A stretch of DNA of 64,000 nt, taken from positions 341,585-405,584 of the forward strand of contig NZ_JQSG02000002.1 of assembly GCF_000754095.2 (NCBI RefSeq), written 5' to 3'. A program made the position numbers and the translations under genes. Shown here piece after piece: positions 1 to 64,000 of this stretch; the first letter of the stretch is position 1, and each line of letters starts with the position of its first letter. The DNA comes from Acidihalobacter prosperus. Lineage in GTDB: Bacteria > Pseudomonadota > Gammaproteobacteria > DSM-5130 > Acidihalobacteraceae. The notes under the pieces are model-generated. The model was not told where the DNA came from, ran no database searches, and worked only from the letters and a program-made list of their open reading frames with translations.

Positions 1-1371
1 GACCTGTTCATGAAGCGCGTCGCCGAGGAAGGCGAGTGGACGCTGTTCTCGCCCAACGAGGTACCCGACCTACACGACCTCGTCGGCACCGCCTTCGAGG
101 CCCGCTACGCCGAATACGAGGCCAAGGCCGCGCGCGGCGAGATCAAGGTCTTCCGCAAGGTCAAGGCCGTCGACCTGTGGCGCAAGATGCTGTCCATGCT
201 GTTCGAGACCGGCCATCCCTGGATCGCCTTCAAGGACCCCTGCAACCTGCGCTCGCCGCAGCAGCACGTCGGCGTCGTGCACAGCTCCAACCTGTGCACC
301 GAGATCACCCTCAACACCTCCGACGACGAGATCGCCGTGTGCAACCTCGGCAGCGTCAACCTCGCCCAGCACGTCACCGAGCAGGGCCTGGACACCGCCA
401 AGCTCGCGCGCACCATCAAGACCGCGATGCGCATGCTCGACAACGTCATCGACTACAACTACTACAGCGTGCCCCAGGCGCGCCGCGCCAACCTGCGCCA
501 CCGCCCGGTGGGCTTAGGGCTCATGGGCTTCCAGGACGCCCTGTATAAGCTCCGCCTGCCCTACGCCAGCGAGGCCGCGGTCGAGTTCGCCGACCGCTCC
601 ATGGAGGCCGTGTCCTACTACGCCATCGAGGCCTCCACCGAGCTGGCCGCCGAGCGCGGCGCCTACAAGACCTTCGACGGATCGCTGTGGAGCCGCGGCG
701 TCCTGCCCATCGACTCGCTGAACCTGCTGGAGGAAACCCGCGGCCAGTACATCCAGGTCGACAAATCCAGCACCCTCGACTGGGACGGCCTGCGCGAGCG
801 CGTCAAGGCCCAGGGCATGCGCAACTCCAACACCATGGCCATCGCCCCGACCGCGACCATCTCCAACATCTGCGGCGTGTCGCAGTCGATCGAGCCGACC
901 TACCAGAACCTGTTCGTCAAATCCAACCTCTCGGGCGAGTTCACCGTGATCAACCCCCACCTCGTCGCCGACCTCAAGTCGCGCCGGCTGTGGGACGAGG
1001 TCATGGTCAACGACCTCAAGTACTACGACGGCTCCGTGAGCGCCATCGACCGCGTGCCGGACGACCTCAAGGCCCTCTACGCCACTGCCTTCGAGATCGA
1101 CGCGCGCTGGCTGGTCGAGGCCGCCTCGCGCCGCCAGAAATGGCTCGACCAGGCCCAGTCGCTCAACCTCTACATGGCCGAGCCCTCCGGCAAGAAGCTG
1201 GACAACCTCTACAAGCTCGCCTGGGTGCGCGGCCTCAAGACCACCTACTACCTGCGCTCGCTCGGCGCCACCCACATGGAAAAGGCGGCCACCCGCAGCG
1301 CGCCCGCCGCCGCGGAGGAAGCCCCCAAGGTCTGCTCGATACTCGATCCTGAGTGCGAGGCCTGCCAGTAA
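1..1371 (+). CDS. nrdA: Ribonucleoside-diphosphate reductase, large (alpha) subunit, 3' part
   Basis: This is the C-terminal 456 residues of the catalytic subunit of class I ribonucleotide reductase, which makes deoxynucleotides from ribonucleoside diphosphates. The frame is open to the left edge, so the N-terminus (ATP cone and first barrel strands) lies outside the window. Visible family landmarks are the NLCTEI motif (active-site Cys and Glu), the partner cysteine in [10 protein letters not shown], the phosphate-binding PTATISN loop, the paired tyrosines in TTYYLRS that relay the radical, and a C-terminal CEACQ tail whose cysteine pair should re-reduce the active site. nrdB follows 73 bp downstream on the same strand. 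Confidence 0.97.
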
Positions 1372-1444
1372 CGCCGCAGGCCGGGCGGCGGCCTCCGCCG
1401 CCGCCCCCGCCCATCGAGCCCACCGATCGCAAGAGGTACGCAAC

Positions 1445-2584
1445 ATGTTGAACTGGGAAGACCCCCTCGCCACCCGCCCCGCCGCTCCCGCACAGCCGCA
1501 GGCGGGCAACGCCGAAGCGCGCGCCGACGAGGCCGCCAAGGCCCCGGCGCCCGCGCGCGCCGAGGCCGAGGAACTGTCCGCCAAGCCGGTCAATCCCGAT
1601 GACAAGCGCGTCGTCAACGGCCTCACCGACGTCAACCAGCTCGCGCCGTTCAAGTACCCCTGGGCGTGGAACTACTTCCTCAACGCCAACAAGAACCACT
1701 GGACGCCACTCGACATCAACATGGCCTCCGACGTGCACGACTACTTCCACAAGCTCACCCTGGAAGAACGCCACGTCTACGAGAACGTGCTCGCCTACCT
1801 GACCACCTCCGACATCCTGGCCATGCGCAACATCGGCCTCGCGGTGATGGAAAAGATGTCCGCGCCCGAGCTGCAGATCTACCAGGCCCGCCAGGTCTAC
1901 GAGGAATCCCTGCACACCTGGACCTACCAGCACTGCATCGAAACCATCGGCCTCGACCAGGGCGAGATCTACAACCGCTACCGCGTGGTCCCCGAGATCC
2001 ACGCCAAGATCCGCATCGCCAACCGCCGACTCGACTCCGTCCTGCGTCCCGACATCGACCTCAAGGACCGCGACGAACTGATGAACTTCCTCATGGCGTA
2101 CATCTTCTTCGCCGCCGTGTTCGAAGGCAGCTGGTTCTACAACGGCTTCACCCCCATCTTCGCCCTGCAACGCCGCGGCCTGATGAAGGGCACCGCCGAA
2201 CAGCTGCAATACATCATGCGCGACGAAGTCATGCACGCCAGCTTCGGCATCCGCGTGGCCAAGCAGATCATGCTGGAGGAAAACATCCGCCCCGATCCCA
2301 AGGCCATCCGCGAGATGTGGGACGAGGCCGAGGCCGCCGAAAGCGGCTACGCCCGCTACCTCCTGCCCGACCCGATCCTCGGCTACACCGCCGAGATGCA
2401 CAGCGACCAGTTCCGCTTCGTCGCCAACCGCCGCGCCAAGCAGCTCGGCCTCGAAGAACCCTTCCCGGGGGCGGAGAATGCGATCGAGTGGCTGGATGAG
2501 CAGGCGAACTTGCGGAAGGAGAAGAATTTCTTCGAGACGCGGGTGACGGAGTATCAGACGGGAGGGGCGTTGAGCTGGGATTGA
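1445..2584 (+). CDS. nrdB: Ribonucleoside-diphosphate reductase, small (beta) subunit
   Basis: 379 residues, normal length for the radical-generating subunit of class Ia ribonucleotide reductase. It houses the di-iron site and tyrosyl radical that start catalysis in NrdA. The metal ligands can be seen: Asp in TTSDIL, Glu and His in EESLHTWTY, Glu in FEGSWFYNG, and Glu and His in RDEVMHAS. The radical tyrosine is the Y of HTWTY. An Ala/Pro-rich stretch of about 50 residues precedes the conserved core. The ATG follows an AAGAGG Shine-Dalgarno. The last codons are richer in A/T than the rest, next to the AT-rich island downstream. Confidence 0.97.
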   Translation: MLNWEDPLATRPAAPAQPQAGNAEARADEAAKAPAPARAEAEELSAKPVNPDDKRVVNGLTDVNQLAPFKYPWAWNYFLNANKNHWTPLDINMASDVHDYFHKLTLEERHVYENVLAYLTTSDILAMRNIGLAVMEKMSAPELQIYQARQVYEESLHTWTYQHCIETIGLDQGEIYNRYRVVPEIHAKIRIANRRLDSVLRPDIDLKDRDELMNFLMAYIFFAAVFEGSWFYNGFTPIFALQRRGLMKGTAEQLQYIMRDEVMHASFGIRVAKQIMLEENIRPDPKAIREMWDEAEAAESGYARYLLPDPILGYTAEMHSDQFRFVANRRAKQLGLEEPFPGAENAIEWLDEQANLRKEKNFFETRVTEYQTGGALSWD

Positions 2585-2653
2585 TTGCTTAAAGCAAAGT
2601 TCTCAAGTGGCCGAGAACATCAACACCCCCCTAGCCCACTTATTAAACCATCC

Positions 2654-2683
2654 AAAGCCACCGATTTTCCCGGTGGCTTTTTT
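2654..2683 (+). terminator. Rho-independent terminator of nrdAB
   Basis: A perfect 10-bp stem (AAAGCCACCG with CGGTGGCTTT) and a 7-nt loop run into six T residues, 70 bp after the nrdB stop. It should end the nrdAB transcript. It also argues that the following open frame does not begin before it. Confidence 0.9.
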
Positions 2684-2776
2684 GTGCGACCCCCCCCCAA
2701 AGAACAAAACACACGATATGACAAACAGATCAATAACCACATAAACAAACACAAATTGGACCAAGAATTATCTAGA

Positions 2777-3496
2777 ATGAAAAATTCTGAAAATTTAATT
2801 CTTAAATTAGCTAGTTACACCTTCAGCATCATCGGCACCTATCTAATGCTCGCCGTGAGCGTTTCTCCGCATGACGCCGCATCTAATTTAGCAGCGTGGC
2901 TACACGCTCTTGGCATCACACGCATACCAGCATCCTTACAACACTTTTCTATCGACACATGGACGTTCTGGTTTGGAGCACTTATAGCGACTCCAGGTCT
3001 ACTCTCCCTTTTTAGCCTAATAATCAAGAAATATTCTTCATCAAAAAACTCTCAACTATGTATTTTCCATGAGCCAAAACCACCTTATGAAACAATCGAG
3101 CCGACCAAGGGGCATATACGTAGTACAGTTAATATTGGAATAAAAAACACAAGCATTAATAACCTCTCAAATTGGTCATTGTATGTTGACGAAGTAACTC
3201 CATATCAGCCATTAATCGGTGGCCTTCCATTGTTAATAAAAGAAGGGCACAGCCTTCGCTACGACGAACCAGAAACCATTATCAACTTAGCAGAATACTG
3301 GGATCATATAGACAAATACAGGTTCAGCGCACCTATATCAGGATTCGCTGAAACCTTAAATTATATGGACGCGAGCACACCACGCACGATTGTAATACGC
3401 CTCAAAGCAGGGCACCACGAAAAGCGTTCCACATACAAAATATGGGTTGATAACACGAAAACGCTTCATCTCAAATATCTCGGAGACCCACAGTAA
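2777..3496 (+). CDS. Unknown AT-rich two-helix membrane protein
   Basis: 239 residues from the ATG at 2777. The frame is open back to 2585, but that part crosses the nrdAB terminator and reads as low-complexity, so the internal ATG is preferred. Two hydrophobic segments are visible at about residues 10-29 and 57-80, followed by a hydrophilic domain of about 160 residues rich in Ile, Asn, Tyr and Lys. No family is recognised. Base composition is about 40% GC with AAT, ATA and TTA codons, far from every neighbour, which suggests recent transfer. It stands alone, between a terminator and a repeat-rich gap. Function unknown. Confidence 0.7.
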   Translation: MKNSENLILKLASYTFSIIGTYLMLAVSVSPHDAASNLAAWLHALGITRIPASLQHFSIDTWTFWFGALIATPGLLSLFSLIIKKYSSSKNSQLCIFHEPKPPYETIEPTKGHIRSTVNIGIKNTSINNLSNWSLYVDEVTPYQPLIGGLPLLIKEGHSLRYDEPETIINLAEYWDHIDKYRFSAPISGFAETLNYMDASTPRTIVIRLKAGHHEKRSTYKIWVDNTKTLHLKYLGDPQ

Positions 3497-3700
3497 ACGA
3501 GAACTAACACCCCATATTTCAGGATAAAATTCCACAACATTTCGATAACACGCCGGGGATAGGCCAAGTCAAGAATTCATACCCACTCCGCAAAACGCCG
3601 AATCAACTCTTGCATTACTGCATTGCCAAACGCAAACGCGCCATTCCGGGCGCGAATCGGCCTTTTCATAGTTGATCTGGCACAGCGACGCGCCCGACCC

Positions 3701-3765
3701 GATTTCTTTGTTCGCCCAAAGAAACCGGGGAAAGAAATGCGCCCGAAACGCCTTGACCCTGCGGG
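3701..3765 (-). repeat. Hairpin repeat, copy A (inverted orientation)
   Basis: Read on the minus strand it starts AGGGTCAAGGCG and then forms a TTTCTTTG-GGCGAA-CAAAGAAA hairpin with GC-rich outer arms, including one G-T pair. It is the reverse-oriented relative of the copies at 4086 and 5402. Confidence 0.75.
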
Positions 3766-3872
3766 CAAACCTCGCCCGCACACGCCGCCGAGGGGCACAG
3801 CAGGCATTCGCCGTCCGGGCGAAGCCTGCACGGGCAGCATCCTGCCGCCCGACCCCACGTCGGCGCGCACGG

Positions 3873-3977
3873 ACGAGGCAAGGCGTAACGGGAAATAAAA
3901 AGCATAGGCGAAGCCGCTTCGCGTTCGTGACGCGCTTCGCTTGTCGGTTTTCCATCCCCTTATCGCCTTGCCTCGCG
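3873..3977. repeat. Diverged inverted repeat (arms 3873-3892 and 3956-3977)
   Basis: The left arm reads GAGGCAAGGCG and the right arm CGCCTTGCCTCG, so the two could form a long imperfect stem. The 22 bases of the right arm recur exactly at 7287-7308, 3.3 kb away. Role unknown; probably a piece of the same mosaic repeat family. Confidence 0.55.
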
Positions 3978-4085
3978 AGGATGCGTCTGGACGGGGTCGG
4001 CCCGGAGGACCCGGGCCGAGCAGCCCGCGCCCGGACGGCGCTTGGCTGCGGCCCCGGCCAGACGGATTCACGCGAGGTCGCCCGT

Positions 4086-4203
4086 AGGGTCAAGGCGGTC
4101 CGGGGCGAATTTCTTTGGTGACTTTCTTTGTTCGTCCAAAGAAAGTCACTCGCACGCCCGCGCCAAAACCAATCAAGAACACCGTTGCTCAAGGCGTGTG
4201 AAA
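4086..4203 (+). repeat. Hairpin repeat, copy B
   Basis: 118-bp unit. It begins AGGGTCAAGGCGG, has a central 13-bp perfect stem (GTGACTTTCTTTG with CAAAGAAAGTCAC, loop TTCGTC) and ends AAGGCGTGTGAAA. It aligns to copy C without gaps at roughly 80% identity. Together B and C flank the DUF1348/TetR gene pair as direct repeats. Confidence 0.85.
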
Positions 4204-4262
4204 CCTCACCACCAATAATCAAGCTGATAGAGATCCACCCAATCGAAGCAGAGAAAGTCATT

Positions 4263-4730
4263 CTACAAACCGAGATCGCTCAATCCCGGATGATTATCCG
4301 GCCGCCTCCCAAGGGACCAATGAAATTTCCGCGCCGTCGCCTCGATAGGCAAATCGTTGATGCTGGCAAATCGATACTGCATCAAGCCTTCCTGGTTGAA
4401 TTCCCAGTTTTCATTGCCGTATGAGCGATACCATTGGCCGGCGTCGTCATGCCACTCATAGGCGAACCGGACCGCGATCCTGTTGTTGTCGAAACTCCAC
4501 AATTCCTTGATCAGTCGATAATCGAGTTCGCGCGCCCATTTACGCCTCAAAAACTGACGCACGCTTTCTCGCCCCACCGGGAATTCAACACGATTCCGCC
4601 AGCAGGTATTTTCCGTGTATACCATCGCCACGCGCTCAGGATCGCACGAATTCCAGGCATCCTCTGCCATGCGCACCTTCAAGGTGGCCGTATCGGCTGT
4701 GAATGGCGGACAAGGGGGTTTGCTGTGCAT
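4263..4730 (-). CDS. DUF1348 / nuclear transport factor 2-like protein
   Basis: 155 residues of the SnoaL/NTF2-like fold, closest by eye to the DUF1348 family of small cone-shaped proteins of unknown chemistry. Recognisable stretches are [25 protein letters not shown]-like [19 protein letters not shown] and the [20 protein letters not shown] block near residue 100. The start at 4730 has a GGGAG Shine-Dalgarno; upstream in-frame codons overlap the operators and are rejected. It is divergent from a tetR gene with two operator-like palindromes between them, so it is probably that regulator's target. Substrate unknown. Confidence 0.85.
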
Positions 4731-4745
4731 GGCGTGCTCCCGGTA

Positions 4746-4801
4746 GTAGACAGGTCTGTCCACTACCGAGGCCATACGATGTAGACAGACCTGTCTACAA
4801 T
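4746..4801. promoter_or_regulatory. Twin TetR operators and overlapping promoter
   Basis: Two copies of an 8-2-8 palindrome lie 35 bp apart: GTAGACAGGTCTGTCCAC at 4746-4763 (one arm mismatch) and GTAGACAGACCTGTCTAC at 4781-4798 (perfect arms). The second overlaps a TACAAT -10 box at 4796-4801, only six bases before the tetR ATG. The layout fits repression of both divergent genes by the TetR protein encoded alongside. Confidence 0.8.
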
Positions 4802-4807
4802 AAGGAC

Positions 4808-5374
4808 ATGACACGCGATAAGCACATACCCGCCAAGGAGCGCATCCTTCTGGCTGCGCACGATCTCTTCTATCGGCAGGGCATTCGCGCGACCGGCATA
4901 GACCGGATCATCGCCGACTCCGGCGTGACCAAGGTGACGCTCTACCGCCATTTCCCGAGCAAGAACGAACTGGTACGCGCGTTCCTGGATTATCGGCACA
5001 CGCGCTGGATGGAATGGTTCAAAAGTACGATCAAGCGCCACGGCCAGAACATCGACGCACTTGTGCCGACCTTGATGGACTGGTTTCAGGGCGAGGATTT
5101 TCGCGGCTGCGCATTCATCAACACGGTAGGCGAACTGGCAACCGATTTCCCGGAAGTCGTCGACCTCGCACGTCGACACAAAGAGGCCATGACCGCCGCG
5201 ATTTTCGACCTGTTGCCAGCCATGCACAACCGAGACCTGATCGCCCATGCACTCGGCATCGCGGTCGACGGCGCTATTGTCAGAGTGCAATACGGACAAC
5301 GCCCGGAAGACACAGCAAACGCCCTGACCGAAATCATCCGCGCGCTGACGCCTGAGCGCCCATCTGCGAAATAG
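4808..5374 (+). CDS. TetR/AcrR-family transcriptional repressor
   Basis: 188 residues. The N-terminal helix-turn-helix is clear: [45 protein letters not shown]. The C-terminal ligand domain has the [12 protein letters not shown] and FPEV features of the family that often controls small oxidoreductases or NTF2-like enzymes. The ATG at 4808 is favoured because the frame upstream runs through the operators. Its -10 box sits so close that the mRNA may be leaderless. It is flanked by direct repeats, and its GC is a little below that of the core genes. Confidence 0.92.
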
Positions 5375-5680
5375 GATCTCTCGCTGGCTTGAGTCGTCCG
5401 CAGGGTCAAGGCGGTTCGGGGCGCGTTTCTTTCACCCCTTTCTTTGCGCGAACAAAGAAAGGGGTTCGCACGCCCGCACCGAAACTAGTCAAGAGCGCCG
5501 TTGCTTAAGGCGTGTGAAATAGGCCCGCCGCTTCCTACTGGCTGCGAAAGAAATCGCTCAAAGCGTGTGAAACCATTCCGCCATTCCCGCTGAATTTCCG
5601 CTGACCTGACGAGAAACCGCCAAATAATGCCGGGGGGCAACTATCGGGCAAACCCCGAAGGGCCGAGGCGCAGGGATGCG
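5375..5680. other. Intergenic repeat region
   Basis: 306 bp without a gene between tetR and the HipA-like gene. It holds repeat copy C and, at 5554-5572, an isolated fourth copy of the repeat's 3' end (GCTCAAAGCGTGTGAAACC). Nothing else could be supported. Confidence 0.65.
5402..5519 (+). repeat. Hairpin repeat, copy C
   Basis: 118 bp, the same length as copy B and aligned without gaps. The 13-bp stem is ACCCCTTTCTTTG with CAAAGAAAGGGGT, loop CGCGAA. The outer stem bases differ from copy B on both arms in a pair-preserving way, so the hairpin, not just the sequence, looks conserved. Confidence 0.85.
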
Positions 5681-7033
5681 CTACACCCCCTGACTCAACC
5701 GGGCAATCCTGCTCCCCCCCACTTCGACATGTCGCTCCAATGCGGCGAGACACGGCATGAACCGCTCGCTGAATGCGTCGCCGACAAGCCGCAACCTCTC
5801 CAGATATTGCCGTGCGACTTCCAGCGCGCGCCCCCAGGTTTCGTTATCGACCGAAGGCGTGATATGCGGCTCTGCCAGCGATTCGGGCAGAGCGCCGCCG
5901 CTTCTTGGCGCAAAGCCCATGGGCAGCATGTCGTAGGCAGGCGCGAGGGTGTAGGGCCTCCCATGATCGCCGTGGAACGAGAGATTTCCGAAGTGCATGT
6001 CCGTGTTGCCGATGAGCGTGCCGAAGGCGTGCAGGAAGGCCGCTTCGCCATGGGCTTGGGCCTGCACATGCCCGGCTTGCGCCAGGCGCTGCACGATTAC
6101 GGGCCATTCGCCGGAACCGGCTCCCACGAACTCGGCATCGAGCGCGGCCAGGGAGATCAGGGCATGACGCCCCATCTCGCCCTCGCGGTCGAAGCGCTCG
6201 GTTTCCAGGAATCTTTGCCCGCCATGATCGAACAGACGCGTCGCCACGGCGGCGATACCGGCGGCGCGCAAGGTCTCGGCCGCGACGTGCTCGGCCAGCA
6301 GCAGATCTTGCCAGCGCTCGGCGATCGGGTTGTCCTCGGCTACCGAGAACTTGACGAGCACGTGCCGTGGGCCGACGTCCGTCATCGCGTAGGCAGCAAA
6401 CTTGGGCTGCTCGCCACCCGCCGATGAACCCGGCTGATCGCCGCGCGTGGCGGCCTCGGCCAAGCGCACATAGGCCTCGCCACGGTCGACAGGGGGGATG
6501 GGAGCCGGCAGAGCCCCTTCCAGGAAGCGCTGGCGCGCGCGATCGCCCAGCAGGAGGTTGCCGACCGCGTTTTCGCCATGCCTCAGCAGCGCACGCAGGA
6601 CTTGCGTGTCGTTCCACTCGTTCGGGTTCGCCGGCAGATCCAGATCGTCCGCATGCCGGCGCGCATACGCGCGTCCGAGGAATCCCTGCGGACGCATGTC
6701 CAGCAACCACCAGGGCAGACCCTCGAAGTGCTGCGCGGCGCCGTCTTCCTGGCGCATGACGAAACCATCGGGGTGAACGGGGATCAGCCGCCCGAGCAGC
6801 CGCAATCCCCCTGCGGCATCGACCCGGTACACGGGCACGTCACCCAGGCCGCGAGAGGCGTCCCGAAGAGCGTAATGAATAGACGGCCCCGCCCCGATAC
6901 GCACGACCTCATCGCCCAGGCCGGCGATGGCACGGGAAACGGTGGGCTGGCTCAGGCCCGTCGAATCAACGAGTTGACGGGCCCTCATCGCCCCGCGGGC
7001 CAGTTGCTCGCGGATGATCGTGCCGTTGCTCAT
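5681..7033 (-). CDS. HipA-family (YjjJ/HipH-like) kinase with its own N-terminal HTH
   Basis: 450 residues. Residues 1-55 form a winged helix-turn-helix (QLVDSTGLSQPTVSRAIAGL); the rest is a HipA-type kinase. Kinase features are SAGGEQPKF at 204-212 (phosphate-binding loop), a Lys in LVKFS near 228, the catalytic loop NTDMHFGN at 343-350 and the metal-binding Asp of PAYDM near 368. HipA proteins are toxin or persistence kinases; the E. coli relative YjjJ (HipH) also lacks an adjacent antitoxin, as here. All kinase residues look intact. It may regulate itself through the HTH; short repeats lie just upstream. Target unknown. Confidence 0.9.
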   Translation of the reverse strand: MSNGTIIREQLARGAMRARQLVDSTGLSQPTVSRAIAGLGDEVVRIGAGPSIHYALRDASRGLGDVPVYRVDAAGGLRLLGRLIPVHPDGFVMRQEDGAAQHFEGLPWWLLDMRPQGFLGRAYARRHADDLDLPANPNEWNDTQVLRALLRHGENAVGNLLLGDRARQRFLEGALPAPIPPVDRGEAYVRLAEAATRGDQPGSSAGGEQPKFAAYAMTDVGPRHVLVKFSVAEDNPIAERWQDLLLAEHVAAETLRAAGIAAVATRLFDHGGQRFLETERFDREGEMGRHALISLAALDAEFVGAGSGEWPVIVQRLAQAGHVQAQAHGEAAFLHAFGTLIGNTDMHFGNLSFHGDHGRPYTLAPAYDMLPMGFAPRSGGALPESLAEPHITPSVDNETWGRALEVARQYLERLRLVGDAFSERFMPCLAALERHVEVGGSRIARLSQGV

Positions 7034-7517
7034 GGTGTACGGATCATGGCGTGAACAACTAGATGAATAGATACATGAATAGTTATTCTATGGGGCCCAC
7101 AGAGCGGGTTCAAGCAGTATCGCGAGACAGATGCCTCACCGGTCCGACTCACCGGATACGTGTTCGCAGCGGCAGCGCCTTCCCTGCCCCCCCCGATGAC
7201 CACCCACCCTTCATCAGAACAGGCACGAATCGGCATCATTGCAGTCCGCAGCGCGGCGGAGACGATCGTCGCTTATGTCTTTGCTGCCCCTTATCGCCTT
7301 GCCTCGCGGGGCTGCGCGTGATCTCACGCAGCCCGGATCAGCGGTGTTGACGCGGCCCGTACAGGGTCAAGGTCGTCCGAGTCGCGTACGGTCTCCCCCT
7401 TGGTTGCACGGACCGCGAAAACGCCTGGGCGATCTTGCGCGTCGGCCCGGCAGGAATAAGGCACGGCATACGCCAAGCAAGCCAATCGCCCACGGACGGA
7501 TTCGCGGGCGGCGGGCG
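7034..7517. other. Intergenic region upstream of the HipA-like gene
   Basis: 484 bp with no supported gene. Close to the HipA start are the ATGAATAG repeats described separately. At 7287-7308 is an exact copy of a 22-base stretch from 3956-3977, followed near 7363 by AGGGTCAAGG, so a decayed member of the 3.7-5.5 kb repeat family is likely. Confidence 0.55.
7063..7091 (-). promoter_or_regulatory. Candidate autoregulatory repeats upstream of the HipA-like gene
   Basis: ATGAATAG occurs twice exactly 12 bp apart (7063-7070 and 7075-7082), followed by a partial inverted copy TTATTCTAT. The block is AT-rich in a GC-rich setting and lies 30 bp before the gene. A binding site for the protein's own HTH is an inference. 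Confidence 0.4.
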
Positions 7518-7772
7518 TCACCTGAGGTCTTCTCGCCGCTGGAGGTATTCCTCGCGGTCGATCTCGCCGCGCGCGTAACGCTCGTCAAGGATATCCTGCG
7601 CGCTATTGCCGGAGCGCGCATGCGGCGTGTGCGCGGCCCGGCCGCCCAGCAGCCATTTGGCGATGGCGACCACCAGCACGATCAGCGCTCCCCAGACCAG
7701 CACCATCATCAGCCCGCCCCACAGGCCAAAGCCCCCCATACCCCAACCGTATTCGCTCATCGGTCCCCACAT
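7518..7772 (-). CDS. SHOCT-domain small membrane protein
   Basis: 84 residues. A Gly/Trp/Met-rich start (MWGPMSEYGWGMGGFGLWGG) leads into one transmembrane helix (about 20-42). A C-terminal SHOCT motif follows (SAQDILDERYARGEIDREEYLQRREDL). SHOCT proteins are often short and membrane-anchored, with no assigned chemistry. The ATG at 7772 follows AAGGGGG. It stands alone. The Met/Gly/Trp-rich start resembles small proteins found near copper and metal genes, but nothing here proves such a role. Confidence 0.85.
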   Translation of the reverse strand: MWGPMSEYGWGMGGFGLWGGLMMVLVWGALIVLVVAIAKWLLGGRAAHTPHARSGNSAQDILDERYARGEIDREEYLQRREDLR

Positions 7773-7935
7773 GGCATCCCCCTTGTCGACCCGGCAACAG
7801 GCGCCGGCCCATGACGCCTGGTTGTCCGGCGTTCCCGGAATCACCCTAGACCCTGTAGTCGCTACAAGGTCAAGCCCGCGCTCGTCGCCCGAGCGCCGGC
7901 AGACCATGCCGTTCCTATCCTTTACAATGTCCCCA

Positions 7936-8247
7936 ATGAACGACGACACACAGGCATTGCGTGCACGCCTCAACGCCGAGACCGGCAAGATCGCATGGGC
8001 GGAGCTGGAGCGTCACTTCGCGCGCGGCACGGTGGTGAAGGTTAACGCGGCGCTGGATCTGGTCGATGTCGCTGCCTGCGTGGTGTGCGACGACAGCGAG
8101 GCAGTCCGCGGCTGGATGGCGGGCGGCGCGCTGGCGCGCGCGACGGATGCCGACGCGCGCCTCTGGGGGCAGCGCCAGCCGGTATTCTGGGCGGTGGTCG
8201 CCGCGCCGTGGGTGCTGGTGCAGGAGATCGAACACCGCGACGATTGA
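7936..8247 (+). CDS. DUF2288 family protein
   Basis: 103 residues matching the DUF2288 pattern: ALRARLNAETGKIAWAELE, FARGTVVKV, DLVDVA, then ARLWGQRQPVFWAVVAAPWVLVQEIE. The function is unknown for the family. Another in-frame ATG at 7927 is possible; 7936 fits the family start better. A TACAAT hexamer at 7923-7928 may be the -10 box, which would make the leader very short. It converges with the methyltransferase gene, 33 bp away. Confidence 0.85.
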   Translation: MNDDTQALRARLNAETGKIAWAELERHFARGTVVKVNAALDLVDVAACVVCDDSEAVRGWMAGGALARATDADARLWGQRQPVFWAVVAAPWVLVQEIEHRDD

Positions 8248-8280
8248 GCCGGGGACGCGCCCGAAGCGCCGGGGCGGGCG

Positions 8281-8961
8281 TTACGCCGTGCGTCTTTCCA
8301 GGACCCACACCTCGGATGCGACCAGAAACGGCGCCGCGATCCTGCGGTGGGCGACCTGCCAGCGATGGCGATCGATGAACGGGTTGAGGTCGATGGCGCG
8401 GCAGCCGCCGACCAGCGCCGGACGCCGGTTGAACAACGCGGTCCAGGCCCCGGAGACGACGCGCGACGGCACGCTGGCACCCCGGTGCAGGCTCGCCAGG
8501 CAGACCTTGCCCTGTGCGCTCAGGCAGCGGTGGGCCTCCTCGAAGAACTGCGCGACATCCGCCTCCGCGAGCAGATCGAGCGCGAAAACCGAAACGATGC
8601 GGTCCGCTTCCTGGTCGAGCAGCGGAAACCGCAAAGGCACCCCGGACGGCACCACCTGGGCCTGCCTGGCATGCGGGGCCAGGCGCTTCTGCGTCAGCGC
8701 GATCATGACCGGGCTGGCGTCGCAGCCGAGATACTGCGCGCCGGGCGGCAGATACTGGTCGAACAGGCGCGCGGCGAAGCGACCCGTGCCGCAGCCGAAC
8801 TCGAACACGCTTTGCGCGTCCTCGAAATCGGCGTGCGCGATCAGGTCGTTGACCGACGGCATCCCGTGGAACCCCAGCAGGTCCAGCCTCGGCCCCAGCC
8901 GATCGTAGCAGTCGCTTACGGCAGACGGGCTTAGCGCCTGCCCCCTGACTCTCTCCGGCAT
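8281..8961 (-). CDS. Class I SAM-dependent methyltransferase
   Basis: 226 residues with the Rossmann methyltransferase core: motif I FEFGCGTGRFAARL (about 53-66), the acidic residue after LGCD near 81, DRIVSVFALDLL (motif IV region) and the CLSAQGKVCLASLH strand. The substrate cannot be told. It lies 131 bp downstream of a UPF0718 permease on the same strand, with a GGGGGAAGG Shine-Dalgarno, so the two may be co-transcribed. It lacks the conserved cysteines expected of the arsenite methyltransferase ArsM. Confidence 0.85.
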   Translation of the reverse strand: MPERVRGQALSPSAVSDCYDRLGPRLDLLGFHGMPSVNDLIAHADFEDAQSVFEFGCGTGRFAARLFDQYLPPGAQYLGCDASPVMIALTQKRLAPHARQAQVVPSGVPLRFPLLDQEADRIVSVFALDLLAEADVAQFFEEAHRCLSAQGKVCLASLHRGASVPSRVVSGAWTALFNRRPALVGGCRAIDLNPFIDRHRWQVAHRRIAAPFLVASEVWVLERRTA

Positions 8962-9092
8962 GCCTTCCCCCCGATGCGGGTTTTCGCGTCGTGCTGATGG
9001 TACGAATCCGGCTCGCCCGACGCCCGGTATGCGCCGGCCGCAGCACGGTGGCGAGGCCTGGCCCCGGCGCCGCACCGGCACCCGTCTTCGGG

Positions 9093-10043
9093 TCAGCGCG
9101 CGCTCACCTGATTCAGCACCGCCGCCAGCGCCAGCGAGCTCGCCAGCACGCCCGCGGCGTAGACCGCCGCGGCGCGCAGCCCCATGAGCCTGCAGACGGG
9201 ACCGAGCGTGGCGATATTGGTGCCGACGCCGGCCACCAGCAGCAGCATGGCATTGCCCGAAGCCAGCCCCTTGCTTTGCAGGGCGTGGATCCACGGCAGC
9301 GAGCCCAGGCTGTCCGTATACAGAATGCTGGCGATCATGGCCAGCACGAGCAGGCTGAGCGGGCCCGTGGCGGCGCCGAAGTGCGCAACCCAGCCGATGG
9401 GCATGAAGTCCTTGACCACGGCGCCCAGGAGGGCACCCGCGACGATCCAGGGCGCCAGCTCCCTCAGCAGCGCCCACGCGATGCCCAGGGCCTCCTTGAA
9501 TTTCAGCACCGGCGAAGTGAAGTCGAACCACGCGCCGCCCCGCCGGGTATCGGGGGCATCGCAGGCCGTTCCGCAGCCACAGGCGGGCACGGCCGGTTCG
9601 GCGGCCGGCATGTCCGCCGCCGCGCGGTCGCGCGTGCACACGTCCACCGCCACCCCGGTCACGAAGGCGATCATGACCGCCGACAACGACACGGACAGGG
9701 CAAATCGCCAGCCCAGAAACACGAACAGCGCCACGAGCGCATACCAGTTGAACCAGGGCGTGGCGATCAGAAAAGCACTTGCCGGCCCGCGCCGCCCCGT
9801 GGCGCGGTACAGTTCGACGGCCGTCGGGATCGCGGTGCAGCAGCAAAGCGGCGTTGCGAAACCGGCCACGGCGGCAGCGGCATTCGACCGCAACACGCCG
9901 CCGCCGACCAACTGCCGCAGCGCGTCGGTGCGCATCACGGCCTGAAGCAGGCCGGCAAAGAAGAATCCCAGCACCGCGATCTCGGCGAACTGCCAAAGAT
10001 AGCGTGCCGCGGTCAACGCAAAGTCTTGCAGGGCGAGCGTCAT
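9093..10043 (-). CDS. UPF0718 (DUF318) permease
   Basis: 316 residues, about eight membrane helices in two halves separated by a hydrophilic loop. The family hallmark TPLCCCTAIP (Cys 67-69) is in the first half; members usually carry one to three Cys here. The central loop has a second Cys cluster (136, then 155, 157 and 161 in ACGCGTAC) suited to metal or metalloid binding. The family includes ArsP, an exporter of trivalent organoarsenicals, but also permeases of unknown substrate. A methyltransferase gene follows downstream. Export of a soft metal or metalloid is an inference. Confidence 0.85.
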   Translation of the reverse strand: MTLALQDFALTAARYLWQFAEIAVLGFFFAGLLQAVMRTDALRQLVGGGVLRSNAAAAVAGFATPLCCCTAIPTAVELYRATGRRGPASAFLIATPWFNWYALVALFVFLGWRFALSVSLSAVMIAFVTGVAVDVCTRDRAAADMPAAEPAVPACGCGTACDAPDTRRGGAWFDFTSPVLKFKEALGIAWALLRELAPWIVAGALLGAVVKDFMPIGWVAHFGAATGPLSLLVLAMIASILYTDSLGSLPWIHALQSKGLASGNAMLLLVAGVGTNIATLGPVCRLMGLRAAAVYAAGVLASSLALAAVLNQVSAR

Positions 10044-10201
10044 GTCGCTGTCTTTAACACCCGGCTCCGCACACCGTCAAATAGCCGCATGGAACGCACC
10101 ATAAACCGCGCGCGCCAGAATGCGGCAGCCAGGGGCCGGCCACTTGCCGACCGACCCCCCAAAGTCCATTCTTTGAATGCGTGAATTGTCCCGGGGGCGC
10201 G

Positions 10202-10735
10202 ATGCCACGCATAGGCCTGCTGGCGTGTTTACTGGGTACCTGGCTTACGGGTTGCGTGCCCAATGCCACCCAATACTACCGCCCCTCGGTCGAAGGCGGC
10301 CGACAGCTGACCACGGGGCACTGCGTGCCGCTGCCGAGGGCCGTGGTGTTTCAGGTCGGCCCGTTGCCGGTGCGGGCGCTGCTGAGCGCAGGCGCCCGCA
10401 CCACCTACGTGGACCTTCGCCTGGGCGACCGCGCCGATCTGCCCGACGCCGCCGCGGCAAGCTGGCAAAGCTACCATTTCACCGCCGACCGTTTCCTGAT
10501 GCGCGACCTCGCGCGAGACACGCTCAGCGGCCCCCTGACGCGTTTCACGTCCTCCCCGGACGTGACCGAGACCAGCACCCAGCCTCGCTGGGTGGAAATC
10601 CGCATACCGAAGCCGCTCCCCGCACGCTTCGAGTTCATCAGCCCACCCATCATGGTCGACGGCCAGTCCCTGCCGTTCCCTGTGATCCGCTTCGAAAAAA
10701 CGCTGTGGATGGGCATCAGTCCGTTCAACTGTTGA
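10202..10735 (+). CDS. Putative outer-membrane lipoprotein, unknown
   Basis: 177 residues with a type II signal peptide: MPRIGLLACLLGTWLTGC, lipobox LTGC, with lipidation expected at Cys 18. The mature part contains YYRPSVEGG, GHCVPLPRAVVFQ and a beta-rich pattern ending KTLWMGISPFNC. No family is recognised. The ATG at 10202 is preferred over a GTG at 10181 because the signal peptide then has normal length. It is transcribed away from the permease and stands alone. Confidence 0.75.
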   Translation: MPRIGLLACLLGTWLTGCVPNATQYYRPSVEGGRQLTTGHCVPLPRAVVFQVGPLPVRALLSAGARTTYVDLRLGDRADLPDAAAASWQSYHFTADRFLMRDLARDTLSGPLTRFTSSPDVTETSTQPRWVEIRIPKPLPARFEFISPPIMVDGQSLPFPVIRFEKTLWMGISPFNC

Positions 10736-11048
10736 GGTGCTCGTGTACGCGTGGTTACACGACACATCGTCGCTCATTTCACATGCAATCAACAATCAAA
10801 GCCCTGGCGCTTCGGTCCATGCCATCTTGTTGGGCCAATAACAAACTGTGATTCCGCCACAGGCAAGGCGTTGTCATATAGATTTTCCATGGTTAGCACC
10901 ATCGGGAGAATGAATTGAATGATTCATTGAAACACCTTACATGCCAAACCTGTTACACCAACCATGTTTATGCAAGTATAAATTCACGCGAACCACGCGT
11001 GATTGCAACTGCTTATAACAAAATCATATATTGACGGGAGGAAGCGAA
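10736..11048 (+). promoter_or_regulatory. AT-rich leader and promoter region of the orphan binding protein
   Basis: 313 bp, clearly AT-richer than its surroundings. It contains a 7-bp inverted repeat (AATGAAT, 6-nt spacer, ATTCATT; 10910-10929), a likely -10 TATAAA at 10978-10983 with TTACAC 18 bp upstream, and CACGCGTG near 10995. A strong GGGAGGA Shine-Dalgarno at 11036-11042 precedes the ATG. Confidence 0.5.
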
Positions 11049-12074
11049 ATGAATCGTCTCTACAGTTGGCCTCTATCGATTTTTGCAGCTTCATTGCTGC
11101 TGGGTACGGCGGGCCTGGCGCATGCCCAAAAAAAAGAGCACGGAGAATCCATTCATCGTGATTCGGTATATAACAATTCGCGTTACATGCAGGATTTCCC
11201 GACGCATCTTTTGATGGTTCAGCCACCATGGAACAAACCCATTTACAACGGCACCGAATTGACCGTACCTGGGCTACAGAACGTGCCCGACATCCATGGC
11301 GACGTGAACAATCCTCAGTTGGTCGTATATTTCGCTGGCAATCAGTACATGCTGGTCAATCAACTGATGCGAGATTTCATGAAGGCCTATCCGCAATACA
11401 AACGCGTGGTTGCCTTTACTTTGCCGCCAGGAAGACTGATCACCGCCATCAAGCGCGGTAACGGCATATTGATCGGCAATATGCATGTCAATCTCAAGCC
11501 AGACATTCTGACCGCCGGACATGGCAGTATCATGCATCTTCAAAACACGATGCACTGGTTCTCAAAGGTAGAGGTCTATGCGAAAAACAAACTTGCCATC
11601 ATGGTGTACGAAGGCAATCCTCAGCACGTCAAAGGCATGCTAAGTCTTGCCCGACCCGAGCTGCAGCTTTGCATGCCCAATCCCGAATGGGAGGGAATCG
11701 CCAAACATGCAATTATACCGGCACTCAAAAAAACCGGTGGTGAATCATTGGTCAATGTCGTTTACAGAGAGAAAGTCAAAAACGGCACGACCTTCCTGAC
11801 ACATATTCACCATCGACAAACCCCGGTACGAATCATGGAGCATAAATGCTCGGCGGGCGTCGTCTGGTATACGGAGGCCTATTTCCACTCCAGGATCGCG
11901 CATCATCCGACTGCCATCATCAATGTACCCGAAAAAGACAATAAAGTTGTGGCCTACACAGCCGGGATGATGAAGCACGCGCCCGACCCAAAGGCAGCGC
12001 GAGACTTCATGAAATTCATGGTAGGCATAACGGCTCAAAAGCTCTATCGTAAATACGGATTTATGGCGCCATGA
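11049..12074 (+). CDS. Orphan periplasmic substrate-binding protein (ModA/PBP-II-like)
   Basis: 341 residues with a Sec signal peptide ending in LAHAQ. The mature protein has the layout of a type II periplasmic binding protein: LVVYFAGNQYMLVNQLMRDFMKAYPQYK at the N-lobe, GRLITAIKRGNGILIGNMHVN, then VRIMEHKCSAGVVWYTEAYF and a hinge return near DPKAARDFMKFMVG. This resembles molybdate or tungstate binders, but the ligand is uncertain. No ABC permease or ATPase gene is adjacent. GC is well below its neighbours. A terminator follows, so it is a single-gene unit. It may serve a transporter elsewhere or act as a sensor or scavenger. Confidence 0.8.
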   Translation: MNRLYSWPLSIFAASLLLGTAGLAHAQKKEHGESIHRDSVYNNSRYMQDFPTHLLMVQPPWNKPIYNGTELTVPGLQNVPDIHGDVNNPQLVVYFAGNQYMLVNQLMRDFMKAYPQYKRVVAFTLPPGRLITAIKRGNGILIGNMHVNLKPDILTAGHGSIMHLQNTMHWFSKVEVYAKNKLAIMVYEGNPQHVKGMLSLARPELQLCMPNPEWEGIAKHAIIPALKKTGGESLVNVVYREKVKNGTTFLTHIHHRQTPVRIMEHKCSAGVVWYTEAYFHSRIAHHPTAIINVPEKDNKVVAYTAGMMKHAPDPKAARDFMKFMVGITAQKLYRKYGFMAP

Positions 12075-12093
12075 CGACATGAAATTTTCTTTG

Positions 12094-12118
12094 CGGGGCG
12101 TTGCTACGCCCCGTTTTT
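12094..12118 (+). terminator. Rho-independent terminator of the binding-protein gene
   Basis: CGGGGCG, 6-nt loop TTGCTA, CGCCCCG, then five T residues, starting 20 bp after the stop codon. Confidence 0.88.
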
Positions 12119-12163
12119 GGGCAACTGCGTTATACGTTATCAGACAGGGGTATGCAGTGGCTC

Positions 12164-12201
12164 GTATCTTGAGATACTGGCCAGTAGAGCCGCTACGGCT
12201 C
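12164..12201. repeat. Three abutting palindromes
   Basis: GTATCTTGAGATAC (12164-12177), ACTGGCCAGT (12176-12185) and GAGCCGCTACGGCTC (12187-12201) follow one another almost without spacer, between the terminator above and the stop codon of the DUF3579 gene. They may act as a bidirectional terminator or binding sites; no T-run follows. Confidence 0.5.
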
Positions 12202-12544
12202 AGGAAGCCGCCTGTCCAGGCGTGCGCGGCGCATCGTACTCGATCGCGGCGCCGCCGTCGTGGGCATACAGCTCCAGCCCATTCGAGCGGATGAAATCGA
12301 TCACCAGGCGATAAGCGTAGGGATTGGCCTGTTCGAGCGCATCGAAATCGACCTCGACGCAATGGCCGTATTGTTCGGTGTAGGCCGGACGCAGGTAGTC
12401 CGCGTAGACCAGGCGCCGGTCGCGCGCGTCGAAGGCGGCGGCGGCGTCGCTGAGCATTTCGGACCACGCCGACGGCCTGAATTTTGCGCCGTGGCGATAA
12501 CCTGAAATAATCGCCTGCCCATGAAAAGGCGTGTGGTCTTTCAT
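12200..12544 (-). CDS. DUF3579 family protein
   Basis: 114 residues. The family pattern is clear: a GAKFRPSAWSEML core (about 19-31), YADYLRPAY, and YAYRLVIDFIRSNGLELY near the C-terminus. DUF3579 proteins occur in beta- and gammaproteobacteria without known function. The C-terminal tail after residue 95 is not conserved. The gene stands alone, converging with the binding-protein gene. Confidence 0.85.
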   Translation of the reverse strand: MKDHTPFHGQAIISGYRHGAKFRPSAWSEMLSDAAAAFDARDRRLVYADYLRPAYTEQYGHCVEVDFDALEQANPYAYRLVIDFIRSNGLELYAHDGGAAIEYDAPRTPGQAAS

Positions 12545-12936
12545 CCGATCGCCACCTCGCTAGCCGCGATATCTAAACATTAAGAGGCCTGCGTACGGGC
12601 AAAGTTTCGCGCCGGGACCCATACACCGACAAACGGTTCGCACCTGCGCCGCTGGGCCGGCAGGCGTCGCGCCGCACCGCGTTGCAGCCGGTCGAGCGGG
12701 TTTGGCGATCATTGCCTACAATGGATATCGGATTCGCCCGCCGTGGGAGACGGTCGAACCAGACAGGCGTGTTCGGCCCGGCCGACGGTTCAATATAGAA
12801 ACGACTCGATCGAACCCATCCCGATGATGACAGGCGATATCGCTATGCCGCGCCGGCATGCGGCTTTGACGGCCGTTTCCGCGGGCGCATTCGCGTCCCC
12901 GGCCGGCGACCTGGTACCCACGGGGACAAAGCGCGC
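12545..12936. other. Intergenic region before a diguanylate cyclase gene
   Basis: 392 bp without a supported gene. Short self-complementary stretches occur (GCGATATCGC near 12835; ATGCCG-CGC-CGGCAT at 12845-12859), and a TACAAT near 12716 could be a -10 box. No c-di-GMP riboswitch pattern was recognised. Confidence 0.45.
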
Positions 12937-14049
12937 ATGAGCCAGCAGCAGGCGAACCCTTGGGACAGCTCGCAGCTGGTCGCAGAGCAGCTCAAGCGCG
13001 GTGTGTTGACGATCATTCTGGTGCTGGCCTGGCTGGCCTCGCTGTTCGCCTGGGGCATTATGGAATGGCAGGGCACGGTGTCCACCGTCCTGCGCGTGGT
13101 GTTCGCGCTGAACGTCATCTTCCACCCGACGATGTTCGCGATCGTCTGGCGCCGCCTGCTGCCGTTGAGATTCGTCGAGCTGTCCTGCCTGGTCTTCGCC
13201 ACCCTGATCTGCGCAGGATGCATGGCCCTGCATCTGTACTCGCCGACCTACGGCGCGGACATCGATCTGCGACCGCTGTATCTGTGGATACCCGTGCTCT
13301 ATGTCTTCGCCTTCGTGATCGGCGACCACAAGAGCGGCCTGCGCCTGTCGCTGGCGATCCTCGCCCTGTACGTCGGCATCAGCCTGCCTTATCTGCTGAC
13401 GCCGCCGCAGCCGGCAACGAATTTCACCATCCAGCTGCTCGTGGTTTCGGGCGTGCTGATCAGCGCGCTGCATTTTTTCGCCGGATACCAGGGCCGCTTC
13501 CAGCGCGCCCAGCTGACCATGGACGAGCTGACCCAGCTCGCCCACACCGACGTGCTCACGCAACTGCCCAATCGGCGGCGCACGATGTCGATGATCGAAA
13601 CCGAGCTGACCCGTTTCAGCCGCTACGGGCACACCTTTTCCCTGATCCTGCTCGACATTGACCATTTCAAGGCCATCAACGACCAGTTCGGCCATCATGT
13701 CGGCGACCAGACCATCGCCGCGCTGGCCATGCGGGTGCACGACGTGCTGCGCACCACCGACGCCATCGGCCGTTGGGGCGGCGAGGAGTTCGTCATTCTA
13801 CTGCCGGAAACGACGCTGGATGAAGCCAAACACAAGGCGGACACCCTGTGCGCGCATATCGCCGCGCGGCCTCTGGTCGGCAATCACACGACGACCATCA
13901 GCTGCGGCGTCGCCGGCATCGAGTCCGCCGACACCCTCGATACCCTGCTGCAGCGCGCCGACAACGCGATGTACGCCGCCAAGGCCGCCGGCCGCAACCG
14001 CGCCGTGATCAGCCGGACATCGAACGCCGGAGTCGCCGCCGCGGAATGA
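12937..14049 (+). CDS. Membrane-bound diguanylate cyclase
   Basis: 370 residues. About six transmembrane helices span residues 23-185, with only short loops, so sensing would be within or near the membrane. A GGDEF domain follows (about 200-360), which makes cyclic di-GMP from two GTP. The catalytic motif is GGEEF at 281-285, with DIDHFKAINDQFGH upstream. An inhibitory I-site RTTD sits at 272-275, five residues before it. All key residues are present, so it should be active and product-inhibited. The gene is monocistronic. Confidence 0.93.
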   Translation: MSQQQANPWDSSQLVAEQLKRGVLTIILVLAWLASLFAWGIMEWQGTVSTVLRVVFALNVIFHPTMFAIVWRRLLPLRFVELSCLVFATLICAGCMALHLYSPTYGADIDLRPLYLWIPVLYVFAFVIGDHKSGLRLSLAILALYVGISLPYLLTPPQPATNFTIQLLVVSGVLISALHFFAGYQGRFQRAQLTMDELTQLAHTDVLTQLPNRRRTMSMIETELTRFSRYGHTFSLILLDIDHFKAINDQFGHHVGDQTIAALAMRVHDVLRTTDAIGRWGGEEFVILLPETTLDEAKHKADTLCAHIAARPLVGNHTTTISCGVAGIESADTLDTLLQRADNAMYAAKAAGRNRAVISRTSNAGVAAAE

Positions 14050-14172
14050 ACGGCCTGTCGCGTGTATTCAGGACGTTGATCCGAATCAAGGCAGCCTCGC
14101 TCCCGCCCGGCTATGTTCGCCACATGGCCAACCGCCACTTCCGCCGATGCGATTCGCACGGGAAGGCAGCGC

Positions 14173-14847
14173 ATGCCCACGTACTTCGAAAACCGCCGCG
14201 ACGCCGGACGGCAGCTGGCCGCCATGCTGGGCGACAGCCTGACGGCCGAAGACAAAAGCCCGCTCGTGCTGGCCTTGCCACGGGGCGGCGTGCCGGTGGC
14301 TTACGAAATTGCCTGCGCCCTCGATGCGCCCCTGGACGTGATGGTCGTGCGCAAGCTCGGCGTGCCGCAGTACCCCGAGCTGGCCATGGGGGCCATTGCC
14401 TCGGGGGGCGTGCGCACGATGAACGAGGCTGTCGTGCAAGATCTCGGCATCGACCCGCAGGCGGTCGAGACCGTGGATCGGCACGCGCGTCAGGCACTCG
14501 AAGCCCGCGAAAGGCTGTATCGGGGCACGCGGGGGGCCATGCCGCTGCGTGACCGGACGATCATCGTCGTGGACGACGGCCTCGCGACGGGCGCCAGCCT
14601 GCGCGCGGCGCTGCAGGCCGTCCGCGCCGGTCGTCCGGCGCGTGTCGTCGTGGCGCTGCCGGTGGCGCCGGCCGGCGCACGCGCGGACTTCGCGACGCTT
14701 GCGGACCGGTTCGTCTGCCTGCATGAACCCGAGGATTTCCTGTCGGTGGGCGAATACTACGTCGACTTCGCGCAGACCGACGACCACACGGTGCGGACCC
14801 TGCTCTCGCGCAGGACGGCGCGTGCATCCGAACCGCCCGCGCATTGA
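14173..14847 (+). CDS. Phosphoribosyltransferase-family protein
   Basis: 224 residues of the type I PRTase fold. The PRPP-binding motif is TIIVVDDGLATGAS (about 136-149), with LALPRGGVPVAYEIA near the N-terminus and a flexible hood including the VVRKLGVP strand. This branch is common in environmental bacteria beside hydrolase or stress genes, and its base substrate is not established. The ATG at 14173 has GGAAGG upstream; the preceding frame is not protein-like. It sits alone between a cyclase gene and a small membrane protein. Confidence 0.87.
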   Translation: MPTYFENRRDAGRQLAAMLGDSLTAEDKSPLVLALPRGGVPVAYEIACALDAPLDVMVVRKLGVPQYPELAMGAIASGGVRTMNEAVVQDLGIDPQAVETVDRHARQALEARERLYRGTRGAMPLRDRTIIVVDDGLATGASLRAALQAVRAGRPARVVVALPVAPAGARADFATLADRFVCLHEPEDFLSVGEYYVDFAQTDDHTVRTLLSRRTARASEPPAH

Positions 14848-14938
14848 TCTCGGCAGCGTCTCCCTATATATTCCGATTTTCTTATATACTCGGCGCACGG
14901 CCATCATTGCCGGCCTCGCCACGGAGATGGAGACGCGC

Positions 14939-15169
14939 ATGTCGGATTCCCTCGACGCCAGCAATATCCTGAGAACCACGCTGCTGGCCAGAACGTCGGC
15001 CGGCCGGACCTTCAAGCTCGTCGTTTTCTGGATCTGCGCGATCGGCACCTTCGTGATCCCGCTCGGCATCCCCGTGCTCTATCTGCTCTGGCGACACGGC
15101 AACGCCATCGACAAGGCACAATCCCGGGTACCGCCAACGGCTCTCACCGCCGACACCAAATCGCTCTGA
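14939..15169 (+). CDS. Small single-pass membrane protein, unknown
   Basis: 76 residues. A hydrophilic head with RTTLLARTSAGRTFK leads to a strongly hydrophobic stretch (about 27-51, FWICAIGTFVIPLGIPVLYLLW) and a short polar tail. No family is recognised. A GGAGATGGAG Shine-Dalgarno supports the ATG, and an AT-rich patch with TATACT at 14885-14890 could be the -10 box. Codon use matches the chromosome. Confidence 0.65.
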   Translation: MSDSLDASNILRTTLLARTSAGRTFKLVVFWICAIGTFVIPLGIPVLYLLWRHGNAIDKAQSRVPPTALTADTKSL

Positions 15170-15205
15170 CCCTCTCTCGGCGTCCGGGCGCCACACGGTC
15201 GCGCC

Positions 15206-16090
15206 TTATCTGACGCAGCCGCTCGCCAGACAATGTGCCGCCACCGCCCCCGGCGTCGTCAGCCAGGCCGAGGCGTCTTCCACGATGTGTCTCAACGCCC
15301 TGCGCAGATGCACCAGACGGTATGGCTGGCCGACGATGTAGGGATGCAGCGCGATGCCCATGACCAGCGGCTGCCCCGCGCTCTGCCTGAGCATTTCCTC
15401 GTAGTTGTCGATGATCATGTCGGCAAACTCGCCGGCACCCATCCTTCTGGCCGCGATCGCCGGGATATCGTTCACTTCCTGCGGATAAGGGACCGAAAGC
15501 AGCCGCCCGCCGCGCGTGTGCAGCCAGGTGGGCTGGTCGTCATGGCACCAGTTCAGCGTGTAGCGGTAACCGGCTTCCTGCAGCAGATCGGAGGTGACCG
15601 CGGTCTCGGAGATCCAGGGACTCAGCCAGCCCTGCGGCACGCGACCATCCTGTTCGCGGTGGATCGCGGTGACACGCCGGATCAGCTCGCGCTCCGTCGC
15701 CTCGTCCATGTCGTCCTGACGTTCCGAATTGGTGTAGGCGTGGGCGACGATCTCGTCGCCGCGGGCGCGGAAGGCGGGCACGATGTCCGGGCAGGTTTCG
15801 TACAGCGCGGCATTGACCAGCAGGGCCGAGGGCAGGTCGAGCGCATCGAGCATTTCCAGCATGCGCCAAATGCCGACACGGTTGCCGTATTCGCGCCAGG
15901 CGTAGTTCGCCACGTCCGGCTGCGGCGCCGCGAAGCCGAGGGCGGCACCCAGACCCTCGCCGTAGGCGAAGGTTTCGACGTTGATCGCGAGATACACGGC
16001 GAGTCGACGCCCGCCCGGCCAGTCGTAGGGTTCGCGGTCGAGAATCGAGGTGTAGGCGAGCCGCCCGTTCGGGGGCAGTGTCTGATACAT
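15206..16090 (-). CDS. Polysaccharide-deacetylase-fold hydrolase, PuuE-like
   Basis: 294 residues with the NodB/CE4 fold but atypical metal motifs. The usual Asp-Asp is INVETF and the usual His box is AHAYTN, as in cofactor-poor PuuE-type allantoinases and cyclic-imide hydrolases rather than sugar deacetylases. EYGNRVGIWRMLEML and GWLSPWISET are typical of that branch. It lies 60 bp downstream of an NCS1 transporter on the same strand. Together they suggest uptake and ring opening of a hydantoin-, allantoin- or imide-type compound. The substrate is inferred, not shown. Confidence 0.82.
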   Translation of the reverse strand: MYQTLPPNGRLAYTSILDREPYDWPGGRRLAVYLAINVETFAYGEGLGAALGFAAPQPDVANYAWREYGNRVGIWRMLEMLDALDLPSALLVNAALYETCPDIVPAFRARGDEIVAHAYTNSERQDDMDEATERELIRRVTAIHREQDGRVPQGWLSPWISETAVTSDLLQEAGYRYTLNWCHDDQPTWLHTRGGRLLSVPYPQEVNDIPAIAARRMGAGEFADMIIDNYEEMLRQSAGQPLVMGIALHPYIVGQPYRLVHLRRALRHIVEDASAWLTTPGAVAAHCLASGCVR

Positions 16091-16150
16091 ATCGGGACGC
16101 GTTCCTTGGGCTTGGCCCGGCCCCGGCGGGCACGCCGCCGGAGCCGGGTT

Positions 16151-17626
16151 TCATTCGGGTTCCGGCGCCAACTCGGGCGCGCGAGCGGGCAGCCCCGCCG
16201 CGCGGCCGAAAATCCAGTACAGCCCGCCGCCCGCCAGCACGCCGATGAACCAGGAGAAATCGGCCATGGCCGAAAGCTCTGGCACGAAGAACCCCACGAT
16301 GGCGAGCGCGCCGGCAATCCCCATCGCGTAGAAACCGGCGGGGTTGATGCCGTAACGGCCATGCAGCGTTTCGGAGTAACGGTAGAGGGCGTCGACGTCG
16401 TACTGCTGCCCGTGCAGCACGAAGTAATCGACCAGCATGATGCCGGTCACCGGCCCGAGCAGACCGGCGATGATCTCCAGCGCGTGGAAGATGGTGGTGG
16501 CGTTCTGGAACCAGTACCAGGGCACATAGAGCAGACCGGCGAACAGCACCAGCATCGCGGCGCGGTTGAAGTTCAAGCGGCGCGGGAACAGGTTCACCAG
16601 ATCGTAGGCCGCGGGCATGATGTTGGCCGCGACGTTGACCGACAGCGTGGCCAGGATGATGGTCAGCCCGCCCAGCACGGTGACCACCGGGTTGTCGATC
16701 GCGAGCAGCAACTTGACCGGGTCCCAGATCGGTTTGCCGAAGGCGATGATCGTGGCCGAGGTCACGATCACGCTCATCAGGGTGAACACGATCGCGGTGA
16801 TCGGCAAGCCGATGAGCTGGCCCAGGACCTGATCGCGCTGCGAGCGCACGAAGCGGGACAGGTCCGGAATGTTGACGGCGAAGGTGGACCAGATGCCGAT
16901 CATCCCGGTCACGCCGATCGCGAAGGTGAGCGCGCCGTCGGTGCCGTGCAGCTTCGAGGGCTGACTGAAGATCGGCCCCAGACCATGCGCCACGTGCAGT
17001 CCCCAGAACGTGGCGATCACCCCGACCAGGATCACCAGCGGTCCTGCGATCAGCTCGAAGTTGCGGATGCGGTGCACGCCGTGACTCACCACCAGGGCAT
17101 GCAGCATGAGGAACAGCCCCATCGACAGCCAGCCGTTCGCCGGCATGCCCAGAAAACCGGCGTTGAAGTGCGCCCACGGCGTCCACAGCGTGGACAGGAT
17201 CGCATTGATCGCCTGGCTGCCGGCATACACTTGCACGGCGTACCAGAACATCGCCACCACGCCGCGGATCACCACCGGCACGTTGGCGCCGAAAGGGCCG
17301 AACGGCGAACGCACCAGGACGCAGAACGGCACGCCGTGTCGCGTGCCCGCCTTGGCGTTGAACCACATCGCCAGGAACAGCATGAAATAGGCTACGGCAA
17401 CGGCGGCGATGGCCTGCATCGCGCTCATGCCCATGCTGATGAGCCCGGCCGCGGCCTCGTAGGCGACGACGTTGTGGACCATGCCCATCCACACCGTGGA
17501 CATGTTCAGCCACGACCAGTTGCGCAGCGAACCGTCGACCGGTGCGAGATCGGCGTTGTAGAGCCTGGGATGGTACCCGCGGCTTTCGGGAGGCATCGCG
17601 CCTTCCCCGGATGGCAGTACAGACAT
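16151..17626 (-). CDS. NCS1-family nucleobase/hydantoin/allantoin permease
   Basis: 491 residues, about twelve transmembrane helices, of the nucleobase:cation symporter-1 family. Typical landmarks are LRNWSWLNMSTVWMGM near the N-terminus, RSPFGPFGANVPVVIRG in the middle and PDLSRFVRSQ. Members import purines, pyrimidines, hydantoins, thiamine or allantoin with Na+ or H+. The ATG at 17626 has AGGACGGAG upstream; an in-frame GTG at 17653 is the alternative. It is first in a two-gene unit with the PuuE-like hydrolase. Confidence 0.9.
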   Translation of the reverse strand: MSVLPSGEGAMPPESRGYHPRLYNADLAPVDGSLRNWSWLNMSTVWMGMVHNVVAYEAAAGLISMGMSAMQAIAAVAVAYFMLFLAMWFNAKAGTRHGVPFCVLVRSPFGPFGANVPVVIRGVVAMFWYAVQVYAGSQAINAILSTLWTPWAHFNAGFLGMPANGWLSMGLFLMLHALVVSHGVHRIRNFELIAGPLVILVGVIATFWGLHVAHGLGPIFSQPSKLHGTDGALTFAIGVTGMIGIWSTFAVNIPDLSRFVRSQRDQVLGQLIGLPITAIVFTLMSVIVTSATIIAFGKPIWDPVKLLLAIDNPVVTVLGGLTIILATLSVNVAANIMPAAYDLVNLFPRRLNFNRAAMLVLFAGLLYVPWYWFQNATTIFHALEIIAGLLGPVTGIMLVDYFVLHGQQYDVDALYRYSETLHGRYGINPAGFYAMGIAGALAIVGFFVPELSAMADFSWFIGVLAGGGLYWIFGRAAGLPARAPELAPEPE

Positions 17627-17917
17627 GGCTCCGTCCTCGATGTCGACATTCACAGCGGCAACCCACAGGCAGGATCGATGCCAGCCGGCTCCACCGCGAC
17701 GAAGTCATGGCAAACCTTTAATTTGCCGGACATATCCTAGCCGGAGGCGGACACGCGGCCCGGCCGGCCGCGGGCTGCCGCACAGACAGGAAGCATGGAT
17801 GCGCGCCCATGCACCACAACGCAGCGCCGGCATCGCGGTCGCTGGCCGCGCCGCTTTCGCACGGGCCGCCAAAATCCGTAGAATCGTCCTGGCAATCATT
17901 CGCGAAACCTATTGCCC

Positions 17918-19213
17918 ATGAAGATGAGCGCCGGCCTGACCCTTGAACACCTGCTCCGCCGGCTGTCGGTCGGCCAGCGCATCGCGATCATGCTCGCGCT
18001 GTTGCTGCTGCCGATGGCGGCGCTGAGCGTGGTCAGCCTGGACGTGCTGGAGCATCAGGAGCTCGATTTCCGCCAGTCGGTGCAGGAATCGATCAACGCC
18101 CTGCTCCCACTGGCGACGCTGGAGCACTATCTGGAACGGGCCCAGGTCGACGAACTGGAGGCCGAGACCGACACCTCCGCACCCAATTTCACGGCCCTGA
18201 CCCACAACATCGATCGCAGTTTCTCCACCATCGAAACCACCGATGACGGACCGGATCTGCCGGCGGGCCTGATCACCCAGGCACAACGCGCATGGCGGGA
18301 TGCACGTCCGGCGGTGCAACGTCTGGTGGAGCGCATCCGCCCGCTGCGCATCGGCGACCCACGGCTCTCCGATGCGTTGTCGCGCAAGGATATTCAGCAG
18401 GCCATCCACGACGTCAGCCTGGCGCGCCTGCATCTGGCGGCGGTCATCAAGGCGCGCTACACGCATGCCATCGCGCTGCGCCATCGCGAGCTGCGCTGGC
18501 TGATCTGGAGCTGGGTGGTCACGCTGTCGGTCGCCACCGTGCTCATCGGCCTGTTCCTGGCCTCCATCCTGCGCCCGATCAAGGCGCTGGAGACGGCCGC
18601 CCGGCGCCTCGGCGCGGGCGAGAGCGGGGTGCGCGTCGATATGCGTGGCCGCGACGAACTGACCGAGGTGGCGGAACGGTTCAACGAAATGTCCGAGAAC
18701 TGGGAGACCACGCGGCAGGCGCTGATCACCGAAACCGCCATGGACCCGCTGACCGGCGTGCTCAACCGCCGGGGCATTCTCGCGGCGCTGGCGGCGGCCT
18801 TGAACGCGCACCGCATGCGCGATCAAGGCCTGAGCGTGTTCATGATGGATCTCGACCGCTTCAAGCACATCAACGACACCCAGGGACATAGCGCAGGCGA
18901 TCGCGCGCTGGTGTGGGTGGCCGGGAAAATGCGCGAATGCCTGCGCGACAGCGACCACCTGGGACGCTACGGCGGCGACGAATTCCTCGCGATCCTGCCC
19001 GGCACCGGCGCGTCGCAGGCGCAGGCCATCGCCCAGCGCATGCAGCGCGCGATCCACGACGGTGCCAGCACCGACCCGAGCCTGCCCCTGGTCAGCATCG
19101 GCATCGCCACGGCGCCCGACGACGGTTGGGATGCCGACACCCTGATCGGCGCCGCCGATGCGGTCCTTTATACCTGCAAGCAACGCGGGCGCGAACCCGA
19201 GCCCCCGAGTTGA
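17918..19213 (+). CDS. HAMP-GGDEF diguanylate cyclase with periplasmic sensor
   Basis: 431 residues. TM1 is at about 20-42, then a helical periplasmic region of about 150 residues, TM2 at about 193-216, HAMP at about 218-268 and GGDEF from about 272. The catalytic GGDEF is at 352-356, with DLDRFKHINDTQGH upstream. The I-site RDSD is at 343-346, so product inhibition is expected. The helical sensor resembles four-helix chemoreceptor-type ligand domains. The ATG at 17918 is chosen over a TTG at 17912. It is divergent from the NCS1 transporter gene. Confidence 0.93.
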   Translation: MKMSAGLTLEHLLRRLSVGQRIAIMLALLLLPMAALSVVSLDVLEHQELDFRQSVQESINALLPLATLEHYLERAQVDELEAETDTSAPNFTALTHNIDRSFSTIETTDDGPDLPAGLITQAQRAWRDARPAVQRLVERIRPLRIGDPRLSDALSRKDIQQAIHDVSLARLHLAAVIKARYTHAIALRHRELRWLIWSWVVTLSVATVLIGLFLASILRPIKALETAARRLGAGESGVRVDMRGRDELTEVAERFNEMSENWETTRQALITETAMDPLTGVLNRRGILAALAAALNAHRMRDQGLSVFMMDLDRFKHINDTQGHSAGDRALVWVAGKMRECLRDSDHLGRYGGDEFLAILPGTGASQAQAIAQRMQRAIHDGASTDPSLPLVSIGIATAPDDGWDADTLIGAADAVLYTCKQRGREPEPPS

Positions 19214-19320
19214 AGACGCCGGCCCGGGACCGCGCCGATGGCTGCGAGGCTAGACTATGACAGCAATCGCGGAACCGCACCCGTCCGTTGCCCACGGTCC
19301 ATGAACAAGGGGAACGCCCC

Positions 19321-20013
19321 ATGCCGCTCGCCGAATCCATCGTCGTTGCCCGACCGCAAGGCCACCCAGGTCAGCTGATGCTGCTGTTTCACGGCCTCGG
19401 CGCCACGCCGAACGACATGCTGCCGCTTGGCCAACGTCTGGCCGAGGCCTATCCGCACGCCTGCATCGTCAGCGTGCGCGCTCCGGACCCCGGCGATTTC
19501 GGTTTCGGTTTTCAGTGGTTTTCGGCACGAGAACTCGACGACGCGCGCCGCAGTTCGCGCGTGGCCACCGCCCTGCCCGCCTTTGCCGACACCGTGCGCG
19601 AATGGCGATCGCGCACCGATTGCGGAGCGGAGGAGACCGCCCTGATCGGGTTTTCGCAAGGCGCCACCATGGCGCTGGAATGCGCCCGCGCGGAGCCCGA
19701 ACTGGCGGCGCGGGTGGCTTCCATCGGCGGGCGTTTCGCCACGCTGCCCGACGAGGCCGACGAACGCACCACCTGGTATCTGCTGCACGGCAAGGACGAT
19801 CCGGTGGTCCACTACCGTCAGACCGTGACCGCCGCCGAACGGCTGGTCGCGCTCGGCGGCGACGTGGTGGCCGACGTACTGCCCTTCGTGGGACACGAGA
19901 TCAACGACGCGCTGGCGTCGCTGCTGATCGAACGTCTCTCGAGCCATGTGCCGAGACGCACTTGGCGCGAAGCACTGCGCGAGGACACGCCGGTCGGGCC
20001 GGCGCGCGGTTGA
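19321..20013 (+). CDS. Alpha/beta-hydrolase, YpfH-type esterase
   Basis: 230 residues. The nucleophile elbow GFSQG puts the catalytic Ser at 112. HGLGA at 24-28 provides the oxyanion hole, and Asp 160 (GKDDPV) with His 192 (GHEI) complete the triad. Overall it resembles YpfH and bacterial carboxylesterases of the phospholipase/carboxylesterase family, cytoplasmic and without a signal peptide. The true substrate is unknown. The start has AAGGGGAA before it. It converges with the ABC importer genes. Confidence 0.88.
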   Translation: MPLAESIVVARPQGHPGQLMLLFHGLGATPNDMLPLGQRLAEAYPHACIVSVRAPDPGDFGFGFQWFSARELDDARRSSRVATALPAFADTVREWRSRTDCGAEETALIGFSQGATMALECARAEPELAARVASIGGRFATLPDEADERTTWYLLHGKDDPVVHYRQTVTAAERLVALGGDVVADVLPFVGHEINDALASLLIERLSSHVPRRTWREALREDTPVGPARG

Positions 20014-20033
20014 GTATTGCGTCTTCGGGCGTC

Positions 20034-20777
20034 CTAGAGCCGTCCTGCCTCGATGATGCGCTTGAGGAAGGCGCGCGTGCGCTCCTGCTGCGGATCGCCG
20101 AAGATCTGCTCCGGCGGGCCTTCCTCGTAGACCACGCCTTCCTGCAGAAAACAGACCTTGCTCGCCACCTCGCGCGCAAAGCTCATCTCGTGGGTGGCAA
20201 GCAGCATGGTCATGCCCTGCTCGGCGAGGTCGCGCACGATGTTGAGCACCTCAGACACCAGCTCGGGGTCGAGCGCGGAAGTGATCTCGTCGAGCAGCAG
20301 CACCATGGGATCCATGACCAGCGCACGCACGATGGCGACGCGCTGCTGCTGGCCGCCGGACAGGCGGTCGGGGTAAGCGCCGGCCTTGGCCTCCAGGCCG
20401 ATGCGCTTGAGCAGCGTCATGGCGCGCGACTCTGCCTCGGCACGGTCCATGCCGAGCACCTGGATCGGCGCCAAGGTAACGTTCTGCAGCACAGTCATGT
20501 GCGGAAACAGATTGAAGCTCTGGAACACGATGCCGATGTCGCGGCGCAGGGCATTGAGATCGACGCCGGGGCCGGAGATGCGGTCGCCCTTGAGTCGGAT
20601 CTCGCCGCCGCTGATGGGTTCGAGACCGTTGAGGCAGCGCAGCAGTGTGGACTTGCCGCAGCCCGAAGGGCCGATCAGGCAGACAACCTGATGTTCCTCG
20701 ACGTCGAGGCGGATGCCGTTGAGTATCTGCAGGTCGCCGTAGCGTTTGACGACCTCGCGCATTTCGAGAAAGGACAT
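20034..20777 (-). CDS. Polar amino-acid ABC importer, ATP-binding subunit
   Basis: 247 residues, full length for a GlnQ/GltL/AapP-type ATPase. Walker A is GPSGCGKST (about 33-41), the signature LSGGQQQR, and Walker B VLLLDEITSALD. The switch histidine is in LATHEMSFA. It should drive import of the ligand caught by the binding protein at 22063-22932 through the permease at 20801-21907. It is the last gene of the three, 23 bp after the permease gene. Confidence 0.95.
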   Translation of the reverse strand: MSFLEMREVVKRYGDLQILNGIRLDVEEHQVVCLIGPSGCGKSTLLRCLNGLEPISGGEIRLKGDRISGPGVDLNALRRDIGIVFQSFNLFPHMTVLQNVTLAPIQVLGMDRAEAESRAMTLLKRIGLEAKAGAYPDRLSGGQQQRVAIVRALVMDPMVLLLDEITSALDPELVSEVLNIVRDLAEQGMTMLLATHEMSFAREVASKVCFLQEGVVYEEGPPEQIFGDPQQERTRAFLKRIIEAGRL

Positions 20778-20800
20778 GGTTTAGGCACTCATGGTCGAAG

Positions 20801-21907
20801 TCAGCCGCGGCGCTGCTTGTCGCGCTCGATCAGGCGATCCACGGCGCGCGCCTGCGGAATGGTGATGAGCACGAACAGAAACGCGACGGTGGTGACCGCG
20901 GAGAGGTTGAAGTCGTTGCTGGCGATGATCTTGGCCTGATTGAAGGCGTCAATGGCCCCGATCACGCTGACCAGCGCGGTGTCCTTCTGCAGGCTGATGA
21001 AGTTGTTGAGCAGCGGCGGGATCATGCGTCGCACCGCCTGCGGCACGACCACGAAGCGCAGGGTCTTGAAATAGGACAGGCCCAGCGAACGGGCCGCGGA
21101 AATCTGGCTCGGGTGGATGCTGTCGATGCCCGCGCGGTAGACCTCGGCATTGTAGGCGCCGTAGGTCAGCGACAACGAGATGATCGCCAGCCACACCAGC
21201 GGCAGGTTGCTCAGAAATTCCAGCCCGGTGAGCGGCAGGCCGAAGCCGACCAGATACAGGGTGATGATCGCCGGCAGGCCGCGGAAACCGTCGATGTAGG
21301 CAATGGCCAGCAGCCGGATGGGGCGGCCCGCCTTGCCGGGCGCGAAACGCGCCACCGCCACCACCAGCGCCCAGACCAGCACGATGGCCTCCGCGGCGGT
21401 GAAGATCAGCACGTTGAGCCAGAAGGCCTTGAGCACCAGCCAGAACGAGCTGACCATCAATGAAGTATCGAAGAAGGTACGCCCCACGGCCTCGTCGTTG
21501 GCGAGGATGAATAGAATCAGCATCAACACGATGACCAGCGCGGCGGCATAGCCGAAGGTCACCCAACTCCAGTCGCGCGCCTCCGAACCCGCCACGCGTG
21601 CGCCGACCACATCCCCGCTGCGTAATTTTGCGGTGGCGGCGAAGGCGCGCCTCAGGCCGCGCGAGGCGGGGAAAAACAGCGCCAGAGGCACGAGCGCAAC
21701 GGCGACAAGCAGCGCGTCGGTGAAACCGCCGGCCAGCCCGACCTTGAGCAGCACGCCGTGAATGAACCCCGCCACCCACCAGGTGGCGGCAACCATGAGC
21801 ACGGCCGTCGCGCCGGCCGCGACCGCGAAACGGCGCTGATCCTTCGGTATCGCGCTGCGCTGCGTCGGATGCGGAGCCGCAGGATCGCCGTCGATAAGCG
21901 TTGTCAT
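20801..21907 (-). CDS. Polar amino-acid ABC importer, permease subunit
   Basis: 368 residues, longer than the usual 220-250 of HisM/GlnP-type permeases. The last 230 residues are the standard inner-membrane domain with the EAA loop (GLSYFKTLRFVVVPQAVRRMIPPLLN), while about 130 extra residues at the N-terminus add helices, as in AapM-like long permeases. Only one permease gene is present, so it probably works as a homodimer. The ATG at 21907 is preferred to an upstream alternative start. Confidence 0.92.
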   Translation of the reverse strand: MTTLIDGDPAAPHPTQRSAIPKDQRRFAVAAGATAVLMVAATWWVAGFIHGVLLKVGLAGGFTDALLVAVALVPLALFFPASRGLRRAFAATAKLRSGDVVGARVAGSEARDWSWVTFGYAAALVIVLMLILFILANDEAVGRTFFDTSLMVSSFWLVLKAFWLNVLIFTAAEAIVLVWALVVAVARFAPGKAGRPIRLLAIAYIDGFRGLPAIITLYLVGFGLPLTGLEFLSNLPLVWLAIISLSLTYGAYNAEVYRAGIDSIHPSQISAARSLGLSYFKTLRFVVVPQAVRRMIPPLLNNFISLQKDTALVSVIGAIDAFNQAKIIASNDFNLSAVTTVAFLFVLITIPQARAVDRLIERDKQRRG

Positions 21908-21960
21908 TGCGTCATTCCTGTCTGGGCATGGGGCCACTACCGCGCGCCCCATACGGAAAA

Positions 21961-22054
21961 CGTCCGCACCGGCTTGCCGCCGGCCCGGACGTGTGTGGAT
22001 GCGACAGCTTCCGGATACCCATAAACGGCCCGGCCGGCGCAGGCGCCGGCCGGG
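21961..22054 (-). terminator. Two hairpins between binding-protein and permease genes
   Basis: At 22029-22054 a 12-bp perfect GC stem (CCCGGCCGGCGC with GCGCCGGCCGGG) lies just after the binding-protein stop. At 21961-21991 a second, interrupted stem (CGTCCG..CGGACG with an inner CCGGC..GCCGG) follows. No T-run is present, so they are more likely mRNA-stabilising or attenuating than full terminators. That would raise binding protein over membrane subunits. Confidence 0.6.
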
Positions 22055-22062
22055 TCATCGGA

Positions 22063-22932
22063 TTACGGAAGCTTCCAGGTGGGGATGCTGTTGGGCGAAG
22101 CACCCCAGGCCGCGGCCAGATACTTGTCGCCAAGCTTCTTGAGGGTTCCGTCCTTGATCAGGGACTCGATGATGGTGTTCATCATCTGCTGGTTCTTCGA
22201 ACCCTTGGGATACAGCGCGCCATAGGTCTCACCCGTATCGTACTGCCCGACCACGACCAGTCGGCCATGGCTCTTGCCCTGCTGCGCGAGCACGATCGAG
22301 GTATCGGTGACGGCCACCTGAATCTGATGCGCGGCCAGCGCGGTGAACAGTCCGGCCTCGCCGCTGAACTGACGCGCGGGCTTCATGGGCTTGATCTTGT
22401 CGGTCACGAAGGACGCGCCGGTGGAGCCGCCTTCCACGCCGATCAGCTTGTCGCGGATGTTCTCGGGCGTGACATGCTCGCCCTTGCGCACCAGCACGCC
22501 CATGGTGGACTCGAAATAAGGTACCGAGAAATCGACGACCTTCTTGCGCTTGTCGGTGATCGAGATTTCCGACAGGGCGAGGTCGAAGTTCTTGGTCTGG
22601 CCGGCGACCAGGCCGTCCCACGCCACGTTCTTGACCTTGACCTTAGGGATACCGGCACGATAGGCGATGTTCGCGGCCATGCAGTATTCGTAGCCGCTCT
22701 TGATGGTGTCCGGGGAATTGCCGTTCCACCAGCCCGGCGCCGGCATGTTGACCTCAACGGTCAGCTGGCCCGGAATCACGGGCTTGAAGGGATGCGAGGC
22801 CCACTTGCCCGTCACCTTGCACTCGCCGTAATGCGCGTCGGCGGCGGAAGCGGCCTGTACGGTCCCCGCCATCAAAGCTGCCGCGGTCATACCCGCCCCC
22901 AGTACCAACAAGCGACTCAGCCGATTGATCAT
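22063..22932 (-). CDS. Polar amino-acid ABC importer, periplasmic binding protein
   Basis: 289 residues with a Sec signal peptide (cleavage after VQAAS or ASAAD). Type II amino-acid-binding fold: WDGLVAGQTKNFDLALSEISIT, the FSVPYFESTMGVLVRKG strand, IGVEGGSTGASF and a DGTLKKLGDKYLAAAWG tail. Charged contacts cannot be matched to one amino acid, so the ligand is left open. It is first in the operon, with a GAGGAG Shine-Dalgarno and a good sigma-70 promoter at 23105-23133. Confidence 0.92.
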   Translation of the reverse strand: MINRLSRLLVLGAGMTAAALMAGTVQAASAADAHYGECKVTGKWASHPFKPVIPGQLTVEVNMPAPGWWNGNSPDTIKSGYEYCMAANIAYRAGIPKVKVKNVAWDGLVAGQTKNFDLALSEISITDKRKKVVDFSVPYFESTMGVLVRKGEHVTPENIRDKLIGVEGGSTGASFVTDKIKPMKPARQFSGEAGLFTALAAHQIQVAVTDTSIVLAQQGKSHGRLVVVGQYDTGETYGALYPKGSKNQQMMNTIIESLIKDGTLKKLGDKYLAAAWGASPNSIPTWKLP

Positions 22933-23300
22933 TCGATTTCTCCTCGTAAGAAAAACTGTTGCCCCACGCGTCCGGCGCTCTCTCGTACCGCCCTTTCGAC
23001 GGCCCCCATGATTGCCGAGCGCCACGACCGGCGGACATGCGTCACCCGGCGCCCCCTGTCCGTCACTGGCAGACGGATCACGACGGCATCCCAAACGGGC
23101 GCCCCTTATAAAGCAAAATACAAGCCAAGCCAAGGGTTGCCGCCTGGGCCGCGAGGGCGATAAGTATGTGGCATCGGCGGCCCAAGGCAAAGCCATACGC
23201 GCACATTATTGGTGCGCGTATGCGCGCGTGCGCACCCGGCGCGAACGCCCTGGGCAGCGCGGCGGGGAACTATCGCCCGGTGCGCCGGTCGGATTCGAGC
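22933..23300. other. Divergent intergenic region with a perfect inverted repeat
   Basis: 368 bp between the amino-acid importer and lgt. At 23194-23222 it has an 11-bp perfect inverted repeat (CATACGCGCAC, 7-nt AT-rich loop, GTGCGCGTATG), followed by more alternating GC sequence. No gene is supported. The palindrome could be an operator for either neighbour. Confidence 0.6.
23105..23133 (-). promoter_or_regulatory. Sigma-70 promoter of the amino-acid importer
   Basis: Read on the minus strand: TTGGCT, 17-bp spacer, TATAAG. It lies about 170 bp before the binding-protein start, in an AT-rich patch, and is the best promoter match between these divergent genes. Confidence 0.6.
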
Positions 23301-24167
23301 ATGCTTGGCCTGCCTTACGATCGTCTCGTCTACCCCAATCCGCTGAACATCGATCCCGTCGCGTTCAGCCTGGGACCGCTGCAGGTGCACTGGTACGCCT
23401 TCGCCTACCTGGTCGCCTTCGGCCTTTATCTCCTGCTGGCCATGCGCCGCGCCGGCAAGCCGGGCCGCGCCCTGTCCCGCAAACAGGCCGTGGAGGCCCT
23501 GATCCACGGAGAACTCGGCGCCTACCTCGGCGGCCGCATCGGGTACGTACTGTTCTACAACCTGCCGCTTTATCTCGCCCACCCGCTGCAGATCTTCGCC
23601 GTCTGGGACGGCGGCATGAGCTTTCACGGCGGTCTGATCGGCGTCATCATCGCGCTCGCCTGGCTGGCGCGGCAGGAGCGCCTGCCGCTGCTCGCGGTCA
23701 CCGATTTCGTGGCTCCGCTGATACCGCTCGGCCTCGCCGCCGGGCGCGTCGGCAATTTCATCAACGGCAACCTATTCGGACGGGCGTGCCATCACGGCTT
23801 TGCCTGGTGCGCCTACTTCCCGCACGGCGGCGATGTCCTGCGCTATCCCTCGCAGCTGTTCGAGGCGATCGGCGAGGGGCTGGTGTTGTTCGCCATCCTG
23901 TGGGTGTTTTCCGCCCGCCGCCGCCCAACCGGCGCCGTCTCGGCACTTTTCCTGCTGGCCTACGGCCTGATCCGCTTCACGCTGGAGTTCTGGCGCCAGC
24001 CCGATCCGCAGCTCGGCTTCGTCGCCTTCGGCTGGATGACCATGGGACAGGTGCTGTCGGTGCCGATGATCGCGGGCGGCGCCATCATGCTCTACGAAAC
24101 CCTGCGCGCACCGCGCCGGACGCCTGCGCCGACGGGCCACTCGGTGGCCGCACACGAACGGGGCTGA
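23301..24167 (+). CDS. lgt: Prolipoprotein diacylglyceryl transferase
   Basis: 288 residues, about seven membrane helices. Lgt moves diacylglycerol from phosphatidylglycerol to the lipobox cysteine of prolipoproteins, the first step of lipoprotein maturation at the inner membrane. The signature GRVGNFINGNLFGR is present, with the HGG motif in SFHGGLIG and the conserved DGGMSFHGG stretch. The ATG at 23301 gives the family N-terminus (YPNPLNIDPVAFSLGPLQVHWYA); the open frame before it is not conserved. Several lipoproteins in this window would be its substrates. Confidence 0.96.
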   Translation: MLGLPYDRLVYPNPLNIDPVAFSLGPLQVHWYAFAYLVAFGLYLLLAMRRAGKPGRALSRKQAVEALIHGELGAYLGGRIGYVLFYNLPLYLAHPLQIFAVWDGGMSFHGGLIGVIIALAWLARQERLPLLAVTDFVAPLIPLGLAAGRVGNFINGNLFGRACHHGFAWCAYFPHGGDVLRYPSQLFEAIGEGLVLFAILWVFSARRRPTGAVSALFLLAYGLIRFTLEFWRQPDPQLGFVAFGWMTMGQVLSVPMIAGGAIMLYETLRAPRRTPAPTGHSVAAHERG

Positions 24168-24243
24168 GCACCGCCGCACGGCCTCATGCCACCGCCGCCG
24201 CGGCGGCGTAGAATCTCCCTGCCGACTTCCTGCGTCCGCCAAC

Positions 24244-24732
24244 ATGCACTCGACCGCCGAAATATCCGCCTGCTACGCCAACCTGCTCGTCCAGGCCCGC
24301 GCGCTGTTCGCCGGCGAATCCGACCTCATCGCCAACGCGGCAAACCTTGCCGCCCTGGTCTTCGGCGGCCTGCCTGGGCTGAACTGGGCCGGACTATACC
24401 GCTTCGACGGCGCGCAGCTGCTGCTCGGCCCGTTCCAGGGCCGGCCCGCCTGCGCGCGCATCGCGCTCGGCCGCGGGGTGTGCGGCAGCGCCGCGATGGA
24501 GCGGCGAACCCAGATGATCGCGGACGTGCACGCGTTTCCGGGCCACATCGCCTGCGATGCCGCCTCGCGCTCGGAAATCGTGGTGCCGCTGATCGATGCC
24601 GACGGCCGGCTGCTCGGCGTCTGGGACGTGGACAGCCCGCTGCATGCCCGCTTCGGCGAAGCCGACCGCATCGGCATGGAAGCCCTGTGTGCGGCCCTGG
24701 TCGAGGCCGCACGGAGCGGCGCCGGCGCATGA
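24244..24732 (+). CDS. msrC: Free methionine-(R)-sulfoxide reductase (GAF domain)
   Basis: 162 residues, a single GAF domain. It reduces free methionine-R-sulfoxide with thioredoxin. The three redox cysteines of the fRMsr type are conserved: Cys 70 (PACARI), Cys 80 (GVCGSA) and Cys 104 (HIACDAA), with SEIVVPL after them. It is cytoplasmic. It overlaps the cupin gene by four bases (ATGA), so the two are translationally coupled. It follows lgt by 76 bp and may share its transcript. Confidence 0.93.
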   Translation: MHSTAEISACYANLLVQARALFAGESDLIANAANLAALVFGGLPGLNWAGLYRFDGAQLLLGPFQGRPACARIALGRGVCGSAAMERRTQMIADVHAFPGHIACDAASRSEIVVPLIDADGRLLGVWDVDSPLHARFGEADRIGMEALCAALVEAARSGAGA

Positions 24733-25058
24733 CGACGCGCAACCTGCTGAGCGACCTGCCCGGCGACGCCGACGCCGAGGCCTTCGAACGCCTGGCGGGC
24801 ACCGAAGCCGTGCGCATCGAGCGTATCGTCTCGCGCGGGCACCGCTCGCCTGCGTCCGGCTGGTACGAGCAGGCGCAGGCCGAATGGGTCGCCCTGCTGC
24901 AGGGCGAGGCGATGCTCGTATTCGAGGACGGCGAGCGCCTGCACCTGCGCGTCGGCGATTGGGTCGACATTCCCGCGCGCAGGCGCCATCGCGTCGAATG
25001 GACCGCAGCGGACGCCGCGAGCGTCTGGCTCGCCGTCCACTACCCGGCCGACGACTGA
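24729..25058 (+). CDS. Cupin-domain protein
   Basis: 109 residues, one small cupin barrel. Motif 1 is degenerate (EQAQAEWVALLQGEAMLVF, with Glu/Gln/Glu where His ligands are expected), while motif 2 keeps IPARRRHRVEWT with a His. It may bind one metal or none. This branch often carries names such as phosphoribosylaminoimidazole carboxylase-like or cupin 2, with no defined reaction. Its start overlaps the stop of msrC and the next gene begins 5 bp after its stop. Confidence 0.87.
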   Translation: MTTRNLLSDLPGDADAEAFERLAGTEAVRIERIVSRGHRSPASGWYEQAQAEWVALLQGEAMLVFEDGERLHLRVGDWVDIPARRRHRVEWTAADAASVWLAVHYPADD

Positions 25059-25063
25059 CGCCG

Positions 25064-25825
25064 ATGCCGCATCTCGCCTGGTTCGCCGGCCTCGATGCCG
25101 CACACGTCGCACTGCTGCTGGCGGCCAGCTTCGCCGGCTCGCTGATGACCGCCTCGCTCGGCGTCGGTGGCGGCGCCTTCCTGCTGGGCATCATGGCCGG
25201 CCTGGTACCGCCGCTGGCGCTGATACCCGTGCACGGCCTCGTACAGATGGGATCGAACGCCGGCCGGGCGTGGATGACGCGGCGGCATGCCTCCACGCGT
25301 GTCGTCGGCCTTTTCACCCTCGGCGGGCTGATCGCCGCGCCGGCGACCGTGCTGCTGCTGGGCAGACTCTCGCCGCATTGGATACCGCTGTTCGTCGGCT
25401 TTTTCATCCTCGCCCTGACCTGGCTGCCGTTACCGCATTTCGCGCAGCGCACCGGCCCGCTGTGGTTGATCGTCGGCGGACTGGTCACCACCCTGATCAC
25501 CGTACTGGCCGGCGCCACCGGCCCGCTGGTCTCGGCCTGGCTCGGCCGCGATCAGGGCGACCGCTGGCACTACACCGCCAACTTCTCCAGCTGCATGACC
25601 CTGCAGCATGCACTCAAGCTGATCGCCTTCGCGCTCGCCGGCTTCGCCTTCCTGCCTTGGCTGCCGCTGCTCGCGCTGATGATCGGCTGCGGCTACCTCG
25701 GCACCCTGACCGGGCTGAAGCTCCTCGGCCGCCTGCGCGATGTCCATTTCAAGCCGCTGTTCCGTATCGTCATGACCCTGCTCGCCCTGCGCGTGATCTG
25801 GGTCTGGAGCGGCATTCACCTGTAG
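25064..25825 (+). CDS. TSUP-family (TauE/SafE-like) anion exporter
   Basis: 253 residues, about eight membrane helices, of the sulfite/sulfonate exporter superfamily. The two-fold repeat is visible: GSLMTASLGVGGGAFLLGIM in the first half and VLAGATGPLVSAWL in the second. Members move sulfite, sulfoacetate or related organic anions. It is the fourth gene of a likely lgt-msrC-cupin-TSUP unit, and a TetR gene follows it on the same strand. The substrate is not deducible. Confidence 0.88.
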   Translation: MPHLAWFAGLDAAHVALLLAASFAGSLMTASLGVGGGAFLLGIMAGLVPPLALIPVHGLVQMGSNAGRAWMTRRHASTRVVGLFTLGGLIAAPATVLLLGRLSPHWIPLFVGFFILALTWLPLPHFAQRTGPLWLIVGGLVTTLITVLAGATGPLVSAWLGRDQGDRWHYTANFSSCMTLQHALKLIAFALAGFAFLPWLPLLALMIGCGYLGTLTGLKLLGRLRDVHFKPLFRIVMTLLALRVIWVWSGIHL

Positions 25826-25839
25826 CGCGTACGCACGGC

Positions 25840-25883
25840 TTGACATCGCACTCCGCCGCGGAAATTATGTTGGTCAAACAACC
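25840..25883 (+). promoter_or_regulatory. Promoter and candidate operator of the second tetR gene
   Basis: TTGACA at 25840-25845 and AATTAT at 25863-25868, spaced 17 bp, form a sigma-70 promoter. The inverted repeat GTTG-GTCAAA-CAAC at 25869-25882 sits on the expected start site, so the TetR protein could repress itself there. Confidence 0.6.
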
Positions 25884-25896
25884 TATAACTGCCGCC

Positions 25897-26469
25897 ATGT
25901 CCGCACGCAACACACGCAAACGCGATCTCATCCTCGCCGAAGGCGAGGCGCTGATCTATCGCCAGGGCTTTCGCCGCACCACGCTCGCCGACATCGCCCA
26001 TGCCGCCAAGGTCGCGCTCGGCAACATTTACTACTACTTCAAGACCAAGGACGAACTGCTCGAAGCCATCAGCGCGCGACGCGTCGAGGCCTTCGCCGAG
26101 CGTTGTCGGGAATGGGAGACGCGCGCACCGGACCCGCGCCAACGGCTGCAGGCCTACCTGGAAATGCCTGCCGAGCGCATCGACGAGTTGACCGCGCACG
26201 GCTGCCCGATCGGCAGCCTGGCTCAGGAATTCATCAAGGAAGGCCGCACGACGCCTGTCGGCCATGCCGTGATGAATGCGCAGATGGAATGGGTGGAACG
26301 GCAATTCCAGGCGCTCGGCAGACACTGCCCGCATGAGGACGCCGCGCACCTGATCGGCGCGGTCCAGGGCGCCATCCTGATGGCCGCTTCGTTGAACGAG
26401 CCGGCCCTGCTGCAGCACGAACTCGACCATCTTCACGCCTGGCTGCAGGCACTGACGACCGATGACTGA
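25897..26469 (+). CDS. TetR/AcrR-family transcriptional regulator
   Basis: 190 residues. The HTH is RKRDLILAEGEALIYRQGF, TTLADIAHAAKVALGNIYYYFKTKDELL. The ligand domain contains LTAHGCPIGSLAQE, with a cysteine at the position found in several quinone- or electrophile-sensing TetR proteins. The ATG at 25897 is chosen over one at 25867, which lies in the operator. Own promoter and palindrome upstream suggest autoregulation. A broken gene start follows downstream, so its former partner may have been lost. Confidence 0.92.
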   Translation: MSARNTRKRDLILAEGEALIYRQGFRRTTLADIAHAAKVALGNIYYYFKTKDELLEAISARRVEAFAERCREWETRAPDPRQRLQAYLEMPAERIDELTAHGCPIGSLAQEFIKEGRTTPVGHAVMNAQMEWVERQFQALGRHCPHEDAAHLIGAVQGAILMAASLNEPALLQHELDHLHAWLQALTTDD

Positions 26470-26536
26470 GCGGCCGACCCGGCCACCCGTTTTTTTCGGG
26501 CCAGAATATTAGCCTGGTTAGCCAACAAGCACGTTC

Positions 26537-26650
26537 TTGGATACCCGCGCCACCCTACCCGACCTCGACCGCCAGTTGACCGAGCTGCGCGAGGATGCGG
26601 CTGGCCTCACCGCGCGCGGCGCCTGGCGACCCACAAAAAGCGACTCCTAG
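26537..26650 (+). pseudogene. Possible truncated gene start downstream of tetR
   Basis: A 37-codon frame from TTG reads LDTRATLPDLDRQLTELRED and on to a TAG. Its amphipathic, codon-typical sequence looks like the first helix of a real protein that stops abruptly; the next 45 bp carry no continuation. It follows a TGGTTAGCCA palindrome. It could be a relic of the TetR-controlled gene. The 227-bp gap to the next gene holds nothing else. Confidence 0.3.
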
Positions 26651-26696
26651 AGCACGCCACCCCATCGGGTGAACAGGCCCTCGGCAATAAAAAACA

Positions 26697-27176
26697 CTAG
26701 AGCCGTAAACCGAGGATCGCGAGGCTGCGGCGCACGCCGTCGAGCTCGGCCACGTCGGGCAGCAGCCCCCAGCGCACGAAGCCCTGGCGCTCGAACAGGG
26801 CAAGGCTCGCGGCATTGTGCGCGAACACGAAGGCGAGCAGCGCGTCCAGCTCAAGCGAGGGCGCCAAGGTCAGCGCCTCGGCGAGCAGGGTGCGGCCGTG
26901 ACCTCGGCCCTGGTGGGCAGGATCGAGATAGAGGCCGATCTCGGCCGTGCGGCTGTACGCGGGTCTGCCGTAGAAATCGCGGAAACTGAGCCAGCCGACG
27001 ACGCGCCCCTCCGCCTCCAGTACCCGCAACGGGCGCTTCGGCCCGTGCGCCGCAAACCAGGCCTCGCGGCTTTGCACGCTGACGGGTTCGGTGTCCGCTG
27101 TTGCCATGCGACCGGGAATGGCCGCATTGTAGATTTCGACGATTCTCGGCAGGTCCTGCCGCGTTGCGGTTCTCAT
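26697..27176 (-). CDS. GNAT acetyltransferase, phosphinothricin-acetyltransferase type
   Basis: 159 residues. GNAT motif A is visible as IGLYLDPAHQGRGHGRTLLAEAL. The N-terminal half (MRTATRQDLPRIVEIYNAAIPGRMATADTEPVS) is typical of the Pat/Bar and methionine-sulfoximine acetyltransferase branch, and FYGRPAYSRTAEIG is also characteristic. Likely donor acetyl-CoA; likely substrates are small amines such as methionine sulfoximine. Starts at 27185 and 27230 are possible. It is divergent from the luciferase-like gene. Confidence 0.88.
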   Translation of the reverse strand: MRTATRQDLPRIVEIYNAAIPGRMATADTEPVSVQSREAWFAAHGPKRPLRVLEAEGRVVGWLSFRDFYGRPAYSRTAEIGLYLDPAHQGRGHGRTLLAEALTLAPSLELDALLAFVFAHNAASLALFERQGFVRWGLLPDVAELDGVRRSLAILGLRL

Positions 27177-27304
27177 CCGCGCCATCCGCAAATGCCCGGT
27201 CCGGTCGGGCGACAGCCGCCAGCATAGCAAACGCGGCGACCGGCGGAGCGCGGGAATAACCCTGCGCGCGACGGCTTGATACGCGGCCCATCACGGGCTT
27301 TATC

Positions 27305-28330
27305 ATGTCGCATCGCCACCGCCGGACGCTGCCTGTGAAACCCGCGCTTTCCGTACTCGATCTCGCCCCGGTCCCCAGCGGTACGCCGGCCTGCGCAGCA
27401 TTGCACCGCAGCGTCGCCCTGGCGCGCCATGCCGAACGCCTCGGCTATGTGCGCCACTGGTTCGCGGAACATCACGGCATGCCCAGCGTGGCGAGTTCCG
27501 CGCCGGAAATCCTGATCGCACAGGTGGCTGCCGCCACCGCGCGCATCCGCGTCGGCTCGGGCGGCATCATGCTGCCCAACCATGCACCGCTGAAGGTGGC
27601 CGAGGCCTTTCATACCCTGAACGCGCTGCATCCCGGCCGCATCGACCTCGGCATCGGCCGCGCGCCGGGCTCGGACCCCAGGGTCACCCGCACCCTGCGC
27701 GCCTTCGACGGCGGGCAATTCCCCGCGCTGCTCGCCGAGCTGCTGACGCTCTCGCGCGGCGACGCGCCGCCGGGCCACCCCCTGCACGGCATCCGCGTGA
27801 TGCCGGACGACGCGCACCTGCCGCCGATCTGGCTGCTCGGCTCCAGCGGTGCCAGCGCCAGCATGGCCGCAGAGGCCGGCATGGGCTACGCCTTCGCCAG
27901 CCACTTCAGCCATACGCCGGCGGCACCGGCCATGCTCGCCTACCGGGAGCGCTTCCAGCCCTCGGCCGACTTCCCGCACCCGCACGCGGTGCTCTGCGTG
28001 GCGGCGGTCTGCGCGGACACGCCGGAGCGCGCCCATTTTCTCGCCGGCACCCTGGACCTGATGTGGCTACGGCTGCGCCGAGGCGAATTCCTGCCTCTGC
28101 CCAGCCCGGAAGAGGCGCAGGCCTATCCCTACACCGAAACCGAGCGCGCCCAGGTGGCCCACTACCGCGAGCTGACCGTGGTCGGCACGCCCGAGGCGGT
28201 CGCCCGGGCAATACGCCGCAAGGCCGAGGAGGCGCGGGCCGACGAGATCATGCTGACCTGCAATCTGCACGGCCACGACGCGCGCCTGCGCAGCTACGCG
28301 CTGATCGCCGAGGCCTTCGGCGCGGCCTGA
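27305..28330 (+). CDS. LLM-class flavin-dependent oxidoreductase
   Basis: 341 residues of the bacterial-luciferase-like monooxygenase family, the subgroup with [12 protein letters not shown] at the N-terminus and [22 protein letters not shown]. The [17 protein letters not shown] and [14 protein letters not shown] motifs line the flavin site. Members use reduced FMN supplied by a separate reductase; the substrate is unknown. A GTG at 27335 is an alternative start closer to the conserved region. It converges with arsC (10 bp). Confidence 0.9.
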
Positions 28331-28339
28331 GCGCGGCGT

Positions 28340-28792
28340 TCAGACCGAACGCGCCGCCTGCCGCCGAGCCAGTCCCTGCTGGGCGGCGACCCACAGCCGG
28401 ATACGCTCGCGCAATTCGTCGCGCACGCGGCGGAAACGGTCGTGCGGCAACTGCCCCTCGACCGTTTCCGCGGGGTCGTCGAAGCGCCAGTGGATGCGCT
28501 CGCTGTCGCCGGGGAAGGTCGGGCAGCGATCGCGCGCGCGGTCGCACACCGTGATGATGTAGTCGAAACGCTCGCTTGCGAACAGGCTCAGCGACTTGCT
28601 GGAATGGCCCGCCAGATCAAGCCCGGACTCGGCCATCACGGCATAGGTCAGCGGATGTATGCCGGTCGGCTCGCTGCCCGCGCTGTACACCTCGAACCGC
28701 GCGCCGCCCAGATGTCGGAGGAAGGCCTCCGCCATCTGCGAACGGCAGGCATTGCCGCTACACAGGAACAACACACGCACCGTCTCGCTCAT
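28340..28792 (-). CDS. arsC: Arsenate reductase, low-molecular-weight phosphatase type
   Basis: 150 residues. The P-loop CSGNACRS (Cys 11, Arg 17) and the extra cysteines Cys 83 and Cys 90 (TVCDRARDRCPTFPG) give the three-thiol relay of thioredoxin-coupled ArsC, which reduces arsenate to arsenite. The Asp in FDDPAE is the general acid. The ATG at 28792 follows the family; upstream codons reach into the operator. It is divergent from an ArsI-type gene. No arsR, arsB or acr3 is next to it. Confidence 0.92.
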   Translation of the reverse strand: MSETVRVLFLCSGNACRSQMAEAFLRHLGGARFEVYSAGSEPTGIHPLTYAVMAESGLDLAGHSSKSLSLFASERFDYIITVCDRARDRCPTFPGDSERIHWRFDDPAETVEGQLPHDRFRRVRDELRERIRLWVAAQQGLARRQAARSV

Positions 28793-28831
28793 CACACCCT
28801 CCGAGGGGCTTGCCAGAAATATACGCAAGGT

Positions 28832-28856
28832 AGTATATATGTTCTAACGAATATAT
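28832..28856. promoter_or_regulatory. AT-rich near-palindrome between arsC and arsI
   Basis: ATATATGTTCTAACGAATATAT at 28835-28856 is an imperfect inverted repeat (ATATA..TTC / GAA..TATAT with one extra base). It overlaps a minus-strand TATACT -10 box (28832-28837) for arsC. Such AT-rich dyads are typical ArsR/SmtB sites, but no arsR gene is in the window. Confidence 0.55.
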
Positions 28857-28894
28857 GAAGACGCCATCGCGTCGCCATCCCACGGGAGATCAGC

Positions 28895-29350
28895 ATGAGT
28901 CGCTTCCATCTGCATATCGCCGTCGACGACCTCGACCGCAACATCGCCTTCTACACCGCCGTGTTCGGCGCCGATCCCACCGTCGTCAAGCCGGATTACG
29001 CCAAGTGGCAGCTTGAGGATCCGCGCATCAACTTCGCGATCTCCGCGCGCGGCGCCAAGCCCGGCGTGGACCACGTCGGCCTGCAAAGCGAGGACGAGGC
29101 CGAATTGGCCGCCATCCGCGCCCGGCTGGAAGCCGCCGGCGTGGCCGGCGTGGCGCAAGAAAACACCAGCTGCTGCTACGCGCGCTCGGACAAGTACTGG
29201 GTGCAGGATCCGCAGGGCATCGCCTGGGAAACCTTCCACTCGCTGGGCAGCATCCCGCTGTTCAGCGAAGAGGACGCTGCCGGCGCGCGGCAGCAGGACG
29301 CCGCCTGTTGCCCTCCGGCCGCGGCACCGGCAGGCAACTGCTGCGGCTGA
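28895..29350 (+). CDS. arsI: ArsI/CadI-type metalloenzyme (C-As lyase family)
   Basis: 151 residues, a vicinal-oxygen-chelate domain. It matches ArsI, the Fe(II) dioxygenase that demethylates trivalent organoarsenicals, and its relative CadI. Candidate metal ligands are His 5, His 60 and Glu 112; the As-binding vicinal pair is Cys 93-Cys 94 (NTSCCYARSDKYWVQDP). A flexible C-terminal tail adds two more CC pairs (AACCPP and GNCCG), usual in this family. A GGGAG Shine-Dalgarno is present. It is divergent from arsC with a shared operator-like dyad. C-As lyase versus cadmium-induced role is not settled by sequence alone. Confidence 0.88.
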   Translation: MSRFHLHIAVDDLDRNIAFYTAVFGADPTVVKPDYAKWQLEDPRINFAISARGAKPGVDHVGLQSEDEAELAAIRARLEAAGVAGVAQENTSCCYARSDKYWVQDPQGIAWETFHSLGSIPLFSEEDAAGARQQDAACCPPAAAPAGNCCG

Positions 29351-29476
29351 GTCGACAGCGCGCGGAACCTTCGCCGCATGAAGGGCGTGTTACAGGGTGA
29401 ATGCGAAGCGGTCTGGCGCTGTGTTAATCTGAACGGCGCGGCGCAGACCGCCCGCCCTCACCCTTGAGGCGCCACC

Positions 29477-29809
29477 ATGAATCGAGCGACCACACAATCC
29501 GTTCTCACGCTGCTGGGCAGCGGCCTGCTGCTGGGCCTGTTCGCGGTGCCGGTCGCCGCCACCGCGGACGACGCCGCTGCGTTGCGCGTGCCGATCACGG
29601 TGGTGCCGCCCGATCAGCCGCTGGTGCCGCATATCGACCAGCTCATCGTGACGCCCGGCGGCGATGTCGACCGGCTGGACACGCATCCCGGCGAACACGG
29701 GATGGCGCGCGCCGAACGCGAGATCGGCGAAATCGAATCGGCCGTCAAGGAAGCCGCCGAAGAGTCGCAGGAGCTCCAGGAAGAAGCGCGCGACATCGAC
29801 AACGACTGA
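29477..29809 (+). CDS. Small exported acidic protein, unknown
   Basis: 110 residues with a Sec signal peptide (about 1-30, cleavage after VAATA or nearby). The mature part is acidic, ending in a predicted coiled coil (about 75-107: [20 protein letters not shown]) of Glu/Ala heptads. No family is recognised. It lies 79 bp before the DyP peroxidase gene on the same strand and may share its transcript. Function unknown. Confidence 0.7.
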
Positions 29810-29888
29810 CGCGCGTCAAGCAGGGACCGCCCTTCCCCGGCCCCGGACTGCTAACCTATCGTCTCCACGCCCGCCAGACGGAGACACC

Positions 29889-30770
29889 ATGCCCCAGGAA
29901 CAGCCCGGCATCCTCGCCCCGCTTCCCGCATTCGCAAGACAGCTCTTTTTCGAACTCAACGACGCCGAACTGGCCGGCGATTACCTGCCCCGTCTCGCCG
30001 AAATCGCCGACGGAGACCGTGTGGTGGTCGGCGTGGGCGCGTCGCTGACCGGCGCACTCGGCGCCCATGTGGCGGGCCTGGACTGCTTCCCCGCGCTGGC
30101 GGGTCCCGGCGTCGATATTCCCTCGACGCCCACCGCGCTGTGGTGCTGGCTGCGCGGCGGCGAGCCGGGCGAGCTGTTCCACCGCGGCCGCGCCCTCGAG
30201 GCGCTGCTCGCGCCCGCCTTCACGCTGACCCAGGCGGTGGGGTTGTTCCGCTACGGCAGCGGCCTCGACCTGACCGGCTACGAGGACGGCACCGAAAACC
30301 CCGAGGGCGACGAGGCCCGCGAGGCCGCAATCGTCGGCGGGACCGGCGATCCGCTGGCCGGCTCCAGCTTCGTCGCCGTGCAGCAGTGGCTGCACGATTT
30401 CGAGCATTTCGAGTCGCTGGCGCCGTCGGCGCAAGACGACATGATCGGGCGCCGCCGCAGCGACAACGAGGAGCTGGACGACGCCCCGTCGAGTGCTCAC
30501 GTCAAACGCACCGCGCAGGAGGACTTCGAGCCTCCAGCCTTCATGTTCCGCCGATCGATGCCCTGGACCGAGGGCGATGCCGGAGGCTTGATGTTCGTCG
30601 CCTTCGGCCGCTCGTTCTATGCCTTCGACGCCGCCATGCGACGCATGGCGGGTCTGGAAGACGGCGTGGCCGACGCGCTGTTCGCTTTTTCGCGGCCGTT
30701 GACCGGCGCCTATTTCTGGTGCCCGCCGCTGCGCGACGGGCGTCTGGATCTCGCTGCCCTCGGCCTGTGA
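29889..30770 (+). CDS. DyP-type haem peroxidase
   Basis: 293 residues. The family motif GYEDG (130-134) carries the catalytic Asp 133. The proximal haem His is 204 (SSAHVKRT), and GGLMFVAFGRSFYAFD lines the haem pocket. No Tat or Sec signal is visible, so it belongs to the cytoplasmic YfeX/DyPB-like group that oxidises dyes, porphyrinogens or Mn(II). No encapsulin gene is nearby and no obvious encapsulin-targeting tail is seen. It converges with the GGT gene. Confidence 0.92.
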   Translation: MPQEQPGILAPLPAFARQLFFELNDAELAGDYLPRLAEIADGDRVVVGVGASLTGALGAHVAGLDCFPALAGPGVDIPSTPTALWCWLRGGEPGELFHRGRALEALLAPAFTLTQAVGLFRYGSGLDLTGYEDGTENPEGDEAREAAIVGGTGDPLAGSSFVAVQQWLHDFEHFESLAPSAQDDMIGRRRSDNEELDDAPSSAHVKRTAQEDFEPPAFMFRRSMPWTEGDAGGLMFVAFGRSFYAFDAAMRRMAGLEDGVADALFAFSRPLTGAYFWCPPLRDGRLDLAALGL

Positions 30771-30780
30771 GGCGGGGCGT

Positions 30781-32346
30781 TCAACAACCCTGGGCGAGGC
30801 CGTCGGCGCGGCTGTCACTGCCGGCCACGTAACCTCCGCCGGGGTTGCGCAGCACCGCCTGTCCGCGCCCGAAACCGCTGAGCTCGGCCTGCACCGCAAG
30901 GCGATGGCCGCGCGCGGCCAGCGCGGCCATCGCCGCCTGCGTCCAGCGCGGCTCCACGGCCACCTCCAGCCCCTTGAGCCAGCGCCAGCGCGGCGTGTCC
31001 AGCGCGCGCTGCGGATCCATACCGCGCACGGCGAGATTGAGCAGGAACTGCAACTGCCCCTGCGGCTGCATGAAACCGCCCATCACGCCGAAGGGGCCAA
31101 GCGGCGCGCCTTCGCGAGTGAGAAAACCCGGAATGATGGTGTTGTAGGGCCGCGCGCCGGCGCGCGGCGCATTCGGATGCCCCGGGCGCGGGTCGAAGCA
31201 GGCCGCGCGGTTGTTGAGGGCGATGCCGGTACCCGGCGGACACACGAAGGCGCCGAAACCCATGTAGTTCGACTGGATCAGGCTGATCATCTGGCCGTTG
31301 GCGTCGGCGGCCGAGAGATACACCGTGCCGGCGCCGATCGAGCGCCCCAGCTCGACTTCGGACGCCTCGGGGCCGATCCGCCCGGCCAGCTCCGCGATCT
31401 GCACCGGATCGAGGCAGGCCAGCGCCGCCGCGCGCGCTTCGGGGCCGTCGGCGATGAAGGCCAGTGCCGCGCGGTAGGCCTGCTTGATCGCCTCGATGCC
31501 GTCATGCTGCAGACGCACTGGGTCGGGATCGTCGCCGAGGCGGTCGACGATGGCCGCCGCCATCAGCGTGACCACGCCCTGGGTCGGCGGCGGCAGTCCC
31601 CATAGCTGGTGACCGAAGACCGGAACGCCCAGCGGCGCCACCCATTCGACCTCGACCGCCGCCAGATCCTCCAGGGCGAGATCGCCGCCGGTTTCGGACG
31701 CATGGCGGGCAATGGCCTCGCCGATGTCGCCGCCGTAGAGCGCCTCCATGCGGCTGTCCGCCAATCGCCTGAGGGTGCGCGCCTGATCGAGGTTGCGATA
31801 CCAGACGCCGGCCTGCGGTTCGAAACCGGCCGGCAGGAAGCTGTCGGCAAACGCGCGCATTTCCGCGCGCGTGCCCTCGGCGGCGAGCGCGCGGGCCGTC
31901 ATGCGCCACAGATGCGACACCACGGGCGACAGCGGGAAACCGTGTTCGGCGTAATCCGCCGCCGGACGCAGCAGTTCGTCCAGCGGCAGACGGCCGTAAC
32001 GCTCCGACAGCGCGCGCCAGCCGGCCGGAGCCGCCGGCGCGGTGACCGATGCCCAGCCGCGGTCGCTGCGGCCGGGCGCGAGCAGCCGCGCGGGATCCAG
32101 CCGCGCCGGGGCGGCGCCGCCCGCGATCACACCCTGCAGGCGGCCATCCTCCCAGATTAGCGCCATCAGGTCGGAACCGATGCCGTTGGAGGTGGGTTCG
32201 ACCACCGTGAGCGCCGCCGCCGCCGCGATCGCTGCGTCGACGGCGGAACCGCCCCGACGCAGCATTTCGAGCCCGGCCTCGGTCGCCAGCGGCTGCGAGG
32301 TGGCCACCGCGCCACGCGGCGCGTAGATGGGATTGCGGTCGGTCAT
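30781..32346 (-). CDS. Gamma-glutamyltransferase-family Ntn hydrolase
   Basis: 521 residues of the GGT family, made as one chain that self-cleaves before a Thr. The predicted nucleophile is the Thr in GAGTVYLSAAD, about 341; in classical GGT this region reads TTH. GFGAFVCPPGTGIALNN and the PQGQLQ motif are typical. No signal peptide is seen, unlike periplasmic GGT of E. coli, so it may be a cytoplasmic member acting on a different amide. It lies 58 bp downstream of a LivJ-type binding-protein gene on the same strand. Confidence 0.88.
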   Translation of the reverse strand: MTDRNPIYAPRGAVATSQPLATEAGLEMLRRGGSAVDAAIAAAAALTVVEPTSNGIGSDLMALIWEDGRLQGVIAGGAAPARLDPARLLAPGRSDRGWASVTAPAAPAGWRALSERYGRLPLDELLRPAADYAEHGFPLSPVVSHLWRMTARALAAEGTRAEMRAFADSFLPAGFEPQAGVWYRNLDQARTLRRLADSRMEALYGGDIGEAIARHASETGGDLALEDLAAVEVEWVAPLGVPVFGHQLWGLPPPTQGVVTLMAAAIVDRLGDDPDPVRLQHDGIEAIKQAYRAALAFIADGPEARAAALACLDPVQIAELAGRIGPEASEVELGRSIGAGTVYLSAADANGQMISLIQSNYMGFGAFVCPPGTGIALNNRAACFDPRPGHPNAPRAGARPYNTIIPGFLTREGAPLGPFGVMGGFMQPQGQLQFLLNLAVRGMDPQRALDTPRWRWLKGLEVAVEPRWTQAAMAALAARGHRLAVQAELSGFGRGQAVLRNPGGGYVAGSDSRADGLAQGC

Positions 32347-32404
32347 GCGCTGCCTCTGCGAAACGATCTCGAACCGAACAACGGGCGCTGGCGCTCGGGA
32401 TGCA

Positions 32405-33709
32405 TCAGCTGCCGCCGTGCGCGTCGATCCGCTTGACCACGCCGAGCACCTGCGAGGCGTTCATCTGGCGCGCGGGCACCAAGTGGCCGGCATCGATGCG
32501 CGATATCAGCATCGGCGTGGTGACGTCGCCGTAGCGGTCGAGCATCAGGTCGCCGGTGGCGCCGAGATAATGCACCTTGCCGCCCGCCGCGGCCACCTTG
32601 AGGCCGTGCGCCAGGCTGGCACGCGTCGGGTAGACGTCGGTCCCGCCCGGCCGGGTGATGCTGCGCGCCGCCGCGAACAGCCGCGCGGGCGTGGCGTGCT
32701 CGCCGGCTTCGGCCAGCGACAGCAGCGTGATCACCATGGCGTCGAAAGCGTTGTTGTCGTAGGAAATCCTCGGCGCATGACCGTAGGCGTGCCGGTAGGC
32801 GTCGACGAACTCGCGGTAGCTCGGGGTGTGCATGTTGGCCTGCTCGTCCACCGCCCACCCGCCGAGCAGCTGGCCACCGCTGTCGTCGACGAAATGCTGA
32901 GTGGCGATCGAGTCGGCCAGCATGGCCTGATGCGGACCGCCCTTCTGCAGCCACTCGCGCAGGATCACCTGCGAGCCCTCGGGATGGCCCAGCAGCACCA
33001 GCGCCTGCGGCCCGCCGGACAGGGCCTTGTCGACCACGGCGTCGTAACTCGGCTGGTCGGCGTTGTAGGGCACGACGTGCAGGACGTCGATGTCAAGGCG
33101 CCTCAGGCTGGCAGCGACGATCTTCGCGTAGGTGGTACCGAAGGCGTTGTTCACGTAGATCACGCTCACCCGCCGCCAGTGAGCGAGATCGTGCGCGACA
33201 TAGGCCGTGACCGGCCCCTCGTCGCCCACCGACATGACGGTGCGCATGAAGGCATCGTGGGTCAGCCCCTTGCGCGCCAGCACGGTGAAGGACGAGGAGG
33301 CCGCGGTCGGCGACACCAGCATCACGCCGGCCGGCTCGGACACGCTGCGCAGCACCGCGATGGTGGTGCCGCTGGAATTGCTGCCGACGATCGCGCGCAC
33401 GCGGTCGATGTCGATCATGCGCTTGGCGGCGTCGACCGCCACCGCCGGATCGGTCTGCGAGTCGGCGGTCACCACCTTCACCCGGCAGCCGCGCACGCCG
33501 CCGGCGGCATTCACCAGATCCGCGCCGAGGTGCGCCGCACGCGCCGTCCCCTGGCCCTGATCGCCCATCGAACCGCTGAGCGCGAACAGCTCGCCGATAC
33601 CGAGCGTGCAGGACGCCCACGCCGGCATAGCCGCCGCCCACAACAGCACCAATCCGCCCAGCCGGACCGCCCATCGCCGCTTGCCTTCTCCCGCGTGCCG
33701 CCGTGCCAT
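32405..33709 (-). CDS. LivJ-type periplasmic binding protein
   Basis: 434 residues with a signal peptide (RLGGLVLLWAAAMPAWAS). Type I periplasmic binding fold of the branched-chain amino acid, amide and urea family: IGELFALSGSMGDQGQGTARAA, VVTADSQTDPAVAVDAAKRMID, IVGSNSSGTTIAV and LVSPTAASSSFT. LivJ relatives bind amino acids, amides, urea or aromatic acids; the ligand is unknown. No permease genes accompany it. GGAGG precedes the ATG. It heads a two-gene unit with the GGT-family enzyme. Confidence 0.88.
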   Translation of the reverse strand: MARRHAGEGKRRWAVRLGGLVLLWAAAMPAWASCTLGIGELFALSGSMGDQGQGTARAAHLGADLVNAAGGVRGCRVKVVTADSQTDPAVAVDAAKRMIDIDRVRAIVGSNSSGTTIAVLRSVSEPAGVMLVSPTAASSSFTVLARKGLTHDAFMRTVMSVGDEGPVTAYVAHDLAHWRRVSVIYVNNAFGTTYAKIVAASLRRLDIDVLHVVPYNADQPSYDAVVDKALSGGPQALVLLGHPEGSQVILREWLQKGGPHQAMLADSIATQHFVDDSGGQLLGGWAVDEQANMHTPSYREFVDAYRHAYGHAPRISYDNNAFDAMVITLLSLAEAGEHATPARLFAAARSITRPGGTDVYPTRASLAHGLKVAAAGGKVHYLGATGDLMLDRYGDVTTPMLISRIDAGHLVPARQMNASQVLGVVKRIDAHGGS

Positions 33710-33977
33710 CGCCCACCTCCACTGAATACCGGAACGGCAGTTGCGCTAGCAGCATTCGGACCAACCCGCGAGCCCCACCAAACCGCGGCGGCGCGAAGCA
33801 GGCGCGCCTCCGGCGCACCAGGACGAGGCAATCCTGCCAGGCGCGCACCGAGGTGCGGCACGTCGCACCAGAATAAGCGTTTCGAATTGGTTCCGCGGCC
33901 GATCAGCCACCACAATCAACAGTGCGACATGGCCGCCGCCCGCTGCCGGACGAACCGCCCATAACCCATAAGACACC

Positions 33978-35231
33978 ATGAGCCGACCGCCCGCTCAGGC
34001 TGACCAGAATCCTACCGCCATGCCGCGTAACGATGCTCCCCAGCATGCCGACGTCTCCACCGCACCCGCGGCCATGCGTCCGGTCAGCCTGCGCTTCGAA
34101 TCCTCGCTGCTGGAGCAGGCCTACCATCATTTCTATACCCAGTGGCTGCGCGGTCAGGCGCGCATCGCCATCGGCATCGGGATCTTCCTGTTCATCCTGG
34201 ACGGCCTGATCGACCTGACCCTCTCCCAGGCCGACCTGAGCCGGGTCTGGACGCTGCGGCTGATCCTCGTGTTGATCGGTCTCGTCGGTCTCGGCTACAC
34301 CTACACGCATCGTTTCGAACGCCACAACCAGGTGCCGATGGCCCTGCTCAGCCTGATCGGCGCCGGCGGCCTGATCGCCATTCAACTGAGCCTGGGTTCG
34401 GGCGAGGCCATCCGCTACTTTCCTAGCCTGATGCTGACCACCTTCTGGGCCTACCTGTTTCTCGGCCTGCGCTTCACCAGCGCGCTCGCCACCGGCGTGG
34501 CGATATTCATCATCTACAACCTCTCGCAGCGCTTTCAGCATCTCCCCGACATCCTGCTGCTGGATCAGAACTACGATCTGCTGGCCGCCAACGTCATTGC
34601 CGCATTTGCCGCCTATTTCTCCGAACGCCAGCGACGCACCCTGTTCCACCAGCGTTGCCTGATCGACCAGGAACGCCAGGTGCACCTGCAGCATGCGATG
34701 GAGGACGAACTGACCCGGCTGCCGAACCGCCGTCACCTGGAACAGAGCCTGGAGCGCCTGCTCGGCGAGGAAGGCATGCAGGCGCATGCCGGGCTGTTCG
34801 TCGATATCGACCATTTCAAACCCGTCAACGACCGCTACGGCCACGAGGTCGGCGATGCCGCGCTGCGCATCATCGCGCAGCGCATCCGCCAGGCCACGCG
34901 CGACAGCGACATCGTCTGCCGCCTGGGCGGCGACGAGTTCTTCGTGATCCTGATGGACGTCGAGGGCACCGACGCCGCCCAGCGGGTCGCGGACAAGCTT
35001 CTGTCCTCGCTGCAGCAGCCGCTGACGATCGACGCGCCCGACGGCGAGCGCGTACGCTGCACCATCAGCGCCAGCCTGGGCATCATCACCTTCCCCTTCG
35101 AGGATGCCACCCCATCGACCATCCTCAGCCGCGCGGATCGCGCCATGTACCGCGCCAAGGCCGCGGGGCGCAACGGCTACGCGCTCTTCGACCCGCAGCT
35201 GGATCTCCAGGGCAGATCGTCCAACGCCTGA
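33978..35231 (+). CDS. Membrane-bound diguanylate cyclase
   Basis: 417 residues. About 50 soluble N-terminal residues precede about six transmembrane helices (62-215), then a short helical linker and a GGDEF domain (about 240-405). Catalytic GGDEF is at 317-321, with [16 protein letters not shown] upstream. The I-site RDSD is at 308-311, giving expected feedback control. It is 130 bp upstream of the SatP acetate transporter gene. Internal ATG codons (residues 15 and 33) could also serve as starts. Confidence 0.93.
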
Positions 35232-35361
35232 AACACAACCCGAAGCTGGACATCGCCGTCCAGTCCCGGAGAATAGTGGGGGGCTCAAACGAATCGCCCT
35301 CCATACGGCCCCGCGCCGGACACACACCACAACAAGACAGCACTCAGCGAGGAGTGATCAC

Positions 35362-35949
35362 ATGCAAACCCAAGACACCATCAAGATCGCCGATACCACG
35401 GCCAATCCGGCTCCGCTGGGGCTGATGGCCTTCGGCATGACCACCGTCCTGCTCAATCTGCACAACGCGGGCTTCATCGCGCTGGACACCATGATTCTCG
35501 CCATGGGCATTTTCTACGGCGGCATCGCCCAGGTCATCGCCGGCCTGATGGAATGGAAAAAGCGCAACACCTTCGGCACCGTGGCCTTCACTTCCTACGG
35601 CTTCTTCTGGCTCACCCTGGTCGCCTTGATCGTGATGCCCAAGATGAACGTCGGCGTGGCGGCCACCGGCGCCCAGGATCTGGGGGCCTACCTGCTCATG
35701 TGGGGGCTGTTCACCGCCATCCTGTTCGTACCGACGTTGCGCATCAACCGCGCCCTGCAGGTGGTGTTCGCCACCCTGACCGTACTGTTCGTGCTGCTCG
35801 CCGCGGCCGAATTCACCGGCAACAAGGCCATCGCCACCTTCGCCGGCTATGAGGGTATTTTCTGCGGTCTGTCGGCCATGTACGCCGGCATGGCACAGAT
35901 ATGGAACGAGATCTTCGGCCGCGAAGTGGCGCCGATCGGCGCCGTCTGA
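35362..35949 (+). CDS. satP: Acetate/succinate transporter, GPR1/FUN34/YaaH family
   Basis: 195 residues, six membrane helices. The signature [11 protein letters not shown] is at residues 15-25. SatP homologues form hexameric channels that move acetate and other short monocarboxylates with protons. [22 protein letters not shown] and the SYGFFW stretch are also typical. GAGGAG precedes the ATG. It is followed by a strong hairpin and sits between two c-di-GMP genes. Confidence 0.93.
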
Positions 35950-35968
35950 GCGCTTCGCCCCGATCGCC

Positions 35969-35997
35969 ATCGCCCCCGGTCATTTGCCGGGGGCGAT
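35969..35997 (+). terminator. Terminator-like hairpin after satP
   Basis: An 11-bp perfect stem (ATCGCCCCCGG with CCGGGGGCGAT) and 7-nt loop lie 20 bp after the stop. The downstream sequence lacks a T-run, so termination may be partial. Confidence 0.65.
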
Positions 35998-36083
35998 TGG
36001 ACAGGGCTTTTCCACCCGTCTATTAAACTAAGGGATAGCTCAGACTTATTCTAAATGACCCATCATCGAGACGTCCGCCAGGG

Positions 36084-39053
36084 ATGAGCGTCGCACGACA
36101 CCGATTCGTCAGCCTGAGAACGCAGCTCCTCGGACTGCTTCTGCTCGCCGTCCTGCCCGGACTCGCCGCCCTCGTCGTGCTGTCTCACCTGAATCGGGAG
36201 TCGAACCGCGACACCGCGATCCGCGAAGGCGAGCACCTGGCCGAGATGGTCGGCTGGGGTCAGAGCCAGGCGCTGCGCACCGCCCTCGACGAACTCCACC
36301 ATCTCGCCGATCTCTATCGCCTGGTGCCCACCGGCGAGCCCGAGGCGTGCAATCGGTTGATGCGGCAGTTCATCAATCAGCACCCGAGCTATCTCAATGC
36401 CGGACTGATTGCGCCCAACGGGCGTATCGTCTGCAGCGCGCTGCCCTTCAAGCCCGACACCGACCTCAGCGACCGCAGCTACTTCAGGCAAGCCATGGCC
36501 GGCGACGGCCCGGGCGTGGGCGAATACCAGGTAGGGCGCCTGACCGGCCAGCCCAGCCTTAACATCGGGTTGCCGATCCGCAACCTGCGCAAGCTATCCA
36601 CGGGCGTACTCTACCTGGCCGTCAGCCTCGACTGGTTCGCGCAGGCCGTGCGCAATCCCGCCCTGCCGGCCGGCGCCTACGTGGCCATGATCGACCAAAG
36701 CGGGCACATACTCACCCGCTACCCGCAGGCCGCGAGCGCCATCGGCACGCGTTTCCCGCTGCATGCGGTCTTCAGCGCCCCCAAGGCCGATTCGGTGGAC
36801 AATGCCACCGAATACCGGATCGCGCGCGGCGAACGATGGATCTACATACACAACCCCCTGTCCATCGGCCAGGGGCAATCCCCGATCTACACCATCGTCG
36901 CCATCCCGGCGCAACAGATCGACGGGCCGATCGACCGGCAGTTCCAGCTCACGCTTGCCATCGTGCTCGCCTCAAGCCTGCTGGTGCTGCTGCTCGCCTG
37001 GTTCGGCGCGCGGCGCATGGTCCTCAAGCCCTTGCAACGCCTTACCCAGGCCGCCACCCTGATCGGCCGGGGGCAACACGGCGATTTCGACTGGCCCGAC
37101 AACCGCAACGAATTCGGCACGCTCGGCCGCGCATTCCGACAGATGGACCAGGAACTCGCCGCACGCGATACGGAAATCAAGCATGCGCAGCGGGCCCTGA
37201 AGACCCTCGGCGAGGCCAACCGCTCCCTGATCAAGGCCGTGGACGAAACGAGTTTTCTGCAACGGATGTGCGAGATTGCCGTAGCCGAGGGCGGCTATAT
37301 CGCCGCCTGGATCGGCCTGGCCCGCTCCGACGGCGCCATCGAGCTGGTGGCCGGCCACACGCAGCCCGGCACCGAAATCGACCAGCTGCCGACGCGGATC
37401 GCGCTACGCTGGGACGACACGCTCCACGGCCGCGGCCCGGTCGGGCAGACGATCCGCAGCGGCCGGCCGCGCGTGTTCCGCCCTGACGAGGACGATCCGG
37501 CCTTCGCGGCCTGGCGCGCCCTGCTGGGCGAAGCCGGCGTGCGCCTTTCGGTCGCCCTGCCCCTGATTCTCCAGGAAGGCGTGGCCGGCGTGTTGATCAT
37601 CCACAACCGCGAGCCGCATGCCTTTCAACCGCGGGAAGTCGGCACCCTGAGCGAACTCGCCGCCGACATCGGTTTCGGCATCACCGGCCTACGCCTCAAG
37701 CAACGGCATCGCGAGGCCAGACGGGCCATACGCGAGGCTTCGCGCTACGACCCGGTGACCGGCACGCTCAGCCGCTCGTCCTTCTACCGCCGCTTCTCGC
37801 AATGGGTGCGCCGTCGCCACAAGCAGGAGCAACTGCTGGCCGTGGTGATCGTCAATGTCTGCCAGTTCGGCGCCGTGAACGTGGCCTTCGGCTACGAGCA
37901 GGGCGACCACATCCTCGCGGAGATCGGCATGCGGCTGCAATCGCTCGAGCCCGAACCGCTGGCGGTGGGGCGCTGGGGCGGCGCCGAATTCGCCCTGCTG
38001 ATCGAGGTGGCTCAGCAACATGCGCTGGACGATATCGTCGAGCACCTCAGCCGCGCGCTGGATCCGCCCGTCACCACGGCCCAGATCGAGCTCAAGGCCG
38101 AGACTTGCATCGGCCTGTCGGTTTACCCGGCCCACGGCGAACAGGTCGGGCAGCTGCTCACGCGCGCGCGCGCCGCCATGGAACGCGCGCGCGGCCTGGG
38201 CACGCGTTATGCCGTCCACGAGGGTTCGCCCGAACGCGAGGCCACCCGACATCTGCAGATACTCACCCACCTGCGCACCGCCCTGGACGACGACCAGCTT
38301 TCCCTGCACTACCAGCCCAAGATCGATCTCGCCAGCGGCCGGGTCAGCGGCGTGGAAGCGCTCATGCGCTGGCAGCACCCGGAATGGGGCAATGTCCGGC
38401 CCGACGAATTCATCCCGCTGACCGAACAGACGCGGCTGATTCAGCCGCTCACCGAATGGACGCTGCAGCAGGCCCTGCGCGATCGCCGCTTCATGCTGCA
38501 ACGGGGTATTGACGTCCCCATTGCCGTCAATCTTTCGTCCGGTCTGCTGCGCAGCCGCGAAATCGTGCGCATGGTGGCGCAAGTGCTGTCCGAGCCGCCC
38601 GGCAACGGCTGGCTGCAGCTGGAACTGACCGAAACGGCCATGATGGAGGACCCCGAGCGCAGCCTGCAGATTCTGCGCGAGCTGGTCGAACTGGGCGCCC
38701 CGATTCATGTCGACGACTTCGGTGCCGGCTATTCCTCGCTCGGCTATCTGCAACGCCTGCCGGTGGACACCATCAAGATAGACCGCGTACTGATCCAGCA
38801 TGTCGACCGCGACGCCCGCAGCGCCGCCCTCACCGGCGCCGCGGCCGAATTCGCCCACGTGCTCGGCCTCAAGGTCATCGCCGAAGGCGTCGAAACCGCG
38901 ACCCTTTACCGCCAGCTCGCCGACCTCGGCTGCGACGCCGTACAAGGCTATTTCATCGCCCGCCCGATGCCGCGCACCGATTTCATCGACTGGTTCGAAC
39001 GCCAGGGCGGCCGCTTCGCGCCGCCGGCGGATGCGGATACCGATACGGGCTGA
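36084..39053 (+). CDS. Cache-HAMP-GAF-GGDEF-EAL c-di-GMP phosphodiesterase
   Basis: 989 residues. TM1 about 13-34, periplasmic Cache-type sensor about 35-290 (SDRSYFRQAMAGDGPGVGEYQVGRLTG), TM2 about 292-312, HAMP, GAF about 395-555, GGDEF-like about 570-720, EAL about 730-980. The GGDEF motif is degenerate (GGAEF near 632) and the usual Asp of the metal site is lost in VNVCQFGAVNVA, so no cyclase activity is expected. The EAL domain keeps EALMRW, the Asn of NLSSG, ELTET, HVDDFGAGYSS, IKIDR and EGVET, so it should hydrolyse c-di-GMP. The AGGG preceding the ATG is too close for an ideal Shine-Dalgarno. Confidence 0.92.
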   Translation: MSVARHRFVSLRTQLLGLLLLAVLPGLAALVVLSHLNRESNRDTAIREGEHLAEMVGWGQSQALRTALDELHHLADLYRLVPTGEPEACNRLMRQFINQHPSYLNAGLIAPNGRIVCSALPFKPDTDLSDRSYFRQAMAGDGPGVGEYQVGRLTGQPSLNIGLPIRNLRKLSTGVLYLAVSLDWFAQAVRNPALPAGAYVAMIDQSGHILTRYPQAASAIGTRFPLHAVFSAPKADSVDNATEYRIARGERWIYIHNPLSIGQGQSPIYTIVAIPAQQIDGPIDRQFQLTLAIVLASSLLVLLLAWFGARRMVLKPLQRLTQAATLIGRGQHGDFDWPDNRNEFGTLGRAFRQMDQELAARDTEIKHAQRALKTLGEANRSLIKAVDETSFLQRMCEIAVAEGGYIAAWIGLARSDGAIELVAGHTQPGTEIDQLPTRIALRWDDTLHGRGPVGQTIRSGRPRVFRPDEDDPAFAAWRALLGEAGVRLSVALPLILQEGVAGVLIIHNREPHAFQPREVGTLSELAADIGFGITGLRLKQRHREARRAIREASRYDPVTGTLSRSSFYRRFSQWVRRRHKQEQLLAVVIVNVCQFGAVNVAFGYEQGDHILAEIGMRLQSLEPEPLAVGRWGGAEFALLIEVAQQHALDDIVEHLSRALDPPVTTAQIELKAETCIGLSVYPAHGEQVGQLLTRARAAMERARGLGTRYAVHEGSPEREATRHLQILTHLRTALDDDQLSLHYQPKIDLASGRVSGVEALMRWQHPEWGNVRPDEFIPLTEQTRLIQPLTEWTLQQALRDRRFMLQRGIDVPIAVNLSSGLLRSREIVRMVAQVLSEPPGNGWLQLELTETAMMEDPERSLQILRELVELGAPIHVDDFGAGYSSLGYLQRLPVDTIKIDRVLIQHVDRDARSAALTGAAAEFAHVLGLKVIAEGVETATLYRQLADLGCDAVQGYFIARPMPRTDFIDWFERQGGRFAPPADADTDTG

Positions 39054-39054
39054 A

Positions 39055-40224
39055 TCAGCCGCCGAAGACGCGCTGCAGACGCAAAAGCGCCTCCTCCAGC
39101 ACCGCCCGCGACGTGGCGAAATTCAGGCGCATGTAGCCCTCGCCGCCCGGACCGAAGTCGGTGCCCGGGTTCAGCCCCAGCCGTGCGACCTGCACCATGC
39201 GCCGCTGCAGCACGGCATCGTCCAACCCGAGTCGGCGACAATCCAGCCAGGCCAGATAGCCGAATTCCGGCGGGCGGTAACCCACGGAGGGGACGACCTC
39301 GGCCAGCCGCTGCCCCAGCCAATCGGCGGTCTCGGCCAGATAGGACACCAGTTCGCGCAGCCAGGCGTCGCCCTCGCGCCAGGCCGCTTCCGCGGCCACC
39401 AGCGCGAACAGATTCGCTTCCGCAAGACCGCCGATGCGCAGCGCCTGCTCGAAACGTTCGCGCAGGGCGATATCGGCCGTGACCGCAACGGCCAGTTCCA
39501 GACCGGCGATGTTGAAGCTCTTGCCCGCGGACAGCAGCGTGATCACGCCGGCCTCGGCGCCTGGCAGGCTGCCGAAGGGCCGGTGCCGGGCGGACGCATG
39601 ATAGGACAGATCGCCGTGCACCTCGTCGCTGACCACGATCACGCCATGGCGTCGTGCGAGCGCGAACAGGCGGCTCAGCTCCTCCTGGGTCCACACTCGC
39701 CCGACCGGATTGTGCGGCGAACACAGCAGCAGCATGCGTGCCTGCGGCATCAGGCTTTCGAGCTGCGGCCAGTCGATCCGGTAGCCTTCCGGCGTTTCCA
39801 GCAGCGGGCTGGCCAGCAGCCGCCGGCCATGCGCCTCCACTGCGCCGATCAGGTGCGGATAGACCGGCGTCATGACGACCACGCCCTCATCGGGCGCCGT
39901 CAGCGCGCGGACCGCCGCGTAAAGCGCCGGTACCACGCCGCGCAGGATGCTGACGTGGTTTTCATCCACGTGCCAGCCGTGCCAGCGCGCGTACCAGCCG
40001 CACACGGCCCGCTTGAGTTCGGCATTGAAAAACGGATAACCGTAAACCGGATGCGCGGCGCGCGCCTGAATCGCCTGCGACACGCAGGCCGGTGCGGGAA
40101 AATCCATGTCCGCCACCCACAGGGGCAGGACATCGGCGCCGAACCGTGCCTTGCGTCCGTCCCATTTCAGGGATGCGGTGCCCAGACGTTCGGGCGTGAT
40201 CGTGGGATCGAAGCCATTGCGCAT
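39055..40224 (-). CDS. MalY/PatB-type cystathionine beta-lyase (PLP enzyme)
   Basis: 389 residues, fold-type I aminotransferase superfamily, MalY/PatB branch. The PLP Lys is in LLSAGKSFNIAG, with the Asp/Tyr-type ring contacts in VSDEVHGDLSYH and the NPVGRVWTQEEL loop. LWVADMDFPAP near the N-terminus is diagnostic of this group of C-S lyases, which release homocysteine or thiols from S-conjugates. AAGGAGA precedes the ATG at 40224. It ends 1 bp from the EAL protein gene, converging. Confidence 0.93.
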   Translation of the reverse strand: MRNGFDPTITPERLGTASLKWDGRKARFGADVLPLWVADMDFPAPACVSQAIQARAAHPVYGYPFFNAELKRAVCGWYARWHGWHVDENHVSILRGVVPALYAAVRALTAPDEGVVVMTPVYPHLIGAVEAHGRRLLASPLLETPEGYRIDWPQLESLMPQARMLLLCSPHNPVGRVWTQEELSRLFALARRHGVIVVSDEVHGDLSYHASARHRPFGSLPGAEAGVITLLSAGKSFNIAGLELAVAVTADIALRERFEQALRIGGLAEANLFALVAAEAAWREGDAWLRELVSYLAETADWLGQRLAEVVPSVGYRPPEFGYLAWLDCRRLGLDDAVLQRRMVQVARLGLNPGTDFGPGGEGYMRLNFATSRAVLEEALLRLQRVFGG

Positions 40225-40383
40225 GCCGTCTCCTTCGCTTGCTGGACCGATGGGATCGATGGCCGGCACCCAGATCTGGGTTCGGCAGCGGTCAGCATAT
40301 CATCCGCATGCGGCGATGCCGGACACGCATGCGCTATCATGCCCAGCCCGGGCCGCATGCGGCCGCACACGACGGAATCCTCA

Positions 40384-40557
40384 ATGACCCAGCGCGCCTT
40401 CGCCATCCTGTTCGCATCCGCCTTGCTGCTGCTCCTGCAGGGGTGCAGCCAACTTCCGCCGCTGCACTACGGCGCCGAGGCGGGAGATGGCGCGAAACCC
40501 ATCTGTATCGAACACATGCGCGGCGCGTGCCCGCTCGATAGCCGTCCGGCCAACTGA
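40384..40557 (+). CDS. Small lipoprotein
   Basis: 57 residues. Signal peptide MTQRAFAILFASALLLLLQGC with lipobox LLQGC (Cys 21), followed by a 36-residue mature part with three further Cys/His/Met positions (ICIEHMRGACPLD). No family is recognised. Codon use fits. The acetyltransferase gene begins 8 bp after its stop, so the two are likely co-transcribed. Confidence 0.7.
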   Translation: MTQRAFAILFASALLLLLQGCSQLPPLHYGAEAGDGAKPICIEHMRGACPLDSRPAN

Positions 40558-40565
40558 GCACGGCG

Positions 40566-41105
40566 ATGACGGCTTGGCGGATCCGGCCGCTGCAGGCGGG
40601 CGACGAATCCGCGCTCTGGGAAATGATCCTGGATGTCGCGCAGGCCGGCGAAAGCTACCCCTACGCCCCTGACATCACGCGCGCCGAGGGCCTGCGCCAG
40701 TGGTGCGAACTGCCGCTCGAAACCCATGTCGCCGTGGCGGGCGAACGCGTGCTCGGCGGCTATTACATCAAGGCCAACCAGGGCGGCCCCGGTGGACACG
40801 TATGCAATTGCGGCTACCTGGTTGCCTCGCAGGCGCGCGGCCGGGGCGTGGCCACCGCGCTGCACGCGCACTCGCTTGAAACGGCGAAACGGCTGGGCTT
40901 CCTCGCCATGCAGTACAACCTGGTGGTGTCGACCAACACGGTCGCGGTGAGGCTCTGGCAGAAGCTCGGCTTCGCGATCGTCGGCACGCTGCCGCGCGCC
41001 TTCCGGCACCGAACGCTGGGGCTGGTGGATGCCTACGTGATGTACCGCTGGCTCGGCGACGACGCGCCCGCCGATCAGCCGGGCTTGCGCCCGACGAACA
41101 GGTAA
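40566..41105 (+). CDS. GNAT-family N-acetyltransferase
   Basis: 179 residues. Acetyl-CoA-binding motif A is CGYLVASQARGRGVATALHAHSLE (about 78-101), followed by AVRLWQKLGFAIVGTLPRAFRH, typical of the YhhY/ribosomal-protein-acetylase-like group. The acceptor is unknown. Its last 31 bp overlap the 3' end of the btaB-like gene on the other strand, a convergent overlap. Confidence 0.9.
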   Translation: MTAWRIRPLQAGDESALWEMILDVAQAGESYPYAPDITRAEGLRQWCELPLETHVAVAGERVLGGYYIKANQGGPGGHVCNCGYLVASQARGRGVATALHAHSLETAKRLGFLAMQYNLVVSTNTVAVRLWQKLGFAIVGTLPRAFRHRTLGLVDAYVMYRWLGDDAPADQPGLRPTNR

Positions 41106-41806
41106 TAGGGCACGCGCAGGCCCGGGAGGTACGGCACGGGTGCACGTCGCTCTTCGATCCGGAGCACGTCCAAACGGCCCATCAGATAGGGCAGATGGTC
41201 GGGGCTCGGCCGCACGCCGTCATGGCCGAACCAGGCCGGCCAGAAATGTCGTGCCAGCGCACCGTGACGCACCAGCCCCGGCGCAGGATGCGGCCGCGAG
41301 ACATAGAAATCCACCACGCCGAGCACCCCGCCCGGCTTGAGCAGGCGCAGGGCGTTGTCCACCGCCTCGAACCAGTCCGGTATCATGGTCAGGGCATAGG
41401 CGAAATAGGCCGCATCCATCGGACGCTCCGGCCGATAGCGCGTGGCATCGGCTTCGCGCACCCGCACCTGGTCGTGCCCGGCCCAGCGCCGACGAGCCTG
41501 GGCAAGCAGCGGCGCGCACACGTCCACCAGTTCCGCGACTTCGAGCGAATCGACACGGCCGCTCAAATAGCCCAGATTGCGGCCGGTCCCGGCCCCCAGC
41601 TCGATCAGCCGTCCGCCCGCGGCCGGCAGCTGCGCCGCCACTGCCGATAGCAGGTCGTCCCGGCCATGCAGCAGACGTTCGCGAAATCCGTCGTAGCGGC
41701 TTGCCTGGGGCCCGTAGAAACGATCAAGACGTTCGGCATGGGTCGCGCCGCCCGGCTGGCCACGCAGCAGCGTCCACAGCACGCGGGCATCGTCGCGCAG
41801 GTTCAT
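41075..41806 (-). CDS. btaB: BtaB-like N-methyltransferase (betaine lipid synthesis)
   Basis: 243 residues, class I methyltransferase: IELGAGTGRNLGYL is motif I, AELVDVCAPLLAQA follows, then DAAYFAYALTMIPDW and LLKPGGVLGVVDFYVS. The N-terminal WTLLRGQ, HAERLDRFYGPQASRYDGFRERLL is typical of BtaB. It would trimethylate diacylglyceryl-homoserine made by BtaA to give the betaine lipid DGTS. It starts 3 bp after the btaA stop, which makes this assignment strong. Confidence 0.88.
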   Translation of the reverse strand: MNLRDDARVLWTLLRGQPGGATHAERLDRFYGPQASRYDGFRERLLHGRDDLLSAVAAQLPAAGGRLIELGAGTGRNLGYLSGRVDSLEVAELVDVCAPLLAQARRRWAGHDQVRVREADATRYRPERPMDAAYFAYALTMIPDWFEAVDNALRLLKPGGVLGVVDFYVSRPHPAPGLVRHGALARHFWPAWFGHDGVRPSPDHLPYLMGRLDVLRIEERRAPVPYLPGLRVPYYLFVGRKPG

Positions 41807-41809
41807 CGA

Positions 41810-43006
41810 TCAGGCCGCGTGCTGGGCGATGTGGAAGCCGGCATAGGTATGCACGCGATCATGCGCCTGCAGTTCCGCGGCCAGTTCGCGCTCGAAGCGG
41901 AAACGCTCGTGCAGCCCGCCGATGCCCGGAATATGCAGCGTCTGCAGGTAGCCCGGCTGTGCGTGGGCACTGCGGAAGATCAGGCGGGCATCGGGCGTGG
42001 CGCGCGCCATGATGGCCTGCCATTCCTCCACCAGGGCCTGGGGGTGGTACACGCTCATCCAGTCCATGTGATCGAGTAGCACGAAGCGCGAGAGGCGCTC
42101 GTCGGTCTCGCGCAGAAAACCGGTCACGGTGGTGGTGTGCGGTTGGATGCGGTCGGCCAGTCCGTCCTTGAGCGCGGCGAACCCCTCGGGCTTGAGGTAT
42201 TCCGGGCAGCACTGCGGGGTATAGCGTCCGCGCAGATACAGCGACCAGAAATAGTTGTCGGCGACCGGCAGGCTGCAGAAGACGTATTCCACCGCCTCGC
42301 GGATGAAGCCTGCAATGCCGTTGTCGTGGCTGCGCACGACCTCCTCGCGCTGCGGATGCGGCACGCCCAGCAGGCTCATCGTGAAGGGTCGCGACAGCGC
42401 CCAGTTCATGCCGCGCCCCCAAAGCCGTGGGGCGACGTCGCGATCATAATGCTCGCGCTGCTCGTCGAGATCGCTGGCCGACAATACCCGTTCGACCGCA
42501 TCGCGCAGGCCGGGACGAACCTTCATGTAGGCGCGAAAGCCTCGTGCCACCCAGCCGGAAAGCCCGAAATAGTAGAAACTGCCGCCGCGCCGGCCGGGCA
42601 GGAAGGCGGCGATGTGGCGGTCCCAGTAGCCCTGAGCGAAAGGCGACAGGTCGGCCCGCAGGGCGTCGTGGTAGAGCGCGCGTGCCTCGGCGTGGCGGCC
42701 GTCGCCGAACAGGGCGAAGAAATCGGCATGCGCCAGGCGGCGGATACCGGCGAGCTTGAGTTCGAGCAGCGCGGTCTGGCGCGGATTGGCATCCACGGCA
42801 TGGATGCGCGCCGGCCCGCAGAGCGCGTAATCGAGCACGTTGCAGCCCGCGCTGGTGATCGCCAGCAGGCGGTCGTCGGGGCCGATGTGCAGGGCGCGCC
42901 GGTCGACCGCTGGATCCTCCCAGCAGGTGTTGTAGACCAAAGCGCGCGAATACAAGGCGTTGAACACACCCTGGTTGATGCGGTCGGCTAGGCGGGTACG
43001 GGTCAC
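41810..43006 (-). CDS. btaA: BtaA: SAM:diacylglycerol 3-amino-3-carboxypropyltransferase
   Basis: 398 residues of the DUF3419/BtaA family. It transfers the 3-amino-3-carboxypropyl group of SAM to diacylglycerol, the first step of DGTS betaine lipid synthesis at the membrane. Recognisable are LVYNTCWEDPAVDRRAL, LLAITSAGCNVLDYAL, IHAVDANPRQTALLELKLA and the late VLLDHMDWM. The GTG at 43006 with AGGTG upstream is chosen; a GTG at 43051 would add 15 residues. It is followed at once by btaB. A palindromic hairpin precedes it. Confidence 0.9.
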   Translation of the reverse strand: MTRTRLADRINQGVFNALYSRALVYNTCWEDPAVDRRALHIGPDDRLLAITSAGCNVLDYALCGPARIHAVDANPRQTALLELKLAGIRRLAHADFFALFGDGRHAEARALYHDALRADLSPFAQGYWDRHIAAFLPGRRGGSFYYFGLSGWVARGFRAYMKVRPGLRDAVERVLSASDLDEQREHYDRDVAPRLWGRGMNWALSRPFTMSLLGVPHPQREEVVRSHDNGIAGFIREAVEYVFCSLPVADNYFWSLYLRGRYTPQCCPEYLKPEGFAALKDGLADRIQPHTTTVTGFLRETDERLSRFVLLDHMDWMSVYHPQALVEEWQAIMARATPDARLIFRSAHAQPGYLQTLHIPGIGGLHERFRFERELAAELQAHDRVHTYAGFHIAQHAA

Positions 43007-43086
43007 GGCGGCACCTGTTCGCAGTCGGCTGTCGTCGCGGCAACGCGACACAAGTCTGCGAGTCTAGTGACCGCCTGTGACAAGTC

Positions 43087-43113
43087 CATGACCCCGGCGG
43101 CGCCGGGGTCATG
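43087..43113 (-). terminator. Perfect palindromic hairpin between the 85-residue gene and btaA
   Basis: 27 bp with 13-bp arms (CATGACCCCGGCG and CGCCGGGGTCATG) around one central base. It lies 7 bp past the stop of the upstream small gene on the minus strand. No T-run follows. It may end, attenuate or stabilise that transcript before btaA. Confidence 0.65.
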
Positions 43114-43120
43114 TCACGCC

Positions 43121-43378
43121 TCAGTGGCCGTGCTGGTGCAGGAAGTGCAAATCGCCGAGGTCGTGCAGTTCCAGCGTGCGCGGCGCGATGCGGCGGCTGG
43201 CGCCGTGCTCGAAGACCTCGCTGAGCACCACCTGATACGGCGGCTCGCCGCGGCCCGCCTTGAGCACGCCGAAATGGCGCACGCCGTCGACGAACAGCGA
43301 CACCGGCTGGTCCGCGCCCCACTGCGAAAAGTTGTAGGTCACCTTGCGGGGATAGGCGAGTGCTTCTTCACGCGGCAT
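43121..43378 (-). CDS. Unknown 85-residue cytosolic protein upstream of btaAB
   Basis: 85 residues from the ATG at 43378, which has CAGGAG upstream. Sequence features: YPRKVTYNFSQWGADQPVSLFVDGVRHFG in the first half and a His-rich end (ELHDLGDLHFLHQHGH). It has no signal or membrane segment. A small beta-rich fold is plausible. No family is recognised. It lies on the same strand 115 bp upstream of btaA, separated by a hairpin, so a link to lipid remodelling is possible but unproven. Confidence 0.65.
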   Translation of the reverse strand: MPREEALAYPRKVTYNFSQWGADQPVSLFVDGVRHFGVLKAGRGEPPYQVVLSEVFEHGASRRIAPRTLELHDLGDLHFLHQHGH

Positions 43379-43493
43379 GTTCGTGCTCCTGCTTTGTTGT
43401 ATTAGGCATTGATGATGAACTTCATTCTGGGGATTGCCGCGACATCTGACAAGTGCCGGGACAAGCCCGGCGGCACAGGCGTAAGATCGCCGC

Positions 43494-44546
43494 ATGACCA
43501 GCCTGCGCACCTTCGCCCTGCTCGGCAGCCTCTTCATCCTGGGGCTGACTTTCTACCTGATCGAAGGGGTTCTCGTACCCTTTGTGCTCGCCTGGGTGCT
43601 GGCCTATCTGCTGGTACCCTGGGTCGACCGACTGCAGGCACGCATGCCGCGGCTGCTCGCCATCGTGCTGGCCTTCCTGATGGTTTTCATAGGCATCGCC
43701 ATCCTGCTGCTGGGGCTGATTCCCGCGCTGCAGGGACAGATCACGCGTTTTCTCGCCACGCTGCCCGCCTATGCCCACCACCTCAGCCTCACGCTCGACG
43801 CACTGGCCACGCGCCTGCATCTGCCGATCGCGCCCGGCGCCGTCGCCAACCATCTCGAACAACAGGTGCGCCATCTCGGCACTCACCTGCTCGAAGCGCC
43901 ATCGGCCCTGCTCAACACCGCCACCGGCATGATCCGGCTCGCAGTACTGGTGGCGCTGGTACCCATCGTCAGCTTCTACCTGCTGCGTGACTGGCATCAC
44001 CTGAGCGCCGGCATCGAGTCTTTTTTGAGCGCCCCGGCGCGCGCCAGCCTGAAGGCGTTTCTGCAGAGCAGCGACCGCGTGCTGCGCCGTTTCATTCACG
44101 GCCAGTTGTTGGTGATGCTGGCCATCGGCGTCGGCTATTCGCTCGGCTTCGGACTGACGGGCATCAATCTGGGTCTGGTGCTCGGCGTGCTGGCGGGCCT
44201 GGTCAGCGTGGTGCCCTTCGCGTCCTTCGTGCTCGGTGGCCTGCCTGCCTTGCTGCTGGCTATGCTGCAGTTCCACGACCTGACCCATCCGCTGATGATC
44301 CTCGGCACCATCGGACTGACCGAGTTCGTCGGCAATACCATTCTGACGCCGGTGCTGGTGGGGCGTTTCGTGCAGGTCCACCCCGCGGTGGTCCTGCTGT
44401 CGATCTTCGCCGGCGGGGCGCTCTACGGCATTCTCGGCATGCTGCTGGCGCTGCCGGTAGCGGCCAGCGTGTCGGCCTACTGGGGGCAGCGGATATCGGA
44501 TCCGCAAGCGGCGGCGGCCGACGCGCAGCCTGCCGCCGACCCCTGA
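43494..44546 (+). CDS. AI-2E family (PerM/YdiK-type) membrane protein
   Basis: 350 residues, about eight membrane helices, with the family's long amphipathic linker between helices 3 and 4. Typical motifs are VPFVLAWVLAYLLVPWVDRLQ at the N-terminus, VPIVSFYLLRDWHHL, and GVLAGLVSVVPFASFVLGGLPAL. Members have been linked to autoinducer-2 export, Na+/H+ exchange and osmoadaptation; the role here is open. It is divergent from the 85-residue gene. Confidence 0.9.
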   Translation: MTSLRTFALLGSLFILGLTFYLIEGVLVPFVLAWVLAYLLVPWVDRLQARMPRLLAIVLAFLMVFIGIAILLLGLIPALQGQITRFLATLPAYAHHLSLTLDALATRLHLPIAPGAVANHLEQQVRHLGTHLLEAPSALLNTATGMIRLAVLVALVPIVSFYLLRDWHHLSAGIESFLSAPARASLKAFLQSSDRVLRRFIHGQLLVMLAIGVGYSLGFGLTGINLGLVLGVLAGLVSVVPFASFVLGGLPALLLAMLQFHDLTHPLMILGTIGLTEFVGNTILTPVLVGRFVQVHPAVVLLSIFAGGALYGILGMLLALPVAASVSAYWGQRISDPQAAAADAQPAADP

Positions 44547-44571
44547 TCGGGGCCGGCGGGACGACGCCGCC

Positions 44572-45204
44572 TCAGTCGAGCGACACGGCGGGATTGAGCG
44601 TGTAAAGCCCTACGATACGATCCTCGGCGAGTACATGGCCCTCGATCGCGGCGCGTACCTGCGCGCCGGTGAATTCGCCCTCCACCGGGCAGCGCGCCAG
44701 GTCCGTGGCGTACAGCACGAAGTAATAATGGTGAACGATCTCGTCGTTCCAGGGCGGACAGGGACCGTCGTAGCCGAAGTAACGACCGCCCAGCTGCGCA
44801 TCTCCTTCCAGAAACCCCGTGTAGTCGTTGATCCCCTGGCGCGAACCTTCGGGACCGTTGGGGGTGCGCTTGCCACCCGGCGTGACGGCGGCGCTGCAGC
44901 TCGCCGCCGCGATACCGGGCAGATGCGGGTCGATATCGACCATCACCCAATGGAAAAAATCGACGCGTGGCAGCGATGCCGGCACCGTGCGCCCGGGCTG
45001 ATTGACGTCGTCGGCGCGGCTCGGCACATCGGGGTCGTAGCACAGCAGCACCAGGCTGCGGGTACCCACCGGCACCCCCTCCCAGGCGATATGCGGATTG
45101 CGGTTGGTACCCAAGGCCATGCCGTCCCGGTCGTCGGGGATACCGAAGGCGAATTCGGGCGCGATCGGCGCCTGATCGACCAGACTGTCACTCACGAGCT
45201 TCAT
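44572..45204 (-). CDS. YbhB/YbcL family (PEBP, Raf-kinase-inhibitor-like) protein
   Basis: 210 residues, phosphatidylethanolamine-binding-protein fold. The ligand-site motif is CYDPDVPS near 55, with DFFHWVMVDI and GYDGPCPPWNDEIVHHYYFVLYA typical of the bacterial members. No signal peptide, so cytoplasmic like YbhB. Its ATG overlaps the stop of the RibD-like gene by one base (TAATG), so translation is coupled. Biochemical function in bacteria is unknown. Confidence 0.92.
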   Translation of the reverse strand: MKLVSDSLVDQAPIAPEFAFGIPDDRDGMALGTNRNPHIAWEGVPVGTRSLVLLCYDPDVPSRADDVNQPGRTVPASLPRVDFFHWVMVDIDPHLPGIAAASCSAAVTPGGKRTPNGPEGSRQGINDYTGFLEGDAQLGGRYFGYDGPCPPWNDEIVHHYYFVLYATDLARCPVEGEFTGAQVRAAIEGHVLAEDRIVGLYTLNPAVSLD

Positions 45205-46067
45205 TATGGGGTCTCCTGCGTCAATGGGGTCGAATCACCCGGCTCTGCCGCCTGGTAGCAGCCGAACAGCTGCCCCCCCATGCCAGGCGCGGCCGGATCG
45301 TAATACAGACGATGCAACCTCAGGTCTAGCGGGGGTCTGAACGCTGCCCCCTCGATCAAAGTGGTCGGTGGTCCACCGCCCAACAGGCGGTGGACCTGGG
45401 TCAGGTAGAGCCGCGACAACACCCCGCGCGCAGCGAGCAGATGCAGCACCCGGGCACCGCCGACCGCATAAATCGCGCGCAGGCCGCGCGCGGCGAGCAG
45501 CGCGACCGCCGTTCCGGCCTCGACCTCATCTCGACCGGCCTCGACCACCTCCGCACCGGCCTGCCGCAGACGCTCGGCCGCCGGCGAGCGTGCGGCCGCG
45601 GCACCGGTCAATATCAACAGTCGTTCGGTTGGGATGTCGGCGGGGGGAATGAGGTCGAGACGGCGGCTTGCCACCACGATGCACGGCCAGGCCGGCAACC
45701 CGCGCTCGGCCCGCCAGTCCCGCAGCTCGGCATAGCGTGGCGCATGAAAGGCCGCGAACAAGTCCTGGGCGAGCCCGTTTATCCGGTCCCGCAGGTGGCG
45801 GCCGCCGACCAGAATGGCGTCGGCCTGCACGGCCAGCTCCTGGAACAGCCACCAATCCCTGGGATTGGCGATACCCGACGGCACGCCGCCCTCGCCGATG
45901 GCGATGCGTCCGTCGAGGCTGGCAACGAAATTGGCGTATACGAGAGGTGCGTGCCGCGCCGCGGCCTGCAGGTCGTGCGCAAGGTAAAGCCCCGCCAACG
46001 GGCGGGGCTCTGCCGATGGCCAGAGCGGCCAGATCGCGTCTTCGGGGGGGGTATCCCTCCCCTGCAT
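45204..46067 (-). CDS. RibD C-terminal-type (dihydrofolate-reductase-like) reductase
   Basis: 287 residues. An N-terminal extension of about 45 residues precedes the reductase core: YANFVASLDGRIAIGEGG, DAILVGGRHLRDRINGL, and YAVGGARVLHLLAARGVLSRLYLTQVHRLLGG. Members reduce pyrimidine or pterin intermediates with NADPH. A terminator-like hairpin lies inside the N-terminal extension, which leaves some doubt about the start; no good downstream start codon is seen before the core. Coupled to the YbhB-like gene. Confidence 0.88.
   Translation of the reverse strand: MQGRDTPPEDAIWPLWPSAEPRPLAGLYLAHDLQAAARHAPLVYANFVASLDGRIAIGEGGVPSGIANPRDWWLFQELAVQADAILVGGRHLRDRINGLAQDLFAAFHAPRYAELRDWRAERGLPAWPCIVVASRRLDLIPPADIPTERLLILTGAAAARSPAAERLRQAGAEVVEAGRDEVEAGTAVALLAARGLRAIYAVGGARVLHLLAARGVLSRLYLTQVHRLLGGGPPTTLIEGAAFRPPLDLRLHRLYYDPAAPGMGGQLFGCYQAAEPGDSTPLTQETP
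45988..46009 (-). terminator. Terminator-like hairpin inside the RibD-like frame
   Basis: On the minus strand: AGCCCCGCC, loop CGTT, GGCGGGGCT, then TT. It lies about 80 bp after the stop of the periplasmic coiled-coil gene and would suit that gene as a terminator, although it falls within the next reading frame. Confidence 0.5.
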
Positions 46068-46089
46068 GGGAGGAACGACTCCGCCGGGA

Positions 46090-46671
46090 TCAGCCGCCTT
46101 GACCGCCGTGCATCTCAGCCAGACGTTTGCCGATAGCGTTGAGTTCGGCAATCATCGCCTTGGTCTTCGGATTGACTTTGCTCATAGCGGCAACGGTCTC
46201 CTCGCTCAGCTTCTTGCGCGCCGCCGCCACCTTGGGATCACTCACGGCCTTGTTTTCGGCCTGGATCAGGCCCGCCTGGATGGCGCGCGCCTTGGTGATC
46301 AACGTCTGACGCGTGGTGTTGTCGGTGTTCTTGTCCTGAATCTGCCGGCCCAGCTTGTTGAGCTCGTCGATCTTCGGCTGGGGATCGGTGCCCTGGCGCT
46401 TCATGGTGGCCACCAGCAGTTCTCGGAAATGCTTCTCCTGCTTGGCCAGCTCGGGCGACTTCTTGACCGCTTCCTGCTGCGTCTGGGCAAGCTCGGCGCG
46501 CAGCTGCATGAAGCGCTGCTCCATCTGCATCACCTTGTCGTTGGCCTCGGCGCCCGGCTTGGCGGTGGTCGTGTCGGCCGCCTGAGCGGTCGCGCCGAAA
46601 CACAGCGCAGCCGCTACGGTGAGGGCGCCGGCCAGACCGGCAAAGGTGCGCTGTTTGCGACTGAATTTCAT
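46090..46671 (-). CDS. Periplasmic helical protein, unknown
   Basis: 193 residues with a Sec signal peptide ending ATAQAADT. The mature protein is almost all charged helix (QRFMQLRAELAQTQQEAVKKSPELAKQEK and repeats of that type), probably a coiled coil or helical bundle like Spy/CpxP-type proteins, though their LTxxQ motifs are not present. GGAG precedes the ATG at 46671. It lies just downstream of phoQ (same strand, 121 bp). Function unknown. Confidence 0.75.
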   Translation of the reverse strand: MKFSRKQRTFAGLAGALTVAAALCFGATAQAADTTTAKPGAEANDKVMQMEQRFMQLRAELAQTQQEAVKKSPELAKQEKHFRELLVATMKRQGTDPQPKIDELNKLGRQIQDKNTDNTTRQTLITKARAIQAGLIQAENKAVSDPKVAAARKKLSEETVAAMSKVNPKTKAMIAELNAIGKRLAEMHGGQGG

Positions 46672-46792
46672 ACCTGGATCTCCCTGCGGAGGTGTGTGGA
46701 TGCGATACGGGGTGGGGCGCTCCGCGCCGACCACGTAGCGCGCCACACTAACAGCCACCACCCTGTGGCTGTCAAGCGCGATCCGCCCGAGT

Positions 46793-48127
46793 TCACGCAT
46801 GCGGCAGCATGGCCCGTACCGAAGCACCGCCCAGGGGCGAACGCCCGATCTCGACCGTACCGCCATAGCCCCGCACGAGCTCCACCACCACCGCGAGGCC
46901 GATACCTTGCCCTTCCACCCGGGTATCCGCGCGCGCGCCCCTTTCGAGCAGCCGTCCTGCCTCGCCGGGCGCGAAACCCGGTCCGTCGTCGTCCACGCTC
47001 AGCACCAATGTCCCGGCCTCGCGGGCGAGCCGGACCGACACCTGCGTACGCGCCCATTTGCAGGCGTTGTCGAGCAAATTACCGGCCAGTTCGAGCAGAT
47101 CGTTTTCGTCGATACGTCCGGTCATGTCCGACGCCAGATCGATGGCGATTTCCAGATTCCGGTCACGGTAGGCCCGCTGCAACGCGGATATCACCCGCTG
47201 CACGGACGGCGCGAGCGCCACCGGCGCCATCAATCCCAGCGCCGGCCCCGCGGTGGCCCGGTTAAGCTGATAGGCGACGATCTGATCCATGCGCCCGACC
47301 TGTTCGGCCACCCGACGCTCCGCTTCGCCGCTCAGGCCATCGCGGGCCGTCAGACCGCGCAGCACGGCCAGCGGCGTTTTCAGACTGTGGGCGAGATCGT
47401 CCAAGGCATGCCGATAACGCGTCTGGCGGGCCCGTTCGTGGGTCAGCAGGGTATTGAGGCCCGTCACCAGCGGCGCCAGTTCGGCCGGGTAGGCGCCGCC
47501 GAGCTGCGGGGACTCGCCGCGTTCCACCCTGCCCAATTCCCCGGACAGCTCGCGCAGGGGGCGCAGCCCCCAGTGCAGCAGGGCGACCAGTGCCAACAGC
47601 AGCAACACGGCCGCGGCGCTGAGCCAGAATGCCAGCGTGCGACGAAACTCGCTCAACTGGGCAAGATAAGACGCGGCCCGCTCGCCGACCACGAAGGTAT
47701 AGCGGTGCCCGCCGCTATCGGGCGTCCAGCGCACGCCGAAGGCAAGCTGGAAACGATCATGACCGGGCGCGCGCCGACGGTCGAAACGCCACGCGCCCGG
47801 CGGAGACGACGGCACGCTGGCGGGAGGGACGAGCAACGAGGGCGAGGCCCACACCACCCGGCCCGCCGTGTCGGCAATCAGCGCGTAGAAGCCCGAGCCC
47901 GGCTGCTGCAGCCGTGGATCGCCGAGTTGCGGCAGCGACACCTGGACCGAGTGCGCATCGATGTCGGCTGCGCCCAGCAACGCATAGGTCATGCCTCGCA
48001 GCTTGGCCTCCTGCGCATGCAGGGCGGCAGCGGAAAAGGCGCGGTCCAGCGCGACGCCGGTCAGCACCACGAAGGCGGCGAGCACGACGCCGGCCGCCAG
48101 TACCAGCCGCGTCCTAAGCGAACGCAT
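46793..48127 (-). CDS. phoQ: PhoQ-type sensor histidine kinase
   Basis: 444 residues. TM1 about 8-28, periplasmic domain about 29-163, TM2 about 164-186, HAMP-like segment, HisKA with phospho-acceptor His 247 (DDLAHSLKTPLAVL), then HATPase: N-box ELAGNLLDNACKWA, G1 DDDGPGF and G2 GQGIGLAVV. It overlaps phoP by 14 bp. The kinase half resembles PhoQ most; the periplasmic part does not show an obvious acidic Mg2+ patch, so the signal may differ. Confidence 0.87.
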   Translation of the reverse strand: MRSLRTRLVLAAGVVLAAFVVLTGVALDRAFSAAALHAQEAKLRGMTYALLGAADIDAHSVQVSLPQLGDPRLQQPGSGFYALIADTAGRVVWASPSLLVPPASVPSSPPGAWRFDRRRAPGHDRFQLAFGVRWTPDSGGHRYTFVVGERAASYLAQLSEFRRTLAFWLSAAAVLLLLALVALLHWGLRPLRELSGELGRVERGESPQLGGAYPAELAPLVTGLNTLLTHERARQTRYRHALDDLAHSLKTPLAVLRGLTARDGLSGEAERRVAEQVGRMDQIVAYQLNRATAGPALGLMAPVALAPSVQRVISALQRAYRDRNLEIAIDLASDMTGRIDENDLLELAGNLLDNACKWARTQVSVRLAREAGTLVLSVDDDGPGFAPGEAGRLLERGARADTRVEGQGIGLAVVVELVRGYGGTVEIGRSPLGGASVRAMLPHA

Positions 48128-48809
48128 CCGGGGCGCGGCGAGGCAGGGTGAAGCGATAGCCCCGCCCGCGCAGGGTTTCGATCGGCTGCAGACGCTCGTC
48201 GGGATCGAGCTTGCGACGCAGACGACGGATGAACACTTCGATCACATTGCTGTCGCGCTCGTCGTCCTCGGCGTAGAGATGTTCGGTGAGCACGCTCTTG
48301 GACACGACCTCGCCGGCATGCAGCATCAGATATTCGAGCAGGCGGTATTCATAGGCGGTCAACTCGACGGCGGCGCCGTTCAGGGTCACGCGCTGGGTCT
48401 GCGGGTCTAGCATCACCGGTCCGCAGGCCAGTACGGATTGCGCCCAGCCGCTCGACCGGCGTAGCAGCGCGCGCACGCGGGCGAGCAGTTCCTCGGGATG
48501 GAAGGGCTTCACCAGATAGTCGTCGGCCCCGGCCTCCAGCCCCTCGACCTTGTCCTGCCAGCGCCCGCGCGCGGTCAGCACCAGCACCGGCACCTCGCGT
48601 CCTGCGGCGCGCAGCCCGCGGATCAGCGACAACCCGTCGAGCTCGGGCAGTCCCAGGTCGATCAACGCGAGATCGATGGGATATTCAGTGGCGAGATAAA
48701 GCCCTTCGCGACCGTCGACGGCCACATCCACCACCACCCCCTGCTCGGCCAGACGCGCAGCAATCTGGTCCCTCAGGTCCGGATCGTCTTCGACCAGCAG
48801 CACACGCAT
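48114..48809 (-). CDS. phoP: OmpR/PhoP-type response regulator
   Basis: 231 residues. Receiver domain with phospho-acceptor Asp 51 (LALIDLGLP), acidic pair Glu 7/Asp 8-9, Thr 79 and Lys 101. The DNA-binding winged helix has ELTAYEYRLLEYLMLHAGEVVSK, SNVIEVFIRRLRRKLD and TLRGRGYRF. It is the partner of the kinase that overlaps its 3' end. Its targets probably include neighbouring envelope genes. It follows the PepSY gene by 10 bp. Confidence 0.93.
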   Translation of the reverse strand: MRVLLVEDDPDLRDQIAARLAEQGVVVDVAVDGREGLYLATEYPIDLALIDLGLPELDGLSLIRGLRAAGREVPVLVLTARGRWQDKVEGLEAGADDYLVKPFHPEELLARVRALLRRSSGWAQSVLACGPVMLDPQTQRVTLNGAAVELTAYEYRLLEYLMLHAGEVVSKSVLTEHLYAEDDERDSNVIEVFIRRLRRKLDPDERLQPIETLRGRGYRFTLPRRAPDAFA

Positions 48810-48819
48810 GTCGGCAACC

Positions 48820-49107
48820 TCAGCGCAACACGCGGCCGTCGCGGGCATCGACCACCACGACCCGGATCTGGCCGCCGACCAGCAGACGCACGCGATAACG
48901 CGCGCCAGGGCCCTCGCCCACTCTGTGCACCGCCAGCACACGGCCGCCCACCGCCGCCCGCGCGGCATGGGCGGCGTCGGCCGGCGAGATGAAACGTTCC
49001 GCCAACAACGGCGCCACCCCGGGCGGCAGGCGATAGGGCGTGCCGTCCGGGGCGGCGCACGCGGCGCCGGAAAAGGCGATTAGGGCACAGCAAAGCAGAC
49101 GACGCAT
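48820..49107 (-). CDS. PepSY-domain exported protein
   Basis: 95 residues with a signal peptide (MRRLLCCALIAFSGAACA). One PepSY domain: ISPADAAHAARAAVGGRVLAVHRV, YRVRLLVGGQIRVVVVDARDGRVL. A GTG at 49113 is an alternative start. Small PepSY proteins are commonly encoded next to PhoPQ-type systems and are proposed to modulate them in the periplasm. It is first or second in the same transcription unit as phoP and phoQ. Confidence 0.88.
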   Translation of the reverse strand: MRRLLCCALIAFSGAACAAPDGTPYRLPPGVAPLLAERFISPADAAHAARAAVGGRVLAVHRVGEGPGARYRVRLLVGGQIRVVVVDARDGRVLR

Positions 49108-49134
49108 GCACACGGACTCCCTCGGGACTTGCGC

Positions 49135-49686
49135 TCAGTCTAACGGAGATGCGTCCCGATGTACGCGCAGGAAGCGCCCCGGGTGCTGGTGCATACGCGT
49201 GACGTAGAGGCGCCCATGGTAACGGTAGGTCACCCGATAGCCGCGGATCCGCTCGACCGTACGCAGGCTAGGCTGCGGATGGCAGACCGTCATCGGTCGT
49301 ACCACCGTCGTCCGCCCATCGGCCAGACTATGGCCGATGGCGCCACCGATGATCGCCCCCGCCACCGTCGCGACCGGATTGCCGCCGTCGTCGCCGAGGC
49401 GGTTGCCGATGACCCCGCCGATCACTCCGCCGACCAGCGTGGCGCCCACCGGATCGGCGTGACGGTCGCGGCTGTAGGCCACCTGTTCCGTGGTACAGTG
49501 CCGCACCGTCGGGCCAGGCACCCGCATCACGCGCACGATCGGGCGAACCTTGACCACGCGCGCCAGCCGGACGCTATCGTGATCCCAGCGCTGATAGCCC
49601 CAGCGCCCATCAGCATGCGCCGCCAGCGGCAGCGCCATGCCGGCACCCAGAATCGCGGCAATCGCCCTTTTCAGTGAAGGTTTCAT
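49135..49686 (-). CDS. Glycine-zipper 2TM-domain envelope protein
   Basis: 183 residues. Signal peptide to about residue 25 (PLAAHA). A glycine-zipper block, ATLVGGVIGGVIGNRLGDDGGNPVATVAGAIIGGAIGHSLAD (about 82-123), sits between basic, Tyr/Arg-rich flanks. It resembles the 17-kDa surface-antigen/SlyB-type domain but lacks a lipobox. SlyB is a PhoP-regulated modulator of PhoPQ in enterics; here the gene lies 28 bp upstream of the PepSY gene, so a similar link is plausible. Confidence 0.85.
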   Translation of the reverse strand: MKPSLKRAIAAILGAGMALPLAAHADGRWGYQRWDHDSVRLARVVKVRPIVRVMRVPGPTVRHCTTEQVAYSRDRHADPVGATLVGGVIGGVIGNRLGDDGGNPVATVAGAIIGGAIGHSLADGRTTVVRPMTVCHPQPSLRTVERIRGYRVTYRYHGRLYVTRMHQHPGRFLRVHRDASPLD

Positions 49687-49762
49687 CGCGCTTACTCCTG
49701 TCCATTTGAGGATGACATGGCTAGGCTATGCGCGGCCGACTGAACAGCGACTGAACACCCTC

Positions 49763-50287
49763 ATGATCGAAAGACTGCCCTATCCCACGCTGGAATACGC
49801 CATCGGCAGCCGCGCGGCGCTGGCCACGCTGTGCGAGGACGCCGGCACGCCGCTCGCCGATTTCCGCGTCGCCGACTATGTCAGCGATTACCGCGTGCGC
49901 CACCCGCGCGACGAGCAGGATCTCATCGGCGCCTGCGCCCGCGTGTTCTTCGAGGAGAACGCTCCCTTGCTGGCGCAGATCGACGGCCGCGAACACGAGC
50001 GCCCGTATGCGCTCGTGCTGTTCGCCACCTTCCTGGTGCTGGAATTCAACGCCTTCACGCCAGAGGCCCACTTCCTGGTGCTCGCGCCGACCCAGCCGGC
50101 GCGCGATGCGGATGCACCCTATGCCGGGCTGTGGGCCGCGCAACGCATGGACACCTTGCAGGCCACGGGCGACCCCGCCACTCTGTTCGGCGCGACCGAC
50201 GCCCTGATCGCAGCCCTGCGCCGACCGCCCCCGGCACAGGCCGCGCCCCCGCCCCGGCGACGCTGGTGGCGACTGTTCGGACGTTAG
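49763..50287 (+). CDS. Unknown cytosolic protein
   Basis: 174 residues from the ATG at 49763; another ATG at 49712 would add 17. A helical protein with YPTLEYAIGSRAALATLCEDAG, DYRVRHPRDEQDLIGACARVFFEENAP and a basic, Pro/Arg-rich tail ending RRRWWRLFGR that could touch a membrane or nucleic acid. No family is recognised. It is divergent from the glycine-zipper gene and 71 bp before a lipoprotein gene on the same strand. Confidence 0.65.
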   Translation: MIERLPYPTLEYAIGSRAALATLCEDAGTPLADFRVADYVSDYRVRHPRDEQDLIGACARVFFEENAPLLAQIDGREHERPYALVLFATFLVLEFNAFTPEAHFLVLAPTQPARDADAPYAGLWAAQRMDTLQATGDPATLFGATDALIAALRRPPPAQAAPPPRRRWWRLFGR

Positions 50288-50358
50288 GCGCTTCCGTGCA
50301 GGCGCGCACCGCTCTAGAATCCTGATCCACCGAAGCCCCTACCCGCCAAGGATCCCAC

Positions 50359-50682
50359 ATGAAAATCCGCCTGCTGCTGCTTTCCGCCCTGATCGCCACG
50401 CTGACCGCCGGCTGCACCTGGGTCAAGCTCACCCCGCAGGGCGAGGAAGCCCGCGTGCTCAAGCCGAATCAGGTTGCCAGCTGCAAACCCATGGGCACCA
50501 CCACGGTCCAGGTGGCCGCCACCGTGCTCGGCGTGCCGCGCCCGCGCCGTGACGTGGAGCACGACCTGCAGGCCCTGGCCCGCAATGCCGTACAGAATGC
50601 CGGCGGCGACACCATCGTGCCCGAGGGTCAGCCGGTCGACGGCCGCCAGACCTTTGCCATGTACCGCTGCATCAATCCCTGA
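50359..50682 (+). CDS. DUF4156 lipoprotein
   Basis: 107 residues. Signal peptide with lipobox LTAGC (Cys 19). The family pattern is clear: VKLTPQGEEARVL, CKPMGTTTVQV, HDLQALARNAVQNAGGDTIVPEG and QTFAMYRC, with two mature cysteines that probably pair. Anchored in the outer membrane; role unknown. A DsbA-like gene follows 15 bp later. Confidence 0.9.
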   Translation: MKIRLLLLSALIATLTAGCTWVKLTPQGEEARVLKPNQVASCKPMGTTTVQVAATVLGVPRPRRDVEHDLQALARNAVQNAGGDTIVPEGQPVDGRQTFAMYRCINP

Positions 50683-50697
50683 TCCGGCAAACGGCGC

Positions 50698-51342
50698 GTG
50701 TCGGAAACGGAAACACCGGCCGACGGCGGCCGTCCGCTGATACAGGTCGGTGTCTTTCTGGATTACGTCTGCCCCTTCTGCCATATCGGCAGCGCGCGCC
50801 TGCTGCGGCTCGGCGAGCGCTTCGATCTGCGCGTCAACTGGATGTTCATCGAGCTGCGTCCGGAAACGCCGCCCGAAGGGCAGGGCCTGGACACGCTGCC
50901 CTACAGCGAGGCCGAGTTCGAGGTCATGAACCGCAGCCTGGCCGAACTCGCCGCCGAGGAAGGTCTCGCGCTCGCCCGGGATCGCCGTCTGGCCAATTCG
51001 CATCGCGCGCTGCTGCTCGCCGAGGCGGCCAAGTCGCTCGGCCGCGAACCCTTCTACCGGCTCCACCGGCGCCTGTTCGAGAGCCATTTCGCGCGCGCCC
51101 GCAATATCGGCGACGAGTCGGTGCTGCGGGACATCGTCGCGGCCTGCGGCCTGCCCGATTCCCTGCCCGACCAGGCCTGGTCGGATCCGTCGCTGGAGAC
51201 CCGTCTCGCGCACTATCGCCAGATCGCCGCACGCCACGCGATATCGAGCGTACCCACCTATATCTTCGGCGATCGCGTGTTGAGCGGCGTCCAGCCTTTC
51301 GAGGCCTTCGAAGACGCCGCGCGCTCGATATCGTCGGGCTGA
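50698..51342 (+). CDS. DsbA/FrnE-type thioredoxin-fold oxidoreductase
   Basis: 214 residues starting at GTG 50698. The CPFC active site is at about 25-28 (VCPFCHIGS), the helical insertion follows, and the cis-Pro is in SSVPTYIF. It matches the FrnE subgroup of the DSBA family, cytoplasmic because no signal peptide is present. FrnE-like proteins are thiol isomerases linked to oxidative and metal stress. Likely co-transcribed with the DUF4156 lipoprotein gene. Confidence 0.9.
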   Translation: MSETETPADGGRPLIQVGVFLDYVCPFCHIGSARLLRLGERFDLRVNWMFIELRPETPPEGQGLDTLPYSEAEFEVMNRSLAELAAEEGLALARDRRLANSHRALLLAEAAKSLGREPFYRLHRRLFESHFARARNIGDESVLRDIVAACGLPDSLPDQAWSDPSLETRLAHYRQIAARHAISSVPTYIFGDRVLSGVQPFEAFEDAARSISSG

Positions 51343-51515
51343 TTCGCCCGTCGGGCAGGTCCCCTTTCAAAGGCCGTCGCCGTGCTGATAGAGTACGCGT
51401 CCGGTCCCCCATGCCACCGCGTTCGCGGGCGGCAGCGCATACCGCACAAGCACCCGGGCACGTCGCGCGACGCCAGCCCCTACGTCAAACCGTTTCGCAT
51501 GAAGGAGTCGACGCG

Positions 51516-52787
51516 ATGCTGAGACTCGTGGCCTCGTTGTTCAATCTGCTCTTCGGCATGTCGGTGCTGCTGACCGGCGTCGGGCTGCTCGGCTCGCTGC
51601 TCGGAATCCGCGCAGGGCTGGCCGGCTTCAGCAGCGAGGTCACCGGCGTGGTCATGGCTGCCTACTTCGCCGGCTACATCCTCGGCACCTATCTGTGCCC
51701 GCGCATCATCCGGCGCGTCGGCCATGTGCGCGCCTTCACCATCTTCGCCGCCCTGGGTTCGACGGTTTCGATCGCCCATGCGCTGTGGATCGATCCCTGG
51801 TTCTGGGGCGTCCTGCGCTTCGTCAACGGCGCCGGCATGGTCGGCCTGTACATGGTGATGGAAAGCTGGCTCAACTCGACGGTGAGCAACGAGGGCCGCG
51901 GCCGGCTGTTTTCGGCCTACGTCATGTCCACGCTGCTCGCCATGGGCCTTGGCCAACTGCTGCTCACGGTCGGTCCCGCCGGCAGTTTCGTGCCCTTCGC
52001 CCTGGTATCCATGCTGTTTTCGCTCGGTTTGATCCCGGTGGCGCTGACCCGCGTGCCGCAGCCCACCCCCATCGAGCACCCTAGCCTGCACCTGCGCCAG
52101 CTGGTCGGTTTTTCGCCACTGGGCACCGTCGGCACCCTGATTGCGGGCGTCACCAGCGGCACCTTCTGGGCGCTCGGCGCCGTTTTCGCCCACGGCGTCG
52201 GCCTCGCCACGGCCCAGATCGGCGCCTTCATGGCGGTCAGCATCGCCGGCGGCGCCTTCCTGCAATGGCCGCTCGGCAAGCTGTCCGACCGCTTCGACCG
52301 GCGTACCGTGTTGCTGTTCATCTGCGTGGGTGGCGCCCTACTGGCCACCGCCATCGCCCTTGTCGGCGCGCGCAGCCTGCCGCTGCTGCTGGCCCTGAGC
52401 TTCGTCTACGGGGGCTTCTCGTTCACGCTCTACGGCGTCAGCGTGGCGCACATGAACGATCAAATCCGTGTCGAGGACATGCTGGAGGCCTCGTCCGGCC
52501 TGTTGATGCTCTACGGCATCGGCGCGGTGGTCGGCCCGGTGCTGGGCGGTGTGCTGATGTCGCACTTTGGCAGCCCCAGCCTGCCCTTGTACCTGGCCTC
52601 GGCCTTCGCCCTGCTCGGACTGTTCGGGCTGTACCGCAACCGCGTCAGCGACGCCCCGCCGCGGGAGGAACAGGGGGAGTTCGTGCCGCTGGTCCGCACC
52701 TCGCAGGCGGCTATCGAATTGTCGCACCCGGAAGCGACCGCCGCCGATACCGGCGAAGCAGCGCCGGAGCGGCAAAGCGCGGCCTGA
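51516..52787 (+). CDS. MFS transporter, YcaD-like
   Basis: 423 residues, twelve membrane helices. GLYMVMESWLNSTVSNEGRGRL after helix 4 and a GKLSDRFDRRTVL loop 8-9 place it in the YcaD-type branch of major facilitators, whose substrates are unknown. A polar tail of about 40 residues is cytoplasmic. The ATG at 51516 has AAGGAG before it; the upstream frame is not membrane protein. It converges with the PAP2 gene, 6 bp away. Confidence 0.9.
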   Translation: MLRLVASLFNLLFGMSVLLTGVGLLGSLLGIRAGLAGFSSEVTGVVMAAYFAGYILGTYLCPRIIRRVGHVRAFTIFAALGSTVSIAHALWIDPWFWGVLRFVNGAGMVGLYMVMESWLNSTVSNEGRGRLFSAYVMSTLLAMGLGQLLLTVGPAGSFVPFALVSMLFSLGLIPVALTRVPQPTPIEHPSLHLRQLVGFSPLGTVGTLIAGVTSGTFWALGAVFAHGVGLATAQIGAFMAVSIAGGAFLQWPLGKLSDRFDRRTVLLFICVGGALLATAIALVGARSLPLLLALSFVYGGFSFTLYGVSVAHMNDQIRVEDMLEASSGLLMLYGIGAVVGPVLGGVLMSHFGSPSLPLYLASAFALLGLFGLYRNRVSDAPPREEQGEFVPLVRTSQAAIELSHPEATAADTGEAAPERQSAA

Positions 52788-52793
52788 TCCGCT

Positions 52794-53597
52794 TCAGCCC
52801 GCGGCGCGCCCGGCCCGGATCCAGCCAACCGCCGTGCCGGCCAGCAGCAGGACCGCGAGCAGGTACAGCAACGGTCGCGCCTGGGCATAGCCGCCGTCGT
52901 GGAAGAACAGGGCCAGCGCGCAGGCGACCAGCAGGGCGGTGAAGCTGCGGTGCGGCCACGGCCGCAGCCCCCAATGCCAGCGCCGCGCCCAGGCGACGCC
53001 CGCCCAGGCCGACAGCCAGCCGCCGAAGGCGCCGCCCAGCTCGTCGAGCGGCCAGTGTGCGCCCACCGCCGAACGCGACGCACCGATCAGCACCGCAAAA
53101 CCCAGACAGGCTGCGCGCCAGCCGGCACCGCTGCGCGACAGTGCGAGCACCCCGGCAAGCACGAAGATCGTGGTCGTGTGCCCGGAGGGGAAGGAATTGG
53201 CGAGCAGCCGCGGACCGATCACGTGCACCAGATCCGGCGGCAGCAGCGCCGCCGGGCGAGGATGGTGCAGCAGCGGCTTGAGCACGTCGACCCACAGCGT
53301 TGCCGGCAGCGCGGCGAGAAAGACCGCCCACACGATATCCGGACGGCGCCGCGCCCAGGGCAGCAGCAGGGCGAAGGCGACGACCGTATCGCCGAACATC
53401 GTCAGGTTGGCCCACAACGCGTCGCCGGTGTATTCGGGCAGGCGATTGAGCCATTCGAAGACCCGCGCATTGGCGCCCAGGGCCGCAATAAGCGCGCCGA
53501 GGAGCAGCGCGGCCAGCGGCGGCGCCCAGCCCCAGGCGCCGGCGCCGCCGCGCGGCGCGGGATACGCGTCTGCGGTCCATCTGGAAACGCCTGTCAC
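52794..53597 (-). CDS. PAP2-family membrane phosphatase
   Basis: 267 residues, six membrane helices. The three catalytic motifs are KPLLHHPRP, PSGHT and SRSAVGAHWPLDELGG, so the His/Arg/Asp machinery is complete. Such enzymes remove phosphate from undecaprenyl diphosphate, phosphatidic acid or lipid A. The start at GTG 53597 is uncertain. It is divergent from a GT39 glycosyltransferase gene that also works on polyprenyl lipids, which hints at undecaprenyl-phosphate recycling. Confidence 0.88.
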   Translation of the reverse strand: MTGVSRWTADAYPAPRGGAGAWGWAPPLAALLLGALIAALGANARVFEWLNRLPEYTGDALWANLTMFGDTVVAFALLLPWARRRPDIVWAVFLAALPATLWVDVLKPLLHHPRPAALLPPDLVHVIGPRLLANSFPSGHTTTIFVLAGVLALSRSGAGWRAACLGFAVLIGASRSAVGAHWPLDELGGAFGGWLSAWAGVAWARRWHWGLRPWPHRSFTALLVACALALFFHDGGYAQARPLLYLLAVLLLAGTAVGWIRAGRAAG

Positions 53598-53745
53598 CTC
53601 TTCGTCCGAGTGGCTGCGAAGCCGCGATTGCAGCAACCCGCAGCCGCTTTGGCAAGCCCGCGCCGGCGTACGCCATTCCTGGCGCGGCTTTGGTAAAGTG
53701 ATGCCCCTTCGGGGACCGCCCCGCAGCCCAACCCAAGGATCAGCC

Positions 53746-55215
53746 TTGTCCCGCCGATTCCTCAAGCTCGATGCTCCGCAGGCCACCGCGCTGCTGCTCG
53801 GCCTGATCACCCTGCTGCATCTGGCCGCCGGCGCCCGCGTGGGCCTCACCGGCGACGCCGCGCACTACGCCCTCTACGGCGCCAAGCTCGCCTGGAGCTA
53901 CTTCGACCACCCGCCGATGATCGGCTGGCTGCAGGCTACCGTCGAACCCTTCTCGACGGCCAACCTGGCTCTGCGGCTGTGGCCGATCGCCCTCGGCACG
54001 CTCAGCGGCGCGGCGCTCTACCGCCTCGCCCGCCGTCTCTACCCCGAGCGCACGCCCTGGCTCGGCTTCGTCGCCGTGGCGGTGATGCAGTCGGCCGTGA
54101 TCCTGTCGCTGATGGGCATCTCGATGCTGCCCGACGACCCGCTGCTGCTCTTCTTCCTGCTCGCCGCCGGCGCGCTTCATCGCACGCTGATCGAGGACGA
54201 GCCGCGTGCCTGGCTGTGGGTCGGCCTGTGGTTCGGGCTCGCCGGGCTTTCCAAATACACCGCCGTCGCGCTGGTGTTCAGCGCGATCTGGCTGATGATC
54301 TCCGAACGCCGCTGGGCGCATCTGCGCACGCGCTGGCCCTGGCTCGGCATCCTGATCGCCCTGCTCGCGATCCTGCCGGTGCTGGGCTGGAACGCCGCGC
54401 ACGACTGGGTATCCTTCCGCTACCAGATCCTGCATGTCAGCGACCCCGACCGGCACTGGCGGCTGATGCACTTCGTCAAGTCCCAGCTGATCCAGTTCTT
54501 TTCCTACTCCCCCGGGATTTACCTCTTCGGCCTGATCGCCCTGGTGCACGCGTTACGCCGCCGCGACGACCCGCGCAACCGCCTGCTGCTGGCGATGACC
54601 GTACCGGTGTTCGTCATCATCGACGGCTCTTCCGGCACCACGGTCTCGCTGCCGCACTGGACCGCCGTGGCCTGGGCGGTGCTCAGCATCGGCATCGCCG
54701 CCTGGCTGCTCGACCACTGGCGACGGCGCGCGGTACGTATCGGCGCCGCCGCCTCGGGCGTCTATTCCGTGCTGCTGATCGGCGTGCTGCTGAGCGAGCT
54801 GATCCATCCCTGGATACCGTTCAAGGCCAACGCCTACCCCTTGGCCGACCTCTACGGCTGGCGCCGCGCCGCCACGCAGGCCGAGACGCTGCGTGCGCAG
54901 ATGGCCGCGACGCCCGGCACGCGCCCCATGCTCTACGCGGGCAACTGGTCCTACGCCAGCCACATCGCCTGGTACGCCTATCCGCAGCCGGTGCAGATCA
55001 CCGACCGCAAGATGCACCAGATGACCCTGTGGTACGGCAACGCCGCCGACGGCGGGCGCGGCATCCTGGTGGTGCCGCAGCAGTTCCACGGCCATGTCCC
55101 CGCCTGGACCGCCAAGTTCGCCCGCTGCGCGCCGGCCGGCGACCTGCCGATCCCGCTGGAGGGCAAGGTGGCGACGACCTACTACTTCTATCGCTGCGAG
55201 GGCTACCATGGCTGA
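53746..55215 (+). CDS. GT39-family (ArnT-like) membrane glycosyltransferase
   Basis: 489 residues, about ten to twelve membrane helices plus a periplasmic C-terminal domain. The acidic catalytic loop is LTGDAAHYALYGAKLAWSYFDHPP, as in polyprenyl-phosphate-sugar-dependent transferases. DWVSFRYQILHV is also typical. It would move a sugar from undecaprenyl phosphate to lipid A, teichoic-type polymers or protein. TTG at 53746 has AAGGA at good spacing; an ATG at 53701 is possible. Its stop overlaps the amgK start by 8 bases. Confidence 0.88.
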   Translation: MSRRFLKLDAPQATALLLGLITLLHLAAGARVGLTGDAAHYALYGAKLAWSYFDHPPMIGWLQATVEPFSTANLALRLWPIALGTLSGAALYRLARRLYPERTPWLGFVAVAVMQSAVILSLMGISMLPDDPLLLFFLLAAGALHRTLIEDEPRAWLWVGLWFGLAGLSKYTAVALVFSAIWLMISERRWAHLRTRWPWLGILIALLAILPVLGWNAAHDWVSFRYQILHVSDPDRHWRLMHFVKSQLIQFFSYSPGIYLFGLIALVHALRRRDDPRNRLLLAMTVPVFVIIDGSSGTTVSLPHWTAVAWAVLSIGIAAWLLDHWRRRAVRIGAAASGVYSVLLIGVLLSELIHPWIPFKANAYPLADLYGWRRAATQAETLRAQMAATPGTRPMLYAGNWSYASHIAWYAYPQPVQITDRKMHQMTLWYGNAADGGRGILVVPQQFHGHVPAWTAKFARCAPAGDLPIPLEGKVATTYYFYRCEGYHG

Positions 55216-56227
55216 GGTCGCGCAAGACCCGCGCCGCGCCGCGCTCGCGGACTGGCTGGCCGGGGTCGCGCCGGGGTCGCGCGATCTGCGCCCGGCCTCG
55301 GGCGACGCCAGCTTCCGCCGCTACTTCCGCCTCGACACCGACGGCGGCCCGCGCATCGCCATGGACGCGCCGCCCGCGCAGGAACCGCTGGCCCCCTTTC
55401 TCGACGTCACCGCACGCCTGGCTGCCGCGGGCGTGCACGTGCCGCGGGTGCACGCGGCCGACACGGACCTCGGCTTCGTCCTGCTCGACGATCTCGGCAC
55501 GCGCCACTACCTCGACGCGCTCGATGCGGACAACGCCGACGCCCTCTACGGCGACGCCCTCTACGCCCTCGTGCGCATCGCCGCCGCCGACAGCGCCGGG
55601 CTGCCGCCCTACGACCGCGCGCTGCTCGCGCGCGAGATGGCGCTGTTCCCCGACTGGCTGCTCGACCGCCATCTCGGCCTCACGCTCGACGGCGCGCAGC
55701 GCGCGGCCCTGAACGCCGTCTGCGAGGCGCTGATCGCAAGCGCCCTGGCGCAGCCGCAGGTCTTCGTGCACCGCGACTACCACGCGCGCAACCTGATGCT
55801 CACCGAAGAACACAATCCGGGCGTGCTCGACTACCAGGACGCCGTGCGCGGACCGCTCGCCTACGACCTTGCGTCCCTGCTGCGCGACGCCTACGTGAAC
55901 TGGCCCGAAGCGCGGGTGCGCGGTTGGGCGCTGGCCTACCGCGACCGCGCCGTCGCCGCCGGACTGTGCGCGCCGACGGCGGACGACGACTTCCTGCGCG
56001 CATTCGACCTCATGGGCGTGCAGCGCCAGCTCAAGGTGCTCGGCATCTTCGCCCGCCTGTGGCACCGCGACGGCAAGCCGGGCTACTTAGGCGACCTGCC
56101 GCGCGTGCTCGCCTACGTCGAGGCGGTCGCCCCGCGACATCCCGAAACCGCGCCGCTCGCCGCGCTGATCGGGCAACTCGACCTGCGCCGCCGGCTGCAG
56201 GAGGCCGCCCGCCCATGCGCGCGATGA
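55208..56227 (+). CDS. amgK: AmgK: N-acetylmuramate/N-acetylglucosamine kinase
   Basis: 339 residues, aminoglycoside-phosphotransferase fold. The catalytic loop is VFVHRDYHARNLML and the Mg2+ Asp is in VLDYQDAVRGPLAYDLASLLRD. ASGDASFRRYFR opens the nucleotide lobe. AmgK phosphorylates the anomeric carbon of MurNAc during peptidoglycan recycling, upstream of MurU. It overlaps both neighbours (GT39 by 8 bases, murU by 13), so the three are co-translated. The direct salvage gives intrinsic fosfomycin tolerance in bacteria that have it. Confidence 0.92.
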   Translation: MAEVAQDPRRAALADWLAGVAPGSRDLRPASGDASFRRYFRLDTDGGPRIAMDAPPAQEPLAPFLDVTARLAAAGVHVPRVHAADTDLGFVLLDDLGTRHYLDALDADNADALYGDALYALVRIAAADSAGLPPYDRALLAREMALFPDWLLDRHLGLTLDGAQRAALNAVCEALIASALAQPQVFVHRDYHARNLMLTEEHNPGVLDYQDAVRGPLAYDLASLLRDAYVNWPEARVRGWALAYRDRAVAAGLCAPTADDDFLRAFDLMGVQRQLKVLGIFARLWHRDGKPGYLGDLPRVLAYVEAVAPRHPETAPLAALIGQLDLRRRLQEAARPCAR

Positions 56228-56913
56228 TCCTCGCCGCCGGCCGCGGCGAACGCATGCGACCGCTCACCGACACCCGTCCCAAGCCGCTGCTGGCGGCGGG
56301 CGGCGAGCCGCTGATCGTGCATCTGCTGCGCCGCCTGGCCGCGGCCGGCTACAAGGAGATCGTGATCAACCTCGCCTACCGCGGCGAGATGATCCGCGAG
56401 GCGCTGGGCGACGGCGCCGCCTACGGTGCGCACATCGCCTACAGCGACGAGGGCAAGACCGCGCTGGAGACCGGCGGCGGCCTGCGCCGCGCCCTGCCGC
56501 TGCTCGGCGACGCGCCGTTCCTCGCGGTCAACGCCGACGTGTGGTGCGACCACCCGCTCTACCCGCACGACCCCGGCGACGACCTCGCCCATCTGGTGCT
56601 GGTCGACAATCCGCCGCAGCATCCCGGCGGCGACTTCCACCTGCAGGGCGACCGCGTCGACGACGCCGGCGAGTCCCGCCTGACCTTCTCGGGCATCGGC
56701 TACTACCGCCCCGAACTCTTCGCCGGCACCCCCGACGACGCCTTCCCGCTCGCGCCGCTGCTGCGTCGCGCCATGGCCGCCGGTCGCGTCGGCGGAGAGC
56801 ACCACCGCGGGCTGTGGCTGGACATCGGCACCCCCGAGCGGCTGGCCGATCTGGACGCGCGACTCGCGACCGGGCGTGCGCACGCCCCCCACGCCACCCC
56901 CCACCGGAGCTGA
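56215..56913 (+). CDS. murU: MurU: N-acetylmuramate-1-phosphate uridylyltransferase
   Basis: 232 residues, nucleotidyltransferase fold. The N-terminal MILAAGRGERMRPLTDTRPKPLL is the nucleotide-binding signature, and the metal Asp is in FLAVNADVWCDHPL. MurU converts MurNAc-1-phosphate, made by AmgK, to UDP-MurNAc. GGAGG precedes the ATG. It is followed 4 bp later by an unknown gene. Confidence 0.94.
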   Translation: MRAMILAAGRGERMRPLTDTRPKPLLAAGGEPLIVHLLRRLAAAGYKEIVINLAYRGEMIREALGDGAAYGAHIAYSDEGKTALETGGGLRRALPLLGDAPFLAVNADVWCDHPLYPHDPGDDLAHLVLVDNPPQHPGGDFHLQGDRVDDAGESRLTFSGIGYYRPELFAGTPDDAFPLAPLLRRAMAAGRVGGEHHRGLWLDIGTPERLADLDARLATGRAHAPHATPHRS

Positions 56914-56917
56914 ATCC

Positions 56918-57364
56918 ATGGCCTTCGACCCGGCGCGCGTCAGCGCCTCCTTCGACTTCGACCGCGACACCCTGGACGGACTGCGCCGCGACTGGCTGAC
57001 GCTGCTCGATCTCAGCGTTTTCGGCGCGGTGAAATCGAGCAAGATCGGCGCGGTCGACCGCCTGCGCCGGCGCCTGCTGGAAATTGGCGAAGGCCTGCGC
57101 TCGCTGACCAACGACCGCAGCTGGATTCCGCACCCTCGAGAACAGATCAAGGGCGCCATGGGTGCCAGCGTGAAGCTTCGCGACACCTTGCTCGGCCTCG
57201 AACGCGCCGCCCAGCCGCTCGACGGCGGCGACGATTTCCCGCGCTTCGAGCACGAACTGCTGGATTTCCGACGGCGCCTGCTGCAACTGATCGAGCGCCA
57301 CGAAACCCTCTGGGCGGCCCTGCTCGACGAGCAGTACGAAGAAGACACCGAAGAAGACGACTAG
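56918..57364 (+). CDS. Unknown helical protein, last gene of the amgK-murU operon
   Basis: 148 residues, predicted all-helical, with LRRRLLEIGEGLRSLTNDRSW, ELLDFRRRLLQLIERHETLW and a strongly acidic end (YEEDTEEDD). No signal peptide or membrane helix. No family is recognised. It begins 4 bp after murU, so it is very probably translated with it. A link to cell-wall recycling is inferred only from position. Confidence 0.75.
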   Translation: MAFDPARVSASFDFDRDTLDGLRRDWLTLLDLSVFGAVKSSKIGAVDRLRRRLLEIGEGLRSLTNDRSWIPHPREQIKGAMGASVKLRDTLLGLERAAQPLDGGDDFPRFEHELLDFRRRLLQLIERHETLWAALLDEQYEEDTEEDD

Positions 57365-57512
57365 TCAGCCAGTCCGTATGTCGGCGAATTGACGCCGCCC
57401 GTCGTGAAACGGCGACAGTTGCCGGCGCTGCGTCAGCACCCGCATGATGGACGTTAGCGGCCCGCATCGACGCAGGCTGCGACGACAACCGCACCTTCAT
57501 GGAGGCATCATC

Positions 57513-58232
57513 ATGCAACAACGTCCGCTGACACACGCACTGGGACGCATCGCCCTGGGCGCGAGCTTGGCCCTGCCGCTCTCGGCCTTTGCCGTACCCG
57601 GTTACTGGACCGACAGCGCCGGGCAGCTGGTCCACACCGGCAACGGCGAATGCGTGCGTACCGGCACCTGGAAACCGGCCGACGCCAACAGCAGCTGCGA
57701 TGCCGATCTGATGCCCAAGCCGGCGCCGGCGCCCGCGCCGATGCCGACCGCCATGCCGGCGCCCAAGCCCGCACCGGTGATGCCGCCACCTCCCCCTGCA
57801 CCGAAGATCATCACCCTCAACGAGCAGGCCAGCGGCAAGGCCCATCTGGGCTTCAACAAGTACAAGATCACGCCGGCGCAGCAGAAGCTGCTGGACGCGC
57901 AGCTCAAGTCGGTCGACCCGAACAGCGTGCAGTCCGTCGTCGTCACCGGCTACACCGACCGCATCGGCAGCAAGGCCTACAACATGAAGCTGTCGCAGAA
58001 GCGTGCCCAGTCGGTCGCCAGCTACATCGAGCAGCGCTACAGCATTCCGGCCGAGAAGATGACGGTGGTGGGCAAGGGGCCGGCCGATCCGGTGGCCACC
58101 TGCACCGGCGTCAAGGGTCGCGCGGCGCTGATCAAGTGCCTGGCGCCCAATCGCCGCGTCACCGTGGCGATCAGCTGGATGCACAAGGTCGTGCAGCATC
58201 CCGAAGGCACGATGACGGCACCCCAGCAGTAA
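57513..58232 (+). CDS. OmpA-family outer-membrane-associated protein
   Basis: 239 residues. Signal peptide to about 26 (PLSAFAVP). Then a short domain with GYWTDSAGQLVHTGNGECVRTGTW, a Pro/Ala linker (about 68-95), and a C-terminal OmpA peptidoglycan-binding domain: VVVTGYTDRIGSKAYNMKLSQKRAQSVASYI. It lacks the eight-stranded OmpA barrel. GGAGG precedes the ATG at 57513. Monocistronic, with a terminator after it. Confidence 0.92.
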   Translation: MQQRPLTHALGRIALGASLALPLSAFAVPGYWTDSAGQLVHTGNGECVRTGTWKPADANSSCDADLMPKPAPAPAPMPTAMPAPKPAPVMPPPPPAPKIITLNEQASGKAHLGFNKYKITPAQQKLLDAQLKSVDPNSVQSVVVTGYTDRIGSKAYNMKLSQKRAQSVASYIEQRYSIPAEKMTVVGKGPADPVATCTGVKGRAALIKCLAPNRRVTVAISWMHKVVQHPEGTMTAPQQ

Positions 58233-58246
58233 GCTTGGGGTCCGAT

Positions 58247-58279
58247 ACGGCGGCGCCTCCCCGGAGGGAGGCCCGCCGT
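58247..58279. terminator. Bidirectional terminator-like hairpin
   Basis: ACGGCGG then GCCTCC, 6-nt loop, GGAGGC then CCGCCGT, with one bulged base. It lies between the convergent ompA-like and ydcF-like genes and may serve both. Confidence 0.7.
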
Positions 58280-58287
58280 CCTATCTT

Positions 58288-59058
58288 CTAGTCGCCGGCC
58301 CGCCAAGCGCGCAGGCGATACCACATCAGACCCACCACCTCGTGCGCGACCTCGGCCATGGTGGTGGCCGCCCGCGTCTGTGGGATCCAGCCCAGCGCGC
58401 CGCGCTGTGCCCAGCTACGGTTGGCGAAGCCGACCGGCGCCGCCACCGGATCGAGCCCTGCATGACGGAAGGCCCACATCGCGCGCGGCATGTGCCATGC
58501 CTGGGTCACCAGCAACACTCGGGTGATGCCCAAGGGTTTGAGAATTTTCGCGCTCTCGCGCGCATTGCCCCAGGTACTGCGACTGCGCGTGTCTTCCCAG
58601 CGCGTCTTCAGGTGGAATTCGTCGGCGAGCACGTGCGACATCAGTTCCGCCTCACTGTAGCGTTCGCCAAACCAGTCGCGCCCGCCGCTGACCAGGATCG
58701 GCAGACCGCTGCGACGCGCCAGCCAGGCGGCATAACGCACGCGTTGCAGGGTCAGCAGGGTCACGGTGTCGCCGTCGCCATAGGCCGGCGCCGGGCGGCT
58801 GCCCCCGCCGATGACCACAATCGCCTGCGCATTGTCCGGCACCGTGCGCAGCGGTGGGTTGTGCGACTCCCACACGTCGGCCAGCGGATAGACCACCGCG
58901 GGGATGCTGCCCGCATAGGCGAGGACAAAGCCCACACCCGCAAGCGCGCCGCCTATCCGGCGCCGGCGCAGCAGCAGCAGAAGCAAGCCCAGCCCCAACA
59001 CCAGCAGCGGGCCGGCCGGGGGCAGGATCAGCAATTCCAGCAAGGTTCTAGACCACAT
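58288..59058 (-). CDS. YdcF/SanA/ElyC-family envelope protein (DUF218)
   Basis: 256 residues. Two N-terminal membrane helices (about 10-60) are followed by a DUF218 domain: AIVVIGGGSRPAPAYGDGDTVTLLTLQRVRYAAWLARRSGLPILVSGG, then EDTRSRSTWGNARES and VLLVTQAWHMPRAMWAF. The family includes ElyC, needed for peptidoglycan and enterobacterial common antigen lipid-carrier metabolism, and SanA, linked to vancomycin resistance. Its ATG overlaps the stop of the upstream c-di-GMP gene (TGATG). Confidence 0.9.
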   Translation of the reverse strand: MWSRTLLELLILPPAGPLLVLGLGLLLLLLRRRRIGGALAGVGFVLAYAGSIPAVVYPLADVWESHNPPLRTVPDNAQAIVVIGGGSRPAPAYGDGDTVTLLTLQRVRYAAWLARRSGLPILVSGGRDWFGERYSEAELMSHVLADEFHLKTRWEDTRSRSTWGNARESAKILKPLGITRVLLVTQAWHMPRAMWAFRHAGLDPVAAPVGFANRSWAQRGALGWIPQTRAATTMAEVAHEVVGLMWYRLRAWRAGD

Positions 59059-61469
59059 CACGGGGTTCCCTTGGCGCGTGCCTCACGCAACCACGACAGC
59101 AGCGTCTCGGCATCCATCGGCCGTGCGACGAGATAGCCCTGCAGCGCCGGGCAGCCGTGCACCTGCAGGCAGGCCCGTTGCGCTGGGGTCTCGACGCCTT
59201 CCGCAATCACGTCGATATCCAGTTCGCGCCCGAGCTGGAGGACCGTGCGTACCGCAACCAGGCTTCGCGGATCGTCCGGCAGGCGCTGCACGAATGTCTT
59301 GTCGATCTTGATGCCATCGACGTTGGCACGACTCAGGTATTCCAGGCGCGCATAGCCGCGCCCCCAATCGTCGAGTATCAACCGGTGCCCGGATTCGCGC
59401 AGCGACGACAACACCCGCTGCTGCGCAGGCGAGTCCTCGATCAGGACGTTTTCCAGGATTTCGAAGGCCAGCCACTCGCGATGCAGCAGCCCGCTACGCT
59501 CGATCGCCGCGGCCACCCGTGCCGGGTAGGTCTGATCCGAACACTGTGCAACCGAAAGATTGACCGCCACACGCATCATGTCCAGCCCGGCGCGCTCCCA
59601 TCCACGGAGTTGCTGCAACACGGCATCCAGCACCCAGTCGTCCAGCTCGCGCATCATGCCGACGGCCTCGGCCGTCGGCACGAACTGGTCGGCGACGAGC
59701 AATCCCAGCCCGGGATGACGCCAGCGGACCAGTGCCTCCAGACCGAGCATGCGGCCATCGTCGCTTGCGACCACCGGCTGGTAATGCATCTCAAGCTGAT
59801 CGCCGATGATCAGCGCGTGACGCAGATCGCGCTCGATGGCAACCTGCCGTTCGGCGTGCTCGCGCATCCAGCCCTCGAAGACCACGCAGCGGTTGCGGCC
59901 GTCGTTCTTGGCGTGGCGCAGCGCCCGATCCACGTTCTGCCGCAACACTTCGACGCGATCACCATCGTCCGGGAACAGCGCGACCGCTGCGCTCGCGGTC
60001 ACATGGATCTGGCGGCCGTCGACCGAATAGGGCGATTCACCCAGCCGCTCCACCAAGCATCTACCGAGTCGCGCCGCTGATTCGCGATCGGCATCGCGGG
60101 CGATCACGGCGAATTCGTCGCCACCCAGCCGCGCCGCCAGCTCATCACGGCCGACGATCTTGCGGATGCGCTCGGCTGCCGCCTGGAGAATGCGGTCGCC
60201 CACACTATGCCCCTGAGCGTCGTTGACGCGCTTGAAGTGGTCGATATCGATGAACAGCAAGGCCGTGCGGGTCTGCTGCAACAGCAGCCCGGCCAGATAT
60301 TCGTCGACACGGTAACGGTTCGCCAGCCCGGTCAGCGCGTCATGATAGGCCAGATGGCGCACCTGCCGCTCCAGTTCGCGCTGCTCGCCGACGTCCTGGA
60401 ATACCGCGACATAGTACGTCCCGCTTCCCGCATCGCCGTCGACGCGCGCCACCGAGCCGGCCAGCGGGCAGGTGCTGTCGTCGCTGCGACGCAGCACCGT
60501 ATCGCCGCGCCAGTACCCCTGACCGAGCAGCGTCCGGGTCATGGCACGCATACCGGAGCGCCGGCGCCCCCATGGCAGCAGCGCGTAGGCGCGGATACCC
60601 CGCAATGCCTGCGGCGCGTAACCCGATATGCGGCTGAAAGCCGGGTTGGCGGAGACGATGCGCCAGCGATCGTCCAGGATCACGATGGCGTCCGCCGAGC
60701 TGTCTACGGCGCGGATGTTGAGTTCGAGGCGCAGATCGCGGTGCGCATTGTCGGCTGCGTGAGCGATGTCCTGCGCGGTTTCGGCGAGCAGGCCGTGCAG
60801 ACTCGCGTCGTCGCTGCTGGCCTCCAGCGACACCAATAGCACCGCCATGCCGCCGCCCGTCGGGTACAGCGGCAAGGCCGTCATGAGCCTGTCCGGCCGA
60901 TCCGAGCAGGTGGCCGTGGCCGCACGCGCTTCGACGACGGCCTGGCGCAGCAGACGGTGGGTAGGACCCTCGCCGCGCCGTTCGCCGGCTGCGTACGGCG
61001 CGGCGCCTGCCATGGCCCGGACCGTGAAGGCGTCGTCCGCCGTCGAGAAGATACCGATCATCGCGCCCGTCATCGACGTTTGCGCGGTCAGCACGTCGCA
61101 GGCATCGCGCCACAGAGTTTCCTCGTCGGGGCGCTGTGCGATCAGCCGATTGAGCGCGCCCACCGCCCGATAATGCTGGGTCATGCGTCGCAGGGCCGAT
61201 TCCGTGGCATTCGCGCGGTCCGCCTCGCCGCGCGCATGCCACGCCAGGCGGACGAAAAAATACAGCAGCGGCAGGCCGACCAGGGTGGTGGTGACGGCTG
61301 TCGTGACGATCACCGCAAACGGCAGGTACCCGGTCAACGCCAGGAAGACCAGAGGGGCGATGATCTCCGCGCCGGTCAGCGCGGCCGCCAGCCCGAATAC
61401 CACCAGCCAGGTCCCCGGCAGGCGGCGGCCTCTCGGTCCAGACGGGCCGGCTGACGCTGCCTCGCTCAT
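59058..61469 (-). CDS. GAF-PAS-GGDEF-EAL dual c-di-GMP protein
   Basis: 803 residues. Two membrane helices (about 19-73), a GAF-like domain (about 105-235), PAS (about 245-365), GGDEF (about 370-530) and EAL (about 550-800). GGDEF is intact near 448 and DIDHFKRVNDAQGH precedes it, but no RxxD inhibitory site is in place. EAL keeps LEALVRW, NLSVAQ, EILEN (altered from ELTE), LDDWGRGYARL, IKIDK and EGVET. It may both make and break c-di-GMP. ATG 61469 is chosen over GTG 61475. It is 61 bp downstream of lipA. Confidence 0.9.
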   Translation of the reverse strand: MSEAASAGPSGPRGRRLPGTWLVVFGLAAALTGAEIIAPLVFLALTGYLPFAVIVTTAVTTTLVGLPLLYFFVRLAWHARGEADRANATESALRRMTQHYRAVGALNRLIAQRPDEETLWRDACDVLTAQTSMTGAMIGIFSTADDAFTVRAMAGAAPYAAGERRGEGPTHRLLRQAVVEARAATATCSDRPDRLMTALPLYPTGGGMAVLLVSLEASSDDASLHGLLAETAQDIAHAADNAHRDLRLELNIRAVDSSADAIVILDDRWRIVSANPAFSRISGYAPQALRGIRAYALLPWGRRRSGMRAMTRTLLGQGYWRGDTVLRRSDDSTCPLAGSVARVDGDAGSGTYYVAVFQDVGEQRELERQVRHLAYHDALTGLANRYRVDEYLAGLLLQQTRTALLFIDIDHFKRVNDAQGHSVGDRILQAAAERIRKIVGRDELAARLGGDEFAVIARDADRESAARLGRCLVERLGESPYSVDGRQIHVTASAAVALFPDDGDRVEVLRQNVDRALRHAKNDGRNRCVVFEGWMREHAERQVAIERDLRHALIIGDQLEMHYQPVVASDDGRMLGLEALVRWRHPGLGLLVADQFVPTAEAVGMMRELDDWVLDAVLQQLRGWERAGLDMMRVAVNLSVAQCSDQTYPARVAAAIERSGLLHREWLAFEILENVLIEDSPAQQRVLSSLRESGHRLILDDWGRGYARLEYLSRANVDGIKIDKTFVQRLPDDPRSLVAVRTVLQLGRELDIDVIAEGVETPAQRACLQVHGCPALQGYLVARPMDAETLLSWLREARAKGTP

Positions 61470-61530
61470 CGGCACCTGCTGGCCGGCGGGCTGGATGCCC
61501 GGCGGTTAGCCCCCAACCGGCGCCACATGC

Positions 61531-62487
61531 TCAGAGCACGCCGCTTGCCTGCCGGTCGGCATGATAGGAGGAACGCACCAGTGGCCCACTGGCCACGTGG
61601 GAAAAACCCATGGCTTCGCCGACGGCACGCAGGTGTTCGAATTCGGCCGGCGGCACGAAACGGCTGACCGGCAGGTGGTGGCGCGACGGCTGCAGATACT
61701 GCCCCAGCGTGAGCATGTCGACCCGGTGCGTCCGTAGATCGTGCATCACGGCCTCCACCTCTTCCAGGCTTTCGCCGAGACCGAGCATCAGCCCAGACTT
61801 GGTGAGCACGTCCGGATGCGCGCCCTTGAAGCGTTCGAGCAGCGTCAGCGACCATTGATAGTCCGCACCCGGGCGCGCCTGTCGATACAGACGCGGCACG
61901 GTTTCCAGATTGTGGTTGAACACGTCGGGCGGCGCGCTCGCCAGCGCTGCCAGCGCGGGTTCCAGACGGCCGCGAAAATCGGGCACCAGCACCTCCACCC
62001 GCAGCGAAGGGTTGAGCGCGCGCGCGCGCGCCACGCAGGCGGCGAAATGTGCCGCGCCGCCGTCGCGCAGGTCGTCGCGGTCGACCGAGGTGATCACCAC
62101 GTAGGACAGCCCCATTTCGCGGATGGTGTGCGCCAAATGATCGGGCTCCTTCGCATCCAGTGGATTCGGACGGCCGTGCGCCACGTCGCAGAACGGGCAA
62201 CGCCGGGTACAGATGTCGCCCATGATCATGAACGTGGCGGTGCCGTGATCGAAGCACTCGCCGAGGTTCGGGCAGGAGGCCTCCTCGCACACGGTATGCA
62301 GCGCGTTCTCGCGCAAAATCCGTTTGAGACGTTCAACGCGCGGGCCGCCCGGCACCTTGACCCTAATCCATTCCGGCTTGCGCGCCGGCCGCTCGGTAGG
62401 TGCGATCTTGATCGGTATGCGCGCCATCTTCTCGGCGCCGCGCTGTTTATGACCGCGTTGCGGTCCGCCCTTGGCGATCTCGCTCAT
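61531..62487 (-). CDS. lipA: Lipoyl synthase
   Basis: 318 residues, radical-SAM enzyme that inserts two sulfurs into protein-bound octanoate to make lipoate. The radical-SAM cluster motif is CTRRCPFCD, and the auxiliary cluster that gives up sulfur is [12 protein letters not shown]. The late RSSYHA stretch holds the third-type Ser ligand. Its ATG overlaps the lipB stop (ATGA), so the pathway's two steps are co-translated. Confidence 0.97.
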
Positions 62488-63140
62488 GCCCTGTCGATTC
62501 CGTGATGACTGTGTCCAGAGGCGGCAGTGTACCCCAGTCGGCGGGCCAGGCGCTCGGCAAGCGCCTGGCCCGCCGTCCATAGATCGAGCGTGATGCCGTA
62601 GTCGGCCAGCCGCGCCACCTCGAGACCACGGTAGCCACAAGGGTCGATGCGCGCGAAGGGCGCCGGATCGAGATCGACGTTGAGCGACAGGCCGTGATAA
62701 CTGCAGCCATGGCGCACGCGCAGGCCGAGCGCGGCGATCTTGCGCCCGTCCACATACACCCCGGGTGCCTCCCGGCGCGACTCGCCGGCGATACCGTGGG
62801 CGGCCAGCAGTTCGACCACGGTCTGCTCCAGGTTTTCCACCAGCGCGCGCACGCCGAGACGCAGGCGCCGCAGATCCAACAAAACGTAGAGCACCACCTG
62901 ACCGGGGCCATGGTAAGTCACCTGACCGCCGCGATCGCTCTGCACCACCGGGATGTCGCCGGCATCACGCACATGCTCGGCGCGCCCGGCCTGGCCGAGC
63001 GTGAAGACCGGCGGATGCTCCACAATCCAGAATTCGTCGGCCGTATCCGCGCCGCGGGCGGCGGTGTAATCGCGCATGGCCTGCCACACGGCGGTGTAAT
63101 CACGCCGCCCCATGTAATGCACGCGCAGTTCCGGCGACAT
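62484..63140 (-). CDS. lipB: Octanoyl-[acyl-carrier-protein]:protein octanoyltransferase
   Basis: 218 residues. LipB moves octanoate from acyl carrier protein to lipoyl domains ahead of LipA. The signature [17 protein letters not shown] is near 69-85, and the catalytic Lys and Cys are in [19 protein letters not shown] and PCGYRG. It starts one base after the ybeD-like stop and overlaps lipA by four bases. Confidence 0.97.
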
Positions 63141-63141
63141 G

Positions 63142-63423
63142 TCAGAGCGCCATGGTGACCAGTTCGCAGGCCGTCAGCGCACGGTAGATGGCATCGAGCT
63201 GCGCGCGGTCGGTGGCTTCGATGGTCACGGTAAGGCTGAGATAGCGCCCGCCGCGACTGAGATTCTCGCGCACCGCGTCGTCGTCGACCGTGGCCGCGTG
63301 CTCGCGGATCAAGGCGAGCACGCGGCCACGGAACTCGGGCACCGCGGGCCCGAAGACCTTGATCGGGAAACGGCAGGGAAATTCGAAGGAGGTCTCTGCC
63401 CCGTCCTGTTCCCGATCGCTCAT
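63142..63423 (-). CDS. ybeD: YbeD/DUF493 family protein
   Basis: 93 residues, ACT-like ferredoxin fold. FEFPCRFPIKVFG at the N-terminus, the RGGRYLSLTVTIEATDRAQLDAIYRALT half and the final CELVTMAL match the family. It is a conserved companion of lipB in gammaproteobacteria with no proven role, perhaps a regulator. Its ATG overlaps the stop of the aminotransferase gene by four bases (ATGA). Confidence 0.94.
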   Translation of the reverse strand: MSDREQDGAETSFEFPCRFPIKVFGPAVPEFRGRVLALIREHAATVDDDAVRENLSRGGRYLSLTVTIEATDRAQLDAIYRALTACELVTMAL

Positions 63424-64000
63424 GGACACTCGCCTCCGGCACGCAAGGCGGCCTTGCAGTCTTGGTACCACTCCGCCATGCGGCGCCACACAGGCCCAGG
63501 CCGGCCGTCGCCGACCGGCTGGCCGTCCAACCGGGTCACGGCCATCACCTCGCGGGTCGAACTGGTCAGCCAGATTTCGTCGGCGCGGCGCAGATCGGTT
63601 TCGGAAATCGCCCTTTCCGCCCACGGCAGGCCGTGGCGCTGCGCCAGTTCGAGCACCAGATCGCGCGTCACGCCGGGCAGTAGCGCGGGCCCCTTGGGCG
63701 GCGTCGACAACATGCCGTCCGCAACGATGAACAGACTGCTGGCGCTACCCTCGAGCACGGCACCGTCGCGCACCAGGATGGCTTCGTCGTCGCCGGCATC
63801 CAGCGCCGCCTGGCGCAGCAACACGTTCGGCAGCAGGGTGATCGCCTTGATGTCGCAGCGCGCCCAGCGCGTATCCGCCATCAACCGTGCCGACGCGCCC
63901 GTCTCGAGCCGTGCCGGCTCCGGTGCGCGCAGCGGATGGGTCATGGCAAACACCGTCGGCTTCACATCCGCCGCCGGGAAGGCATGGTCGCGTTTGACGT
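63420..64000 (-). CDS. dat: D-amino-acid transaminase (class IV), 3' part
   Basis: The frame runs off the right edge, so the first third is missing. Fold-type IV aminotransferase: the PLP Lys is in RCDIKAITLLPNVLLRQAA, with LEGSASSLFIV, LLPGVTRDLVLELA and SSTREVMAVTRLDG as expected of D-alanine transaminase. It makes D-amino acids for the cell wall. The upstream VKRDHAFPAADVKPTVFAM continues the family sequence, so the internal GTG at 63965 is not the start. First visible gene of dat-ybeD-lipB-lipA. Confidence 0.93.
   Translation of the reverse strand, partial: VKRDHAFPAADVKPTVFAMTHPLRAPEPARLETGASARLMADTRWARCDIKAITLLPNVLLRQAALDAGDDEAILVRDGAVLEGSASSLFIVADGMLSTPPKGPALLPGVTRDLVLELAQRHGLPWAERAISETDLRRADEIWLTSSTREVMAVTRLDGQPVGDGRPGPVWRRMAEWYQDCKAALRAGGECP

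Follow-up and report, generated by a model that had tools for sequence, protein, structure and literature searches.

A divergent arsC-like and arsI-like gene pair

The stretch of DNA analysed here (64,000 nucleotides of Acidihalobacter prosperus; hereafter the window) carries two divergently oriented genes of the arsenic resistance repertoire with 102 bp between their ATG codons:

28340–28792, minus strand: arsC-like gene (low-molecular-weight phosphatase fold, arsenate reductase by its residues; ATG at 28792, stop at 28340)
28895–29350, plus strand: arsI-like gene (C–As lyase family; matches to NF041414 and to solved ArsI)

The product of the arsC-like gene matches PF01451 (LMWPc family) with 82.3 bits, over the cut-off, and its Cys11, Cys16, Cys83, and Cys90 align with the solved B. 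subtilis ArsC (1jl3), so that the P-loop cysteine (Cys11) and the two redox cysteines (Cys83 and Cys90) are all matched. Against TIGR02691 (thioredoxin-type arsenate reductase) it reaches 122.1 bits and stays below the curated cut-off of 174.3, and we call it “ArsC-like” for this reason although the P-loop and redox cysteines align. The product of the arsI-like gene scores 134.6 bits against NF041414 (ArsI/CadI), over the curated cut-off of 116, and matches the solved ArsI chains 5c4p/5d4f with an E-value of about 5e-23. Among 16 aligned ArsI-like sequences (three from the genus and 13 of the 21 outside loci described below), His60, Cys93–Cys94, and Glu112 are invariant and His5 is conserved in at least 90%; His5, His60, Glu112, and Cys93–Cys94 align with positions 8 (a Gln), 65, 117, and 98–99 of 5c4p, respectively. 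We take the two histidines and the glutamate to be the metal ligands of ArsI and Cys93–Cys94 to be its vicinal cysteine pair. The enzyme assignments of an earlier note on this DNA, arsC and arsI, are therefore supported at the level of sequence, with the caution that the ArsC-like protein lies under the TIGR02691 cut-off.

That note had also described the two genes as flanking a dyad with neither arsR nor an exporter alongside, which is confirmed by the open reading frames, the spacer, and profile searches. None of arsR, arsB, or acr3 adjoins the pair. The ArsR-type profile HTH_5 has 15 matches in the genome and none on the contig of the window, and locally built profiles detect no ArsR-like ORF within 3 kb of arsI. 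Profile searches of the genome gave no match for acr3 and a single one for arsB, which lies on a contig other than that of the window. The same arrangement, with arsC and arsI divergent and no ArsR within 3 kb, is found in all 3 congeneric genomes (G000, the genome of the window, and G001 and G002). For ArsM, no match over the cut-off was obtained in any of 5 family genomes, and the same search on control genomes gave matches below the cut-off in 14/14 and a match over it in 1; ArsM was set aside as an internal source of methylarsenite in all 5 family genomes.

Downstream of arsI, a consensus scan found neither a terminator nor a promoter. A small ORF (29477–29809, plus strand) lies directly 3′ of arsI; its N-terminus is signal-like, it has no Pfam match, and its C-terminal tail is near-identical in two congeners while the remainder has diverged.

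A conserved, predicted ArsR operator in the arsC/arsI spacer

The spacer between the two genes contains the following features:

28835–28856, no strand: predicted ArsR operator ATATAT-N10-ATATAT, conserved (pattern and weight-matrix searches)
28819–28840, no strand: possible further operator dyad that overlaps the first (half-site spacing 16 bp; second-best weight-matrix score, 22.8 bits)
28832–28859, minus strand: arsC promoter-like site (TTCATA, 16 nt, TATACT) overlapping the operator (consensus scan, 1 found versus 0.1 expected), a consensus match that is no evidence of function
28810–28839, plus strand: possible arsI promoter (TTGCCA, 18 nt, TATATA) overlapping the operator, read by eye

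The arsI promoter candidate is not among the matches of the consensus scan, and its TTGC is common to the three congeners. Around a variable centre, the arsC/arsI spacers of these congeners have in common GTAGTATATATG...(C)G(A/G)ATATAT. The dyad lies where the earlier note placed it (28835–28856), but its inner TTC..GAA is not conserved, being absent from G002. A search with the TTC..GAA core (ATATNTTCNNNNGAATAT, up to 2 mismatches) returned the window site on both strands and ten other places at 2 mismatches. The dyad was not among the repeats reported by a repeat search run at default settings.

In its exact form, the plain pattern ATATAT-N10-ATATAT occurs at 5 sites in five whole family genomes, all of them at ars genes: G000, G001, and G002 each carry it between arsC and arsI, and G001 and G004 carry it at the arsR promoter. 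This is more than chance, for which a rough figure assuming independent bases is about 0.016 sites in 16.2 Mb of DNA with a G+C content of 64.4%. When up to one mismatch is allowed, the pattern matches 25 places compared to 19 for the reversed control, so that it is informative in the exact class only; two of the 20 places at one mismatch are the second, overlapping dyad of the same spacers (G000 and G001; absent from G002).

Alignment of the arsR–arsB spacers reveals the element in 5/5 genomes, with arms that are altered or degraded in G000, G002, and G003. A degenerate pattern derived from these five arsR sites (three centre positions of which were freed after the arsI sites were known, and whose 22-base register comes from the window site) matches 8 places across the five genomes when at most one mismatch is tolerated, compared to 0 for the reversed control. 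These places are the 5 arsR promoters and the 3 arsC/arsI spacers, seven of them exact and one mismatched. A weight matrix built from the arsR sites only ranks 28835 first in the window with 28.0 bits, while the best score of 30 simulated windows is 18.9 bits. Third in the window, with 20.1 bits, comes an unrelated place at 14866: positions 14866–14887 are intergenic and operator-like, differing from the plain pattern at a single base, and none of the genes alongside was recognised as an ars gene.

The AT-rich dyad could also be read as two overlapping back-to-back promoters with symmetric −10 boxes and no repressor site, given that the arsC promoter-like site overlaps it and that the spacer stretch 28812–28860 has 33% G+C within a window of 67% G+C. 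Ordinary promoters lack the pattern, whereas all 5 exact sites and all 8 places of the derived pattern are at ars genes, and we consider the promoters-only explanation very improbable.

A distant arsR-arsB-arsC cluster with the same predicted operator

The operator found in the arsC/arsI spacer also precedes an arsR-arsB-arsC cluster on another contig (G000:C3, about 308.6–310.8 kb). There, an ArsB over two ArsB cut-offs is encoded divergently from an ArsR of the NF007528 subfamily (over cut-off) and is followed by an ArsC that, with 193.3 bits, is over the TIGR02691 cut-off of 174.3. An arsR adjoining arsB with the start of arsC behind is present in 5/5 family genomes (the loci compared break off within arsC). 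The proposal of the earlier note that an unlinked ArsR regulates the pair is well supported by this shared operator at the arsR–arsB promoter, with arsR on a contig other than that of the pair. The genes, their aligned residues, the shared operator with its conservation, and the location of ArsB are features of the sequences themselves.

The C3 ArsR carries the motif ELCVCELT, in which the first two cysteines of R773 ArsR are kept and a Thr occupies the place of the third, and additional cysteines are present in RLRC and close to the C-terminus. It lacks the complete Cys32-Cys34-Cys37 set that defines R773-type (type 1) repressors (PMC11868830). The same source states that two thiols are sufficient for methylarsenite and that this compound elicits a response from an ArsR of another type with two cysteines (PMC11868830). 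Since two thiols suffice, it is possible that the C3 ArsR responds to methylarsenite as well.

Another regulator of the genome, for example a different ArsR/SmtB-type protein, might bind the site instead of the C3 ArsR, and the 15 HTH_5 matches of the genome leave other candidates for this role. Yet the operator precedes this very arsR in 5/5 genomes, the derived pattern matches no third kind of place in any of these genomes, and the next-best relatives of the C3 ArsR within the genome share only 35–39% identity with it over about half the length; we therefore regard a different binding protein as quite unlikely.

Most likely, judging from sequence and gene context, the arsenite exporter is the C3 ArsB rather than the UPF0718 permease (PF03773; 9093–10043) that the earlier note had suggested. 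The permease proposal is not supported: this protein is one of four PF03773 matches in the genome, its best match is to the SO_0444 Cu/Zn efflux family with 150 bits compared to a 300-bit cut-off, and it was set aside as exporter for the arsR-linked, over-cut-off ArsB. Some arsenical transport by the permease may still occur. The permease gene lies on the minus strand and encodes an LCCC motif, and its product is below the cut-offs for both SO_0444 and SaoE.

Elsewhere in the genome, a block composed of two ArsR-like genes and one PF03773 permease that is over the SO_0444 Cu/Zn cut-off recurs with identical scores on three contigs (C1, 8.5–12 kb; C6, 1107–1111 kb; C7, 13.6–17 kb; L025, L026, and L017), as if a metal-resistance unit had been repeated, or collapsed in assembly.

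Regulators and operators at outside arsI loci

A search for arsI at the level of the order led to the same five family genomes only, and the breadth of our comparison rests on 21 outside relatives that come from one single-protein scan, mostly of metagenome-assembled genomes. At 19 of these 21 loci (the exceptions are L065 and L067), arsI has an ArsR-like gene no more than 3 kb away, a count that is not independent for the loci that supplied 7 of the 9 seeds of the ArsR neighbour profiles. An arsC match is present at 15 of the 21, in every case co-directional with arsI.

These neighbourhoods also bear on whether the ArsI-like protein may be a CadI-like metal-binding protein that does not cleave organoarsenicals. 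NF041414 spans both ArsI and CadI, so that membership is no proof of substrate, and, with no ArsM over its cut-off, the search gave no internal source of methylarsenite; but the alignment of His60, Glu112, and Cys93–Cys94 with solved ArsI and the frequent company of arsR and arsC make a CadI-like role unlikely. Such a role would concern the function of the enzyme and not its regulation, and it is compatible with repression of the pair in trans.

When up to two mismatches are allowed, the operator pattern occurs at 3 of the 21 outside loci (L047, L048, and L050); with one or fewer, it occurs at none of them. In these three it sits at the promoter of an arsR just before arsI that encodes an ELCVCEL-type ArsR like that of C3, and it forms overlapping dyads as in the window. 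Even at two mismatches the pattern is absent from the 11 loci in which the cysteines of ArsR are limited to a C-terminal pair, from four loci with a CVCDL ArsR (Sulfurovum or Sulfurimonas), from an Acidimicrobiales locus, and from two loci without ArsR. The weight matrix additionally scores promoters of a different ArsR type at L056 (27.0 bits; operator pattern at three mismatches) and L062 (19.5 bits).

The three loci with the operator are organised as arsR-arsI-arsC (L047 and L048) or arsR-arsI (L050, where the contig ends after arsI), and their ArsI proteins share 67, 59, and 59% identity, respectively, with that of the window. They resemble the window system in the type of ArsR and in having comparable operator dyads that overlap at the promoter. 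In L047 and L048, however, arsR is adjacent and arsC co-directional, whereas arsC of the window is divergent and arsR lies on another contig; likewise, arsR adjoins arsI in L050 but not in the window. G003, which belongs to the sister genus within the family, carries an arsR-arsI-arsC locus (L070, 5006–6400) whose ArsR is of a different type and which has transposase-like ORFs in its vicinity.

Probable control in trans and relation to known ars systems

It seems likely that the arsC/arsI spacer contains an operator at which ArsR acts in trans, with one distant repressor serving both genes. Most likely, a local arsR either disappeared or never existed beside the pair, which would be repressed from elsewhere in the genome; the pair probably derives from an operon of the arsR-arsI-arsC type whose operator was kept while arsR disappeared from the locus. 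Several points count against control in trans: the plain pattern is not clearly enriched at one mismatch, the degenerate pattern was loosened at its centre with the arsI sites already known and took its register from the window site, the outside loci match the operator only at two mismatches, the ArsC-like protein stays under the TIGR02691 cut-off, and the weight matrix also scores 14866, L056, and L062.

Binding, repression, inducers, enzyme activities, and the evolutionary order of events are what we infer from the comparisons above. The C3 ArsR would sit on the overlapping promoters and repress the arsC-like and arsI-like genes until arsenite, perhaps also methylarsenite, binds the repressor and takes it off the DNA. 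The distant arsRBC genes and the arsC/arsI pair would then be derepressed together: ArsC would reduce arsenate to arsenite, ArsI would convert methylarsenite from outside into arsenite and formaldehyde, and ArsB would export the arsenite. More tentatively, a single two-cysteine ArsR might sense both arsenite and methylarsenite and run a split regulon, with a three-half-site operator (28819–28856, half-sites 16 bp apart) that lets two dimers control the divergent promoters; we find this extended version possible but doubtful.

Control of dispersed ars genes in trans has been published before. In Thermus thermophilus (SmtB; PMC5658604), in Pseudomonas putida (ArsR1/ArsR2; PMC7994332), and in the ArsR stimulon (PMC7965956), ars genes are dispersed or cross-regulated, and one ArsR/SmtB repressor acts on ars or other promoters at a distance from the gene that encodes it. 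The available text of these three sources differs from our case in describing no divergent arsI-arsC pair without a local arsR. The −10 box is overlapped by the footprints of P. putida ArsR, which extend from −39 to +14 and from −36 to +23 (PMC7994332), an extent that fits a site of the length of the window operator. A paper on Acidihalobacter stress responses reports arsRBC and further arsenate reductases (PMC7760498); this arsRBC operon is probably the same cluster as that on C3, and the main text of the paper contains no occurrence of arsI, while its available passages mention no shared operator (PMC7760498). According to a review, arsI is always found within ars operons (PMC6205960). Titles and abstract openings from a partial coverage of the literature contain no description of arsI without a local arsR under an unlinked ArsR and, within that coverage, the divergent arsI-arsC arrangement lacking a local arsR is new.

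The arsI of this locus has no adjacent arsR or exporter, yet it probably belongs to the arsenic regulon through its kept operator. If the split regulon is real, arsI would have remained under its ancestral operator after losing its own arsR, an example of an ars operon that broke up with its control retained. The locus offers a cheap and concrete case in which to test whether ArsR acts in trans, in what is probably an acidophile of interest for biomining. It also cautions against regarding ars genes as unregulated when they lack a local regulator.
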